Below the pieces are notes generated by a model. That model was not told where the DNA came from. It saw only the letters and a list, made by a program, of their open reading frames with translations, and did not search any database. Positions 1 through 49,252 of a stretch of DNA of 49,252 nucleotides are shown in pieces (position 1 is the stretch's first letter; each line of letters begins with the position of its first letter). This DNA is from a virus: IMG/VR virus record IMGVR_UViG_3300032285_001524, positions 1 to 49,252 of that record. The stretch is one strand, 5' to 3'. Both the position numbers and the translations under genes were made by a program.

Positions 1-2
1 CA

Positions 3-524
3 TTTACAAAATTTGGCATGGTCAGCCCCAAAGAGCAAGCTTGCTTTATAGGTCAATGCAGTCATGAAAGCAACCACTTCAGAGTCTTGGAAGAAAATCT
101 TAACTATAGAGCCGATACCCTTCAAAAGTTGTTCGGTCATAAATTCAAGCCAGGCGAGGTCGAGCTTTACGCCAGACAGCCCGTTAAGATCGCCAACAGA
201 ATTTACGCCAATCGTATGGGCAACCGTGACGAAGCATCTGGGGACGGGCACCGCTTTAGGGGAAGGGGGGTCGTTCAGCTTACCGGGCACGATAACTACT
301 GGCACTGTGGTCAAGCATTGGGTCAGGATTTTGTGATGAATCCTGATCTGGTAGCTACCCCCATGTTTGCCGCTTTGAGTGCGGGCTGGTTTTGGTCTAC
401 GCATGGATGCGGTAAGCTGATAGACAACCAAGAACAATTGTGTAAACGTATCAATGGTGGGTTGATTGGACTACCCGATAGAATAGCTCAAACACAAAAT
501 GCTCTTGCCGTTTTGACGGTGTAA
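3..524 (+). CDS. GH19-type endolysin, 5' end cut by window edge
   Basis: C-terminal part of a glycoside hydrolase family 19 (chitinase-like) lysozyme, which would cut the peptidoglycan glycan chain at lysis. The frame is open to the left edge: the codons before the first ATG at 18 read F-T-K-F-G, matching the helix that precedes the catalytic motif in this family, so the real start lies outside the window. SHESNHF carries the expected general-acid Glu, the EEN of LEENLNY gives the second acidic position, and FRGRGVVQLTGHDNY is the family's cleft signature. It lies upstream of the nozzle-like gene. No holin is adjacent. Family call is secure; the length is unknown. Confidence 0.88.
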   Translation, partial: FTKFGMVSPKEQACFIGQCSHESNHFRVLEENLNYRADTLQKLFGHKFKPGEVELYARQPVKIANRIYANRMGNRDEASGDGHRFRGRGVVQLTGHDNYWHCGQALGQDFVMNPDLVATPMFAALSAGWFWSTHGCGKLIDNQEQLCKRINGGLIGLPDRIAQTQNALAVLTV

Positions 525-538
525 TGGGACAATAAGTC

Positions 539-2458
539 ATGCCTTTAAAATCCATACGATTCAGACCAGGAGTCAACCGAGAGCAGACACAATATACCGC
601 TGAACTGGTAGGTACGGTCAACGCCAATTTCCCTATTGTGGCTGGATGGTATGAGTCTGAGAAAATAAGATTTAGGCAGGGCTTTCCTGAAAAGATTGGC
701 GGATGGTATCCAGTCACAACTGTTACCTTTCTAGGTATATGCAGATCATTGTTCAACTGGTCTTCTTTGGACGGTACAACTTTAATTGGTGTAGGCACAA
801 ACTTAAAGTTTTATATCAGTAAAGGCGGCGCTTATTACGATATAACGCCTACCCGTGGCACAGCTACTTATACAAATCCGTTTACTGCATCTGCCAGTTC
901 TGCGGTTATTACGGTATCTGCCGCCTCTCATGGTTGTGTAACTGGGGACTTTGTTACTTTTTCTGGTGCAACAGGATTGGGTGGAAACATCACCGCAGCG
1001 GTATTAAATCAACAATACCAAGTTACGGTTACAAGTGTAAACGTTTTCACTTTCGTTGCTACGGCTACAGCTAATTCTACAGATGCGGCGGGTTCTCCTG
1101 GTGGTGGAACAGTTACGGCCACCTATCAAATCAACGTTGGCCCAGCCATTGAAGTTCCTTTGGTGGGATGGGGTGCTAGTACATGGGGAACTGGAACCTG
1201 GGGCGTAGGAGGTTCTGCAACCATTTCATTGAGATTATGGAGTCAATCTAACTTTGGCCAAGACTTAATCTTTGCGCCAAGGGGTGGACAGATTTATTAT
1301 TGGGCATATGTAAACAACATCACATCTCCGGCGGTTTTAGCTTCTTCTTTGTCAGGAGCTTCAGATGTACCGACTGTTGTTAATTTTATCTTTGTCTCCG
1401 ATGCTAGTCGCTTTGTGTTTGCATTTGGTACTAACAAACTGGGAGATAGTGTTCTTGATCCCATGCTGGTTCGCTGGTCAGATCAAGAGTCTGTGACGAT
1501 GTGGACTCCAGCTGCTACCAACCAAGCGGGGGATATTAGGCTTTCTCGTGGATCGCAAATCATTACTTGCGTACAAAACCGTCAAGAGATTGTTGTTTGG
1601 ACAGATACATCGGTTTATGCATTCCAATATGTAGGAACGCCAGGTGTTTGGAGCTCACAGATCGTAGGAGATAACATTTCTATTGTGGGTCAGAACGTGG
1701 CCATTCTGGCATCTGGTGTAGCCTACTGGATGGGTATTGACAAGTTCTATCAATACAAAGGTGGTAGCACCAATACGCTCAGATGTGACTTGCGCGAGTA
1801 CATTTACAGCGATATTAACTTATCTCAAAGCCAACAATTCTTTGCTGGAACCAATGAGGGATACAGTGAAATATGGTGGTTCTATTGCTCTGCCAATAGC
1901 ACGGTTGTGGATAAATATGTAATCTATAACTATCAAGATGATATTTGGTACTACGGAACCATGAGCCGAACCGCCTGGATTGATTCGACCATATTGACAT
2001 ATCCTATTGCAGCCACTTATAACAATACGCTTGTATTCCATGAATATGGATTGGATGACAATACCACTGGATCGTCTACGGCTATAGATTCTTATATTAC
2101 ATCTGCTGAGTTTGACTTAGATGATGGGGATAAGTTTGGATTTGTTCGAAGAATACTGCCTGATATTACATTCAGAAAGTCCAGCATTTCTAATCCGGTA
2201 GTTAATATGACTTTGATTCCCATGCAAAACTCGGGATCAGGATACAACAATCCACAATCAAATGGTGGCAATACAAATGTAGCAACAATTACAAAAACAG
2301 CTACTGCGCCTATTGAACAATTTACTGGCCAAGTATTTATCCGAGTACGCGGTCGTCAAATGATATTCAAGATAGAAGGCAATCAGTTGGGCCAGCAGTG
2401 GCAATTGGGTACCCCTAGGATTGATATACAAGTAGATGGAAAACGAGGTAACACCTGA
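539..2458 (+). CDS. Tail nozzle/stabilisation-like structural protein with FCCH-like domain
   Basis: A 639-residue virion protein. The N-terminus (FRPGVNREQTQY, then KIRFRQGFPEKIGGW) is typical of a structural protein of short-tailed phages, often compared with the P22 gp10 / T7 gp12 nozzle; that comparison is by resemblance only. Residues about 120-200 (VITVSAASHGCVTGDFVTF and following) look like the small beta domain often hit by the E1 FCCH model in environmental phages; the protein at 41136 has a similar one. Trp/Tyr-rich beta repeats follow. A dispersed-palindrome copy at 1033-1052 lies in frame and encodes SVNVFT. The TGA overlaps the next ATG. Confidence 0.7.
   Translation: MPLKSIRFRPGVNREQTQYTAELVGTVNANFPIVAGWYESEKIRFRQGFPEKIGGWYPVTTVTFLGICRSLFNWSSLDGTTLIGVGTNLKFYISKGGAYYDITPTRGTATYTNPFTASASSAVITVSAASHGCVTGDFVTFSGATGLGGNITAAVLNQQYQVTVTSVNVFTFVATATANSTDAAGSPGGGTVTATYQINVGPAIEVPLVGWGASTWGTGTWGVGGSATISLRLWSQSNFGQDLIFAPRGGQIYYWAYVNNITSPAVLASSLSGASDVPTVVNFIFVSDASRFVFAFGTNKLGDSVLDPMLVRWSDQESVTMWTPAATNQAGDIRLSRGSQIITCVQNRQEIVVWTDTSVYAFQYVGTPGVWSSQIVGDNISIVGQNVAILASGVAYWMGIDKFYQYKGGSTNTLRCDLREYIYSDINLSQSQQFFAGTNEGYSEIWWFYCSANSTVVDKYVIYNYQDDIWYYGTMSRTAWIDSTILTYPIAATYNNTLVFHEYGLDDNTTGSSTAIDSYITSAEFDLDDGDKFGFVRRILPDITFRKSSISNPVVNMTLIPMQNSGSGYNNPQSNGGNTNVATITKTATAPIEQFTGQVFIRVRGRQMIFKIEGNQLGQQWQLGTPRIDIQVDGKRGNT
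1033..1052. repeat. Dispersed palindrome, copy 1
   Basis: AAGTGTAAACGTTTTCACTT, one unpaired position relative to the perfect palindrome. It lies inside the nozzle-like gene in the reading phase A|AGT|GTA|AAC|GTT. Confidence 0.8.
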
Positions 2459-3081
2459 TGTTACTCAACTCCTTTCCTGCCGCTCCTGCCTTACCTTTGC
2501 CATCATCTAGGGATTACCCTAATGAATTGAATAATGTACTGCGCTTGTACTTTAATCAGTTGAGCCAAAGGTTGCAATCTGTAACGGGCGCTAGTGGTGG
2601 GCAGTATCTACAGACTGTATATGGTGCTTTTGAGAATACAGCTAATCAAACATTAACTGCCAACACTGCCACGGCTATGGTTTGGAGTCAGACTGACTAT
2701 GCCAATGGCGTCACTTTAAGCAACAGCTCAAGGCTAAATGTAACGGCCACAGGAATTTATAACCTTCAGTTCAGTACTCAATTCCAAAACGCAGATAATC
2801 AATTGCATGATGCAAACATTTGGTTGCGTGTAAACGGATCAGATATAGCTGGATCTACAGGATTGGCTTCAATTCCTAATTCTCATGGAGGAACTCCCGG
2901 TCATGCTATTGTGGGATGGAATTTCTTTTTGTCCTTAAGTAAAAATGATTATGTGGAATTGTATTGTTCTGTGGATAGCGCGCAAGTAACTATTCAAGCT
3001 TATGCTGCTGGGATAACTCCAACCAGACCCAGCACAGCATCTAATGTTGTTACATTAACTTTTGTATCTACGGTGAAGTAA
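2458..3081 (+). CDS. C1q/TNF-like jelly-roll virion protein
   Basis: A 207-residue protein. The first 50 residues are a short helical lead (ELNNVLRLYFNQLSQRLQ), then a beta-rich domain with the pattern GAFENTANQTLTANTATAM, SRLNVTATGIYNLQFSTQF, IWLRVNGSDI and VGWNFFLSLSKNDYVELY. This is the phage version of the C1q/TNF-like jelly roll, usually found in trimeric fibre or decoration proteins. The ATG overlaps the upstream TGA, so translation is probably coupled. It may be a receptor-contact or fibre component; the exact position in the virion cannot be told from sequence. Confidence 0.65.
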   Translation: MLLNSFPAAPALPLPSSRDYPNELNNVLRLYFNQLSQRLQSVTGASGGQYLQTVYGAFENTANQTLTANTATAMVWSQTDYANGVTLSNSSRLNVTATGIYNLQFSTQFQNADNQLHDANIWLRVNGSDIAGSTGLASIPNSHGGTPGHAIVGWNFFLSLSKNDYVELYCSVDSAQVTIQAYAAGITPTRPSTASNVVTLTFVSTVK

Positions 3082-4350
3082 ATGGCAAGTACTAAACTTC
3101 CAGTATGGGCAAACAATGACTTAGCCACTTATTCGGCATTCTCTGGTTTGCCTACGGATATTGCTAAGTCTGCGCCTAAAACAATTGATCCTTCAAAAGC
3201 ACCAAAAGGTGCAGAGTACATGCCAGGCGGGAATGAAGGCGACCAGGGTACATATAGGATTGCTGTACCCACTCCAGCTGGCTGGGATCCAACTGTAAAG
3301 CTTTACGCCAATTACGATACGGCAGGAAATCTAACTGGCTACTCTGGGTCTAATCCAGTATTCCCTGCTGACGCTAGTGGCAATTTATCCAAGGTCAAAT
3401 TCACCCCAATGTGGGATGCGTCAGGTAAATCAGCTTCTGTACAAGATACATCCCATGGTGGATACGAGGGCACTCCATTACTAATGGCTGGCGCTTCTAT
3501 GATCCCAGGCGTTGCACCTTTTATGGCTGCGGCTAATGTAGCTAATGCCGTAATAAATCATCAGCCAATCAATCCCAGCACCCTTATAAGTCTTGGCGTA
3601 TCTGCTATTGGCGCCATGGGCGGCACGCCAGTAGATATGATTCCAAATGCTGATGGTACTGTGACAACGGTCTACTCAGACGGTACTCAAGCTATCAGTA
3701 CACCACAGCAGGGTGTTGCCAGCCCATCGTTAAATACCAATTTAAGGACAGCCAGCCAAGTCGCTAAGGTTGCTGGATCGCTCAAGAATCCTACGGCTCT
3801 GGTCAATAGTTTAACCAACTTGATTGATGTTTCTTCTGATGTTAAGGTGGCTTTGAACGCAACCAACGCCATTAGAGCCATAGAAAATGGTATGCCTGCC
3901 ACAGCTATAGCACCATATCTATCGTCTATTATTGATAGCTCTGATCCGCAAGCGGTCAGTATTGCAAGCAAAATGCTTAATACCATTTTGCCAAATACAA
4001 CGACTTCACCTGCAAGTGTAAACGTTAACACTTCCAAGACAACGGATACGGCTGATACAACAACAGCTGATACAACAGCTCCAAGTGTAAACGTTTACAC
4101 TTCCACGAATCCACTAGCCGTTCCTACGGGAATGACGGTTGCGCAAAACGGTGTACAGGTTAATCCTTTAGCGGTTCCAAACATGCCAGTAGTTAAGCCT
4201 CCACCAGCGACTATTGGTAAAATGAAAGAATTGGATTTACAAAAGTTGTTTAACGAAGTAAATTCGCTAAATCCTGTCGAAGATAATACAATTGAAGCTA
4301 TGCAAGGCGGGTCGCTGGACGACCTTTTGCGGCTACTAAATAGGGGTTGA
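3082..4350 (+). CDS. Unknown late protein with two in-frame palindrome copies
   Basis: A 422-residue protein with no family I recognise. Residues 1-120 are Gly/Pro/Asp rich, about 130-185 are hydrophobic and Ala/Gly rich (LMAGASMIPGVAPFMAAANV, possibly membrane-active), and 300-380 are a Thr/Pro-rich linker. The linker holds two palindrome copies 69 bp apart, encoding SVNVNTS and SVNVYTS. It starts directly after the C1q-like gene and is followed one base later by the 1199-residue gene. Its place among the virion genes suggests an internal or injected virion protein; this is inference. Confidence 0.6.
   Translation: MASTKLPVWANNDLATYSAFSGLPTDIAKSAPKTIDPSKAPKGAEYMPGGNEGDQGTYRIAVPTPAGWDPTVKLYANYDTAGNLTGYSGSNPVFPADASGNLSKVKFTPMWDASGKSASVQDTSHGGYEGTPLLMAGASMIPGVAPFMAAANVANAVINHQPINPSTLISLGVSAIGAMGGTPVDMIPNADGTVTTVYSDGTQAISTPQQGVASPSLNTNLRTASQVAKVAGSLKNPTALVNSLTNLIDVSSDVKVALNATNAIRAIENGMPATAIAPYLSSIIDSSDPQAVSIASKMLNTILPNTTTSPASVNVNTSKTTDTADTTTADTTAPSVNVYTSTNPLAVPTGMTVAQNGVQVNPLAVPNMPVVKPPPATIGKMKELDLQKLFNEVNSLNPVEDNTIEAMQGGSLDDLLRLLNRG
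4014..4033. repeat. Dispersed palindrome, copy 2
   Basis: AAGTGTAAACGTTAACACTT, one mismatch to the perfect palindrome, in frame as A|AGT|GTA|AAC|GTT inside the 422-residue protein gene. Confidence 0.8.
4083..4102. repeat. Dispersed palindrome, copy 3 (perfect)
   Basis: AAGTGTAAACGTTTACACTT, a perfect 20-bp palindrome, in the same gene and phase as copy 2 and 69 bp from it. The centres are thus about 6.6 helical turns apart. Confidence 0.9.
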
Positions 4351-4351
4351 C

Positions 4352-7300
4352 ATGGCTTATATTATTAATTCAGAAGATGATGGATATGTAACCACTAATA
4401 CATACAGTGATGGATCGGTTGTTCAAGTTGATAATGTTGATGGACAAGAAACTGTTCTTAGAGGCCCATCAGCTGGGTCAAGTCCAATAGCAACCAATAC
4501 TTCACAAACTGCTGGCACATCTTATGATGTAAGCGGTTACACATATAGAAGCAATAGCGATGGTACATTTACAAAAGTAGATGAATCTGGCGTAGAGCAT
4601 CCATCAAATTTAGCGGAATATACTGCCGCTTCTCAAGGAAAAGATCCAGCCACATTGTCGCCTACGCTTGATCCTTCTCAAGTCAGTACAACGCCAACGA
4701 CCTCAAGAACAACTAGTACGGTAACAGGCACAGGTGATCCTAATACGCTTAGTGGCATTATTAGTAGAGCTGCTACCGGCACTTTATCTGCTAAAGACAT
4801 TGCTAATTTTGCTTCTGCTAATGCTGGAAATATTGCCGCTTTAACTGCTTTATCAGCTTTGACAGGTGGTAATACGCCTACAACTGGTGCCTATACTGGT
4901 AAGATTCCTACGCTTCAAGCCATAAGAAACCAGATCAATGCTGGCGTTTCTCCTGGTCAAAGTCAACAGTATTTTACGGATGCACGCTTTGTAAATCCTG
5001 CTGATGCCGCAGCTGTAGCTGCCGCCAAAGAAGCTTCCACTTCACAAGCTCAAGCCATTATTGATGCTGCACAAAAGCAAGCTGCTGCCAGAGCCGCTGC
5101 TCAGCCCACGATACCTGGCTTTGCTATGCCCTACGTTAATCAAACAGCGGTAGGTAATACGCCTGTTACGGCAGGTAATAATTTTGGTTTACCAGCTGTG
5201 ATAGATCGATCCAGTCCTGGTTACAACAACACACCACAAACTGGTATTGGGGCTATAGCTACACCAACTATTACTCCAGCTGTCAACCCAGTTACCCCAG
5301 TTGCTCCAGTTACCCCTACTGTTGTCCAGCCTACAACGTTGAATCCAAATACAACAACAAATCCAAAGACAAGTACGCCAACGTTAACACCAGAACAAAT
5401 AGCTGCACAAAATTATTTGGCCAGTATCCAAGCGCCTACTGCATCTCAGGTGTCTTCGTTTCAAGGGACAAGTCCCACAGATATGTCGTCGTTGATTACT
5501 AAAGCTGTAAACAATGCCATGCTTGTAAATCCTGCAACGGCAAACAAAACGATTGCCAATTTGATGGATGCTTACAAAGTAACTCCTGCTGAAATGGCGG
5601 CAGCTACGGGCTTTACACCTGGTGAAATTACCAACTTATACAATCAAGCCAAGGGCAATACAACTGCTCCTGTGGCTACGACTGATGCGGCTACGATCAT
5701 GCAGCAATTGCAAAATACTGTAGCTGGTGCAACTCCTAGCAATACTGCTTCGATGGTTGCAGGATTAAACAATATCATTGCCGCCAATCCCGGGATAACC
5801 ACGGCTCAAATACAAGCCATGTTTCCAACTACGGACTTAACCCCATACTTTAAACAAGGTGTGGTGGCTCCAGGTAGTTCTACTTATAAAGCGCCTACAG
5901 CTGCGACGATAGCTGCTGCTCCAGTGAATGCTTTAAGAAATGATGTGATAGCTACTGGTGGTGCGGGTATAGCTGCTTTAGCTTCAAAAACTCCTGTTGC
6001 TGGTGGAAGCAATCTTGATTTAAGTGCGGTTCCACAATTGATTACTGCAATGCAAGAAAAGGGAATGTCTAATGCTGACATTGCCAACTCATTTAAATCA
6101 CAAGGTGTTACTGCCGATCAAGTTGCTAGTGTTATGCCAGCGGGTGATAAGGCTGCAATTTACCAAGCGTTTGGTCAAACACCTCCCGCATTAACACCCC
6201 TGGGTGGTGTGGCCGCTTTGCAGGCTGCTATCGCCGCTTCGACACCAGCTGGTACAGTTCTGTCTACTGTACCCCCATCTCCTGCAACGCCTGCGACACC
6301 AGCTACGCCTGCTACGCCACAGAATAATCCTTTGGCTGCTAACTTGGCTTCTATTTCTACAATACCAGAGCCAACTGGTATTGCCTCAATACCAGCTGCT
6401 GAACCTGTTGCATCTGTTGCTGAACCAATTTCTACGCCTAGCTATAACAACTATTCAAATCAACAAATGGCAGATTACATAGCTCAAACAGGATTAAATG
6501 TAAATGATCCTGTTGCTTTGGCTGCGGCAGAACAAGCAACCAATGCTGATCCAGGTGCTGTAAACAGTTACATAGCAAGTCTTGGCCCAGCAAATGATCA
6601 ACCTTATGTAGATAACAGTGGCGCTAAAGCCGGAGGTCTTATGGGATACGCACATGGTGGGATTAGTAATATCCCAAGATATTTACAAGGCACTACTGAT
6701 GGTATGGCCGATAAAGTTCCATCTTCTATTGATGGTGTACAGCCAGCCAAGCTGAGCCACGGCGAGTTCGTTATCCCTGCTGATGTGGTATCTCACTTAG
6801 GTAATGGGAACTCTGATGCCGGCGCTAAGAAGCTTTATGAAATGATGGACAGGGTTCGTTATGCCCGTACCGGTACCAAGAAGCAAGGTAAAGAAATCAA
6901 TCCTGACAAGTTCATGGTTGGTGGTCATGCTTATGCTACGGGTGGCGAGATTGCATTTCCTACGGGAGGAACAGTACCCACAGGAACATCATCTGGCGTA
7001 TCCGTTCCTTCTCTTGGATACTCTACTGTAAACGCTCTCTCTCCATGGGCAGGTGATTACGTTACCAACATGTTGGGTAGCGCACAGGCGTTAGCACAAG
7101 CCCCTATGCCCGTATATCAGGGTGAATTGACTGCTGGCCCATCAGCGTTACAACAACAGCAATTTGCTGGCTTGTCTGATTTGGTCAAGACTGGTGCTCC
7201 TCCTATACAGTTCCAAACCGGTACGTTCTCTAATGCAGGCGCTCCTGCTATGCCTGACGTAACTAGACCCAGTGATACATCATTGGTAAGCCAGGCTGCT

Positions 7301-7951
7301 AATGAAGGTACATCTGCATTCGGTCAACCTTTACAGTTGAATACTGGTGATACTGGTGTTGCCGGTAGATACATGAATCCCTATTTGCAACAATCTTTAC
7401 AACCCCAATTAAATTTATTGTCTAGGCAATCACAGATCAATACCTTGGGCGATTTGGGTAAAATGACGCAACAAGGCGCGTTTGGTGGATCAAGACAAGC
7501 CGTTCTTCAAGGTATCAATGAAGGTAACTTATTAGGTCAACAGGCTAACTTGATTGGTCAGGGTTATAACACTGCCTATAAAAATGCAATGGATCAGTTT
7601 AACGCTGAACAAAACCTTGGGCTCCAAGCGCAACAGAATCAACAGGCTGCTAATATGCAATCAGCTAACTTTGGTTTGGCTGGTTTGGGTGCATTGGGTA
7701 CTGCTGGCGCTACACAACAAGGTCTTACACAGGCTGCTAATACTGCTGCTCAGAACCAGTTTAATCAACAGGCTCTGTATCCCTATCAACAGTTACAGTT
7801 TGAACAAAGCATGCTTTCTAATCTGCCAATTTCTACGCAGGCTGTTATTCCTAACACCTCGCCAATCAGCAATGCAGCTGGCGCGTTGAACACATCCATA
7901 TCATTGGCTGATGCTTTAAAGCAATTAGGCCAAGGCTCTACTACACCTTAA
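4352..7951 (+). CDS. Large low-complexity virion protein
   Basis: A 1199-residue protein rich in Ala, Thr, Pro, Gln and Asn. Residues about 70-760 are mostly low complexity with runs such as TPATPATPATP. Around residue 765-880 is a conserved block, GGLMGYAHGGIS, then DGMADKVPSSIDGVQPAKLS, HGEFVIPADVVSHLGNGNSD and KKLYEMMDRVRYARTG, known from internal or large virion proteins of environmental phages. The C-terminal 300 residues are Gln-rich and helical. KSGG-like pairs (YAHGG, YATGG) also occur in several small late proteins here. It lies between two other putative internal virion genes. An ejection or internal-core role is inferred. Confidence 0.65.
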   Translation: MAYIINSEDDGYVTTNTYSDGSVVQVDNVDGQETVLRGPSAGSSPIATNTSQTAGTSYDVSGYTYRSNSDGTFTKVDESGVEHPSNLAEYTAASQGKDPATLSPTLDPSQVSTTPTTSRTTSTVTGTGDPNTLSGIISRAATGTLSAKDIANFASANAGNIAALTALSALTGGNTPTTGAYTGKIPTLQAIRNQINAGVSPGQSQQYFTDARFVNPADAAAVAAAKEASTSQAQAIIDAAQKQAAARAAAQPTIPGFAMPYVNQTAVGNTPVTAGNNFGLPAVIDRSSPGYNNTPQTGIGAIATPTITPAVNPVTPVAPVTPTVVQPTTLNPNTTTNPKTSTPTLTPEQIAAQNYLASIQAPTASQVSSFQGTSPTDMSSLITKAVNNAMLVNPATANKTIANLMDAYKVTPAEMAAATGFTPGEITNLYNQAKGNTTAPVATTDAATIMQQLQNTVAGATPSNTASMVAGLNNIIAANPGITTAQIQAMFPTTDLTPYFKQGVVAPGSSTYKAPTAATIAAAPVNALRNDVIATGGAGIAALASKTPVAGGSNLDLSAVPQLITAMQEKGMSNADIANSFKSQGVTADQVASVMPAGDKAAIYQAFGQTPPALTPLGGVAALQAAIAASTPAGTVLSTVPPSPATPATPATPATPQNNPLAANLASISTIPEPTGIASIPAAEPVASVAEPISTPSYNNYSNQQMADYIAQTGLNVNDPVALAAAEQATNADPGAVNSYIASLGPANDQPYVDNSGAKAGGLMGYAHGGISNIPRYLQGTTDGMADKVPSSIDGVQPAKLSHGEFVIPADVVSHLGNGNSDAGAKKLYEMMDRVRYARTGTKKQGKEINPDKFMVGGHAYATGGEIAFPTGGTVPTGTSSGVSVPSLGYSTVNALSPWAGDYVTNMLGSAQALAQAPMPVYQGELTAGPSALQQQQFAGLSDLVKTGAPPIQFQTGTFSNAGAPAMPDVTRPSDTSLVSQAANEGTSAFGQPLQLNTGDTGVAGRYMNPYLQQSLQPQLNLLSRQSQINTLGDLGKMTQQGAFGGSRQAVLQGINEGNLLGQQANLIGQGYNTAYKNAMDQFNAEQNLGLQAQQNQQAANMQSANFGLAGLGALGTAGATQQGLTQAANTAAQNQFNQQALYPYQQLQFEQSMLSNLPISTQAVIPNTSPISNAAGALNTSISLADALKQLGQGSTTP

Positions 7952-7960
7952 AGGATTGAT

Positions 7961-9949
7961 ATGAGTATTTATCAAGACGAAAAAAACATGAAGATGATGC
8001 CCGAGGGTATCCTTGGTGCGTTGGCGCAAGGTAAAGGCGCTAAGCCAGTTGAAGAAAAGCTGTTGGCGTTGATCGAGAAATCTAGGCGCTTGGGATTGGA
8101 AGCTGATAAAGAAGCTGCCATGAACAAGCCTATGCCTACAGTAGCTGACCAGGTCGAGCACAAGACTGGGCTAATGGATCTACAAGAAATGGCCAAACGA
8201 TTGGGCGTACAGATCACTGGCATCGCTCCTATCAATGCTCAGCCACAAGCACCACAAGGCGCTCCTCAAGCACCTATGCCTCCCGCTGGTATTGCTGCTG
8301 CCCCAGCACCAATGCCTGCCCCTATGCCTGCTCAAGCTGCCGCTCCTATGCCAGCTCACATGGCTCATGGCGGAGTAGCACACGCTGTTCCACACCACAT
8401 GTTTAGATTTTCTCATGGTGGTGGGATCATGGGATTTGCGGATGGCGGTACGGACAAAGATAAAGCGCTTGCTGCTATTGAGTCTGCTATGCCAAAAGAG
8501 ATGCCAGATACATCAACATTAAATCCTTCTGCATATTACATGCAAAGAGCTGCTGCTATTAAAGCAGTAATGGAAAATTTGGATACACCTGCTCCTTACT
8601 CAGGCCCTCGTCAGGAAACATATGCTGAACGCGATGTAAGAATGCACAATCAACCTGCATTGACTTCTTATCATGATCCATTTAGCATTTCTAATTTGCT
8701 AAAGAAAACAGCTACGCCTGAGTTTAAAAGAAGCACGTTACCGTTTACAGATGAAGATGTAGCTGCCGCTCAAATGGAAAAGACATCCTCAAATATTCCA
8801 GGTGAAGCTACAAAGATTGTGCCAGTACCAAATGCTCCAGTACCACAAGCAGTTGGTGATGCTCTTACAAAAGAACAACCTAAAACACCTGCGGGCTTAA
8901 AAGATGCATTGGCCACACAGAAAAAACCAGCGCCTGAAGCCAATCCTAATAAGATTGTGCAATCATTGATGACCGGCGTTCCTGGTACTGCTCCTGCTGC
9001 TGCTCCATCTGAGCCTGCTGAGAAATCACAGGCACAGAGAATTGCAGAAGGTTACATGACTCCTCCAAGTGTCCAAGCTGAGATTCAAAAAGAAAGAGAT
9101 ATGGCTAAAGCATTTGGATACGATACGCCTGCCGGTGAAGATGCCATGAGACGAGCCAATGCAATGGAAGCCAAGATTGCTGAGTTCCAACAAAGCCATC
9201 CCATGGAGAAGTTCCAGGCTTTATTGACAGGTATCCAGACCGGTGGATACGGTGGTGGCGCACCAGCTGCTGCTGAGAATGAGCGTGCTTATAGAGAAAA
9301 CGTTCTCAAACAAATGGAAGCTATTCATAATCTTAAGTCACCTATTGAGCAAGCAAGACGAGCTGAAGCTATTGCTAAGGGCAAGAACGTTACCGAGAAC
9401 ATGGCCAAGGCTAACGAGACAGCATCTAGAACTGCTACCAGTTTGTTTGGTGAAGAGCAAAGAGCCAAGTCAGCTAAAGAGCTTGAGCAAATGCGCGGCC
9501 TCAATGCTTTGGCTGTACAACAACTTTCTTCTGCAACCCAGATCAAGATACATCAGATGGCGCAAGCTGCTGCCGATGCACATCGTGAGCTTACTGCACA
9601 AGAGATTGAGCAATCACTTAAAAATGATCCTAAATATAAAGACATGAGCTATGCAGACAGATTGAATGCTGCTTATGGAATTAAGACGGGACGTTCAGAA
9701 AAGATGGGTGTTGCTGAATTAAGTGCTATAGTTAAGGCTACGGCACCAATAGCAAATACTGACGAAGATGCTAAAGCACAAATGACATGGGCTATGGGTG
9801 AGCTTCAGAAGCTTTATACTGGACAGAATTATCAACCAGGTTCAGCTCCATCTTTAGAACAATTCATTGCTAAGGCTGGCCCATTGAATCCTAAAATGAC
9901 CAAAGACCAATTGACTGCAAAGTACACTGAACTTTACGGGAAAAAATAA
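7961..9949 (+). CDS. Putative internal virion protein
   Basis: A 662-residue protein. An N-terminal helical segment with EEKLLALIEKSRRLG is followed by a Pro/Ala/Met-rich linker (about residues 90-130), then HGG-type motifs (MAHGGVAHAV, FSHGGGIMGFADGG). The C-terminal half is long, charged and probably coiled coil (about 400-560). The GA at its stop overlaps the next ATG (AATAATGG junction), suggesting coupled translation with the polyvalent protein. A half-site of the dispersed palindrome (CGTTTACAGATG) occurs near 8741. No enzymatic motif was seen. Confidence 0.6.
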   Translation: MSIYQDEKNMKMMPEGILGALAQGKGAKPVEEKLLALIEKSRRLGLEADKEAAMNKPMPTVADQVEHKTGLMDLQEMAKRLGVQITGIAPINAQPQAPQGAPQAPMPPAGIAAAPAPMPAPMPAQAAAPMPAHMAHGGVAHAVPHHMFRFSHGGGIMGFADGGTDKDKALAAIESAMPKEMPDTSTLNPSAYYMQRAAAIKAVMENLDTPAPYSGPRQETYAERDVRMHNQPALTSYHDPFSISNLLKKTATPEFKRSTLPFTDEDVAAAQMEKTSSNIPGEATKIVPVPNAPVPQAVGDALTKEQPKTPAGLKDALATQKKPAPEANPNKIVQSLMTGVPGTAPAAAPSEPAEKSQAQRIAEGYMTPPSVQAEIQKERDMAKAFGYDTPAGEDAMRRANAMEAKIAEFQQSHPMEKFQALLTGIQTGGYGGGAPAAAENERAYRENVLKQMEAIHNLKSPIEQARRAEAIAKGKNVTENMAKANETASRTATSLFGEEQRAKSAKELEQMRGLNALAVQQLSSATQIKIHQMAQAAADAHRELTAQEIEQSLKNDPKYKDMSYADRLNAAYGIKTGRSEKMGVAELSAIVKATAPIANTDEDAKAQMTWAMGELQKLYTGQNYQPGSAPSLEQFIAKAGPLNPKMTKDQLTAKYTELYGKK

Positions 9950-12900
9950 TGGCTGATGAATTTATAAATCCATTTGCGCCTTCGGTGTCTCCTGATGGTT
10001 TTGTAAATCCGTTTGAGTATGCGCCAGTCAAAAAGCCTGAGCCTCCTCCTAAAGAGGGACATATGGCCAATGTTCAACGTGGTGCTGAATCCATGTTGTC
10101 TTCTCAACGGACTGCTCTTGAGTCCATAGCCGGTGGCAATGAAGCCGCTGAAGCCGCCAGGAAAAGACAGGAAGATATTGCCAAACGACTTGGTCAACCA
10201 GACCGGTTTGAAAAAGTTAAAACGGCATACGAGAAAGAAGGCTTGCTGCCTGCTATTGGCGAGTACATCAAGCAAGTTCCTGGCGCCCTAGAAGAACAAG
10301 CCCCACAGATCGCGGAGCAAATGATTGCGTCACGCCTTGGTGCAGCGGCTGGCGCTGGCGTGGGATCGGTGGTTCCTGGTCTTGGAACCGCCGTGGGTTC
10401 TGGTGTTGGTAGCGTAGCAGGATTGTTTACGCCATCATTCCTACAGCAATACGGTGGGAACATTGAGCGCCAAGCGGAAGAGCAGCGTCAGGCAGGAAAA
10501 CCTGTTGATGTAAATAGAACCACTGCCGCCTTGACTGCTATTCCTATGGCTGCCTTAGACGTAGCGGAAACATTTATACCTATGGGTAAATCCCTTGTTG
10601 GCGCTTTATTTGGCAAAGACGTCAGCAAGATGATTTATAAAGGCGTTACGCAAGAAGTCAAGCGTGAAGCTGCTGAGAAGTTAGCCAAAGAAGGTTTAGC
10701 GAAAACGTTAGCACTTGGTACAGCCAAAGGTGTAGTTGGCGAAGTCCCATTTGAAATAGCACAGACAGCCCTAGAACGCGCTCAGGCAGGCTTATCCCTG
10801 ACCGATGATGATGCCCTAGCTGAATACGGAAGAACCGCATTTGAAACATCTATGCTCAGCCCCATCGGTGCGCTTGGTCGCGTGACTGAAAAAGGTGCAG
10901 CCAAATCATATTTGGAAAGACCAGGCCCTCCTCAATACGAAGGTATTGATATGGAGGGATATTATGATAAAAAGAAAGCTGCTTCTGGATACGAACAAGC
11001 GTTTCAAAATAGGGAAAGAGATACCGCAACCCACCAGGATCAGATCAAAGAGATATCTAAGAATCCTGACTACGACCAGATGGGTACGGGAGAATTGTTT
11101 GGAACTGGCGCCCCTGTAGTAACTTCTAGTGTTAAGTTACCCGAGTCGCATATGGGGGAAATCACTCATTCGATTTCTGAAAGCGGAAAGTATGTTCCTG
11201 TACAGTATGCAGTTGTTGAAGCCTCAAATTTAACACCTACAAAGAAAGCAGACGGAACGCCAAATGCCGAGTATTCAGATGTGGAAAAAGCCGCAATTCG
11301 ACCCGTGGCAGGAAATGGTCGTGTGGCTGGAATTCAAGAAGCATACGCACAAGGTAATGCAACAGATTACAAGGAAAAGCTCCTACAAGATGACTCGCAC
11401 GGTATTAGCAAAGACGTAATTGATAACATGAAAGAACCAGTATTGGTTCGTGTTATTCCTAAACGTGTGCTGACACCTGAATTAATTGCAGGATTAAATG
11501 TCAATCCTATTGAGCAGGCTCAAAGGGATGCGCAACATATTGATCCTGACAAGATGAGCTTCAAGCCGGATGGATCTTTAAGCAATACAGCGACTAAAGA
11601 ATTTGTAAGTCAGATACCTAGAACCGAACATGGTGATTTGGTTCATCCCACTACTGGCGAAATAACTGATACCGCCCGTAATCGTTTACGCAATGCTTTG
11701 TTATACAGGGCATATGGCCATGATCCAATCATTGCTACACATGAGCAAGCTCGTGATCCTGATGCAAAGAAAGCAATTACTGGTATGGTTGCTGCCGCAC
11801 CAGAGATGGCAAAGCTAGATGGCGCTGGTAATTATGATGTAAGGCAAACTGTTTCAGATGCAGCGACTGCTTACATGCATGCAATCAACCAGGGTCTTAA
11901 CGATTCACAAATGGATGCTATATCCAATGGATTGCAGCCCAACGAGAAAAAGGTATTTGACTTTTTCCGTGAATCAAAAGATCCAAGACAAGCTGGTTAT
12001 GGTTTAAGTAGATTGGCTGGATTGGCAAATAAACAAGTTCAAGAGGCAGACGTATCCAAGCGCATGCCAGTGGATCAGTTGTTTGATTCATTGAAAGACA
12101 CTTACTTTCAAATACCTGAACCCACCCTTAATCAAATGAAAAAAGATTTGAAGGGTGCCACCATGTCCGAAGCTGCAAGCTATGCAGTTGATCGTGCGCC
12201 AAATGCTTTCATCAAAGGAATAATGGAGAAGGTAAGGGATAGGGTTATCGAGTTTGATAAACGCGGTGTGCCTATGTCTTTTGCCTTCGAGCACTTGCCT
12301 CGTGGTGAATTGGGACACGTTAAAGATGTAAGAGGTGTTGGTAAGAATTTGCGTTTTGATTTGCGGTTAAATGAAAATACTGCGAACTATGAAACGTTAG
12401 CGCATGAGTTGATCCACGTAGCTTCATTGGCTGAGTACCTGGTATTGGAAAGTGATAACCCACAGGTTAAAGCTATTGAAGAGCTTTATCAAATAGCTAA
12501 AGCCAGATTTGATATTGATAAAAAAATACCTGGAAAGTTATCAGCGCAAGCGATTAACCGAATCAATTATGCATTTAGGCAGTATGGTAATGCACCAGGC
12601 CCAACCTATCGTCCTGAATTTATTACGATGGGTCTATCCAATAAGTTGGTTCAAGAATACTTTGCCACGATCAAGGTGGGTGAGAAGTCAGCATTCACTA
12701 AATTGGTTGAGTATGTTGGACGCTTGATTGGAATTAATCCTGCGTATGAAAGCGTATTGGAGAAATTGATTTCTGTTTCTTCAGAGATGTTTGAAACACC
12801 TGCTGTAGATTTAGCTACAGAGGTGGAAAAGAAAGGTTACATATTGGGTACGCCTACTGGCGCTCCAGTTCCAAACATAAGCATTAAACCTAAACAAATA

Positions 12901-15570
12901 GTGTTTTCTTCTAAGGCTGCTCCCGTACCTACTGCAACCGGTAAAGATGCGCTTGATACGCTAAAGAAAATGAATCGCGAGGTAGAAGGCCCACCAGAGA
13001 ACTTTAAACAGAAGTTACAGGGTTACTACAGAGAGTTTCAAAATACTCCTAACAAAACTGAAGCGGCTAAATCTTCTTTCAATAAGTTTTACGATAAGTT
13101 TTCTACTAAGGTATTCTCTACCGATAGCGCTTTGAACAACGCGATTCGTCGTGCTATTGAGGCGTCCGGTGCTGCCATTCCCGACAAGGTAAAAGGATTG
13201 CTTAATGTATCATTAAGTCAAACGGTACATGCTGATGCTTTGGGTAATCGTTTCCTCATGGACGGAAACATTGTGTATGACAAGGATACGTACAAATGGA
13301 AGTCGGTTGCAGATAAGGATAACCTGATCGCTTTGGCTAACCTGATTGATAAGATGGCCAAGAAGAATGGCTTGACTAAAGAACAAGCTGAGCTGATTGG
13401 ACATACTGCATTTGAGGCCAAGCGTTTAAATTCACTTAGACAATTTAATAAAACTGCTAAGCCAAAGGATCGGAAGTTCATTCACATGACCGATGATCAA
13501 ATCGATGCCGGTCTAGAGTTGTTCAAGAAAATGCCTGAGCTCGACAAGATTGTTGAGGTATGGAACGGTATGCGTAAGAACGCCGTCAAGGTGTTGGTCG
13601 ATAGTGGACTATGGAGCGAGGAAGACGCTGAGTTCCTACTGGCTAATTCTGACTACGTGCCGTTCTATCGCGATGATCAGATCGAGCTGAACCAAGGGCC
13701 AAAAGAATTCATCACTGGCCTACAGGTACAAGCCAAGGAAAGAAAGCTAAACGGTTCTGCCAAGCCTGTCCATGATATCTTTGACAACATGGTTCGCTGG
13801 ACACAGTATGCGGTTAATCGTTCTATCCGTAACCAGTCTGCTCTATCATTGATCGATGCGTCTGTTGCGTCTGGTCTGGCCACCAAAGTACCTGAGCCCA
13901 AGCGTGGCATGAATGCCGTTAAGGTATGGCGTGACGGTAAGCTCGAGCACTACGACATGGTTGATCCCTTGTTCGTTGAGGCATTCAACGGATTGGAATC
14001 GATTGCTATTCCTACGGTGAAATATTTCTCCAAGATCGCTGACATACTTCGTAAGTCCGTGGTGATGTATCCCTTGTTCTCCGTGAGCCAGGTACCCCAG
14101 GACGCGTTTGCAGCGATGTTCTCATCTGGGTTGAAGCCTAAGTATGCCCTGTCTATTCCAGCGCGTGCAGCCAAGGAATTTGTCAAAACTTTGATGGGCT
14201 CGAGCAAGACCCATGAAGAGCTTAAGAAGTATGGCGTGGTCGGTGTAAGAGATTACAGCGCGACAGCTGCCCGTATGGATGCTGAAGTTTATGCCGGCAT
14301 CAAAGGCCCTCCTGGATTCCTGGGACAACTCAAGGAAAAGCTAGAGCATATCTCTATGGCTTCCGATAATGCTGTGCGTCAAGCGGTATATGAAGCCGCT
14401 ATAGCGCAAGGCGTTAGCAAAGGCGAGGCGCTAGAAAAAGCGTTTGAAGTGATTAACTTCCGTAAGCGCGGTAGTTCTAAGATGCTGATCCTGGCCGGTC
14501 AAACCATTCCCTTCTTTAACGCTTACATTGCCGCTCAAAGCGTGGCAGTAAAAACGATTACAGGACAGGGTATATCTCCACAGGAACGCGGTGATGCGCT
14601 GAAAACGTTGGCGGCTACCACAGGATCTGTCATGGCCTTATCGTTGCTCTACGCAATGATGAACGGCGACGATGACGATTATCTGAAGAAGCCTGCTACG
14701 GTTCGTGATCGTTTGCTCATGATCCCAGGAACAGGTGGATTGAGTATTCCTTTGCGTACCGATTTGTTTACTTTGCCCAAGATTCTTACCGAGCATATGT
14801 ATTTGTTAATGTCTGACAATGGTACGGAAGATGGACGCAAGTTCAGGGATTCGATGGTATCTGCTTTGGGTAACGCATTGCTCAGCCCTACACCAGTTCC
14901 GCAAGCGGTCAAGCCCTTGCTCGAGGTGAAAGTTAACTATGACTTTTTCCAAGGCAAGCCATTGATTGGTAAATGGCAGGAGCAGTTGGACACCGAGCGA
15001 CAGTTTAATGAGAGCACATCTGAGCTGGCCAAGCTACTGGGTAAGACCGGTATCGTATCTCCCATCAATGCTGACCATTTGATTCGTGGCATGTTTGGTT
15101 CTGTCGGTGGTTTGTTTTTATTAACGACAAATCAAATCTTACACAGCGATCCTAATGTGCCTAAGCCAGAGATGACGTTCAGGGAAATAGTGACATCGTT
15201 GCCAGGTACCAGTGGATTTGTATCCAAGGAATTTGAATCAGGATACAAGAAGGACTTCTATACCTTGCGCGATGAAGTGGATAGAGCTGCTGCGACATTC
15301 AGCGATATCAAGAAACGTAGTCCTGCTGAAGCCAAAGAGTTTTTATCTCACCCTGAAAACAAGGCTCGTATAGCAATGCATACAAGCATAGATCGAATAG
15401 CTAAGGATTTGGCTACGATCCGTACGTCCATCAGTCAGATCAGCAACATGCCTGAATCAAGAATGAGCGCTGCGGAAAAGGAAGAGAAAATCCACAAGCT
15501 TCGTGAAACTGAAGTGCGGATATTGAAGAATATCAATTTGAAGAAGTTGCGCGAGAAAGCAATGCTTTAA
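9949..15570 (+). CDS. Polyvalent internal virion protein: ParB-like, zincin and LPD38-like regions
   Basis: At 1873 residues this is the largest protein in the window and has the build of phage polyvalent proteins injected with the DNA. From N to C: a hydrophobic Gly/Ala segment (about 120-150, GAAAGAGVGSVVPGLGTAVG); a ddrB-like ParB-superfamily domain (about 390-560, with AIRPVAGNGRVAGI and LIAGLNVNPIEQAQRDAQ); a zincin metallopeptidase motif HELIH at 819-823; and an LPD38-like region (about 1420-1560, FRKRGSSKMLILAGQTIPFF) with a membrane-like helix near 1553-1571. The stop codon overlaps the convergent HNH gene (TTAA). Domain names rest on recognised motifs, not a search. Confidence 0.75.
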   Translation: MADEFINPFAPSVSPDGFVNPFEYAPVKKPEPPPKEGHMANVQRGAESMLSSQRTALESIAGGNEAAEAARKRQEDIAKRLGQPDRFEKVKTAYEKEGLLPAIGEYIKQVPGALEEQAPQIAEQMIASRLGAAAGAGVGSVVPGLGTAVGSGVGSVAGLFTPSFLQQYGGNIERQAEEQRQAGKPVDVNRTTAALTAIPMAALDVAETFIPMGKSLVGALFGKDVSKMIYKGVTQEVKREAAEKLAKEGLAKTLALGTAKGVVGEVPFEIAQTALERAQAGLSLTDDDALAEYGRTAFETSMLSPIGALGRVTEKGAAKSYLERPGPPQYEGIDMEGYYDKKKAASGYEQAFQNRERDTATHQDQIKEISKNPDYDQMGTGELFGTGAPVVTSSVKLPESHMGEITHSISESGKYVPVQYAVVEASNLTPTKKADGTPNAEYSDVEKAAIRPVAGNGRVAGIQEAYAQGNATDYKEKLLQDDSHGISKDVIDNMKEPVLVRVIPKRVLTPELIAGLNVNPIEQAQRDAQHIDPDKMSFKPDGSLSNTATKEFVSQIPRTEHGDLVHPTTGEITDTARNRLRNALLYRAYGHDPIIATHEQARDPDAKKAITGMVAAAPEMAKLDGAGNYDVRQTVSDAATAYMHAINQGLNDSQMDAISNGLQPNEKKVFDFFRESKDPRQAGYGLSRLAGLANKQVQEADVSKRMPVDQLFDSLKDTYFQIPEPTLNQMKKDLKGATMSEAASYAVDRAPNAFIKGIMEKVRDRVIEFDKRGVPMSFAFEHLPRGELGHVKDVRGVGKNLRFDLRLNENTANYETLAHELIHVASLAEYLVLESDNPQVKAIEELYQIAKARFDIDKKIPGKLSAQAINRINYAFRQYGNAPGPTYRPEFITMGLSNKLVQEYFATIKVGEKSAFTKLVEYVGRLIGINPAYESVLEKLISVSSEMFETPAVDLATEVEKKGYILGTPTGAPVPNISIKPKQIVFSSKAAPVPTATGKDALDTLKKMNREVEGPPENFKQKLQGYYREFQNTPNKTEAAKSSFNKFYDKFSTKVFSTDSALNNAIRRAIEASGAAIPDKVKGLLNVSLSQTVHADALGNRFLMDGNIVYDKDTYKWKSVADKDNLIALANLIDKMAKKNGLTKEQAELIGHTAFEAKRLNSLRQFNKTAKPKDRKFIHMTDDQIDAGLELFKKMPELDKIVEVWNGMRKNAVKVLVDSGLWSEEDAEFLLANSDYVPFYRDDQIELNQGPKEFITGLQVQAKERKLNGSAKPVHDIFDNMVRWTQYAVNRSIRNQSALSLIDASVASGLATKVPEPKRGMNAVKVWRDGKLEHYDMVDPLFVEAFNGLESIAIPTVKYFSKIADILRKSVVMYPLFSVSQVPQDAFAAMFSSGLKPKYALSIPARAAKEFVKTLMGSSKTHEELKKYGVVGVRDYSATAARMDAEVYAGIKGPPGFLGQLKEKLEHISMASDNAVRQAVYEAAIAQGVSKGEALEKAFEVINFRKRGSSKMLILAGQTIPFFNAYIAAQSVAVKTITGQGISPQERGDALKTLAATTGSVMALSLLYAMMNGDDDDYLKKPATVRDRLLMIPGTGGLSIPLRTDLFTLPKILTEHMYLLMSDNGTEDGRKFRDSMVSALGNALLSPTPVPQAVKPLLEVKVNYDFFQGKPLIGKWQEQLDTERQFNESTSELAKLLGKTGIVSPINADHLIRGMFGSVGGLFLLTTNQILHSDPNVPKPEMTFREIVTSLPGTSGFVSKEFESGYKKDFYTLRDEVDRAAATFSDIKKRSPAEAKEFLSHPENKARIAMHTSIDRIAKDLATIRTSISQISNMPESRMSAAEKEEKIHKLRETEVRILKNINLKKLREKAML

Positions 15571-15839
15571 TCGTGGAGGAGGCGCTCGATGACCAAGGCC
15601 AAGGCATCGAGCTCATCCAGTTTGTAGATATTCCACATCCTCTTCTGTCCGTGGATACCGTTTAAAGAACCTCTGTGACAGTCAGCGCACAAGGGCAGGG
15701 AAGTGAACCACTGTCCCTGCTTGATCTCATGGCACTCGCTTGGCCCAGGTTGAGAGCAAATGATGCATGCCATCTCCTTGATCCGTAGGATGTGTTCCTT
15801 CTCCAGGATCTTTGGGGACTTTTTGTTTTTGCTTTGCAT
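15567..15839 (-). CDS. HNH-like zinc nuclease
   Basis: A 90-residue protein with ACIICSQPGPSECHE, then LPLCADCHRGSLNGIHG. The two CxxC pairs (C25/C28 and C51/C54) plus H37, H55 and N60 give the treble-clef HNH arrangement seen in small phage nucleases and in the P1 Ref family. It is the last gene of the leftward recombination operon. The start ATG lies inside the zinc-finger ORF, giving a 113-bp overlap in a different frame; the upstream GGAAG is a weak Shine-Dalgarno. The stop shares bases with the convergent polyvalent gene. Nuclease activity is inferred from family. Confidence 0.65.
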   Translation of the reverse strand: MQSKNKKSPKILEKEHILRIKEMACIICSQPGPSECHEIKQGQWFTSLPLCADCHRGSLNGIHGQKRMWNIYKLDELDALALVIERLLHD

Positions 15840-15939
15840 GCTTGTGTTCTTCCGCTTTCAATAAGCTAGTGAATTTCTTGTCGCAGTCCTCGCAATGGAA
15901 AAGACCGCCTTTGAAAACAATCCTTCCCTTGCGTTTCAT
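15727..15939 (-). CDS. Small C2H2-type zinc-finger ORF
   Basis: A 70-residue ORF whose first 40 residues hold FHCEDCDKKFTSLLKAEEHKH, a CxxC-x12-HxH zinc finger. The ATG overlaps the TGA of the upstream RHH gene (ATGA), so the start is well placed. The C-terminal 30 residues run through the start of the HNH gene in another frame and look unconserved (KDPGEGTHPTDQG). It may be a real short zinc-finger protein, or the true product may be a zinc finger fused to the HNH domain by a +1 shift, natural or due to a sequencing error. Confidence 0.45.
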   Translation of the reverse strand: MKRKGRIVFKGGLFHCEDCDKKFTSLLKAEEHKHAKQKQKVPKDPGEGTHPTDQGDGMHHLLSTWAKRVP

Positions 15940-16217
15940 TTGATCATGAACTCCAAGTCAGTGACAATACTTTCAGCAATGGTTGATCCTCCATAGCTGA
16001 TGGTCTTGGCACCTTCATTTTGATTCACAATATTCATCGAGTCACGTACACCTTTACGATATCCGCTATTGTAAACATCATTGCCCTCGATCATCATGAC
16101 GATAGCGTCCCTGACCATGGCTGATGCTTTCCTCTCTGTTGCCGCTTTCTTCATCTTCAGATAGATGTCTTCCGGTAGATGGACAGAATACGGCACTAAA
16201 CGTTTTGGTGTTTCCAT
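15936..16217 (-). CDS. Ribbon-helix-helix-like DNA-binding protein
   Basis: A 93-residue protein. Residues 8-45 (PYSVHLPEDIYLKMKKAATERKASAM broken as strand, helix, helix) fit the Arc/CopG ribbon-helix-helix layout: a short beta strand, an amphipathic helix and a second helix ending in VRDAIVMMIEG. The C-terminal half is unassigned. It overlaps the 3' end of the upstream gene by 22 bp and the downstream ATG by 4. Position in the recombination operon suggests a transcriptional regulator of that operon, but this is inference. Confidence 0.5.
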   Translation of the reverse strand: METPKRLVPYSVHLPEDIYLKMKKAATERKASAMVRDAIVMMIEGNDVYNSGYRKGVRDSMNIVNQNEGAKTISYGGSTIAESIVTDLEFMIK

Positions 16218-16618
16218 GCGATATATTCCTGGTAGATAAAATTGTAGTGCCTTGCTGCCGTGGGGTTCTCCTTGAGCTCAGCGCGTGAGCTGATCTGTAG
16301 TTCCTCCCTCAACCATTCGGCTGCCTGTAGTTCGCCCTCTTCGTTGATCTGGCCTGTCTCGAACAAGAACCTATGGAACCCTGGATCCCTGCATAGGATG
16401 GCTGAGTTCCTGACGATGTCCTTGCTGTATGCCTGATCACGGTTGAGCGGTGTTTCCTCGTCCGATAGACGTACCATCACGACCTGATACCGAGCCCCCA
16501 CAAAGTCCCTTAAAACCTGCTCAGGGACTTCATCGGGGTGGATGGAAAGGGTAAGTATGTACCCTGTCTTATCCTGCCGCATAGAGACTTTTAAAGCCTC
16601 GAATTGGTTGGTCTTCAA
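16196..16618 (-). CDS. Conserved phage protein of the recombination operon
   Basis: A 140-residue protein that I recognise only as a conserved neighbour of SSB/ERF genes in similar phages (FEALKVSMRQDKTGYILTL; HPDEVPEQVLRDFVGARYQV). The best start is TTG at 16618, which overlaps the TGA of the SSB-like gene; the next ATG would be at 16585 and would cut into the conserved N-terminal strand. A mixed alpha/beta fold is likely. The C-terminus (YQEYIAWKHQN) is aromatic. Function unknown; recombination or replication accessory is inferred from position. Confidence 0.6.
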   Translation of the reverse strand: MKTNQFEALKVSMRQDKTGYILTLSIHPDEVPEQVLRDFVGARYQVVMVRLSDEETPLNRDQAYSKDIVRNSAILCRDPGFHRFLFETGQINEEGELQAAEWLREELQISSRAELKENPTAARHYNFIYQEYIAWKHQNV

Positions 16619-16902
16619 AATGGCAAGTCCTCGTCTGGCGTATCGATCAAGGGTGCCTGCACGGGTTTGGGTTGCTCGGGTTTCTTATAGCTGTCCCAAG
16701 CCAAGCGCATGAATGGGCCTCGAGCGCCGTTCATGTTCCAAGCAGATAGCTTGATCTCGATGTCCTCGCCATGGTTATCAATCATCAGCTGCTTTAAAAC
16801 GCTCCTGCTCATCTTGATCGACCCCTTGAAGTCGGGCTGTTTCTCTGAGTTCTTGTACGAATTGGTGTTGAGCAATCCGCTGTTGGGGTATTTATTCTCC
16901 AT
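16615..16902 (-). CDS. Putative single-stranded DNA-binding protein with acidic tip
   Basis: A 95-residue protein between the ERF gene and the conserved unknown. The extreme C-terminus is DTPDEDLPF, the acidic-plus-Pro-Phe tip by which SSBs recruit partner proteins. The body (GSIKMSRSVLKQLMIDN, then IEIKLSAWNMNGARG and FMRLAW) has strand-rich segments with exposed aromatic and basic residues, shorter than a standard OB-fold SSB. The start overlaps the ERF stop region by 11 bp. SSB-like is the best reading given the tip and the neighbours; a structural check would decide. Confidence 0.6.
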   Translation of the reverse strand: MENKYPNSGLLNTNSYKNSEKQPDFKGSIKMSRSVLKQLMIDNHGEDIEIKLSAWNMNGARGPFMRLAWDSYKKPEQPKPVQAPLIDTPDEDLPF

Positions 16903-17569
16903 AATTGTCCTTCGCTTTCTTAAATTTGTTCATGAGTTCTTCGTACGCATCAGGGGCATCTGCCTTGATCCGGTCGTAAATGATACGGTTAACTTTAAAG
17001 ATGTTCATCACATCGTCCTTGGACGCGGTGGTATCGAGCATCAGATCCGTTGAGTCGCTGACCAAGCTGAGCCATTCCTCCATGCCGGCTTCTGGTGTTG
17101 CGCTGATCTTCAACTTCCAAGGTAGCTCCTTGCCCTCGATCACAGGCGGTGGCGCTTCTACGGGCTTTTTAGCGACAGGCTTAGGTGGTGGCTCAGCACC
17201 GGCCGTGGAATCGATAAGATCGTTCTCGGTAAGCTCGAGTGCCGTGATCCAGAGGTAGCGCCGCTGATAAGACTCCACGGCTCCAAGATTCTGGATATCG
17301 TGTGCTCCCTTCAAGGCAGCTGTGGCCATGGGGGAAGTGATAACGATTACAGTTCCGTCCTCCACGTCGGTGATGCAAAGCTTAGCGTACTCGGAATCGT
17401 AAGACACCACACCGCACAAGCCGTGCTTGTAGAACAAGTCCATGGTCGGTGGCATGAAGTCGCCGAGCTCGAAGTACCGGTAGCCGGCAAACTTGTTGTG
17501 GCCAGATTTCTCTAGCTTGGTTCGTAGCAAGTCACAGCGGACTGCCATTAGTTTTTTATGTACGCTCAT
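16892..17569 (-). CDS. ERF-family single-strand annealing protein
   Basis: A 225-residue recombinase of the ERF superfamily (P22 Erf type), which pairs complementary single strands in phage recombination and genome circularisation. The N-terminal domain has NKFAGYRYFELGDFMP and the hallmark NLGAVESYQRRYLW with LELTENDLID following (about residues 95-120). A Pro/Lys linker (EPPPKPVAKKPVE) separates a C-terminal helical tail. It lies in an operon with an SSB-like protein and a PD-(D/E)XK nuclease, the usual annealase-exonuclease-SSB set. A degenerate palindrome copy at 17335 lies in the gene. Confidence 0.88.
   Translation of the reverse strand: MSVHKKLMAVRCDLLRTKLEKSGHNKFAGYRYFELGDFMPPTMDLFYKHGLCGVVSYDSEYAKLCITDVEDGTVIVITSPMATAALKGAHDIQNLGAVESYQRRYLWITALELTENDLIDSTAGAEPPPKPVAKKPVEAPPPVIEGKELPWKLKISATPEAGMEEWLSLVSDSTDLMLDTTASKDDVMNIFKVNRIIYDRIKADAPDAYEELMNKFKKAKDNYGE
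17335..17354. repeat. Degenerate dispersed palindrome
   Basis: AAGTGATAACGATTACAGTT matches 16 of 20 consensus bases. On the coding (minus) strand it reads A|ACT|GTA|ATC|GTT, the same phase as most other copies. It may be a decayed or weak site. Confidence 0.4.
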
Positions 17570-17813
17570 TTGTTTTTCCTATTTTAGTTAACTGCTCATT
17601 CAAATTTTTTTCTCTCAATTCCAAATAATTGATAATTCCACGTTGCTCAATAATAGTTTGTTGAAACTGTTTGTTAATCCCAACTGCTTTATCAAACTCT
17701 AAATTTAAATTCTTGTGCTTATTTTCAAGAGTTTCAAGCAAGATTGATAAATCTATTATTTTTTCTTCTGCGTGCGTGTGCGCTTTTTTGTAATCTATCT
17801 TTGGTCTTCCCAT
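17556..17813 (-). CDS. Small coiled-coil protein
   Basis: An 85-residue protein. After a basic start (MGRPKIDYKKAH) residues 15-80 are a near-continuous heptad-like helix (IIDLSILLETLENKHKNLNL, ending LREKNLNEQLTKIG). There is no recognisable family. It sits between the nuclease and ERF genes and overlaps the ERF start by 14 bp. Base composition is more AT-rich than its neighbours, hinting at a later insertion into the operon. It could be an adaptor for the recombination proteins; no direct evidence. Confidence 0.6.
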   Translation of the reverse strand: MGRPKIDYKKAHTHAEEKIIDLSILLETLENKHKNLNLEFDKAVGINKQFQQTIIEQRGIINYLELREKNLNEQLTKIGKTNERT

Positions 17814-17814
17814 T

Positions 17815-18714
17815 TTAATTCTCCAATACGGTTATAACTTCATGCCCTTTGCTGTTCAGATAGTCCTGGAACTGTGTACAGAACTGGGATACCTGACAGT
17901 ACTTCTCACAACGAGTCCGTTCGCCCTCACGGGTTTCGATCTCGTACCCTTTACCCGCCTCAGCAAGGCCTGTCTCAGCCTCTGTGAGGATCGAATAGAC
18001 CTTCTTGGCACGTACCCCGCCAATCTTCTTTAAAGCGTACGTGGTTTGTTTTTCCCACATATCCTCGGGCGTGCAGGGTGGCAGCTCCGAATCCATGGTC
18101 ATTTGGAAGTACGCATGGTTGTGGGCGTCTACCCTGCTCTTGATGTATTCCTCTCTATGTGTAAACGTTTTCACTTCGTAATCCACGTAGGTGATCGGAG
18201 CGGGGGGATAACCTTCCCTGTTTACTGCGTCCCTAGCAGACCAGTCACGGATTAGAGCCAAGACCCTGACCTTCTTCACTGGCTTATTCTTCACCTTCTC
18301 TACAAGCCAAGCGTAGATGTTGAGCTGATCGCCCCACTCAGACTTCTCGTTCATGACCGCCCAAACGCTCGTGAATTTGTAGTCGGTGATTACAATTCCG
18401 TCATCGTAGATTTCCTGCAAGTCAATCGCGCCAGAGATATTCCAGCCATTGATCTCGGCGTGGAGTCGCTCTTCAGAAATGTGGTTCGGTGCATCGCTCT
18501 CAAGGATCTTATGCATCATCGTGCCGGCCAAAGACCAAACCATTTCACTGGCATCGACCGTGATCTCCTCCCAATGTTTCTTCTTGAGCTGAACAATCCT
18601 TGGGGAATTGAGTAGCTCCGTAGCAGACGCGTGGGCACTACCCTTCGAATAGGTAGGGTTCTTCAGCGCCTTCACTACCGTTTCCGGCAAATCAAATTTG
18701 TTTGTTATACGCAT
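17815..18714 (-). CDS. PD-(D/E)XK exonuclease, RecB/Cas4-like
   Basis: A 299-residue nuclease, probably resecting double-strand ends for the ERF annealase. GTMMHKILE (64-72) gives motif I, GAIDLQ (D98) motif II, ITDYKF (D111-x-K113) motif III and QLNIY (130-134) the QxxxY motif of RecB-type nucleases. Near the C-terminus RCEKYCQVSQFC (about 269-279), with an upstream Cys in LPPCTPEDMW, may ligate an iron-sulfur cluster as in Cas4/AddB. The ATG at 18714 is chosen because AAAGGAG precedes it. A palindrome copy at 18157 is read as VKTFTH. First gene after the leftward promoter. Confidence 0.82.
   Translation of the reverse strand: MRITNKFDLPETVVKALKNPTYSKGSAHASATELLNSPRIVQLKKKHWEEITVDASEMVWSLAGTMMHKILESDAPNHISEERLHAEINGWNISGAIDLQEIYDDGIVITDYKFTSVWAVMNEKSEWGDQLNIYAWLVEKVKNKPVKKVRVLALIRDWSARDAVNREGYPPAPITYVDYEVKTFTHREEYIKSRVDAHNHAYFQMTMDSELPPCTPEDMWEKQTTYALKKIGGVRAKKVYSILTEAETGLAEAGKGYEIETREGERTRCEKYCQVSQFCTQFQDYLNSKGHEVITVLEN
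18157..18176. repeat. Dispersed palindrome, copy 4, stop-avoiding variant
   Basis: ATGTGTAAACGTTTTCACTT on the plus strand. The nuclease gene reads the other strand in phase 2 (GTG|AAA|ACG|TTT|ACA). In this phase the consensus would give GTG|TAA; here T is replaced by A, so the stop is avoided. Confidence 0.8.
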
Positions 18715-18728
18715 GTTCTCTCCTTTGG

Positions 18729-18810
18729 TTAAGTAACGGACATATTGCATCCGTTCTGCATATCTTATAGCTGTTGCATTTGCCTGTCAATAGGTATTAC
18801 AATTATTTTT
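18729..18810. promoter_or_regulatory. Divergent control region A (recombination operon / replication side)
   Basis: The 96 bp between the divergent nuclease and VRR-NUC genes. Leftward: TTGACA (minus strand of 18785-18790), 17 bp, TAAGAT (18762-18767), a good sigma-70 match. Rightward: TTGCAT (18774-18779), 18 bp, TACAAT (18798-18803), placing transcription start close to the ATG at 18811. The blocks TTAAGT-N7-ATATTGCAT, CTTATAG and ATTTTTATGAG recur in the same order in the other divergent region (31330-31407). Confidence 0.6.
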
Positions 18811-19098
18811 ATGAGATACGCAAACAGAATTGACGCAAACCAAGGATCCATAGTCGAAGCACTGCGCCAGTGTGGGGCTACGGTACGGATCATTAGCCAG
18901 GGTGGTGGGATACCTGACCTGCTCGTGGGCTATAACGGTTACACGATTCTGATGGAAGTCAAGGACGGGGCTAAAGTTCCCTCGGCGCGCAAGCTGACAG
19001 AGGACGAGCAGAAGTTCTTTGACGAGTGGAGAGGTGGCATGTTGGCCATTGTAAATTCAGTATCAGAAGCGCTTGACTTATTGAAGGGTTGCGTTTAA
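18811..19098 (+). CDS. VRR-NUC nuclease
   Basis: A 95-residue protein of the VRR-NUC branch of PD-(D/E)XK nucleases, linked to Holliday-junction and branched-DNA cleavage. GGGIPDLLVG holds the catalytic Asp (D36), and ILMEVKDGAK holds the E49-x-K51 motif; KLTEDEQKFFDEW is typical of the family. Length is normal for phage stand-alone VRR-NUCs. The ATG at 18811 is chosen because the conserved fold begins there. No Shine-Dalgarno precedes it and the predicted -10 is 8 bp upstream, so a leaderless mRNA is possible. A terminator follows. Confidence 0.85.
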   Translation: MRYANRIDANQGSIVEALRQCGATVRIISQGGGIPDLLVGYNGYTILMEVKDGAKVPSARKLTEDEQKFFDEWRGGMLAIVNSVSEALDLLKGCV

Positions 19099-19151
19099 TA
19101 TCGAGGCGTTAAGTTGCTTTGTTTTTCCTTTGATTGAGTGGTAAGGTATTT

Positions 19152-19179
19152 TCCCGTCCTGAGAGGCGGGATTTTTTTT
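19152..19179 (+). terminator. Rho-independent terminator after VRR-NUC
   Basis: A TCCCG / CGGGA stem extended by a T-G wobble and a C-G pair, followed by eight T (19172-19179). It ends the VRR-NUC transcript 53 bp after the stop codon and separates it from the non-coding region. Confidence 0.75.
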
Positions 19180-19194
19180 GTGCTACGATTAATC

Positions 19195-19295
19195 GTTGGC
19201 AAAACGGTTTAGCTCCGTGGGATTGAAGATAAGAGAGTGTTGTTCGCCCAACCCTGCTTTATGGGGGCCAACTTCAAAACCGACATGATGTCGGA
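19195..19295 (+). other. Possible structured RNA element
   Basis: No gene is seen from 19099 to 19300. The outer arms GTTGGC (19195-19200) and GCCAAC (19267-19272) are complementary and enclose ACGG-loop-CCGT and GTTG-loop-CAAC hairpins. A perfect hairpin, CCGACATGATGTCGG, follows just after. It is not a tRNA by any fold I could make. It could be a processed RNA or part of a replication origin. Confidence 0.3.
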
Positions 19296-19302
19296 TTTGG
19301 TA

Positions 19303-19332
19303 TTGACAAGCATTGATACTTGTTGATACAAT
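19303..19332 (+). promoter_or_regulatory. Sigma-70-like promoter for the small RNA
   Basis: TTGACA (19303-19308), an 18-bp spacer, TACAAT (19327-19332). Transcription would start near 19339. No ORF with a ribosome site follows before the terminator at 19428-19451. Confidence 0.6.
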
Positions 19333-19338
19333 TTGGAC

Positions 19339-19451
19339 AACAGCATAGGTGTGGAAGCCGGTGCTAAGAGTCGTTAATGAAATCCCGACCCCGAATGGGG
19401 TAGCCCTACGCAAAGGGTTCTTCCACCGGGGTTTCATTAACGGCTTTTTTT
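19339..19451 (+). ncRNA. Predicted small RNA with pseudoknot and terminator
   Basis: About 113 nt from the predicted start to a T-run. An 18-bp stem pairs 19369-19386 (AGTCGTTAATGAAATCCC) with 19428-19445, with only two G-U wobbles, then seven T. Its loop contains CCCCGAATGGGG and AGCCC-loop-GGGTT hairpins. GTGGAAG (19351-19357), upstream of the stem, is complementary to CTTCCAC (19420-19426) in the loop, which would make an H-type pseudoknot. I recognise no known RNA family. A role in counting, timing or host-protein binding is open. Confidence 0.55.
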
Positions 19452-19906
19452 ATTGCTCCACCCTACCTGTCTTCACAGGGTCTATCGGGTTTTGAATTGG
19501 CATGAGGGAAGCGTAGGAAGCGAAAGCGTAGTCCGCAGTCCACCAGTTCTACAACGTTCTTACCTGTGACGTACAGCGCAAAGAAGGTGCAAGCGCAATT
19601 GGGAGTGATGCCTTAGATGTCCGTGGTTCATTGCTGCGGGTGGCAGTTAAGGTTCGGGTAGCCAAGCTAGATAGTGTAAACGTTTACACTAGAAAGTACC
19701 CGAAGTCCGTAGGCGAAGCATGGCTCCGTCGGTGGAAAATCCTAGGGAAGCCGAGCGCGTCCCTAGGCAGTTCTTTGTCCTCTCACATTCACCATCGGTG
19801 GAAATCATTCGTACAGACCAAGTGTTGTAAACCACGCACTATCGTTTTCCCTAACCATTCTGGTGTAATTATGTGTACAATGGTGTACTTAGATGGAGGA
19901 AACAAC
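19452..19906 (+). other. Non-coding region with multiple hairpins around a perfect palindrome; possible origin
   Basis: About 455 bp without a convincing gene, though one frame is open from 19631 into the next gene. It holds CCTGT-CTTC-ACAGG (19466-19479), TTCGGGTA (19653-19660) with TACCCGAA (19697-19704) flanking the perfect palindrome at 19672, CCTAGGGA/TCCCTAGG (19741-19767), CACC-ATC-GGTG (19789-19799), and the repeated string TCGGTGGAAA. The hairpin density and position directly upstream of the replication operon would fit an origin or a large structured RNA. Neither is proven. Confidence 0.35.
19672..19691. repeat. Dispersed palindrome, copy 5 (perfect, non-coding)
   Basis: TAGTGTAAACGTTTACACTA, a perfect 20-bp palindrome in the non-coding region, bracketed by the inverted pair TTCGGGTA/TACCCGAA 11 bp to its left and 5 bp to its right. 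Confidence 0.9.
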
Positions 19907-20062
19907 ATGGATATAACGTACTTAAGAATGGCTAGGCGCTTGTGGTCGGTGGGTTACATACCGTACTGGGAGCAGAGAGCGAATATGCGCAAGTGGGTGA
20001 AGGCAATCAGAGTGGTGGGTGACAAATGGTTATTGGCTAATCAAGAGTTAAGAAAGGAATGA
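19907..20062 (+). CDS. Small basic protein, first gene of the replication operon
   Basis: A 51-residue protein (MDITYLRMARRLWSVGYIP start) rich in Trp, Arg and Lys, with no recognised family. The ATG at 19907 is chosen because GGAGG lies 7 bp upstream; the frame is open further up (to 19631) but that part runs through the structured non-coding region and looks random. The stop overlaps the next ATG (ATGA). It could bind nucleic acid, judging by charge only. Confidence 0.6.
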   Translation: MDITYLRMARRLWSVGYIPYWEQRANMRKWVKAIRVVGDKWLLANQELRKE

Positions 20063-20262
20063 AAGTGAAAGCAGTATTTGAATTCAATTACCCTGACGAC
20101 GAGAACGACTTCAAGGTGTATAGCAAAGCGCATGACATGCATGCAGGCTTGTTAAAGATATTGGATCGTATCGATGAGTACAGGAAGGATGACGACAATC
20201 CTGATTCGGTCATATCAGTGATTGAAGACAAGGTCAAGTTGATGTTAAAGGATGTGCAATGA
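20059..20262 (+). CDS. Small acidic protein of unknown function
   Basis: A 67-residue protein, start overlapping the previous stop (ATGA). VKAVFEFNYPDDENDFKVYSKAHD is followed by an amphipathic helix (MHAGLLKILDRIDEYRKDD). The pattern of an FxFxxPxDxxE strand and a helix is common in small early phage proteins but I cannot name the family. The stop again overlaps the next ATG. Confidence 0.65.
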   Translation: MKVKAVFEFNYPDDENDFKVYSKAHDMHAGLLKILDRIDEYRKDDDNPDSVISVIEDKVKLMLKDVQ

Positions 20263-20378
20263 ATACGTTTTTAAATATTCTCACTTGGTCGCTGATCACG
20301 GCGGGGTGCATGATGATAGCTATCGTATTTGGCTTGGTGTTCTTTTTTATATTGGAGAAATTAAGTGACAGAAGATGA
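20259..20378 (+). CDS. 39-residue single-span membrane peptide
   Basis: Starts at an ATG overlapping the previous TGA and overlaps the next GTG start. A short N-terminus (MNTFLNILT) is followed by one strongly hydrophobic span (about residues 10-32, with LVFFFI) and a charged tail ending KLSDRR. The overlaps at both ends support that it is translated. Small inner-membrane peptides of early phage operons can act in superinfection exclusion or membrane remodelling; nothing here proves either. Confidence 0.55.
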   Translation: MNTFLNILTWSLITAGCMMIAIVFGLVFFFILEKLSDRR

Positions 20379-20628
20379 ATTAAACAAGGCTATAGAAGTA
20401 GCTGAAGAGTCAGTGGCGGGATTCGCAGACGACGGATCGTTCGAGCAATTACTTGCCATGGCTGTATTGGAATTAAAGGATAGGGTACTTAAAGAGAGAG
20501 AGGCGTGTGCAAAGTTATGTGACGACAGAGTAACTGCTTATCAATATGCAACTGATTCATGGGCGCAAGAACACATTAAAGAAGCAAGACATTTGGTTAA
20601 AGCAATCCGAGCAAGGGGACAAGAATGA
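20365..20628 (+). CDS. Small early protein of unknown function
   Basis: An 87-residue, mostly helical protein. GTG at 20365 is the start, with GGAG 8 bp upstream. The N-terminal half is acidic (TEDELNKAIEVAEESVAG). The C-terminal half contains LKEREACAKLCDD, then YATDSWAQEHIKEARHLVKA and IRARG, a pattern frequent in small phage proteins from environmental genomes (EREACAK-like). The stop overlaps the next ATG. Function unknown. Confidence 0.65.
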   Translation: MTEDELNKAIEVAEESVAGFADDGSFEQLLAMAVLELKDRVLKEREACAKLCDDRVTAYQYATDSWAQEHIKEARHLVKAIRARGQE

Positions 20629-21296
20629 CACCTCTTATCAAAGAAATGGTAAAGCTAACTGTAAATGCTGATCTTGATCCAACTCAAATGAATTGGTTTG
20701 ATGTAACTGGCGCAATCAAAACGCACTTTGGTGTAGCTCCCAAAAAATATTTATTACATCCTGCGCCGTATAAAAAAATGATGTTGTGCGGTAACGCGGG
20801 CGAGGGTAACTTTATGTTGTCCGTTACTGTTTCAGATAAGACTACGATTGTGGGGGGCTGGGTTTTAAATAAAAGCGGACTTAGAAAATTAGGTGCTTTT
20901 TTGCTTGCAGAGCATAACGGGGAACCACAAACAGGCAATATTATTGGAGAGGTTACCCAAGAAGATGTCAATATGATGTGTGGAATTGTTGCAATGTTTT
21001 ATGCATCGCTAGATACAAAAACAGAGTCTTACATACCTATACCCCACAAGGCAAACATAAGTCGAGCCAAGCGTGGATTAAAGCCTTTATATGAATGGCG
21101 CACAGCGATAATTGAACCATCAAAGTCAAAGCAGGAACACCAGGGCGGTACACATGCAAGCCCACGTAGACATCAAGCGCGTGGACATTGGCGCAACTAT
21201 AAATCAGGCAAGCGTGTTTGGATTAAAGAGTGTTGGCGAGGTGACGCTAGTAAGGGGTCGGTATTTAAAGATTATTCAATAAAAGGACAACTATGA
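20625..21296 (+). CDS. Conserved phage protein with basic aromatic C-terminus
   Basis: A 223-residue protein. The N-terminal 150 residues are mixed alpha/beta (FGVAPKKYLLHPAPYKKMML; LSVTVSDKTTIVGGW). The C-terminal 60 are strongly basic: RRHQARGHWRNYKSGKRVWI, then WRGDASKGSVFKDY. The RGHWR-YKSGKRVWI part is a recurring C-terminal module in phages of this type, unnamed to my knowledge. The basic tail suggests nucleic-acid contact. Start and stop overlap the neighbours (ATGA). Confidence 0.65.
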   Translation: MTPLIKEMVKLTVNADLDPTQMNWFDVTGAIKTHFGVAPKKYLLHPAPYKKMMLCGNAGEGNFMLSVTVSDKTTIVGGWVLNKSGLRKLGAFLLAEHNGEPQTGNIIGEVTQEDVNMMCGIVAMFYASLDTKTESYIPIPHKANISRAKRGLKPLYEWRTAIIEPSKSKQEHQGGTHASPRRHQARGHWRNYKSGKRVWIKECWRGDASKGSVFKDYSIKGQL

Positions 21297-21463
21297 AAAC
21301 CAAAAAAGAAATCAAAGAAGAGATAGCAGAGCTGTACGGAGCTGCTCAAGCATTGGGCGAAGCAATTCTTTTATTAAACAAACAGCATCAAGAAACGACA
21401 AAGAAATATTTTGCCATGTGTCACATGCTCAAAGATATGGTGGAGGATAAAGAAAATGACTGA
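21293..21463 (+). CDS. 56-residue coiled-coil protein
   Basis: Starts at an ATG overlapping the previous TGA; the stop overlaps the next gene by 8 bp. It is charged and helical throughout (KTKKEIKEEIAELYG; EAILLLNKQHQETTKKYF), consistent with a single coiled coil. No family recognised. The tight overlaps are the main evidence that it is real. Confidence 0.55.
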   Translation: MKTKKEIKEEIAELYGAAQALGEAILLLNKQHQETTKKYFAMCHMLKDMVEDKEND

Positions 21464-22118
21464 CGAAGAAATACACAACATTTATTTACACATGAGTGGC
21501 AAAGCAGAAGGGTTGGTTGAAGCGACTGGCACGGCTGACTTTCCTGTAATGTTTGCTAGAGCAATCCTTGAGTACGAAGGACTGACAAAAGATGTTCAAA
21601 ACATGGCATCTAAATCTACCTATAAAGAACAACTAGAAACAAAAGAATATGAGCGTGGCTTTATTGATGGTATGCAAAAGCAAATGCAATCAAGTGTAGA
21701 CAAGGCAGTCAATGTAATGACTCGTCCAACTTATTACATTCCCAGCAAAGATCAGCGTGAATGGGTAGGGCTGAAAGATAAGCCTGTGGCGTGGGGCATG
21801 GAGAAAGATGGAGTTATTCTTGATGTAATCTGCCCTGCCGAGCATGATCGTGAAGAAGGTGAATACACCATACCTCTTTACACCACACCACAACCAAAGC
21901 AAGAGCAGAGTGAGCCTGTGGGATGGATAGACAATAAAGGCAACATGATTTGCACAAAGATAAATGAATCTTGCAAACCACTTTACACCACACCACAACG
22001 CACATGGCTAGGACTGACCGATGAGGAGATGATGGATGCCATCTATGTTGACGGCACCCCGATGGAAAGAGGGCGTAGAGTTGAAGCCAAGCTGAAGGAG
22101 AAAAACAATGCCACTTAA
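21456..22118 (+). CDS. Phage protein with repeated PLYTTPQ / WxGLTDEE modules
   Basis: A 220-residue protein. ATG at 21456 follows GGAGG. Residues 95-220 hold repeated units: REWVGLKDKPVAW, then IPLYTTPQ, PVGWIDNKGN, PLYTTPQ and TWLGLTDEEMMDA. The next gene starts with a related unit, REWVGLTDEEITE. These WVGLTDEE and PLYTTPQ modules occur singly or in tandem in many environmental phages; their function is unknown. The N-terminal part is helical. Module shuffling between neighbouring genes is likely. Confidence 0.7.
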   Translation: MTDEEIHNIYLHMSGKAEGLVEATGTADFPVMFARAILEYEGLTKDVQNMASKSTYKEQLETKEYERGFIDGMQKQMQSSVDKAVNVMTRPTYYIPSKDQREWVGLKDKPVAWGMEKDGVILDVICPAEHDREEGEYTIPLYTTPQPKQEQSEPVGWIDNKGNMICTKINESCKPLYTTPQRTWLGLTDEEMMDAIYVDGTPMERGRRVEAKLKEKNNAT

Positions 22119-22308
22119 ACCACACCCAACAGATCTTGACAAGATGGTCTTTGTCAAACGCCAATACAACTTATCAACTAAGCGTGAATGGGTGGGACTG
22201 ACGGATGAGGAGATAACGGAAATTAGATTAAAAACTTTTGATGCAATTGCAACCAACCAAGAAATATATAAAGTTATTGAAGCCAAACTAAAGGATAAGA
22301 ACACATGA
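22108..22308 (+). CDS. Small protein carrying a WVGLTDEE module
   Basis: A 66-residue protein overlapping the previous gene by 11 bp. The middle reads REWVGLTDEEITEIRLK, a close copy of the module at the end of the preceding protein, followed by AKLKDKN, also like the previous C-terminus (AKLKEKN). This looks like a partial duplication of the preceding gene's 3' part. Function unknown. Confidence 0.65.
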   Translation: MPLKPHPTDLDKMVFVKRQYNLSTKREWVGLTDEEITEIRLKTFDAIATNQEIYKVIEAKLKDKNT

Positions 22309-22505
22309 ACACAGAAGAAGACGACGAGTTCAAACGCATAGAGATGGAATCGGGATGGCGTAAGAGACAGATAGCAACAATCATTCAAGTGCCAGATCTG
22401 TATCGTAACTATGTACTAGAAGAAGTGGCACAAGAGTTTGACAAGATGAACTTCGGGGACACCTCGCTATCATTTGCAATATTTGTAAGGGACATGAAGA
22501 GATGA
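22305..22505 (+). CDS. Small early protein of unknown function
   Basis: A 66-residue helical protein, ATGA-coupled at both ends. It is acidic at the N-terminus (NTEEDDEFKRIEMES), with VPDLYRNYVLEEVAQEFDKM as a likely amphipathic helix. No recognised family. Confidence 0.6.
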   Translation: MNTEEDDEFKRIEMESGWRKRQIATIIQVPDLYRNYVLEEVAQEFDKMNFGDTSLSFAIFVRDMKR

Positions 22506-22759
22506 AAAAATGGGATGGATTTGACGCTTGCGTTGTAGGCACTGCCAATATCTGGCGTGACCAAATGACTGTTACGGTACTGGTTTATAACGCTGATGCC
22601 ATGATAGAAACAATGGTGGACAGAGATGGCATGACTGAAGAAGAAGCTATTGAGTATTTTGAATTTAATATTGAAGGAGCATATATCGGCATAGATACAC
22701 CAGTATTATTTTTCAACAATCCATATTGGATGGAGGAGGATTATGAATCCACCGAATGA
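22502..22759 (+). CDS. Small conserved phage protein
   Basis: An 85-residue acidic protein starting MKKWDGFDACVVGTANIWRD, with VLVYNADAMIETMVDRDGM and EAIEYFEFNIEGAYIG. It resembles short conserved proteins of unknown function from many phages (the DGFDxAxVG and EYFxFNxxGAYxG signatures). It overlaps the next gene by 17 bp. Confidence 0.7.
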   Translation: MKKWDGFDACVVGTANIWRDQMTVTVLVYNADAMIETMVDRDGMTEEEAIEYFEFNIEGAYIGIDTPVLFFNNPYWMEEDYESTE

Positions 22760-22901
22760 AGTGAGAGTGAAGTTTGAAGAGTACATGAGAATGAAATCAA
22801 AAGAAGTGACTAATGGTTGGAATGGTCGTAGATATTTAAACAAAAACATCCAAACGAAATGGCTATATTTCTTAGCCGGTTGGACAATGAAAGGGAAATG
22901 A
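22743..22901 (+). CDS. 52-residue basic protein
   Basis: ATG at 22743 preceded by GGAGG (22735-22739). It is basic with several Trp (WNGRRYLNKNIQTKWLYF) and ends at a TGA that overlaps the ParB-like start. No family recognised. The ribosome site and coupling support expression. Confidence 0.55.
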   Translation: MNPPNEVRVKFEEYMRMKSKEVTNGWNGRRYLNKNIQTKWLYFLAGWTMKGK

Positions 22902-23722
22902 TGCAGTTAGTTAAATTAGAAAAGATCCGCTTGGATTGTGGCACTCAATCACGTTGCTCATTGAGTGAGCCAACGATCAATACCTACGCAGAGCAGATGG
23001 AGGACGGCGCGGTATTCCCCCCAGTCCACATCATCCACGACGGCAATAATTATTACTTGGCCGATGGCTTTCACAGGTACTTCGCCAACAAGAAGCTTGG
23101 CAACAAGGAGATTAGAGCGGATGTGGTCAATGGCACTTTAACCGAGGCGATCCTCTATTCCAAAGGAGCAAATGGACTTCATGGTTTACCATTCACCAAC
23201 GAGGACAAGCGCAAGAATGTCCAAGAGATGTTGGATCATTTTGAGTTCGGGGACTGGTCAGACAGGGAGATTGCTAGAAGATGTTGCGTCAGCGCTCCGT
23301 TTGTTGGAAGGATGAGAAAGGAAAAGAGAGAGTCCGTCAAGTTCCAAAAGAACGGTAAAGTTTACGAGCACAAGGTCAAACCAAAGGAGGAGAAGCCCAA
23401 GGCAGACAAGAAAACCAAGTCAGAGGAGGAAGTGAAAACGTTTACAGATGACCAAGGCGCGGTCATCGATATGCTTCACAGTGAAAACACCAGGCTTGCT
23501 GAGGAGCTCGAGAAGGTCAAGGACGAGCTGAACATCAAGAACATGGACGCTACTCCCGAGCAAAAGGTCATGGCGTTGCAGACAATTGACGAGCTGAGAG
23601 ATGAGATCAGGAAACTGAACATCGATTTGGTGGCGGTCAAGCAAAGCCGAGATCAGTATCAGAACGAGAATGCTTCTCTGAAGAGACAGATTGCAGCGCT
23701 CAACAAGAAACTTAAGAAATAA
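22898..23722 (+). CDS. ParB-like DNA-binding protein with HTH and coiled coil
   Basis: A 274-residue protein; ATG at 22898 overlaps the previous stop, with a second ATG adjacent. Residues 5-90 form a ParB/sulfiredoxin-like domain with LADGFHRYFA (DGFHR at 56-60, the nucleotide-contact box of ParB). Residues 119-142 (DWSDREIARRCCVSAPFVGR) are a helix-turn-helix, as in ParB/KorB. A Lys-rich linker leads to a coiled coil (190-274). No ParA is seen nearby. It is a natural candidate to bind the dispersed palindrome, one copy of which (23430) lies inside this gene. Binding is inference. Confidence 0.75.
   Translation: MMQLVKLEKIRLDCGTQSRCSLSEPTINTYAEQMEDGAVFPPVHIIHDGNNYYLADGFHRYFANKKLGNKEIRADVVNGTLTEAILYSKGANGLHGLPFTNEDKRKNVQEMLDHFEFGDWSDREIARRCCVSAPFVGRMRKEKRESVKFQKNGKVYEHKVKPKEEKPKADKKTKSEEEVKTFTDDQGAVIDMLHSENTRLAEELEKVKDELNIKNMDATPEQKVMALQTIDELRDEIRKLNIDLVAVKQSRDQYQNENASLKRQIAALNKKLKK
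23430..23449. repeat. Dispersed palindrome, copy 6, stop-avoiding variant
   Basis: AAGTGAAAACGTTTACAGAT inside the ParB-like gene, read GTG|AAA|ACG|TTT|ACA. As in copy 4, the T that would make TAA in this phase is replaced by A. Confidence 0.75.
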
Positions 23723-23764
23723 ACCACGCTTAAGCCGGCGAGCATAGTCCGGCAGGAGAAACAA

Positions 23765-25237
23765 ATGCTAACACTTAGACCTTATCAAGAGGAAACATTG
23801 GACGCGCTCAGGAAAGGGTTCGCGTCAGGTAAAACGAGGCAAGTCCTCTACGCTCCTACGGGGGCGGGCAAGACAGAGATGGCGATCGCATTGCTCAGCG
23901 CTACCAAGCAAAAGGGTAATCGGTCTGCCATGGTCTTGGACAGGATCGTATTGTGTGATCAGACCAGTACACGCCTACAATCTTACAACATCGAGCACGG
24001 GGTGCTTCAATCAGATCATTACCGGTACAGGCCGTTTGAATTGATCCAGATATGCTCCGCTCAAACGCTCGAGAGGAGGGATGGATTCCCTGATCTACAG
24101 CTCCTGATCATTGACGAAGCGCACACCACGCGCCAAAAGACAATGGAGTTCATCGAGAACAATCCTAATATCAAAGTCATTGGCCTGACTGCAACTCCCT
24201 TTACCAAAGGGATGGGCAAGGTCTACGACAATGTGATCAGCACCGTCACCACTCGGCAATTGGTAGAGCAAAAAGTACTTGTTCCTCTCAAGGTTTATAT
24301 CGCCAAAGAGATCGACATGGAAGGGGCAAAGAAGGTTGCGGGCGAGTGGGCACAGGACGAGGTCACTACAAGGGGACTGAAGATCACCGGAGACATTGTG
24401 TCTGAGTGGATATCCAAGACCCAAGAGATCTTTGGTGGCCCAAAAAAGACGATCGTATTCTGTGCCGGTGTAGCGCACGGGGAAGACTTGGCTAAGAAGT
24501 TTAAGGAAGCCGGATACAACTTCATCTCCATCTCGTACAGGGAAGACGACGATTACAAGAAGAAGGTGATCGAGGACTTTTCTAAGCCCGATACGATGAT
24601 TGATGGGCTTATAGCTACCGACATATTGACCAAGGGATTTGATGTCCCTGATGTCATGGTAGGGGTGTCGGCGAGGCCGTTCTCTAAGTCATTGTCATCT
24701 CACATCCAACAGATGGGACGGGTCATGCGCGGTCGAGAGGGAAAGGACTTCGCTTTATGGCTTGATCACTCCGGTAATTACCTGAGATTCAGAGAGAACT
24801 GGGACGATGTATTCGAGAACGGGGTATCAGAGCTGGACGATTCCAAAGAGAAACCCAAGAAAGAACCCACACAAAAGGAGAAAGAGGAGGCCAAGTGTCC
24901 AAGATGCCACGCGTTTTGGGCGTTCAGCTCCGATGTTTGCGGTGCTTGTGGGTATGTGAGGGAAAGAAAGAACAAGGTCGAGGCGGTCGCCGGTACATTA
25001 CAGGAGCTGGACGGATCTCCATCCATGGCCTCGAAACAGGAATTCTGGTCGATGATGCAATGGTATGTCAGACACAACGGATGGAACGATAAAAGAGCCT
25101 TGGCTACTTACAGGGAGCGGTTCGGCACATGGCCAAAGGGTCTACACGATATACCCGTCCAACCGAATGCGGAATGTACCAAGTACATTAATAAAAAGAT
25201 CAGGGCATACTTGTACAAGATGGGAAAGATTAGATGA
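23765..25237 (+). CDS. SF2 DEAH-box DNA helicase with zinc ribbon
   Basis: A 490-residue superfamily 2 helicase of the type III restriction/UvrB-like branch. Motif I PTGAGKTE (31-38), motif II IIDEAH (115-120), motif III LTATPF (141-146) and motif VI QQMGRVMRG (315-323) are intact, so it should be active. A C-terminal zinc ribbon (C378, C381, C392, C395: CPRC..CGACG) likely binds DNA. It is followed with overlap by the TOPRIM gene, and may be the replicative or branch-remodelling helicase. A GCCGG/CCGGC hairpin precedes its GGAG. Confidence 0.85.
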   Translation: MLTLRPYQEETLDALRKGFASGKTRQVLYAPTGAGKTEMAIALLSATKQKGNRSAMVLDRIVLCDQTSTRLQSYNIEHGVLQSDHYRYRPFELIQICSAQTLERRDGFPDLQLLIIDEAHTTRQKTMEFIENNPNIKVIGLTATPFTKGMGKVYDNVISTVTTRQLVEQKVLVPLKVYIAKEIDMEGAKKVAGEWAQDEVTTRGLKITGDIVSEWISKTQEIFGGPKKTIVFCAGVAHGEDLAKKFKEAGYNFISISYREDDDYKKKVIEDFSKPDTMIDGLIATDILTKGFDVPDVMVGVSARPFSKSLSSHIQQMGRVMRGREGKDFALWLDHSGNYLRFRENWDDVFENGVSELDDSKEKPKKEPTQKEKEEAKCPRCHAFWAFSSDVCGACGYVRERKNKVEAVAGTLQELDGSPSMASKQEFWSMMQWYVRHNGWNDKRALATYRERFGTWPKGLHDIPVQPNAECTKYINKKIRAYLYKMGKIR

Positions 25238-26037
25238 GCGACTTGATTACTTTTGCTAGAGAGCACGGCATTCTGATAGACCACGAGCCACCGATCGGGA
25301 TGTGGAAAAGATATCCCACGGAGGATCACCCCAGTTCTAGGAACGGAGCGATCAAGTACATGGGTAACATGGCGTTCGTACAGAACCACGCCATCATGAC
25401 TGAGCCGATCCTTTGGAGGTCAAGTGTAAATGTTTACACATCCAACATTAGGAATTTGGTCAAGCAAAGCGAGGAAAAGACCCGCCACAATCAGCTGAAC
25501 GCGGTACGAAAAGCCACCCACATCTTGAACAACGCGGTGAAGACCACCCATCCTTACTTGGCCAAGAAGGGATTCCCAACTCAGAAGGGATTCGTTTGGA
25601 ACGAATTACTTGTAGTACCCATGAGGATAGATGAGCATTTGTGTGGATGTCAGCTCATTGATCCACTTGGACAAAAGAGGTTTCTCTCGGGACAGAAAAC
25701 GGCGGGGGCTAAGCTCACGATCGACAACAAGGGCATGGATTTCCTTGTGGAAGGGTACGCGACTGCCTTGTCCCTTCGTGCGGTACTCAGGCACTTGCGA
25801 CTCAGGTATAAGATACATATTTGCTTTAGCGCAGGCAATATGAAAAAGGTCGCCCACAACTTCAAGTCGGGGGTTGTGGTCGCGGATAACGATGAATCGG
25901 GTACTGGGGAGCGCATCGCCAAGGAAATAGGTTGGGACTACTGGTTAAGTCCCGAGTACGGGGATATGAACGACTATCACCAAAAGCATGGCCTTGATTT
26001 ACTTGGACAAAACTTTAGTGAATTTCTGCACCTGTGA
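25234..26037 (+). CDS. TOPRIM-domain primase-like protein
   Basis: A 267-residue protein overlapping the helicase stop (ATGA). FLVEGYATALSL holds the TOPRIM Glu (E173) and VVVADNDESGTGE the DxD motif (D218, D220). The region about 100-160 (HPYLAKKGFPTQKG; VVPMRIDEHLCGCQLIDPLG) matches the segment before TOPRIM in phage primases of the Toprim_3 kind. No zinc finger or AEP domain is visible, so it may act with the adjacent helicase or be a maturase-type relative. A palindrome copy at 25422 encodes SVNVYTS. The 3' end overlaps a convergent gene by 23 bp. Confidence 0.75.
   Translation: MSDLITFAREHGILIDHEPPIGMWKRYPTEDHPSSRNGAIKYMGNMAFVQNHAIMTEPILWRSSVNVYTSNIRNLVKQSEEKTRHNQLNAVRKATHILNNAVKTTHPYLAKKGFPTQKGFVWNELLVVPMRIDEHLCGCQLIDPLGQKRFLSGQKTAGAKLTIDNKGMDFLVEGYATALSLRAVLRHLRLRYKIHICFSAGNMKKVAHNFKSGVVVADNDESGTGERIAKEIGWDYWLSPEYGDMNDYHQKHGLDLLGQNFSEFLHL
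25422..25441. repeat. Dispersed palindrome, copy 7
   Basis: AAGTGTAAATGTTTACACAT; the central CG is TG here, unlike all other good copies. In frame in the TOPRIM gene as A|AGT|GTA|AAT|GTT. Confidence 0.75.
25994..26005 (-). repeat. CAAGTAAATCAA element, outlying copy
   Basis: TTGATTTACTTG on the plus strand, inside the 3' end of the TOPRIM gene. The match to the copy at 29121 extends to 20 bp (through GGACAAAA), which is unlikely by chance. Confidence 0.5.
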
Positions 26038-26215
26038 ATGACGGGGCGACATAGACATTCGCTCCCGCCATTTGTGCGTACTTGAGACTTGCCATGATTT
26101 CTAGGCCAAGCCGGATGACATCTTCGCCATCGCCGACAATGTCGGCTTGGGCGTAGATTGTTCCGTTCTCATTTTGAGTGAGATAGATGACGAATTTCGG
26201 GTTCAATTGAGACAA
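26015..26215 (-). CDS. Small protein, last gene of the leftward accessory block
   Basis: A 66-residue protein (PKFVIYLTQNENGTIYAQAD) with alternating strands and a helix (EDVIRLGLEIMASLKYAQ). It has no recognised family. The 3' end overlaps the convergent TOPRIM gene by 23 bp with no terminator between. The start lies inside the upstream gene (47-bp overlap). Confidence 0.55.
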   Translation of the reverse strand: MSQLNPKFVIYLTQNENGTIYAQADIVGDGEDVIRLGLEIMASLKYAQMAGANVYVAPSFTGAEIH

Positions 26216-26345
26216 TTTGCATCCTTTTATCAGGGTAGTTATTGGCGGTATCGATCATGGATTTGAGAGCCTCCTTCTTGGAGGAGGCGGTGATCAGCAT
26301 TTGAAATTCCACCCCGTTCAAGATCAACTTGACGCGAAACCTCAT
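26169..26345 (-). CDS. Small protein of unknown function
   Basis: ATG at 26345 (58 residues) overlaps the stop of the upstream membrane peptide (ATGA), which favours it over a GTG four codons upstream at 26357. FRVKLILNGVEFQMLITASS and KEALKSMIDTANNYP suggest a beta-beta-alpha unit. It has no recognised family. Confidence 0.55.
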   Translation of the reverse strand: MRFRVKLILNGVEFQMLITASSKKEALKSMIDTANNYPDKRMQIVSIEPEIRHLSHSK

Positions 26346-26446
26346 GTTAGCACCCACTTAGCGCAACAGTAAAGGAATGGCACAATGAAAACGATTACAC
26401 ATACAAATTCCGTACCGGCCTTTACTTTTAATTCAGCTTTTGTCAT
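26342..26446 (-). CDS. 34-residue single-span membrane peptide
   Basis: AAGGA precedes the ATG at 26446; it overlaps the upstream gene by 14 bp and the downstream ATG by 4. After a charged start (MTKAELKVKAG) there is one hydrophobic span with VIVFIVPFLYCC. The palindrome at 26383 lies in it and is read TGT|GTA|ATC|GTT, the same phase as most copies, which adds support that this short frame is coding. Confidence 0.5.
   Translation of the reverse strand: MTKAELKVKAGTEFVCVIVFIVPFLYCCAKWVLT
26383..26402. repeat. Dispersed palindrome, copy 8 (diverged)
   Basis: CAATGAAAACGATTACACAT; the core AAACG-TTACA is kept. It lies in the 34-residue membrane peptide gene on the minus strand, in the usual phase. 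Confidence 0.55.
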
Positions 26447-26711
26447 TTGGGTATTCCTTTTCAAATAGGCGAAAGAATTTACAGTTATCCCGAACAATAT
26501 CGCCGGTATCGTCCGTTGTCATAAAGTAAGCGGTCACGGCAAAGGTATTCTCGTCCGCAAACCAAAAGTTGATATCAAAGCCACCTTCGGGTATCTCCAC
26601 ATAGTCCCACTCTTCGTGGTCGTACTGATCGGGATCAAAGCTAATTTTCCTACGGGACAACTCAGCGATGATCTTGGCGCGTAGCATTGGATTTACTTGG
26701 ACATCGGTCAT
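26433..26711 (-). CDS. Accessory protein of unknown function
   Basis: 92 residues from the ATG at 26711, which overlaps the upstream stop (ATGA). It starts MTDVQVNPMLRAKI; the VQVN codons are a copy of the CAAGTAAAT element found before other genes in this block. The rest (IPEGGFDINFWFADENTFAV; AYFMTTDDTGDIV) is beta-rich and acidic. It has no recognised family. Confidence 0.6.
   Translation of the reverse strand: MTDVQVNPMLRAKIIAELSRRKISFDPDQYDHEEWDYVEIPEGGFDINFWFADENTFAVTAYFMTTDDTGDIVRDNCKFFRLFEKEYPNDKS
26690..26703 (-). repeat. CAAGTAAATC element, variant copy
   Basis: GATTTACTTGGACA on the plus strand, shared with the copy at 29121. Here it lies just inside the start of a gene and encodes VQVN, rather than just upstream of it. 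Confidence 0.45.
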
Positions 26712-26878
26712 GTCAGCTCTCCAACTTGTGAAGTCAAACCCACCCACTCGTCCGGATCGAGATCCTCTTCGATCTTGGCCATGACAGAACAGATCTCGTC
26801 CCACTCCTCGTCCGAGCTCGGGATACATTCCTCGCGGTAAGTACACAAGGCATTCCAAATGATTTCTAAGTTATTCAT
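26708..26878 (-). CDS. 56-residue acidic protein
   Basis: ATG at 26878 is adjacent to the upstream gene's stop, and its own TGA overlaps the next ATG. MNNLEIIWNALCTYREEC is followed by SSDEEWDEICSVMAKIEEDL, a Trp- and acid-rich helix pattern. It fills what would otherwise be a gap in a gene-packed operon. No family recognised. Confidence 0.55.
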   Translation of the reverse strand: MNNLEIIWNALCTYREECIPSSDEEWDEICSVMAKIEEDLDPDEWVGLTSQVGELT

Positions 26879-27271
26879 TTATTCCTCCATTAAAAACAAA
26901 CCAATGTCTACACATTGTGAAAACAATTCCTCTTTAGAAAGGTTTTTAAATCCTTTTGATCCATTTAAAAGGATATTTGTCAAGCATTCTCGCTTTTTGC
27001 TTTCATCCCGCTCGAGTATCCAGTTAACCTCATAGTTAACTATTTGCTCGAGCATTTGGGATTTGGTGATATGTATCGGTGTGTTTTGTTTCTTTTGGTA
27101 ATTGATACCGGATTCAAATGCTATATAGGTATCCATCAAATGTGTATACCCTTCCATAGAATCTACTGAGTTGTTATCTTTCAAAAAGCGCAAAATAGTT
27201 TCTTCATCGCACTCAGAAATCGATCCGCGATACATTTCAAAAAATGCTTTGTCAATTGCTTCTCTGTTCAT
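26879..27271 (-). CDS. Accessory protein of unknown function
   Basis: A 130-residue helical, charged protein (NREAIDKAFFEMYRGSISEC; QMLEQIVNYEVNWILERDES). It overlaps the upstream stop by 4 bp. AT-richer than the structural genes. No motif recognised. The C-terminus (LSKEELFSQCVDIGLFLMEE) resembles that of small conserved phage proteins but I cannot name one. Confidence 0.6.
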   Translation of the reverse strand: MNREAIDKAFFEMYRGSISECDEETILRFLKDNNSVDSMEGYTHLMDTYIAFESGINYQKKQNTPIHITKSQMLEQIVNYEVNWILERDESKKRECLTNILLNGSKGFKNLSKEELFSQCVDIGLFLMEE

Positions 27272-27453
27272 TTATCAATCTCCCATGTTCGTTGATTAAA
27301 TTCCTCTTTGATGCTTTCATCGGACATCTTGTTATATCCAACACCATCACGCAAAATAAAGTCCAAATACTCGTAATCTTTATTTATCAATGCGTCCTTA
27401 ATAACTTGTATGTCATCTTTGATCAGTCGCTCAATCATTGCTTCTCGTTTCAT
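27268..27453 (-). CDS. Small conserved-type phage protein
   Basis: A 61-residue protein, ATGA-coupled at both ends. REAMIERLIKDDIQVIKDAL and LDFILRDGVGYNKMSDESI form two helices and a loop, a layout I associate with short proteins found in many phages (YLDxILRxGxxGY pattern). Function unknown. Confidence 0.6.
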   Translation of the reverse strand: MKREAMIERLIKDDIQVIKDALINKDYEYLDFILRDGVGYNKMSDESIKEEFNQRTWEIDK

Positions 27454-27644
27454 TCTTCATCTCCTTCGTGTATTTCTTTCACGCCACAAACGCAAAGGAT
27501 CACTTCTTCGCATTCGGGGTCGATATCGAAGTCAGCACATAGTTCGTACCAATCCACATTCATACTGGCTCGATCGATCCGAAACCATCCACCTTTAGGT
27601 AATACGCGATACCCAACTTTTTCAACTTCTTCTTTAGTTATCAT
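27450..27644 (-). CDS. Small protein with C-terminal cysteines
   Basis: A 64-residue acidic protein. It begins ITKEEVEKVGYRVLPKGGW. The C-terminal half has CADFDIDPECEEVILCVCG, four Cys that could bind a metal. Both ends overlap neighbours. No family recognised. Confidence 0.55.
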   Translation of the reverse strand: MITKEEVEKVGYRVLPKGGWFRIDRASMNVDWYELCADFDIDPECEEVILCVCGVKEIHEGDEE

Positions 27645-27804
27645 TTTCTTCTCCTTCCAAATCCATATAAAACTCTAATTCATCTTGGGACATATAAGAC
27701 ATGAGCATTTCTGCCATCCAAACCGCGCCGTTATCGTAGAAACGATCGTATACGCGCCCAACTTTTTCAATTCCGTACTTTTGATTTAATTCATCAATGT
27801 TCAT
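27634..27804 (-). CDS. 56-residue acidic protein
   Basis: ATG at 27804; it overlaps the upstream gene by 11 bp and the downstream gene by 11 bp. MNIDELNQKYGIEKVGRVYD and MAEMLMSYMSQDELEFY make a helical acidic protein. No family recognised. The continuity of overlaps supports it. Confidence 0.55.
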   Translation of the reverse strand: MNIDELNQKYGIEKVGRVYDRFYDNGAVWMAEMLMSYMSQDELEFYMDLEGEENDN

Positions 27805-28111
27805 TTGATCCCCCTTTTAATGAATCTAAGATTGCCTCGAGCTTCTCATAGTTATCTTGAAACAAATCACCTTCTATGTTGTAAATGATGGTCGTTGCTT
27901 CATCCAACAAATGGATAACCTTGGTCAACTTAAGTAACTCAGCGCCCATAACTTCTTCGGACTCGAAAGCACTCCAATCATTATTGAGCATGGCTAATAA
28001 TTCAGCTGACTCACTAGTCACTTCTTCTGCCAATCCTTGATCGACTTCGTTGTTTTGCGCTTGCATTCCAAGCTCATAAGCGCGCTCGAGCATTTCAATT
28101 AATCTTTTCAT
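27794..28111 (-). CDS. Helical accessory protein
   Basis: 105 residues from the ATG at 28111, which follows AAGGAG. It is almost entirely helical and acidic (KRLIEMLERAYELGMQAQNN; LLKLTKVIHLLDEATTI). It could be a small dimeric coiled-coil protein. No motif recognised. Confidence 0.6.
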   Translation of the reverse strand: MKRLIEMLERAYELGMQAQNNEVDQGLAEEVTSESAELLAMLNNDWSAFESEEVMGAELLKLTKVIHLLDEATTIIYNIEGDLFQDNYEKLEAILDSLKGGSNEH

Positions 28112-28122
28112 TTGTTTTCTCC

Positions 28123-28521
28123 TTACCAACTTGCACAATAGGTGAACCAATAATTATCGGGAAAGTCATTTAAACAAGCCACGAGCCCATCTTTAGTGAT
28201 CTGCATCTCATAAGTAAAATCTTCGTCCACTTCGTTATCGCTAAAGTCCGAGGTCTTACCCTCGAGAGCTCTAGCGCATTGAAAGATTAAATCTTGAAGG
28301 TCTTCCCGTTCGATCTCGCACTCTTGAAGCACATCTCGATCGTCAAGCCTATCGATGAACCATTGATTCACTAAATGGCATTTCCGCCATTGCATCGCCC
28401 TAAAAGCCACCGAACGGACTGTTCTATTGATTCCCAGTATTTCGGCTATTTCTTTCCCTTTTTCTTCGTCCGAATCAGAATAAAGGTATTTGTGAGCGGT
28501 TAAATACATATCTAAACCCAT
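28123..28521 (-). CDS. Conserved phage protein, MGLDMYL family
   Basis: 132 residues from the ATG at 28521, with AAAGGAG upstream. The start MGLDMYLTAHKYLYSDSD, the central AMQWRKCHLVNQWFIDRL and the C-terminal YEMQITKDGLVACL match a small protein family found in many unrelated phages and prophages whose function is unknown. The conserved Trp/Arg and His-x-x-NxWF suggest a compact alpha/beta fold. A CAAGTAAATCAA element lies directly upstream of its ribosome site. Confidence 0.7.
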   Translation of the reverse strand: MGLDMYLTAHKYLYSDSDEEKGKEIAEILGINRTVRSVAFRAMQWRKCHLVNQWFIDRLDDRDVLQECEIEREDLQDLIFQCARALEGKTSDFSDNEVDEDFTYEMQITKDGLVACLNDFPDNYWFTYCASW

Positions 28522-28533
28522 AATTTTTCTCCT

Positions 28534-28545
28534 TTGATTTACTTG
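28534..28545 (-). repeat. CAAGTAAATCAA start-associated element, copy a
   Basis: TTGATTTACTTG on the plus strand; on the minus strand it runs straight into AAAGGAG, the ribosome site of the gene starting at 28521. Confidence 0.65.
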
Positions 28546-28547
28546 GA

Positions 28548-28745
28548 TTAACTTGCGAATACTTCGCGCGACAGAATTTCCGTATCCACCAACTTGTGGC
28601 ACGCGTTGAGAGTCCACATCAAAACATGAGACGCACTCGCCCTCTCACTGGTCGGCAAGTGGTCGATGAAGTCTTGAATCTCGGATATGGATATGGTCGC
28701 CCATAAGTCGGACTTAGGGATAGGGTTTTGAACAATGTCATACAT
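28548..28745 (-). CDS. Small accessory protein
   Basis: A 65-residue protein (YDIVQNPIPKSDLWATISIS; QDFIDHLPTSERASASHVLM). A CAAGTAAATCAAGGAG element precedes its ATG. It overlaps the upstream gene by 8 bp. The second half is helical with His and Cys. No family recognised. Confidence 0.6.
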   Translation of the reverse strand: MYDIVQNPIPKSDLWATISISEIQDFIDHLPTSERASASHVLMWTLNACHKLVDTEILSREVFAS

Positions 28746-28938
28746 GATTTTTCTCTCCTTGATTTACTTGATTAAATTCGATCTCGATAAATGGTATTTC
28801 TAGGTCGCGCATGACGGAAACGATCGCCACATGAGCATCTGTCAGCGGATCGTAGTCCGCCTTCATTTCGAAAAGGTAATCGCTCAGCGCGAGCTCTACC
28901 AATTGGATTTTTTGTTTTGTGCTTTGATTTACTTGCAT
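28738..28938 (-). CDS. Small accessory protein flanked by start-associated elements
   Basis: 66 residues from the ATG at 28938. It begins MQVNQSTKQKIQLVELAL and ends FNQVNQGEKNHV; both QVNQ stretches are translations of the CAAGTAAATCAA element, so this gene has a copy at each end. The body is helical then beta (HVAIVSVMRDLEIPFIEIEF). No family recognised. Confidence 0.6.
   Translation of the reverse strand: MQVNQSTKQKIQLVELALSDYLFEMKADYDPLTDAHVAIVSVMRDLEIPFIEIEFNQVNQGEKNHV
28759..28770 (-). repeat. CAAGTAAATCAA start-associated element, copy b
   Basis: Minus strand CAAGTAAATCAAGGAG merges with the ribosome site of the gene starting at 28745 and encodes the QVNQ near the end of the upstream gene. 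Confidence 0.65.
28924..28935 (-). repeat. CAAGTAAATCAA element, copy c
   Basis: Lies directly after the ATG at 28938 (ATG-CAAGTAAATCAA), so it is inside the start of the gene, 15 bp from copy d. Confidence 0.6.
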
Positions 28939-29111
28939 AATTCGGCCTCTTGATTTACTTGAATCCAATCTTGTTCTATGCGCTCGAGCTTAGATTTACA
29001 CTCAGAATAAAATTCCTGTTTATTTTCGTAACCGAGCGATTTATAGGTTTGACCATTAGCTAAGTCGGACATATCAAAAAAAAGCTCTTGGATTAGTGTT
29101 AATGTTTTCAT
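28929..29111 (-). CDS. Small accessory protein
   Basis: 60 residues from the ATG at 29111 (MKTLTLIQELFFDMSDLANG). It ends WIQVNQEAELCK, where QVNQ is the start-associated element. The frame is open upstream to a TTG at 29195 that overlaps the preceding stop; this would add 28 residues ending FVQVNQEEK. The ATG has a GAGGAAAAA ribosome site, so the shorter form is preferred, but both could be made. Confidence 0.55.
   Translation of the reverse strand: MKTLTLIQELFFDMSDLANGQTYKSLGYENKQEFYSECKSKLERIEQDWIQVNQEAELCK
28950..28961 (-). repeat. CAAGTAAATCAA start-associated element, copy d
   Basis: Minus strand CAAGTAAATCAAGAGG precedes the ATG at 28938 by 12 bp. Confidence 0.65.
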
Positions 29112-29120
29112 TTTTTCCTC

Positions 29121-29132
29121 TTGATTTACTTG
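29121..29132 (-). repeat. CAAGTAAATCAA start-associated element, copy e
   Basis: Minus strand CAAGTAAATCAAGAGGAAA precedes the ATG at 29111. The match extends leftward (GTCCAAG) to the copies at 25994 and 26690. Confidence 0.65.
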
Positions 29133-29191
29133 GACAAAATCGCGCCAAAATAGACGCCCAAAACCCTCGGCGAAGGGCTTGGAGCGGTATT

Positions 29192-29368
29192 TCAACGCGC
29201 CTCCGATCGTCCGCGCTCGATTAAATGACGCGCATAAGCTCGATCCTCCACGCGCTCACTCTCGATCATTAGGCGGAGTATTTCGGCTCGAGCTCGAGCT
29301 TGATCCGCGCCCTTGGCCTTTTCAAACCGGTAACCGGCTTGAATATATTCGTTTTCGGTGTGGTTCAT
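29192..29368 (-). CDS. 58-residue Arg/Glu-rich helical protein
   Basis: ATG at 29368, two bases after the Gp88-like stop. It is highly charged and helical (EYIQAGYRFEKAKGADQARA, then IESERVEDRAYARHLIERG). Part of it is coded by the 14-bp palindrome GCTCGAGCTCGAGC at about 29286-29299. No family recognised. More GC-rich than its neighbours. Confidence 0.5.
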   Translation of the reverse strand: MNHTENEYIQAGYRFEKAKGADQARARAEILRLMIESERVEDRAYARHLIERGRSEAR

Positions 29369-29370
29369 TT

Positions 29371-30018
29371 TTAGTGCATCAAGTAAGAGACTGGTTTATC
29401 AGTCCAACAAGCGCGACAGTCCCTACACTCACCGGCTTGGCTTGGAGCTTTACACGCGAGCCCTAGGGGTTTTGTAGTGTGGACATTCGAAGTAGTGACC
29501 CCCTTGATCCCTTGGAGCGAGGCGGGTACTTGAACCGGTTTATCGGGGTACATACCGGACAAACGGACGATTAAATTTTCGGGTATTTTCTCGCCCTTTG
29601 CGATATAGGATTTAATAATTGAATATTCGCGAGTCGGTAACCAATGGCGCGTTTTGGGTGTGAGCTTTGCCACTTCGACAATTTTCTCGAAGTGATCGAG
29701 GCCTTGTAGGTCGCCGGCGTCATGCCATCGAAAATAGGGATCAAGGCCGATTAGAGTCACCATAGCGTCCACCCAAGCCGGATCATTAATAGAATCGAGG
29801 CGCGCGAATTGAGCCGGTTTAATGGTGTTTTGATACATCAAATAAAAATTACGATCCGCGTAACATGATGCACAAACCGAGCCGGCGATTTTGGACATCT
29901 TAAAGCCGGTGATACACGCCTCAGTCGGGAGCGAGTAAGATTTACAAGGCATTTTGCTCGTTTGAGTGAGCCCACCGGTCAACATCGATGCATCTTTTTT
30001 CAACATAATCGTTTTCAT
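29371..30018 (-). CDS. Gp88-family phage protein
   Basis: A 215-residue protein. KMPCKSYSLPTEACITGFKM, SVCASCYADRNFY and FRWHDAGDLQGLDHF, with a C-terminal GECRDCRACW, are features I associate with the Gp88 family of phage proteins, whose function is unknown. The eight or so conserved Cys could ligate metal or a cluster; the CYA and HDAGD boxes suggest an enzyme. It is the largest and best conserved gene of this block. Called by recognition of the motif pattern. Confidence 0.7.
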   Translation of the reverse strand: MKTIMLKKDASMLTGGLTQTSKMPCKSYSLPTEACITGFKMSKIAGSVCASCYADRNFYLMYQNTIKPAQFARLDSINDPAWVDAMVTLIGLDPYFRWHDAGDLQGLDHFEKIVEVAKLTPKTRHWLPTREYSIIKSYIAKGEKIPENLIVRLSGMYPDKPVQVPASLQGIKGVTTSNVHTTKPLGLACKAPSQAGECRDCRACWTDKPVSYLMH

Positions 30019-30022
30019 TTTT

Positions 30023-30142
30023 TTACCCTTCCATTAATATTTTTTTAAGCTCTTTTATTGTTTTGCCGGTAATGGCTGAAAGCTCCGCTAGCGTCATGTT
30101 TAATTTGCGCTGATATAAATCGATAATTTGCTCGTTTGTCAT
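30023..30142 (-). CDS. 39-residue helix-turn-helix peptide
   Basis: ATG at 30142 with GGAGCTTAAAAA upstream; it ends five bases before the Gp88-like start. NMTLAELSAITGKTIKELKK fits helix-turn-helix geometry (AELSAITGKT) and is about the minimal size for a HTH unit. It may be a small regulator or a truncated relic of one. Confidence 0.5.
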   Translation of the reverse strand: MTNEQIIDLYQRKLNMTLAELSAITGKTIKELKKILMEG

Positions 30143-30145
30143 TTT

Positions 30146-30394
30146 TTAAGCTCCTTCGGTTACTGGAATAAATTGGCGGACAATGTACACATCGCCCATT
30201 AGGTCGGTGATCTCACAATGGGAAAATTCCCCTTCATCGCTGATACAATCATAATGAGAGTAAGGGATATGGATCGAGTCGTACCATTGATTAAATTGAT
30301 CCGCCTCGAGATCCTCCAATCCGCTCAAGTCGGCATTGATTAGGGCGGACAAAAAATGTCCGCATATTTTGTGGTCGATATGGTCAAATTGCAT
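30146..30394 (-). CDS. Small acidic phage protein
   Basis: An 82-residue protein. It starts QFDHIDHKICGHFLSALINA, then has HYDCISDEGEFSHCEITDLM and GDVYIVRQFIP. The aspartate- and histidine-rich core with the CEITDLMGDVY strand resembles a recurring small phage protein of unknown function. GGGAC lies upstream as a weak ribosome site. Confidence 0.6.
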   Translation of the reverse strand: MQFDHIDHKICGHFLSALINADLSGLEDLEADQFNQWYDSIHIPYSHYDCISDEGEFSHCEITDLMGDVYIVRQFIPVTEGA

Positions 30395-30406
30395 TTTTAA
30401 GTCCCT

Positions 30407-30628
30407 TCAGAATGTAAGCGTAAAAAATTGAGTATCTTTATCGGTCGCGATCCAATCGGAGTCGATCCAATTGAAGGCCTCAGTTATCGCGTGTTGTTCG
30501 GGATAATGGACATCAAACCGGTAAGGGACAATCACCGGATCAGAGCCAAGCGATACATTTTTAACTGAAAAGCGCGCGCCCCTTGTATTGGTCGCGGGTA
30601 ATTTTTTGACAGAGATTAGGTTTTGCAT
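30407..30628 (-). CDS. Small conserved-type phage protein
   Basis: 73 residues from the ATG at 30628; upstream codons in the same frame belong to overlapping genes. ISVKKLPATNTRGARFSVKN is the typical opening of a short phage family (KLPATNTRGAR), followed by VPYRFDVHYPEQHAITEAFN. Probably a beta-barrel-like small domain; function unknown. Confidence 0.65.
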   Translation of the reverse strand: MQNLISVKKLPATNTRGARFSVKNVSLGSDPVIVPYRFDVHYPEQHAITEAFNWIDSDWIATDKDTQFFTLTF

Positions 30629-30630
30629 TT

Positions 30631-30774
30631 TTAGAAATCCTCGTTGATTAAGATACACGCGCCGAGTACTGAAACGGCGATACAGGGAAAGGCCATGATT
30701 GAAAATCCCATATGGATATAGGCGATCGCCATACAGGCCGAAGCGATCGATCCGAGAGTGATTAAGTATTTCAT
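30631..30774 (-). CDS. 47-residue membrane protein
   Basis: ATG at 30774 overlapping the upstream TGA. Nearly all residues 4-42 are hydrophobic (ITLGSIASACMAIAYIHMGF; MAFPCIAVSVLGACILI), consistent with two short membrane spans in a hairpin. It ends two codons before the next gene's ribosome site. No family recognised. Confidence 0.55.
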   Translation of the reverse strand: MKYLITLGSIASACMAIAYIHMGFSIMAFPCIAVSVLGACILINEDF

Positions 30775-30908
30775 GCGTAAGCCCTTTCGAATTTAATGCG
30801 CATACAGTCGGCATAAGAGCCGGTAAAGATAATGCGATAGGAGTTTCGGACAACATCGCCCTTACAAACGATAATGTTTCCGTGTGAGTTAATTTGAGCC
30901 GTGTACAT
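30771..30908 (-). CDS. 45-residue protein of unknown function
   Basis: ATG at 30908 with GGAA/AAT upstream; TGA overlaps the next ATG. The beta-rich sequence MYTAQINSHGNIIVCKGDVV, then SYRIIFTGSYADCMRIKF, resembles a small strand-turn-strand-helix unit. No family recognised. Confidence 0.55.
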   Translation of the reverse strand: MYTAQINSHGNIIVCKGDVVRNSYRIIFTGSYADCMRIKFERAYA

Positions 30909-30912
30909 TGTT

Positions 30913-31110
30913 TTATTCCTTCCCAATAAGTTGACCGAATTGTTTTAAAACGCTAGCCTTGTTTCCCTTTAAACCGAATTGTTTTTTAATGAGCGCGTAT
31001 ACAGAACCCTTAGAATGCTTTAGGCCAAGTGTCTCGAGCTTGAGTGCTTGATACATTGTTAATAGGCGATACTGTTCAATTTGTTCCGGTGTGTTGAGCA
31101 TAATTCCCAT
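30913..31110 (-). CDS. Small conserved-type phage protein
   Basis: A 65-residue helical protein. MLNTPEQIEQYRLLTMYQAL, LKLETLGLKHSKGSVYALIK and KKQFGLKGNKASVLKQF fit a short phage family with the order TPEQI, LE-GL, FGLKGNK. The ATG of MLNTPE (fourth codon) is an alternative start. Basic, possibly nucleic-acid binding. Confidence 0.65.
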   Translation of the reverse strand: MGIMLNTPEQIEQYRLLTMYQALKLETLGLKHSKGSVYALIKKQFGLKGNKASVLKQFGQLIGKE

Positions 31111-31113
31111 AAT

Positions 31114-31317
31114 TTAAGCCTCTTGAATGAATTGTTCTAAGTGAATGATTTTTTCTTTTATGCTTGTTATTTTTTTCTCTGCGTTGCGAGTGTAGTAAAG
31201 TACTTTCCCGCCGGTGTAGGCTTGTATTCCGCCAAGATAGGATTTAGGATTTAATTCGATTGAATCTAATTGTTTGTATAAATCCTCGATTGTTTGGTAG
31301 GCTTGTTTTTCGTCCAT
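31114..31317 (-). CDS. First gene of the leftward accessory block
   Basis: A 67-residue helical protein (AYQTIEDLYKQLDSIELNPK; TRNAEKKITSIKEKIIHLEQ). AAAAAGGGTAAACC precedes the ATG as ribosome site. It directly follows the leftward promoter of divergent region B, so it should be among the first proteins made. No family recognised. Confidence 0.6.
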   Translation of the reverse strand: MDEKQAYQTIEDLYKQLDSIELNPKSYLGGIQAYTGGKVLYYTRNAEKKITSIKEKIIHLEQFIQEA

Positions 31318-31329
31318 GGTTTACCCTTT

Positions 31330-31401
31330 TTAAGTGAATGCGATATTGCATTAACGACATTGTCTTATAGGTCGTTGACAATTGTCTATTGAATAATTTT
31401 T
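31330..31401. promoter_or_regulatory. Divergent control region B (accessory block / packaging side)
   Basis: Contains TTAAGT-N7-ATATTGCAT (31330-31351), CTTATAG (31364-31370), TTGACA (31375-31380) and ATTTTTATGAG, all shared in order with region A at 18729. A 10-bp palindrome, GACAATTGTC (31377-31386), overlaps the rightward -35 and could be an operator. Leftward, TATAAG (minus strand of 31365-31370) is the likely -10. The rightward -10 is unclear. Confidence 0.55.
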
Positions 31402-31521
31402 ATGAGAAAACGGATATCGATTAAGAAAACCTATCGCCAAAACCGGCGAAGTGTAATCCGTTTACACTTGCGAGATAAAAGCCCGAACCCAGCTCATTGG
31501 CTTATTCCACCCAAGGGATAG
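31402..31521 (+). CDS. 39-residue very basic peptide
   Basis: ATG at 31402 within the shared ATTTTTATGAG block, without a Shine-Dalgarno. MRKRISIKKTYRQNRRSVIR is followed by a Pro-rich end (NPAHWLIPPKG). The palindrome at 31449 is read in the usual phase (AGT|GTA|ATC). A hairpin follows 3 bp after the stop. Very basic peptides can bind nucleic acid. It could also be only a leader region. Confidence 0.4.
   Translation: MRKRISIKKTYRQNRRSVIRLHLRDKSPNPAHWLIPPKG
31449..31469. repeat. Dispersed palindrome, copy 9 (21-bp form)
   Basis: AAGTGTAA, 5-bp centre TCCGT, TTACACTT: perfect 8-bp arms with one extra central base. It is the exact reverse complement of the copy at 32291. Confidence 0.85.
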
Positions 31522-31523
31522 AT

Positions 31524-31551
31524 ACAAGGGTATGGACAATAGAACCCTTGT
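31524..31551 (+). other. Hairpin in the leader of the packaging operon
   Basis: ACAAGGGT (31524-31531) pairs with ACCCTTGT (31544-31551). There is no T-run, so not a standard terminator. It sits between the basic peptide and the small terminase gene and may be an RNA-processing or attenuation element. Confidence 0.4.
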
Positions 31552-31598
31552 TGTGATCTAATGCGTTTTATGTTTTATGTTCTGCTTAATTCGAATAT

Positions 31599-32351
31599 AT
31601 GGAAACAATGACAAAACCAACCCGTAAGGCCATGAGAGATGCTTTAAAAGAGCAAACGATCCAAAGTATCCTAAGAGTGCCGAAATCCACCTTAACCGCA
31701 AAACAAGCCAAATTTGCGGAGGCGGTCGCACTAGGCGATACCAAATCGGACGCATACCGCAAAGCGTACAAACCGAACGCCAAGACAACCACAGTTAACC
31801 GGAACGCTCACACCATCGCGTCAAATATCAAGGTTCAAGCAACCATCGAGGCCATTAAACAGGCAAACGAGGCGATGAAATATCAAAACGCTGAATCCCT
31901 TCGATCACTGGCGATCACTTCCCTAGTGCAAGTGCTTACAGATCCCGAGACAAAACCACAAGCCAAGATTCAAGCGAGTAAGATCATCGGGCAAATGACG
32001 GAGGTGTCATTGTTTACGCATCGATCCGAGACGAAGGTTATCCACTCAAGCGAAGACATCAAGGCCAAGATCCTCCAAGAGATTAGAGGGCTTATGTCCG
32101 GCGATATCGAAGATGTTATCGAGAAAGACGCCACTTCCTTATTGGCCGAGCTTACAAGCGATCCCGAAAATTTGGACGGCGAAGACCCCACCGCCACCCC
32201 AGACCCCGAGATTTTTTTGGACGCCCCCCACTCAGAATTGCATACTATTCCAGACGAAGGATCCCATCAATTATCAGATTCTAATAGCACAAGTGTAAAC
32301 GGATTACACTTGCAGACCCCACCCCCTTCGGATGAGGAAACCCCCCGGTAG
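31599..32351 (+). CDS. Terminase small subunit-like protein
   Basis: A 250-residue protein that should recognise the packaging site and hand DNA to the large subunit. LTAKQAKFAEAVALGDTKSD and AYRKAYKPNAKTTTVNRNAH (about 30-75) are the N-terminal HTH region of Terminase_2-like small subunits. The middle is helical (oligomerisation) and the last 70 residues are an acidic, Pro-rich tail. ATG at 31608 is an alternative start with a better-placed GGA. The palindrome at 32291 lies in the tail region and is read SVNGLH. Usual position just before the large subunit. Confidence 0.7.
   Translation: METMTKPTRKAMRDALKEQTIQSILRVPKSTLTAKQAKFAEAVALGDTKSDAYRKAYKPNAKTTTVNRNAHTIASNIKVQATIEAIKQANEAMKYQNAESLRSLAITSLVQVLTDPETKPQAKIQASKIIGQMTEVSLFTHRSETKVIHSSEDIKAKILQEIRGLMSGDIEDVIEKDATSLLAELTSDPENLDGEDPTATPDPEIFLDAPHSELHTIPDEGSHQLSDSNSTSVNGLHLQTPPPSDEETPR
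32291..32311. repeat. Dispersed palindrome, copy 10 (21-bp form)
   Basis: AAGTGTAA, 5-bp centre ACGGA, TTACACTT, exact reverse complement of copy 9 and 842 bp from it. Read A|AGT|GTA|AAC|GGA in the small terminase gene. Confidence 0.85.
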
Positions 32352-32357
32352 GTCTTT

Positions 32358-32684
32358 ATGGCTAGAATAGAAAAAAAATATACAAAAAAAATATTCATTA
32401 ACCCTGTCATGGTAGCTAGAAAGTGTGACTATACGGAAGAGGAAGCGAAAGGATTGGAGATGACGCCTGTACAAAAGGAAGTGTTTCTATATGTGGATGA
32501 GTATTGGAAGAAGTATGGATGGGGCCCGACGTATAGGGAGATAGCGGCTTTTAGGAAGAAGAGCAGCTTGGGGAATATTCACCAGACGATTAAGAGGTTA
32601 GTTAGGCTAGGCGTATTAAAGCAGGTAAAGGGTATGGAGCGAAGCGTTAGACCTGTATATATTAACTTCAGGAATTTGGAATGA
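32358..32684 (+). CDS. LexA-type winged-helix regulator without peptidase
   Basis: A 108-residue protein. Residues 35-100 (TPVQKEVFLYVDEYWKKYGW, PTYREIAAFRKKSSLGNIHQ, IKRLVRLGVLKQVKG) match the N-terminal winged helix-turn-helix of LexA, including the Pro-Thr-x-x-Glu-Ile start of the recognition region. The S24 peptidase half is absent, so it cannot self-cleave. The first 30 residues are basic. Its position between the two terminase genes suggests late-operon regulation or site recognition in packaging; both are inference. Confidence 0.65.
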   Translation: MARIEKKYTKKIFINPVMVARKCDYTEEEAKGLEMTPVQKEVFLYVDEYWKKYGWGPTYREIAAFRKKSSLGNIHQTIKRLVRLGVLKQVKGMERSVRPVYINFRNLE

Positions 32685-32703
32685 TGACCGCAGGGCATAA
32701 TTT

Positions 32704-34182
32704 ATGAAGTTAGATGATATGTTAGCTTCCCTGGATAAGGATGACGCGGAGGCGTTGTTGACCCAAGTAACGGCCTATAAGGAAGCGGTTGAGCGGGAGA
32801 AGGCCCAGGACAGCTTCTTGTTCTATGTAAAGAAAATGTGGCCTGGCTTTATACACGGTAGACACCATGCAGTTATGGCGAAGTGTTTCGAGAGAGTGGC
32901 TAGTGGGGAACTGAAAAGACTGATCATCAATCTTGGCCCTCGTCATACGAAAAGTGAATTTGCTAGTAATCTTTTCCCTAGTTGGTTTCTAGGAAAGTTC
33001 CCTCATAAGAAAGTGATCCAGTGTTCTAATACAGCAGATCTAGCGGTTGGCTTTGGACGGAAGGTCAGGAACCTCGTAGACTCAGATGCGTATCAATCTG
33101 TATTCCCTGGAATAGGACTCCAGTCAGATAGTAAAGCTGCCGGCAGATGGGCAACAAATAAAGGCGGGGATTATTTCGCTATTGGCGTCGGTGGTACGGT
33201 AACGGGTAAGGGTGCTGATCTTCTTATCATCGATGACCCCCATTCTGAACAGGAAGCCAAGCTCGCGGCGAACGATGCGGAAGTTTTCGATAATGTATAT
33301 GAGTGGTACACCTCTGGCCCCCGGCAACGTTTACAGCCAGGCGGAGCTATCGTCTTAGTGATGACCCGCTGGTCGGACAGGGATTTGACCGGAAAGATAC
33401 TGAAGAGCTCGAGTGGCGAGGAGTGGGAGGTTATAGAGCTACCCGCTATTATGCCGAGCGGAAATCCCTTATGGCCTGAATTCTGGCCCCTCAATGAACT
33501 CTTGGCGGTCAAAGAAGAAATCGGAATCTATAAGTGGAACGCCCAATACCAGCAGACGCCGACCGGAGAAGAAGGAGCGATCGTCAAGAGGGAATGGTGG
33601 AAGAGATGGAAAGGTGCAGCTGCCCCTCCATGTGAATTTATTCTCCAGAGCTGGGATACCGCATTTACGAAGAGTGCGAGGGCTGACTATTCTGCGTGTA
33701 CGACTTGGGGAATCTTTCATTTGAACGAAGACCCAAAGGATATCAATATCATCTTATTGGATGCGTTCAGGGATAAGTTTGAGTTCCCTGAATTGAAACA
33801 AGCTGCCCTGATGTCTTATAAAGAATGGGAACCTGATACATGTATCGTTGAAGCGAAAGCGGCTGGAGCCCCACTGATCTTTGAAATGCAGAGGATGGGA
33901 ATACCGATTTATGAATACACACCGACACGGGGAAATGACAAGTTTGTTCGGTTAAACTCAACGACGGATTTGTTCAAGTCGGGCAAAGTATGGGCGCCTG
34001 ATATGCATTGGGCGGATGAAGTAATTGAGGAGATTGCAAGATTTCCTAATGCCGAGCACGACGACTATGTGGACAGTACCACCCAAGCGCTGATAAGATT
34101 CAGGCAGGGTGGATTTCTCAGGCTTGAATCTGACGAGGAAGATGAGCCTACTTATTTTAAACGCAAGCGCGCGTATTACTAG
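32704..34182 (+). CDS. terL: Terminase large subunit
   Basis: A 492-residue packaging motor ATPase and headful nuclease. Walker-A-like LGPRHTKSE (77-85), Walker B LLIIDDPH (173-180) and the coupling segment VLVMTRWSDRDLTGK are intact. The RNase-H-like nuclease has QSWDTAF (D318), CIVEAKAAG (E383) and HDDYVDST (D453/D454). It is full length compared with the family. The genes before and after are the regulator and the portal, as expected. One of the safest calls in the window. Confidence 0.95.
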   Translation: MKLDDMLASLDKDDAEALLTQVTAYKEAVEREKAQDSFLFYVKKMWPGFIHGRHHAVMAKCFERVASGELKRLIINLGPRHTKSEFASNLFPSWFLGKFPHKKVIQCSNTADLAVGFGRKVRNLVDSDAYQSVFPGIGLQSDSKAAGRWATNKGGDYFAIGVGGTVTGKGADLLIIDDPHSEQEAKLAANDAEVFDNVYEWYTSGPRQRLQPGGAIVLVMTRWSDRDLTGKILKSSSGEEWEVIELPAIMPSGNPLWPEFWPLNELLAVKEEIGIYKWNAQYQQTPTGEEGAIVKREWWKRWKGAAAPPCEFILQSWDTAFTKSARADYSACTTWGIFHLNEDPKDINIILLDAFRDKFEFPELKQAALMSYKEWEPDTCIVEAKAAGAPLIFEMQRMGIPIYEYTPTRGNDKFVRLNSTTDLFKSGKVWAPDMHWADEVIEEIARFPNAEHDDYVDSTTQALIRFRQGGFLRLESDEEDEPTYFKRKRAYY

Positions 34183-34190
34183 GAGCCAAC

Positions 34191-36650
34191 ATGGCAACAA
34201 ACTTTGACAAAGCTTTATATACAGATGTACCTCCATTAGATGTGAGTCCTCAAGAGGATATCGAGATCGAAGTAGAAGATCCAGAGAGTATGCACATTGG
34301 GATAGGAGGAATAGAGATTGATCTGGAGCCTAGTAAGTCGATTGATTACAGCGATGATTTTTATGCCAACTTAGCTGATGACATAGACGAAGGCGATTTA
34401 ATGCAAGTCGCTGGAGAGCTGATGCAGTTGGTAGACCAAGATATCTATAGCCGTAAGGATTGGGCTGATACTTATGTCAAGGGTCTAGAAGTATTGGGGA
34501 TGAAGTATGAAGAGAGAACCGAGCCTTGGAACGGGGCTTGTGGTGTTTTCTCTACAGTCTTAACTGAGGCTGCGATCAGGTTCCAGAGTGAGACGATCTC
34601 TGAATGTTTCCCTGCTGCTGGCCCAGTCAAGACCCAGATCATTGGTGCGATTGACCAGTTGAAACAAGAGATGGCTGCTCGTGTTCAGGAAGATATGAAC
34701 TATGAGCTGACCGACGTCATGTTGGAGTATAGGCCAGAGCATGAACGTTTACTCTTGAACTTGGGACTGATCGGATCTGCGTTTAAGAAGATTTATCCTG
34801 ATCCAGCATTGGGTCGTGCAATGGCGATGTACGTCGGAGCAGAGGATTTGATCATGCCTTATGGCTCAAGTGGTGTGATGCACTGTGAGCGGGTCACTCA
34901 TTTGATGAGAAAGACCAAGAATGATATTAGAAAACTCCAGGTTGAGGGCTTTTATAGGGACGTAGAACTGGGTGAACCGGTACAAATCCCCACGGATATT
35001 GAGAAAAAGAAGGCGAATGAGGTTGGATATTCCCTGACGGACGATGACAGATACCAAATCTGCGAGATTCACGCCGATTACAACCTCCCTGGCTATGAAG
35101 ATGAGGACGAAATCGCTCTTCCTTACGTGATTACGATCGATCGCGGGACGAACAAGGTACTGGCCATCCGTAGAAACTGGAATGAAGGGGACAAAAGGCA
35201 TCTTAAACGCCAGCATTTTGTCCAATATACGTACATTCCTGGGTTTGGAGCCTACGGTTTTGGTCTTATTCACTTGATTGGTGGGTATGCTAGGGCTGGA
35301 ACCATGATTATTCGCCAGTTGGTGGACGCTGGATCTCTTGCTAACCTACCAGGTGGACTGAAATCCCGTGGTTTGAGGGTCAAAGGGGACGATACACCCA
35401 TTGCTCCTGGTGAATTCAGGGACGTAGACGTACCAAGTGGGTCGATCAAAGACAACATCATGACCCTTCCCTACAAGGAACCTAGTCAAGTGTTGGCCGG
35501 CTTACTGGCAAAGATTACAGATGAGGCAAGAAAGCTCGGATCTGTGAGCGATATGAATATTTCCGATATGTCAGGGAATGCTCCAGTAGGAACGACCTTG
35601 GCCTTGTTGGAAAGACAACTAAAGACCATGTCTGCTGTCCAGGCCCGAGTACATTACTCCATGAAACAGGAGTTCAAGTTACTCAAGGACATTATCAGGG
35701 ACTTCGCGCCCAAGAGATACGCTTATACACCTGGGACTTCGGACAAGAAAGCTAAGCAGGAAGACTACGATGCAGTGGATATCATACCAGTATCCGATCC
35801 AAACTCGAGCACCATGGCTCAAAGGATCATGCAGTACCAAGCTGCTATGCAGATGGCGCAGCAAGCTCCACAGATTTATAACTTGCCTAATCTTCATAGA
35901 CAAATGTTGGAAGTGTTGGGTATCAAGAATGCGGACAAGCTGGTTCCCACTGATGATGATCAAAAGCCACGCGATCCAGTATCCGAGAACATGTCGTTCT
36001 TGACAGGCAAACCGACCAAAGCTTTCATCTATCAGGATCACGACGCACACATAGCGGTTCATTCGGCGATGATGCAAGATCCCTTGTTGATGGCTCAAAT
36101 TGGTCAGACACCCATGGCTCAACAGATACAGGGCGCGATCATGGCTCATATTGCAGAGCACTTGGCTTTCCAATATAGATCCAAGATCGAAAAGCAGTTG
36201 GGTGCTACCTTACCTAAACCAGACGCTGAGCTGCCCAAAGAAATGGAAGTTGAGTTGGCCAAACTGGTTGCTCAGGCAAGTCAGCAGGTTCTTCAAATGT
36301 CCAAGGGTCAAGCTGCACAACAGCAGGCTCAACAGCAGGCCCAAGATCCATTGATCCAAATGCAGCAAGCTCAGTTGCAGATTGCACAAATGGAAGCACA
36401 GACCAAGGCTCAGAAAGTCCAAGGCGACTTGCAGATCAAGCAGGCAGAGCTACAGTTGAAGACCCAGGCTGCCCAAGCACCACAGGCGGCAGCTGCTGCC
36501 AAGATGCAAGAGATTCAACAAAAAGCCCAGATGCACCAGCAAGACATGGTAATGAACGAGCAGTTACATGCGCAGAAGATACGCCAGCAAGAGCAAGAAG
36601 CTCGAGTGAAAGCTGCGTTGGCCATGTCTAAATTGGGAGAAAGAAAATGA
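34191..36650 (+). CDS. Portal protein, P22-like
   Basis: An 819-residue portal that would form the dodecameric DNA gate at the capsid vertex. The N-terminal 60 residues are acidic. The central part (EPWNGACGVFSTVLTEAAIR; RQLVDAGSLANLPGGLKSRG; NAPVGTTLALLERQLKTMSA) carries the clip, wing and stem signature of podovirus portals. Residues about 690-800 are a long Gln/Ala-rich helix, comparable with the barrel of P22 portal. Longer than P22 gp1. Adjacent to terminase, it ends overlapping the next ATG. Confidence 0.9.
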   Translation: MATNFDKALYTDVPPLDVSPQEDIEIEVEDPESMHIGIGGIEIDLEPSKSIDYSDDFYANLADDIDEGDLMQVAGELMQLVDQDIYSRKDWADTYVKGLEVLGMKYEERTEPWNGACGVFSTVLTEAAIRFQSETISECFPAAGPVKTQIIGAIDQLKQEMAARVQEDMNYELTDVMLEYRPEHERLLLNLGLIGSAFKKIYPDPALGRAMAMYVGAEDLIMPYGSSGVMHCERVTHLMRKTKNDIRKLQVEGFYRDVELGEPVQIPTDIEKKKANEVGYSLTDDDRYQICEIHADYNLPGYEDEDEIALPYVITIDRGTNKVLAIRRNWNEGDKRHLKRQHFVQYTYIPGFGAYGFGLIHLIGGYARAGTMIIRQLVDAGSLANLPGGLKSRGLRVKGDDTPIAPGEFRDVDVPSGSIKDNIMTLPYKEPSQVLAGLLAKITDEARKLGSVSDMNISDMSGNAPVGTTLALLERQLKTMSAVQARVHYSMKQEFKLLKDIIRDFAPKRYAYTPGTSDKKAKQEDYDAVDIIPVSDPNSSTMAQRIMQYQAAMQMAQQAPQIYNLPNLHRQMLEVLGIKNADKLVPTDDDQKPRDPVSENMSFLTGKPTKAFIYQDHDAHIAVHSAMMQDPLLMAQIGQTPMAQQIQGAIMAHIAEHLAFQYRSKIEKQLGATLPKPDAELPKEMEVELAKLVAQASQQVLQMSKGQAAQQQAQQQAQDPLIQMQQAQLQIAQMEAQTKAQKVQGDLQIKQAELQLKTQAAQAPQAAAAAKMQEIQQKAQMHQQDMVMNEQLHAQKIRQQEQEARVKAALAMSKLGERK

Positions 36651-36844
36651 TTGAACAAGTTTTAAGCTTACTCAGTAGGAAGATTGGAGATCGTCGCAAT
36701 CAGCTTACTGAATCAATAGCGAATGGAAGTGTAAACGATTACGCTTCCTATCGTGAAATCGTGGGGGTGATCCGTGGTCTAGCCACCTGCGAACAGGAGA
36801 TAGAAGACCTCGTGCGGAGATATAAGGAAAATGACGATGAGTGA
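36647..36844 (+). CDS. Small head-region protein
   Basis: A 65-residue helical protein (IEQVLSLLSRKIGDRRNQLT; CEQEIEDLVRRYKENDDE). Starts overlapping the portal stop and overlaps the GroES-like start. A small helical protein here is common in such phages, function unknown. It includes the palindrome at 36727 (SVNDYAS). Confidence 0.6.
   Translation: MIEQVLSLLSRKIGDRRNQLTESIANGSVNDYASYREIVGVIRGLATCEQEIEDLVRRYKENDDE
36727..36746. repeat. Dispersed palindrome, copy 11
   Basis: AAGTGTAAACGATTACGCTT, two mismatched pairs, but flanked by GG and CC that extend the outer arms. In frame as A|AGT|GTA|AAC|GAT. Confidence 0.7.
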
Positions 36845-37241
36845 ATTATTGATAAGTCAAGACGGGGAAACTGCGACAACGTTACCCCAATCAGCTGAAG
36901 AAAAGGCGAGACAGATTCCAGCGCCCAAAACTTTTCATTTGCTAACGGTACTACCGGACATCGATGAGGAGTATGAAAGCGGATTGGTCAAAGCCGGAAC
37001 CACTATTCATTACGAAGAAGTACTGTCGCCAGTATTATTTGTGATCGAGTTGGGGCCTGATGCTTACGCGGATAAGTCCAGATTCCCCAGTGGCCCTTCA
37101 TGCCAAAAAGGTGACTTTGTTATTGTTCGTCCTAATACGGGAACAAGGATCAAGATACATGGCAAGGAGTTTAGGATCATTAAAGATGATCAAGTTGAAG
37201 CCGTGGTTCAAGATCCTCGCGGCATTAGTCGTGCTGCTTAA
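36831..37241 (+). CDS. GroES-like co-chaperonin
   Basis: A 136-residue protein. Residues 60-130 follow the Cpn10 order: SPVLFVIELGPDAYADKSRF, then GPSCQKGDFVIVRPNTGTRI and KIHGKEFRIIKDDQVEAVVQ, i.e. the -V-x-x-G-P, GD-V and GxEFRIIxDDxV strands of GroES. The N-terminal 35 residues are extra. A phage co-chaperonin next to portal and capsid genes could assist capsid protein folding with host GroEL, like T4 gp31. ATG at 36831 or 36837; either overlaps the upstream gene. Confidence 0.7.
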   Translation: MTMSELLISQDGETATTLPQSAEEKARQIPAPKTFHLLTVLPDIDEEYESGLVKAGTTIHYEEVLSPVLFVIELGPDAYADKSRFPSGPSCQKGDFVIVRPNTGTRIKIHGKEFRIIKDDQVEAVVQDPRGISRAA

Positions 37242-37250
37242 GGAGAGATC

Positions 37251-38192
37251 ATGGCTGAATTAGATACTAAACAGTACAAGTTTCCCGATGAAGAAGGCAA
37301 CGACGTTGCGTTTGAATTGGAAGATGAGCCCATTGTAGAAGTGGTAGACGACACACCACCAGAAGACCGGAACCGTAAACCTATGGCTGAAGCCCCTAAA
37401 GATTTTTCGGACGAAGAGTTGGAAAGTTACAACGAAAGCGTCAAGAAGAGAATTCAACACTTTACTAAGGGTTATCACGAAGAGCGCAGGGCCAAAGAGG
37501 CAGCTACTCGTGAGAGAGAAGAAGCGTTGAAGTTGGCGCAAGCTGTTTTAGAAGAGAACCAAAAGCTCAAGGGTTCATTGAACCAAGGGCATACTGCTCT
37601 CCTGGAGCAGGCTAAGAAAGTAATGGACAATGAGCTGTCTATGGCGGAAGCCAGGCTGCGCATTGCCTATGAATCTGGTGACTCATCTGCTATTGCGGAG
37701 GCTCAAAGAGAGTTAACGACGACAGTCCTCAAGGCTGACAAGATTGAAAACTTTAAGCCCACCCCTTTACAAGAGTCACGGAATGAGGTACAAATACCAC
37801 AACGGCAACCGGAACAGCCACGCCTTCACTATAAAACGGAAGATTGGCGTTCACGGAATCCCTGGTTCGGGCAAAACCGACGCATGACAAGTTATGCATT
37901 GGCACTGCACGAAGAACTTACGCAAGACGAGCGAATTGATCCGACTAGCGATGAGTATTACCAGAGGATTGATGCCGAAATGAAAGATCGTTTCCCAGAT
38001 GCTTTCGAGTCTGGTAGACAGGTGGATGCGACTCCTTCACCTAAAAAATCGAATGTTGCACCTGCGACAAGAAGTACAGCGGCTAAAAAGATCGTGCTTA
38101 CAACATCACAGGTAAATATCGCCAAAAAGCTTGGAATTCCATTGGAAGTCTACGCTAAAGAGGTTGCTAAACAGAATAGAAGGGGAGAATAA
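37251..38192 (+). CDS. Capsid scaffolding-like protein
   Basis: A 313-residue acidic, helical protein. The N-terminus is acidic (FELEDEPIVEVVDDTPPED), residues 60-165 are a long coiled coil (HEERRAKEAATREREEALKL), and the C-terminus is basic with TSQVNIAKKLGIPLEVYAKE. This composition and position (after the GroES-like gene, two genes before the decoration and capsid genes) match podovirus scaffolds. GGAG precedes the ATG. Confidence 0.65.
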   Translation: MAELDTKQYKFPDEEGNDVAFELEDEPIVEVVDDTPPEDRNRKPMAEAPKDFSDEELESYNESVKKRIQHFTKGYHEERRAKEAATREREEALKLAQAVLEENQKLKGSLNQGHTALLEQAKKVMDNELSMAEARLRIAYESGDSSAIAEAQRELTTTVLKADKIENFKPTPLQESRNEVQIPQRQPEQPRLHYKTEDWRSRNPWFGQNRRMTSYALALHEELTQDERIDPTSDEYYQRIDAEMKDRFPDAFESGRQVDATPSPKKSNVAPATRSTAAKKIVLTTSQVNIAKKLGIPLEVYAKEVAKQNRRGE

Positions 38193-38194
38193 TC

Positions 38195-38647
38195 ATGGCT
38201 GAGAATCAAGTGCGCAAACCTAGAGAGACAGAAACAAGGGAAGTTCAATCCTACAGGGCAGAGTCCTGGAGGCCACCTGAAGTTCTACCTATGCCTGACG
38301 CTAGACCTGGTTGGGTTCATCGATATATTCGTATTAGCATGATGGGTACTGCCGATCCCGCTAATATTTCTTCTAAGTTCCGTGAGGGATATGAGCCTGT
38401 GCGAGCAGAAGATTATCCTGAGATGATGATGCACGCCACTCAAGAAGGCCGCTTTAAAGGCAATATTGAAGTAGGTGGTTTGTTGTTATGCCGTATTCCT
38501 GAAGAATTCCTTAAACAACGCGAGGCATATTATGCCCAGCAGAATAAGGCGCAGATGGAGTCGGTTGACAATACGTTCATGAAAAACAATGATCCTCGTA
38601 TGCCTCTATTTAAAGATAGACGCAGTGAGGTATCTCTTGGTCGTTAA
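38195..38647 (+). CDS. Conserved head-region protein
   Basis: A 150-residue protein, two bases after the scaffold-like gene. WRPPEVLPMPDARPGWVHRY, RISMMGTADPANISSKFREG and YEPVRAEDYPEMM make a compact Arg/Pro-rich domain. The C-terminus is a charged helix (FLKQREAYYAQQNKAQMESV). I recognise it as a regular neighbour of capsid genes in environmental phages; role unknown. Confidence 0.65.
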   Translation: MAENQVRKPRETETREVQSYRAESWRPPEVLPMPDARPGWVHRYIRISMMGTADPANISSKFREGYEPVRAEDYPEMMMHATQEGRFKGNIEVGGLLLCRIPEEFLKQREAYYAQQNKAQMESVDNTFMKNNDPRMPLFKDRRSEVSLGR

Positions 38648-38666
38648 TTTTTTTAGGAGTCCTTAA

Positions 38667-39281
38667 ATGGCTTACCCAACCGTCAGCAAGACGTATGGAT
38701 TCAAACCAGTCAATAGACTGGATGGTCTTCCTTACGCCGGAGCGATCCGTCAAATCCCAGTTGCGCCTGCTTACGCTACCGCAATTTTGAACGGCGATAC
38801 AGTTGCTATTGATACCAATGGTTACTTGGTTGCTAAAACTACCACTAACTCTGGCGACAGCGTTGGTGTATTGGTCGGCTGTCAGTATGTAAACTCTCAG
38901 AGCCAAACGGTTCAAGGACAATACTACCCAGCAGCCGCATCAACAACTACAGCTATGGCTTTTGCTTATGTTGTGGATGATCCTAATGCAGTGTTTAAAG
39001 TAGTTGCTACCAATGGTCAAACTACAGTTCCAACAGCTTTCACAAGAGCTATCGTTGGTGCTAACGTTGCCATTTCTGTTGCTACAGGTAACACATCAAC
39101 TGGTGATTCTTATTATGGTATCGACGGTACATCCGCCAATACTACTAATACATTGCCTATTCGTGTAGTAGACGTAGTACCTGATACAGCTACTGGCCCT
39201 GCCGGTGCATCAGCTACAACCTATTACGAGTTTTTGGTCAAGTTCAACTTGCACCAGTACACTGATACAACTGGTATCTAA
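38667..39281 (+). CDS. Capsid decoration-like protein
   Basis: A 204-residue beta-rich protein directly upstream of the major capsid gene. It opens GFKPVNRLDGLPYAGAIRQI, then repeats strands rich in Thr/Ala/Val. The pattern (FKPV.. LdG.PY.GAtr.. PI..gYa..I..GD.V) matches putative decoration or head proteins in this gene position. GGAG upstream. It may coat the capsid surface. Confidence 0.65.
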   Translation: MAYPTVSKTYGFKPVNRLDGLPYAGAIRQIPVAPAYATAILNGDTVAIDTNGYLVAKTTTNSGDSVGVLVGCQYVNSQSQTVQGQYYPAAASTTTAMAFAYVVDDPNAVFKVVATNGQTTVPTAFTRAIVGANVAISVATGNTSTGDSYYGIDGTSANTTNTLPIRVVDVVPDTATGPAGASATTYYEFLVKFNLHQYTDTTGI

Positions 39282-39294
39282 GGAGTAACTTACC

Positions 39295-40206
39295 ATGGCA
39301 ATTTCACGCGCACAACTATTGAAAGAACTCCTCCCAGGCTTGAACGCATTGTTCGGTTTGGAATATGCCCGTTACGGCGAAGAGCACAAAGAAGTCTACG
39401 AAACAGAGACTTCAGAGCGTTCTTTCGAAGAGGAAACAAAACTGTCCGGATTCTCCGCAGCACCAGTCAAGAACGAGGGCTCAGCCATCAGTTATGACAA
39501 TGCACAAGAGGCATGGACAACTCGCTATAACCACGAAACCATCGCTTTGGGTTTCTCAATCACTGAAGAGGCGATTGAAGATAACTTGTACGACAGCTTG
39601 TCTGCTCGCTACACCAAAGGTTTGGCACGTGCTATGGCTTATACCAAGCAGGTTAAAGCTGCTGCCGTATTGAACAATGGCTTCTCATCTAACTACCTCG
39701 GTGGTGACGGTGTTGCTTTGTTCTCTACAGCTCATCCCTTGGTATCAGGTGGTACTAACTCCAACACTCCTACTACCCAAGCTGACTTGAATGAAACCTC
39801 TCTCGAGAGCGCAGTTATTCAGATCGCTGGTTGGACAGACGAGCGTGGATTATTGATCGCTGCTAAGCCCAAGAAGTTGATTGTTCCTCCTTCACTCCAG
39901 TTCGTAGCAACCCGTTTGCTCGATACAAAACTGCGTGTTGGTACAAACAACAACGACATTAACGCTATTGAGAACAACGGTACGATTGGCGAAGGCTATG
40001 CGATCAACCACTTCTTGACCGACGTTAATGCTTGGTTCTTGACTACAGACGTACCCAATGGCTTGAAGCACTTCATCAGAACTCCTTTGCAGAATTCTAT
40101 GGACGGTGACTTCGATACAGGTAACGTTCGCTATAAAGCCCGTGAGCGTTATAGCTTCGGTTGGTCTGATCCATTGGGAGTCTTTGGCTCTTCAGGATCA
40201 TTCTGA
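39295..40206 (+). CDS. Major capsid protein
   Basis: A 303-residue protein. KELLPGLNALFGLEYARYGE, SFEEETKLSGFSAAPVKNEG, then ETIALGFSITEEAIEDNLYD (the E-loop and spine helix region), AMAYTKQVKAAAVLNNGF and RYKARERYSFGWSDPLGVFG are typical of an HK97-fold capsid protein of this class. GGAG upstream. Strong terminator 10 bp after the stop, as expected for the most expressed late gene. No protease gene is near, so maturation by cleavage is not suggested. Confidence 0.85.
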   Translation: MAISRAQLLKELLPGLNALFGLEYARYGEEHKEVYETETSERSFEEETKLSGFSAAPVKNEGSAISYDNAQEAWTTRYNHETIALGFSITEEAIEDNLYDSLSARYTKGLARAMAYTKQVKAAAVLNNGFSSNYLGGDGVALFSTAHPLVSGGTNSNTPTTQADLNETSLESAVIQIAGWTDERGLLIAAKPKKLIVPPSLQFVATRLLDTKLRVGTNNNDINAIENNGTIGEGYAINHFLTDVNAWFLTTDVPNGLKHFIRTPLQNSMDGDFDTGNVRYKARERYSFGWSDPLGVFGSSGSF

Positions 40207-40214
40207 TCTAAGTG

Positions 40215-40245
40215 AAAAAGGGGGCTCAAAAGGCCCTCTTTTTTT
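40215..40245 (+). terminator. Rho-independent terminator after the capsid gene
   Basis: GGGGGCT pairs with GGCCCTC across a CAAAA loop, extended by A/T pairs, then seven T. It ends the capsid transcript; a promoter begins two bases later. Confidence 0.8.
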
Positions 40246-40246
40246 A

Positions 40247-40274
40247 TTGACACTTTTTAAAAATAGTGTATATT
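40247..40274 (+). promoter_or_regulatory. Sigma-70-like promoter after the capsid gene
   Basis: TTGACA (40247-40252), 16-bp spacer, TATATT (40269-40274). It should restart transcription for the downstream late genes. The best promoter match in the late region. Confidence 0.65.
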
Positions 40275-40283
40275 ATTGAATAA

Positions 40284-40341
40284 CTGGGTGATCATTCTTA
40301 CCACCACTGCCCCAGCAGATGATGCAACAATCGGTAAGAAT
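40284..40341 (+). promoter_or_regulatory. Structured 5' leader, possible pseudoknot
   Basis: ATTCTTACC (40294-40302) is fully complementary to GGTAAGAAT (40333-40341). CTGGG (40284-40288), upstream, is complementary to CCCAG (40311-40315) in the loop, giving an H-type pseudoknot. It lies just downstream of the promoter and before GGAG and the ATG at 40365; could stabilise the mRNA or regulate translation. Confidence 0.45.
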
Positions 40342-40364
40342 ACTTTTGCATAAGGAGCAAAATT

Positions 40365-41087
40365 ATGGGACGCGCAACCTTTGAAGGCCCAATACTATCG
40401 GGTGACTCACGTTTTGGCCCACTACGTAATGTAGGCTACGCTGATCTTGTACAAGAGACTAGCATCGTATTAACAAACGTTACAAATGCAACTGCTGGTT
40501 ACGGCGGTACATCAGGTCAGTTTGTTAACGGAAACCAAATTCCAAATCAGAATGCAGTTGTTTATACACCTTCATCATCTACATATCCTCCTGTAGCGGC
40601 AACGATTACAGCTGATGCTGGTACTAGTGGTACTGGTACTTTGTATCGTGGTATTGTTTTTTACGTACCATACGGTTCAAATATCAATGATTTCTTGATT
40701 GATACCAATGTAGCTATTACAGCAACAGGTGGAACAATTGGTACTGTTACAGCCAAGATGGGTAATGCATTCAATGATACAACTTATGGAAACATTACAT
40801 CAGTAAATGCAGCCACAGGTCGTAACACTATTGCTCAAACAGGCGCTCAATTGCTTTCTTGCAATTCAACAACTGGTGATATCACAATCAGTCCTACATC
40901 AGGCACAGGCCCTTATGCTGGTTTGATGTCTCAAATTGTGGTAACGTTTACTATTCCCTACACAGCAGGAACAGGAACTACATTGCCCGTGATAACAGCT
41001 GGTACTTTTACAGCAGCAGTTCGTTATACACAGTTTGATGCAAACATCGGTAACTCTACAACTTACCCCTACGGTAACTTTGACTAA
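40365..41087 (+). CDS. Virion structural protein, beta-rich
   Basis: A 240-residue protein (GRATFEGPILSGDSRFGPLR opening, then Thr/Gly/Val-rich strands, ending YTQFDANIGNSTTYPYGN). The start GRATFEGPIL..GD.RFGP.R is a recurring feature of capsid-neighbour proteins in environmental phages. It has its own promoter, leader and terminator, so it is expressed as a single-gene unit, likely at high level. Possible decoration or head fibre protein. Confidence 0.65.
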   Translation: MGRATFEGPILSGDSRFGPLRNVGYADLVQETSIVLTNVTNATAGYGGTSGQFVNGNQIPNQNAVVYTPSSSTYPPVAATITADAGTSGTGTLYRGIVFYVPYGSNINDFLIDTNVAITATGGTIGTVTAKMGNAFNDTTYGNITSVNAATGRNTIAQTGAQLLSCNSTTGDITISPTSGTGPYAGLMSQIVVTFTIPYTAGTGTTLPVITAGTFTAAVRYTQFDANIGNSTTYPYGNFD

Positions 41088-41095
41088 TCAGTCCT

Positions 41096-41118
41096 AGGGG
41101 CTTCGGCCCCTTGTTTTT
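41096..41118 (+). terminator. Rho-independent terminator, GGGGC-TTCG-GCCCC
   Basis: Stem AGGGGC/GCCCCT with a TTCG tetraloop, then TTGTTTTT. A second hairpin, CTTGTTT/AAACAAG, follows and touches the AAGGAG of the next gene, so termination and translation of that gene could be linked. Confidence 0.8.
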
Positions 41119-41135
41119 AAACAAGGAGATTGATT

Positions 41136-41642
41136 ATGAATCAGACACCCGTAAAACAAGCGCACATAAACGGCAGTGGATTTTTAGTGCTTGGTCGTAA
41201 CAGAGTTAAAGGTATTTCCTTTACTGGTACGTCAACTGCTGGATTTTTAGCTCTGTTTGATACTACAACTGCTCCAGTTACCACGGCTACTTATGGACGT
41301 TCTGGAACGACAGTAACGATATCACAAGCATCTCATGGTTTAGTGACTGGTCAAGTCATTGGTATTGACTTTGCAGCAGGCTCTGGCGGTACAGCCACTA
41401 ACGGTAATTATGCAGTTACTGTTACTAATTCAAGCACATTCACAATTACAGACATCAACAGTGGAACCATAACTGGTACACCAACTCTTGTTTATGCAAG
41501 CAGATGGTTATTGTCTTATGATGTAAGCGCTAGTGATACATATAACAATTCACCATTCATCCCTGATGACGGCGTAATTGCGACTGACGGTATCTACGCT
41601 TATTTGTCCAACGTAGCTGCATGCAATATTTATTATGGCTGA
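41136..41642 (+). CDS. Small structural protein with FCCH-like domain
   Basis: 168 residues from the ATG at 41136, after AAGGAG; a TTG two codons upstream is less likely. The N-terminal 45 residues (GSGFLVLGRNRVKGISFTGT) form strands. Residues 55-115 (GTTVTISQASHGLVTGQVIG, then NGNYAVTVTNSSTFTITD) are the same type of small beta domain seen at residues 120-200 of the nozzle-like protein. Likely virion surface or tail component. Confidence 0.6.
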   Translation: MNQTPVKQAHINGSGFLVLGRNRVKGISFTGTSTAGFLALFDTTTAPVTTATYGRSGTTVTISQASHGLVTGQVIGIDFAAGSGGTATNGNYAVTVTNSSTFTITDINSGTITGTPTLVYASRWLLSYDVSASDTYNNSPFIPDDGVIATDGIYAYLSNVAACNIYYG

Positions 41643-42378
41643 AGAAAAGAAAGCAGTACTTGCGCAGAGGAAACTGTTCATCGGTATTCCCTGCCATGAC
41701 GGCAGAGTAAACATCAAGACAGCGTATGCTTTGGCGCAGTTAATGCCTGAAGCTATGCGTCTTGGTATTGCTGTCACTCTTTCAGACATATCCAATTGCT
41801 CCATCATTACTTTGGCTCGTAATTCACTGGTAGCAGAATTCCTCAAAACAGATTGTACAGAGCTGTTATTTATTGATTCTGATGTTGTTGTTACACCAGA
41901 TGATATTTTGCGTCTAATGGCTCAGTCTAGTGACAAAGACATTTGCGCTGGAGCATATCCACGCCGAGCAAGAGACAAGAAGTTCTTTACAGATTTGTAT
42001 TGGACAGAGAATAACGAGTTAGAGTTTGAAGGTTCACTGATGCGTGTTAAGCGTGTCGGTACAGGCTTTATGTTGATTCGTCGTCATGTCATTGAAAAAA
42101 TGATTGAAGCGCATCCAGAGTGGTCGTACAAAAACAAACCAACAGGCGAGCGTATGAGCGCCTTGTTTGACTTTGATATTATTGATGACCAGTATGTAGG
42201 CGAAGATTATTTATTCTGCGACAGAGCGACACAGATGGGATTTAAAGTCTACATAGATGTGGATATCAGTTTGCCCCATATTGGTAGTGAAACGTTTACA
42301 AATAACTTCCGTGAGGAGGTTGTAATCCCGCTACTAGAGGGTATTCGTGAATCTCGATTGAAAGTTGTAAATGGCTAA
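41635..42378 (+). CDS. GT-A type glycosyltransferase
   Basis: A 247-residue enzyme, probably nucleotide-sugar dependent. FIGIPCHDGRV, then SIITLARNSLVAEFLKTDCT and ELLFIDSDVVVTPDD (DSD at 81-83, the metal-binding DxD box), ICAGAYPRR and GTGFMLIRR are the layout of GT-A transferases found in environmental phages. It sits among virion genes and overlaps the upstream gene by 8 bp, so it may glycosylate a virion protein or a host surface glycan. It keeps the key residues. Confidence 0.75.
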   Translation: MAEEKKAVLAQRKLFIGIPCHDGRVNIKTAYALAQLMPEAMRLGIAVTLSDISNCSIITLARNSLVAEFLKTDCTELLFIDSDVVVTPDDILRLMAQSSDKDICAGAYPRRARDKKFFTDLYWTENNELEFEGSLMRVKRVGTGFMLIRRHVIEKMIEAHPEWSYKNKPTGERMSALFDFDIIDDQYVGEDYLFCDRATQMGFKVYIDVDISLPHIGSETFTNNFREEVVIPLLEGIRESRLKVVNG

Positions 42379-42661
42379 GACACCAGCATGGCAACGCAAA
42401 GAAGGAAAGAATCCGAATGGCGGCTTGAACGCCAAGGGAAGGGCGTCCGCAAAGAAGGAGGGGATGAATTTAAAGCCTCCCCAACCCGAGGGCGGATCTC
42501 GGAAAAAGTCCTTTTGTGCGCGAATGACTGGAATGAAAGAAAAGCTAACCTCGGCCAAGACAGCTCACGATCCGAACAGCAGGATTAATAAAAGTTTACG
42601 GGCCTGGCATTGTGCAGATGGTTGCGCAATACGTGGATTAACAAAAGGAAGGATGGTTTGA
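42371..42661 (+). CDS. Conserved basic protein with C-terminal TKGR motif
   Basis: A 96-residue very basic protein. KTPAWQRKEGKNPNGGLNAK, then KKSFCARMTGMKEKLTSAKT and DPNSRINKSLRAWHC match a recurring small family (I associate it with DUF6321). The last residues, ADGCAIRGLTKGRMV, are related to the end of the next protein (ADGCIEKGHTKGRYL). It could be a capsid-packaged nucleic acid-binding protein. It overlaps the transferase by 8 bp. Confidence 0.7.
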   Translation: MAKTPAWQRKEGKNPNGGLNAKGRASAKKEGMNLKPPQPEGGSRKKSFCARMTGMKEKLTSAKTAHDPNSRINKSLRAWHCADGCAIRGLTKGRMV

Positions 42662-42662
42662 T

Positions 42663-43016
42663 ATGGCAAAAGATAGTTATGATGACCAAATTAACGCTTT
42701 GCAAAAGCAAAAGCAAACCAATTCCGATGTCAAAAAAGTAAAAGACTATCTCTTTTACGCTAAAGAACAAACCCCAGGAAAAGATGCTCCTTACAGCAGA
42801 TTCCGTGATCCAAGCGGCGCTATGGCTAAAGAGAGATTAGACGAGCGTGGTGTTGATACTGAAAGCTTAATTACTGGCAAGCCTAGCGCAAATGAAGATT
42901 ATAAAAAAGGTGGCAAGATTAAACATCATAAAAAAGGTGGTGCTGCAAAGTCATCTGCTTCTAAACGTGCTGATGGTTGTATTGAAAAAGGCCATACTAA
43001 GGGTAGGTATCTATAA
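42663..43016 (+). CDS. Small basic protein with KKGG and TKGR motifs
   Basis: A 117-residue protein one base after the preceding stop. The central region (SRFRDPSGAMAKERLDERGV) precedes a Lys/His-rich tail with two KKGG pairs and ends ADGCIEKGHTKGRYL. The shared tail with the preceding gene suggests a common targeting or processing signal. Stop overlaps the next ATG. Confidence 0.65.
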   Translation: MAKDSYDDQINALQKQKQTNSDVKKVKDYLFYAKEQTPGKDAPYSRFRDPSGAMAKERLDERGVDTESLITGKPSANEDYKKGGKIKHHKKGGAAKSSASKRADGCIEKGHTKGRYL

Positions 43017-43261
43017 TGGATTCGATGATATGGAATGCAGTTCTTACCTTACTTGTCGGGCTTTTAGGATGGGTATTAAGAGAGAAATCAGCAGAATTGC
43101 AACGCATAACTATTTTGCTAAACCGGACACGGGAAGAGATGGCCAAAGAGTATGTGACAAAAGCAGAAGTCCATGCCGATATAAACAGAGTGCTGGATCG
43201 GTTGGACAGGTTGGAAAGCAAGATTGATAGGTTGATGGATAATAATCATGCCAAGTCATAG
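43016..43261 (+). CDS. Membrane-anchored coiled-coil protein
   Basis: An 81-residue protein with a hydrophobic N-terminal span (about residues 5-20, IWNAVLTLLVGLLGWVL) followed by a charged coiled coil (VHADINRVLDRLDRLESKID). The layout recalls XhlA-type lysis accessory proteins or small spanin-like components, so a lysis role is possible, although the endolysin is far away. Overlaps the next gene by 14 bp. Confidence 0.55.
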   Translation: MDSMIWNAVLTLLVGLLGWVLREKSAELQRITILLNRTREEMAKEYVTKAEVHADINRVLDRLDRLESKIDRLMDNNHAKS

Positions 43262-44018
43262 CGCTAAACAGCATCGTTTTATGGAAGCAATTGCCCATAA
43301 CAAGGCGTTTGCCAAGAAGGTTCACATACCTCAAAAGGTAGGTGAGGATTTTGTAGAAGCCGATAAAGGCAAACATTTTTCAAAGGGTGGTAGTATGAAA
43401 TCAAACAAAATGCATGAGTTAAATCAAGCAAAAGAACTTCGTCGCATTGCGGCTGAAGAGGAGCGCGAAGCCAAGGAAATGAAACGAGGCGGACACGCAA
43501 AAAAGATGGCTGATGGTGGTGGAGTTAATCCCCGCGTAGCAGCTTTAATGGCACGTATGGCTGCACCACGCAGAGCAGTTCGCGCTCCAATGGCAGCACC
43601 AGCAATGGCACCAGCAATGGCACCTGGAATGAAACACGGAGGAAAAACCATGAAACACGAAGGTCACGAGCATCACATGAAGATGGCTCATCATCATTTA
43701 AAGATGGCGATGAAAGCCGGCGGTAAAACTGAAGAGAAGGGTATTCCTCACTCTAAAGATATGGGCGAGAAAGTTCTTAAGCATGGCGGCAAAGCTCACG
43801 CTTATGCTAGAGGCGGTAAGATTGACTCACGTATGGAACCCGCACATATGGAAAAAGCAGGCGATTTGCGTAAAGGCAATAAGCCCCATGGTGAACATGT
43901 TATCCAGGAAAAAGGTCACACACGCGCCATGATGCCTAAAATGAGAGGCAACGTTATTGGTAACGGCCCTATCGTTAATGCTAAAAAGCATGGCGGTAAA
44001 ATTCATCACAAGAAGTAA
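43248..44018 (+). CDS. His/Lys/Met-rich virion-region protein with HGG repeats
   Basis: A 256-residue protein. It opens PSHSAKQHRFMEAIAHNKAF, KKVHIPQKVGEDFVEADKG, a widespread start in this phage group. The rest is rich in His, Lys, Met and Gly with repeats of the type K-H-G-G-K and M-A-P-A-M. At least eight GG motifs preceded by K/H/R/A/D occur. Strongly basic and likely disordered; may bind DNA or metal. Adjacent to the His-rich protein at 44028. Confidence 0.65.
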   Translation: MPSHSAKQHRFMEAIAHNKAFAKKVHIPQKVGEDFVEADKGKHFSKGGSMKSNKMHELNQAKELRRIAAEEEREAKEMKRGGHAKKMADGGGVNPRVAALMARMAAPRRAVRAPMAAPAMAPAMAPGMKHGGKTMKHEGHEHHMKMAHHHLKMAMKAGGKTEEKGIPHSKDMGEKVLKHGGKAHAYARGGKIDSRMEPAHMEKAGDLRKGNKPHGEHVIQEKGHTRAMMPKMRGNVIGNGPIVNAKKHGGKIHHKK

Positions 44019-44027
44019 GGATTGATC

Positions 44028-44249
44028 ATGAAACATAGTCACGGACATATTCATCCTGCTGGCCATGAGCATCATCATGAGCACAAGATGCACCATGAGC
44101 ATGTAGCTCAGCATGAGGCTGGTGGTCACGTTCACCACCATCATCATTACAAAGAGCATGCTGCTGGTCACCACTTGCACCATGACGCTGTAGAGCACTT
44201 GCACAAGCACCAGAAGCACATGGCTCACGGTGGTAAGGCAAAATGCTAG
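44028..44249 (+). CDS. Histidine-rich protein (about 40 percent His)
   Basis: 73 residues from the ATG at 44028 (GGA upstream; a TTG at 44022 is less likely). By my count 29 residues are His, in runs such as HEHHHEHKMHHEH and HVHHHHHYKEH; the end is MAHGGKAKC. There is no recognisable fold. Such a sequence should bind Zn, Ni, Cu or Fe ions strongly. It overlaps the next gene by 7 bp and lies among virion genes. Confidence 0.6.
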   Translation: MKHSHGHIHPAGHEHHHEHKMHHEHVAQHEAGGHVHHHHHYKEHAAGHHLHHDAVEHLHKHQKHMAHGGKAKC

Positions 44250-44491
44250 CCAGTCGCGGAATGGGCGATATCAGCCCATCTAAGATGCCCAAGGGTATTC
44301 GGAAGAAGCGCCGAGATAACACGGACTTCACCCAATACTCTAAGGGCGGGAATGTTGGCTTGTATGCCAATATCCATGCGAAACAGGAACGTATCGCACA
44401 CGGCTCCAAGGAAAAGATGAGAAAGCCTGGGAGTAAGGGCGCCCCTACAGAAGAGGCGTTTATCAAGGCTGCAAAGACCCGAAAATCCTGA
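44243..44491 (+). CDS. Conserved small basic phage protein
   Basis: An 82-residue protein. RGMGDISPSKMPKGIRKKRR, YSKGGNVGLYANIHAKQERI and GSKEKMRKPGSKGAPTEEAF are strongly conserved in environmental phages at the same place, just before the adaptor gene. Function unknown; a small head-neck or DNA-contact protein is likely. It ends with the TGA whose last A is the first base of palindrome copy 12. Confidence 0.7.
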   Translation: MLASRGMGDISPSKMPKGIRKKRRDNTDFTQYSKGGNVGLYANIHAKQERIAHGSKEKMRKPGSKGAPTEEAFIKAAKTRKS

Positions 44492-44510
44492 AGTGTAAAC
44501 GTTTACAGAT
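44491..44510. repeat. Dispersed palindrome, copy 12 (intergenic, next to a start)
   Basis: AAGTGTAAACGTTTACAGAT. It occupies the place of a ribosome site 6 bp upstream of the ATG at 44517, where no Shine-Dalgarno is visible. Protein bound here could affect expression of the adaptor gene. Confidence 0.85.
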
Positions 44511-44516
44511 GCAATC

Positions 44517-45482
44517 ATGACAACAACCGGAAAAACATCCTTTGACCTAGACTTTACCGAATTGGCGGAAGAGGCATGGGAACGCGCCGGTCGTGAATTG
44601 CGTACTGGCTATGACTTGCGTACAGCCAGACGTTCCATGAACCTGATGACCATCGAGTGGCAAAACCGTGGCATCAATATGTGGACGATTCAACAGCAAT
44701 CGTTTACCCTGGTTCAAGGTTTAAATACATATCCTATTCCTTTGGATACGATTGATTTAATGGATCATGTGATCCGTACGAATCAAGGGCAAACAAGCAA
44801 CCAGGCTGACTTGACAATTACGCGAATTAGTATGCCTACGTACGCTACGATTCCTAATAAGTTAACTCAGGCCAGACCCATCCAGGTCATGGTTCAAAGA
44901 AACTCCGGTGAGACTAATCCTTTGTATAACAGCTCAGGAACGCAAGTTACCCTAGCTACTAGCATAGGTACTACTGACACCACAATAACGCTTTCTAGCA
45001 CGGTAGGAATGGCTGCGCAGGGCTATATCCAATTGGCAAGTACATCGGGTGAGGTTGTTTACTATTCCTATATATCAGGGAATTCCCTAATGAATTGTTT
45101 TAGGGGTCAGAACAACACGACAGCTACTTCCTATACCGCTGGATCAGGCACACCCATTTTCATTCCACAGATTCCTGCTGTAACTGTTTGGCCTACGCCA
45201 GATGGTTCTACGACATACACGTTTGTTTATTGGAGAATGCGCAGGGTACAGGACACTGGTTCTGGCATTCAAACAGGCGACATGAGTTTTAGGTTTATGC
45301 CTGCGGCTGCTGCTGGTTTGGCGTATCACATTGCGACCAAGATACCAGAGGGTACGCCCAGGATAGATATGTTAAAAGGTCAGTATGACGAACAGTTTAA
45401 TTTGGCGGCAGGGGAAGATAGAGAAAAAGCTGCGATACGCTTTGTACCTCGTCAGCAGTTCATTGGTTCAGGCAGTCCGTAA
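44517..45482 (+). CDS. Head-to-tail adaptor-like protein
   Basis: A 321-residue protein. FTELAEEAWERAGRELRTGY, LRTARRSMNLMTIEWQNRGI and WTIQQQSFTLVQGLNTYPIP are the helical start typical of P22 gp4-like / tubular adaptor proteins. After a beta-rich insertion it ends with VTVWPTPDGSTTYTFVYWRM and LAYHIATKIPEG, also typical. It should form the ring under the portal. There is no clear Shine-Dalgarno. Confidence 0.7.
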   Translation: MTTTGKTSFDLDFTELAEEAWERAGRELRTGYDLRTARRSMNLMTIEWQNRGINMWTIQQQSFTLVQGLNTYPIPLDTIDLMDHVIRTNQGQTSNQADLTITRISMPTYATIPNKLTQARPIQVMVQRNSGETNPLYNSSGTQVTLATSIGTTDTTITLSSTVGMAAQGYIQLASTSGEVVYYSYISGNSLMNCFRGQNNTTATSYTAGSGTPIFIPQIPAVTVWPTPDGSTTYTFVYWRMRRVQDTGSGIQTGDMSFRFMPAAAAGLAYHIATKIPEGTPRIDMLKGQYDEQFNLAAGEDREKAAIRFVPRQQFIGSGSP

Positions 45483-45871
45483 TGGGAAATCGTTTCGCAT
45501 CAGGCAAACATTCGATTGCTGAATGTGATCGGTGTGGGCAAAGATATAAATTAAAACAGTTGAAATTTGAGGTCATAAAGACTAAACTTTATCAACTGAA
45601 AGTTTGTCCTGAGTGTTGGGATCCAGATCAGCCGCAGCTACAGTTGGGTATGTTCCCAGTTGATGATCCGCAGGCGGTTAGACAACCTAGGCCAGATATC
45701 ACGTACGATACTTCTGGATTGGATGCGAATGGTTTTCCGGCTGGTGGATCCAGGGATATTCAGTGGGGATGGAATCCAGTTGGTGGAGCATCTTTAAATG
45801 ATGTAGGGTTGACGCCTAATTATTTGGTGGCAACAACAAGTGTTGGTACAGTCACTATTACAGGGAGTTAA
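45482..45871 (+). CDS. Zinc-ribbon late protein
   Basis: A 129-residue protein. ECDRCGQRY and KVCPECWDPDQPQ form a four-Cys zinc ribbon (CxxC about 15-18 and 42-45). The rest is Pro/Gly rich with RPDITYDTSGLDANGFP, ending in strands. It recurs between the two adaptor genes in related phages. Function unknown. It overlaps the adaptor stop by one base (TAATG). Confidence 0.65.
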   Translation: MGNRFASGKHSIAECDRCGQRYKLKQLKFEVIKTKLYQLKVCPECWDPDQPQLQLGMFPVDDPQAVRQPRPDITYDTSGLDANGFPAGGSRDIQWGWNPVGGASLNDVGLTPNYLVATTSVGTVTITGS

Positions 45872-45873
45872 GA

Positions 45874-46059
45874 ATGGACAAGAAACAAGTTAAACACATT
45901 GCTGATGCTGAAGCTAAAAAAGAAGTCAAGCTTCACGAAAAAAAGATGCATCACACAAAACATTTTGCCAAAGGTGGAAAGACCAATGAGCAGATGAAAG
46001 AGTATGGCCGTAACATGGCTAAGTTGATTAATCAAACTGGTTCAGCAAGGGGAAGATAA
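45874..46059 (+). CDS. Small Lys/His-rich late protein
   Basis: A 61-residue protein: DKKQVKHIADAEAKKEVKLH, then HHTKHFAKGGKTNEQMKEYG and RNMAKLINQTGSARG. A short conserved neighbour of adaptor genes. It contains the same FAKGGK-type motif as other late proteins here. Stop overlaps the next ATG. Confidence 0.65.
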   Translation: MDKKQVKHIADAEAKKEVKLHEKKMHHTKHFAKGGKTNEQMKEYGRNMAKLINQTGSARGR

Positions 46060-46352
46060 TGGCCAAGCAAATACCTGCAACAACCAAGAATAGTCCTCCT
46101 ATTCATCATGGCGCTAATAGAGACAACCTTCCCGCTGAGGCTTATGAAATTCCTCATACCATGGACGGCAAGAAAGTAGACATTAGAGATGATGTTGGCT
46201 TAGAGCTAAAGATGCCTACTCGCAAAAACTGGACACCCTTGAATGGTGGTGTTTCCATTGGACACGATGCTGAAGTTAAAACAACTGGCATTAAATTGCG
46301 TGGTACTGGAGCTGCTATTAAAGGCATCATTTCTAGAGGCCCAATGGCTTAA
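46059..46352 (+). CDS. Small late protein
   Basis: A 97-residue protein (KQIPATTKNSPPIHHGANRD; DDVGLELKMPTRKNWTPLNG; TGIKLRGTGAAIKGIISRGP). The C-terminal IKLRGTGAAIKGxxxRGPMA is a recurrent ending in small phage virion proteins. Function unknown. Confidence 0.65.
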   Translation: MAKQIPATTKNSPPIHHGANRDNLPAEAYEIPHTMDGKKVDIRDDVGLELKMPTRKNWTPLNGGVSIGHDAEVKTTGIKLRGTGAAIKGIISRGPMA

Positions 46353-46353
46353 T

Positions 46354-47259
46354 ATGTATTACTCTGACTTAGTTACCTCAGTTCAAGATACCATCGAGAA
46401 TACGTTCCCGACGGTAGATATGAATCGCATGATTGAGCAGGTGGAGCAGCGCATCTATAACACGGTGCAGCTGCCCAGTTTGCGTAAAAATGTGACGGGT
46501 ACTCTAACAAGTGGTAATAAATATTTAGCAGCCCCAGACGATTTTTTGTCGGTATATTCTCTTGCCGTATTCCCTGTTGATAGTACTTCAAGTAATTATT
46601 TATATCTTTTAAACAAAGATGTAAACTTTATCCGTGAAGCTTATCCTGATCCAACATACACAGGACAACCCAAGCATTATGCAATCTTTGGGCCACAGTC
46701 TAATAATCAAGCTGAGTTAACATTCATTATTGGGCCAACACCCAATATGTCTTATAGTGCTGAATTGCATTATTATTTCTATCCTGATTCAATCATTCAA
46801 GCTGCCATTAATGGTGTTTCTATTTACAACGCTGGGTCGGGGTATACCAATGGGACATATTACAATGTTAGTCTTAATGGCGGCACTGGTAATTCTGCTA
46901 CCGCCACTATTGTTGTATCTGGTGGGATTGTCACCGCAGTAACGCTCATTGGCAGGGGATGCTATTACGCTGTTGGTGATTTGCTTACCGCAACAGTTGA
47001 TGGTGGATTAGGTTTACAAATTCAAGTAACATCAATTACCAATGTCAATGGAGAGACATGGGTTGGTGATAACTTTGATTCAGCTTTGTTAAACGGTGTA
47101 TTGGTGGAAGCTGCCAGGTACATTAAAGCAGAAACTGAAACTGTTAACTTTTACAAAGACATGTATACCAGTTCTATTGCTCTTCTCAAGAACTTGGGGG
47201 ATGGCAAACTTCGGATGGATGCTTATCGTGATGGTCAATTGAGGTTACCAGTTGTATGA
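46354..47259 (+). CDS. Second adaptor-like protein with beta insertion
   Basis: 301 residues from the ATG at 46354, which follows the upstream stop; the frame open further up belongs to another gene. MYYSDLVTSVQDTIENTFPT, then MIEQVEQRIYNTVQLPSLRK and LAAPDDFLSVYSLAVFP are typical of the phage adaptor group. Residues about 155-230 (IYNAGSGYTNGTYYNVSLNG and on) are a Gly/Thr-rich beta insertion seen in many environmental relatives. A ring in the tail stack is likely. Confidence 0.7.
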   Translation: MYYSDLVTSVQDTIENTFPTVDMNRMIEQVEQRIYNTVQLPSLRKNVTGTLTSGNKYLAAPDDFLSVYSLAVFPVDSTSSNYLYLLNKDVNFIREAYPDPTYTGQPKHYAIFGPQSNNQAELTFIIGPTPNMSYSAELHYYFYPDSIIQAAINGVSIYNAGSGYTNGTYYNVSLNGGTGNSATATIVVSGGIVTAVTLIGRGCYYAVGDLLTATVDGGLGLQIQVTSITNVNGETWVGDNFDSALLNGVLVEAARYIKAETETVNFYKDMYTSSIALLKNLGDGKLRMDAYRDGQLRLPVV

Positions 47260-47672
47260 GCATAGTCCAAACCCAGACCACGTCCTTTAAAGCTGAGCTT
47301 TATCAAGCGGTTCATAACCTATTGACGGATACACTTTATATGGCTCTGTATACGGGTTATGCTAATCTGAATGCAGCAACTACTGTTTACTCTGCAACCA
47401 ATGAGGTATCTGGTACGGGGTATACCCCAGGAGGAATCCAAGTTACCGGTGCAAGTGTAAACGTTTACACATACACAGCTTACGTTAATTTTAACAATGT
47501 GGTTTGGCCTAATTCACTGATTACGGCCAGATGCGGGTTGTTGTATAACGTAAGTAAAGGCAACAAATCCATTTGCGTCATTGATTTTGGGTCAGACAAG
47601 ACAATGACAAATTTCACCATTACAATGCCGGCAAACACATACACTACGGCGTTAATTCGCAGTTCAAACTAG
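47256..47672 (+). CDS. Tail-region structural protein
   Basis: A 138-residue protein. SFKAELYQAVHNLLTDTLYM and LYTGYANLNAATTVYSATNE, GYTPGGIQVTG, NNVVWPNSLITARCGLLYN match a recurring beta-sandwich protein of phage tails. It overlaps the adaptor stop by 4 bp. The palindrome at 47453 lies mid-gene and is read SVNVYT. Confidence 0.65.
   Translation: MSIVQTQTTSFKAELYQAVHNLLTDTLYMALYTGYANLNAATTVYSATNEVSGTGYTPGGIQVTGASVNVYTYTAYVNFNNVVWPNSLITARCGLLYNVSKGNKSICVIDFGSDKTMTNFTITMPANTYTTALIRSSN
47453..47472. repeat. Dispersed palindrome, copy 13
   Basis: AAGTGTAAACGTTTACACAT, nearly perfect, in frame as A|AGT|GTA|AAC|GTT|TAC|ACA. Confidence 0.85.
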
Positions 47673-47680
47673 GAGTCACC

Positions 47681-48289
47681 ATGACAAACGAAACTCAAGG
47701 ATGTGGAGATTACGCAGTAGCTACTCTCCAAACAAATGCAAAAGCTCCCGAGGGGATGGGCATTGAAGGTTGGTATCACGTTGTTTGCCATGATGCAAAC
47801 GGCAATTTGAAGTGGGAAGAAAAGTTCCCTAACTTGGTGGTTGCTATCGGTAAGCAGTTGATGCTTGATACTTTGCTGAGAACATCAGGAACCTATACGA
47901 CTGTTGGCCCATTTTTGGGATTAACGAATGCAACTTTAACTCCAGCTGCAACAGACACCATGACCACATTGGTTGGTGGCGGTAAAGAGTTCACTGCTTA
48001 TACGGTTGGCGGTTCTGCGGTTCGTGGTACGGCAGTATTTGCTGCGTCTACCTCTACAGGTTCTACGCCATCTAACGTGACTTCAAGTACTGCTACGGCA
48101 ATTACTTACACCATCACAGGTGGTGGCGGTACGATTTACGGATGTTTCTTGGTGACAGGTACAGGAGCTGTAAGCACACAAAGCTCTACAGCAGGTACTT
48201 TGTATTCTGAGGGTAACTTCAGCACAGCCAAGACTACAACCGCAGGTGATACCGTATCAGTGACATACAGCACAACTGCTACAAGTTAA
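47681..48289 (+). CDS. Tail-region structural protein
   Basis: A 202-residue protein. The N-terminal GWYHVVCHDANGNLKWEEKF and PNLVVAIGKQLMLDTLLR are a recurring phage tail-protein start. The remainder is Thr/Ser/Gly rich strands (GGGGTIYGCFLVTGTGAVST). GGAG upstream. Fibre or receptor-binding subunit possible. Confidence 0.65.
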   Translation: MTNETQGCGDYAVATLQTNAKAPEGMGIEGWYHVVCHDANGNLKWEEKFPNLVVAIGKQLMLDTLLRTSGTYTTVGPFLGLTNATLTPAATDTMTTLVGGGKEFTAYTVGGSAVRGTAVFAASTSTGSTPSNVTSSTATAITYTITGGGGTIYGCFLVTGTGAVSTQSSTAGTLYSEGNFSTAKTTTAGDTVSVTYSTTATS

Positions 48290-48299
48290 GGAGTCCTAA

Positions 48300-48788
48300 A
48301 TGGCTCTAGTTCTAGCGGATCGTGTTCAACAGACAGGGACGGCCAATACAACTGTTAGCTTTACCTTAACGGGTAGCGTAGCGGGGTTTCAGTCGTTCAC
48401 TGCTATTGGTAACACGAATACGACCTATTACGCAGCAACAGACACTTCTGGGAATTGGGAAGCGGGAATAGGTACGTACGCTACAGGGGGTACATTAACC
48501 CGTACAACCATTTTGGCTTCTAGTAACTCAGGGTCTGCGGTTACATTCAGCGGTACTGTAACGGTATTTGTTACCTACCCTGCCGAAAAGTCAGTAAATT
48601 TAGATGCATCCAATGTAGCAAATGCGCCTATATTTGCGTCTACAAATGGCTTGATGGTCAATAATCAAACTGTTGGAACTTCCTATTCCATCCCAAGCGG
48701 GTATGCGGCTTCATCGGTTGGGCCAATTACTTTGAACTCTGGTGTATCTGTTACTGTGCCTAGCGGCTCTAGGTGGGTGGTGCTGTAA
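48300..48788 (+). CDS. Fibre-type tail protein
   Basis: A 162-residue protein. ALVLADRVQQTGTANTTVSF, GSVAGFQSFTAIGNTNTTYY and WEAGIGTYATGGTLTRTTIL, then FVTYPAEKSVN are the well-known DRVQ.T and TYP.EK.V motifs of phage fibre-associated proteins. The C-terminus is beta-rich (IPSGYAASSVGPITLNSGV). The TAA overlaps the next ATG. Confidence 0.7.
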   Translation: MALVLADRVQQTGTANTTVSFTLTGSVAGFQSFTAIGNTNTTYYAATDTSGNWEAGIGTYATGGTLTRTTILASSNSGSAVTFSGTVTVFVTYPAEKSVNLDASNVANAPIFASTNGLMVNNQTVGTSYSIPSGYAASSVGPITLNSGVSVTVPSGSRWVVL

Positions 48789-49252
48789 TGTTTGGCTTAT
48801 CCGCTTTCGCCCAATCCCCGTTTGCTGCAACGGGTAGCAATCAGTACACATTTTCAATTACTGAAGATTCAGGCTTGGCGGATGTGTTGGCTATTGCGGC
48901 TCAGTTTGCCGTTTCCCAAACAGAAGCATTTACTTCTAACAACACCGATACAGAACAAGATTTGTTCTATGAGAGCATTGTGGAGGGATGGACGGGCGCA
49001 GACTCAAGCACACAGGCTTCTGCGTTCTACTTCACGGATACTGAAGGGCAGACAATTGGAGATGCTCAGACTGTCAATGCACAATTTGCGGCTACAGATA
49101 CAGAGAACACAGGGCTGGCGGATACCCCAACGATCACGGCTCAGTTTCCCTTGTCTAGGACAGAAAACTCTGGGTTGGCAGATTCCAGTACTCAGGCATC
49201 AGCGTTTGCGCAGTCAATTACAGAAGCGTCTACATTAGCTGATAACCCAACG
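48788..49252 (+). CDS. Tail-type repeat protein, 3' end cut by window edge
   Basis: Frame open from the ATG at 48788 (overlapping TAA) to the right edge, at least 155 residues. After MFGLSAFAQSPFAATGSNQY it consists of imperfect repeats of about 20-25 residues with the cores TEDSGLAD, TENTGLAD and TENSGLAD alternating with AQF/ASAF strands. This suggests a beta-solenoid or fibre-shaft protein in the tail. The real length is unknown. Confidence 0.65.
   Translation, partial: MFGLSAFAQSPFAATGSNQYTFSITEDSGLADVLAIAAQFAVSQTEAFTSNNTDTEQDLFYESIVEGWTGADSSTQASAFYFTDTEGQTIGDAQTVNAQFAATDTENTGLADTPTITAQFPLSRTENSGLADSSTQASAFAQSITEASTLADNPT

Follow-up and report, generated by a model that had tools for sequence, protein, structure and literature searches.

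A 113-base stretch of a lake-phage genome was proposed, from its letters alone, to be a new small RNA. Does it encode a genuinely structured transcript, and if so, what would such an RNA do at the border of a phage replication module? The window analysed here is the whole 49-kb virus record, and RNA coordinates are given as positions within it. The element, which we call type I RNA, occurs as a single copy at 19339–19451 on the plus strand, with a predicted 5′ end near 19339 and a 3′ end in a T tract, corresponding to a predicted transcript of ~112 nt. To its left are genes for an exonuclease, an ERF protein and a VRR-NUC-like endonuclease (a name assigned by eye; the PHROGs label is endonuclease), and to its right is a co-directional replication operon encoding a ParB-like protein, a helicase and a primase. 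Among relatives, the first downstream gene with support runs in the same direction as the RNA in 75/92 loci, its identity differs from phage to phage, and in the phage record MW202545 the RNA sits differently relative to the replication genes. PADLOC analysis of 10 neighbouring proteins revealed no defence or toxin gene that could account for the RNA.

A terminator at 19152–19179 would isolate the RNA unit from upstream transcription. The region that follows it holds a recurring RNA-like element (~19195–19275), comprising a long stem around GGGUUAGCGCC-type and CACUGCUUUAUGUG-type hairpins. The fetched loci, among them L027, L079 and L244, contain it 66 times in total, with as many as three copies in one locus, often within 100–400 nt of the type I RNA.

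Architecture and predicted fold

The features described in the earlier note could each be located on the plus strand: a promoter of the form TTGACA-18-TACAAT, an 18-bp stem containing only two wobbles and followed by seven T, two inner hairpins, and a 7-nt pseudoknot. The sigma-70-type promoter (19303–19332) matches 11/12 consensus positions, with the –35 element TTGACA at 19303–19308, an 18-nt spacer, and the –10 element TACAAT at 19327–19332, preceded by TG. A promoter with at least 10/12 matches is kept at the same place in 80/105 relatives, compared to 1.4 expected from shuffles. As this promoter ends 12–20 nt before the pseudoknot strand, transcription is expected to start at P1, a 5′ hairpin at 19342–19365 (19342–19349 paired with 19358–19365). 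The loop of P1 is itself the 5′ strand of the pseudoknot, GUGGAAG (19351–19357), a feature beyond those in the earlier note, and its partner CUUCCAC is positioned at 19420–19426. The terminator stem P2 (19370–19387 paired with 19427–19444) comprises 18 bp including two U–G wobbles, and can be extended to 22 bp with the first T's of the seven-T tract at 19445–19451. The two inner hairpins are P3 (ACCCC-GAAU-GGGGU, 19388–19401) and the variable P4 (~19402–19419). The T tract persists throughout the alignment of relatives, and no relative whose 3′ end is intact lacks a terminator.

The MFE of –55.7 kcal/mol lies far below that of dinucleotide shuffles (–33.6 ± 3.8 kcal/mol; z = –5.9), with 0/200 shuffles reaching an equal value. 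This folding score, together with the covariation described below, rules out a chance hairpin. On the combined evidence of fold, covariation and match to the covariance model R1, 19339–19451 is almost certainly a real structured RNA.

Distribution of type I RNAs

Type I RNAs were defined by two features: the P2 stem, P3 ACCCC/GGGGU and T tract represented in R1, and a 7-bp pseudoknot between the P1 loop and the junction. Both are found in the window, which scores 89.9 bits against R1 (E 8.5e-20), a value to be read in light of the presence of the window sequence in the R1 seed; the independent evidence is a separate profile search. A DNA pattern derived from the conserved core identified type I relatives in at least 119 IMG/VR stretches from environmental phages, and every one of the viral matches fetched was confirmed by profile search. 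In addition, a profile search of the loci fetched via neighbouring proteins located a homologue in 27. The same DNA pattern matched 23 stretches in GTDB genomes, none with a full-length model match. MW202545 (Manatee Spring) was the one deposited phage record found to carry the RNA (107.8 bits). Searches of 19–50 kb stretches from HTVC027P, DSL-LC04, Acidovorax phage AP1, Pseudomonas phage PS-1 and MW202426 returned no match, and hence no cultured system was found among these isolated or deposited relatives. Minus-strand matches to the profile or covariance model reflect the symmetry of the inverted repeat and do not represent additional copies.

Covariation and junction geometry

In a first alignment of 48 divergent members, 151 cells had changed on both sides of a pair (versus 35 in shuffles), a count from a set that was partly selected for a matching pseudoknot and that omitted two complete members for a single mismatch. 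To control for this bias, R1 was built without the pseudoknot and then used to align 100 members. In this alignment 96.8% of cells are paired and 318 are double compensatory, compared to 71 in shuffles, and all measures of pairing collapse once the partners are offset by 1 to 3 columns. Compensatory changes among relatives, the check named in the earlier note, are thus strong in both P2 and the pseudoknot. Specifically, double changes occur at 13/22 pairs of P2, and the pseudoknot is paired in 99.4% of cells, with a perfect 7-bp helix in 95/99 members. Variation is confined to three of the seven pseudoknot pairs, which show 21, 28 and 59 double changes and yield variants such as GUGGAA/UUCCAC, GUGAGA/UCUCAC and GUGGCA/UGCCAC. 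When the pseudoknot columns are left out of tree building, the resulting tree requires at least 16, 19 and 27 changes in the varying pairs, counts that are approximate because the tree rests on short sequence.

The remaining helices differ in how they are conserved. The P1 loop is closed by 4 bp or more in 103/105 relatives, and the G–C pairs at 19348/19349 covary. P4 corresponds to a segment of 0–29 nt among relatives (absent in L046), and directly abuts the pseudoknot strand in most of them. P3 is paired in 99.6% of cells with a nearly invariant sequence, and the CGGGG half of P2 likewise shows hardly any variation, such that pairing in these regions is supported by constancy rather than by exchange of pairs. 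Indeed, CCGACCCC...GGGGU...CACCGGGG is nearly invariant, more so than pairing requires, and the invariance of P3 and CGGGG suggests recognition of the sequence itself or a tertiary fold.

P2, P3, P4 and the pseudoknot are joined by linkers of 0–2 nt, and together would form a four-way junction. Stacking of P2 on P3, and of P4 on the pseudoknot, would put a rod of pseudoknot and P1 alongside P2, and the short P1–P2 connection could then span the remaining distance. With such stacking and such short linkers, an intramolecular pseudoknot appears feasible.

Coding potential and known RNA families

The same note had judged the element to be non-coding and without resemblance to a known family, and both judgements held. 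Lengths from the pseudoknot to the T tract are distributed over all three frames among 105 relatives, which rules out protein coding. On this basis, the hypothetical protein annotated across the RNA in MW202545 (L294, 5968–6195) is probably spurious. No Rfam 15 family scored above its gathering cut-off in the window, and at E ≤ 10 only chance-level eukaryotic matches appeared, the best being mir-191 with 20 bits versus a cut-off of 54. Rfam searches of 12 related loci recovered tRNAs and nothing else, while ARAGORN detected 0 tRNA or tmRNA genes in the window. No description of this RNA was found in the open-access literature, a scope that makes the result weak as evidence of absence. We therefore judge that the RNA belongs to a new class, outside any family or paper found, although its mechanism may still prove to be of a known kind, such as attenuation.

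A conserved block downstream of interchangeable RNAs

Directly after the terminator is a second conserved noncoding block, here termed slot 2 (19471–19800, plus strand), which has no promoter of its own and was recovered by profile search in 33 loci, 16 of them without a type I RNA. The distance from the RNA to this second block is about 0–110 nt in relatives, in which slot 2 takes the form of several recurring classes of about 250–450 nt. Across 103 loci, the 84 nt immediately following the T tract contain no promoter scoring above 8/12, and slot 2 gave no Rfam match. The downstream 230-nt segments place 85/94 loci in one linked group (mean degree 12.9), compared to just 18/94 linked loci for equal upstream segments (mean degree 2.4). 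The plus strand folds better than the minus strand in each slot-2 class tested; the slot 2 of the window itself has no excess folding stability (z = 0.23). A perfect palindrome, GTGTAAACGTTTACAC, occurs inside it at ~19676–19691.

In all 16 slot-2 loci without type I, the block is preceded by a different candidate RNA, again comprising a promoter, a hairpin and a T tract. Type II RNAs occupy the genomic place of type I (L105 at ~5460–5620, L007, L091, L131 and others) and form a perfect 7-bp pseudoknot in 29/29 members, using 11 different sequences. Their DNA pattern matches 24 stretches, their scores against R1 are weak (E about 1e-3 in several), and types I and II were not found together in any locus.

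Further candidates, assigned by eye only (types III to V), were seen in L150, L113 and L107 (type III), as well as in L120 and L123. They are unrelated in sequence, with the same slot-2 block downstream, and display a promoter, a 5′ hairpin, a possible loop pseudoknot and a T tract.

From these sequence comparisons, type I appears to be one among several interchangeable RNAs that head a larger conserved noncoding unit. The earlier claim of a small RNA with its own promoter therefore stands as regards promoter and terminator, whereas the stand-alone role it implied may be only half of the picture. We give roughly even odds to a broader interpretation, a two-slot cassette in which slot 1 is occupied by one of several terminator RNAs, pseudoknot-clamped but unrelated in sequence, and slot 2 by one of several larger structured RNAs made only by read-through, the two constituting a so far undescribed RNA-based system of early infection.

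Proposed mechanism and alternatives

Our preferred reading, held tentatively, is that type I RNA is a clamped leader terminator, giving rise to a stable short RNA and restricting read-through into slot 2. Slot 2 lacks a recognisable promoter and comes directly after the terminator; one transcription unit is thus the simplest arrangement, and its order would be promoter, clamped terminator RNA, slot 2 and early genes. Promoter, terminator, coupling to slot 2 and every helix, with the pseudoknot among them, are evident at the sequence level, and from them we infer an order of folding, read-through, end protection and any target or partner. Transcription would begin at the strong promoter, with the P1 hairpin folding first and its loop GUGGAAG binding CUUCCAC once the downstream half of the junction has been transcribed. 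P2 would then close onto the pseudoknot and RNA polymerase would be let go at the T tract, leaving a stable ~112-nt RNA protected at either end. Polymerases escaping release would continue into slot 2 and then, for this window, towards the ParB-like/helicase/primase operon. The element would in this way deliver an abundant short RNA as its main product and also set the amount of slot-2 RNA. Several observations count against this mechanism: the downstream genes vary, which is unusual for cis-regulators, the window's slot 2 shows no excess fold stability, and a conserved alternative (antiterminator) pairing was not found among relatives. A downstream UCCAC copy, a potential competitor for the P1 loop, is found in only 33/72 GUGGAA and 5/24 GUGAGA cases, a weak association.

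The strongest rival, unlikely on balance but deserving of real weight, is an independent trans-acting RNA, serving as a protein scaffold, a decoy or an inhibitor of a host machine. The terminator would then merely end the RNA, and its proximity to slot 2 would reflect clustering of phage RNA genes. The presence of its own promoter and terminator, the constancy of the core beyond pairing needs and the variable downstream genes agree with such a role, as do the two tRNA genes (8315–8466) located 64 nt upstream of the type I RNA in L165. However, a promoterless slot 2 comes directly after the RNA, and the loop sequence drifts freely while its internal pairing is kept, making a fixed-target base-pairing seed unlikely.

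We consider it improbable that the RNA is a ligand- or protein-sensing, riboswitch-like attenuator in the 5′ leader of the early operon. A leader with promoter and intrinsic terminator is indeed present, accompanied by a pseudoknot, a conserved core and co-directional downstream genes, but no conserved alternative pairing was found beyond the weakly associated UCCAC copy, the terminator encloses the junction instead of competing with it, and downstream gene function is inconsistent. A replication-priming transcript at an origin, similar to RNA II/RNA I, is a poorer candidate still. The location at the junction of leftward exonuclease/ERF and rightward ParB-like/helicase/primase genes would suit such a transcript; the terminator in all relatives with an intact 3′ end and the variable position with respect to replication genes, as in MW202545, would not.

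Self-assembly after the manner of phi29 pRNA rings, with the GUGGAA loop of one copy bound to UUCCAC in a second copy, is very improbable. Intermolecular contacts would equally allow complementarity to be kept as the sequence changes, yet the 0–2 nt junction linkers and short P1–P2 connection permit the contact within one molecule, a partly geometric argument, and TerL is of the ordinary kind. Finally, an ordinary terminator or DNA cruciform would explain the long inverted repeat and T tract, but is contradicted by the conservation and covariation of the pseudoknot, P1 and P3 and by a promoter positioned for a start at P1, and is scarcely credible.

Overall, few phage RNA families rest on comparative evidence as strong as at least 119 occurrences, many independent double substitutions in a pseudoknot, and the reappearance of one architecture in RNAs of unrelated sequence at the same genomic position. 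Two questions become testable as a result, namely the role of a series of structured RNAs heading the replication module of environmental phages, and control by a pseudoknot of read-through to a second RNA. Annotators gain a covariance model for a stretch that seems to be mis-annotated as protein in one phage record.

Comparison with known systems

Attenuators and riboswitch platforms share with type I RNA the leader position, the promoter, and a pseudoknot beside an intrinsic terminator. In contrast to these, no conserved alternative fold or constant downstream gene was found for type I RNA, and it precedes a noncoding block, not directly a gene. The put RNA of HK022 is an early phage leader of two simple hairpins that makes polymerase ignore terminators; type I RNA resembles it as an early leader RNA with hairpins near the promoter, but possesses a terminator and a pseudoknot. 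ToxI, from type III toxin–antitoxin systems, is a small pseudoknotted RNA of phages or plasmids. Type I RNA differs in being single in the window, without tandem pseudoknot repeats, and no ToxN-like toxin gene was identified by PADLOC among the 10 neighbouring proteins. The packaging RNA of phi29 is of similar size, and forms rings through loop sequences that are variable yet complementary. Type I RNA folds otherwise, has a terminator and is accompanied by an ordinary TerL, and intermolecular pairing is not required.

GOLLD and ROOL are large, ornate structured phage RNAs from lake and other environmental metagenomes, with unknown function (Rfam; PMC12286853). Both are far larger than type I RNA, which at ~112 nt has its own terminator, a pseudoknot clamp and no Rfam match. 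Type I RNA nevertheless resembles them as a phage-borne structured noncoding RNA, and in L165 it likewise lies beside tRNA genes.
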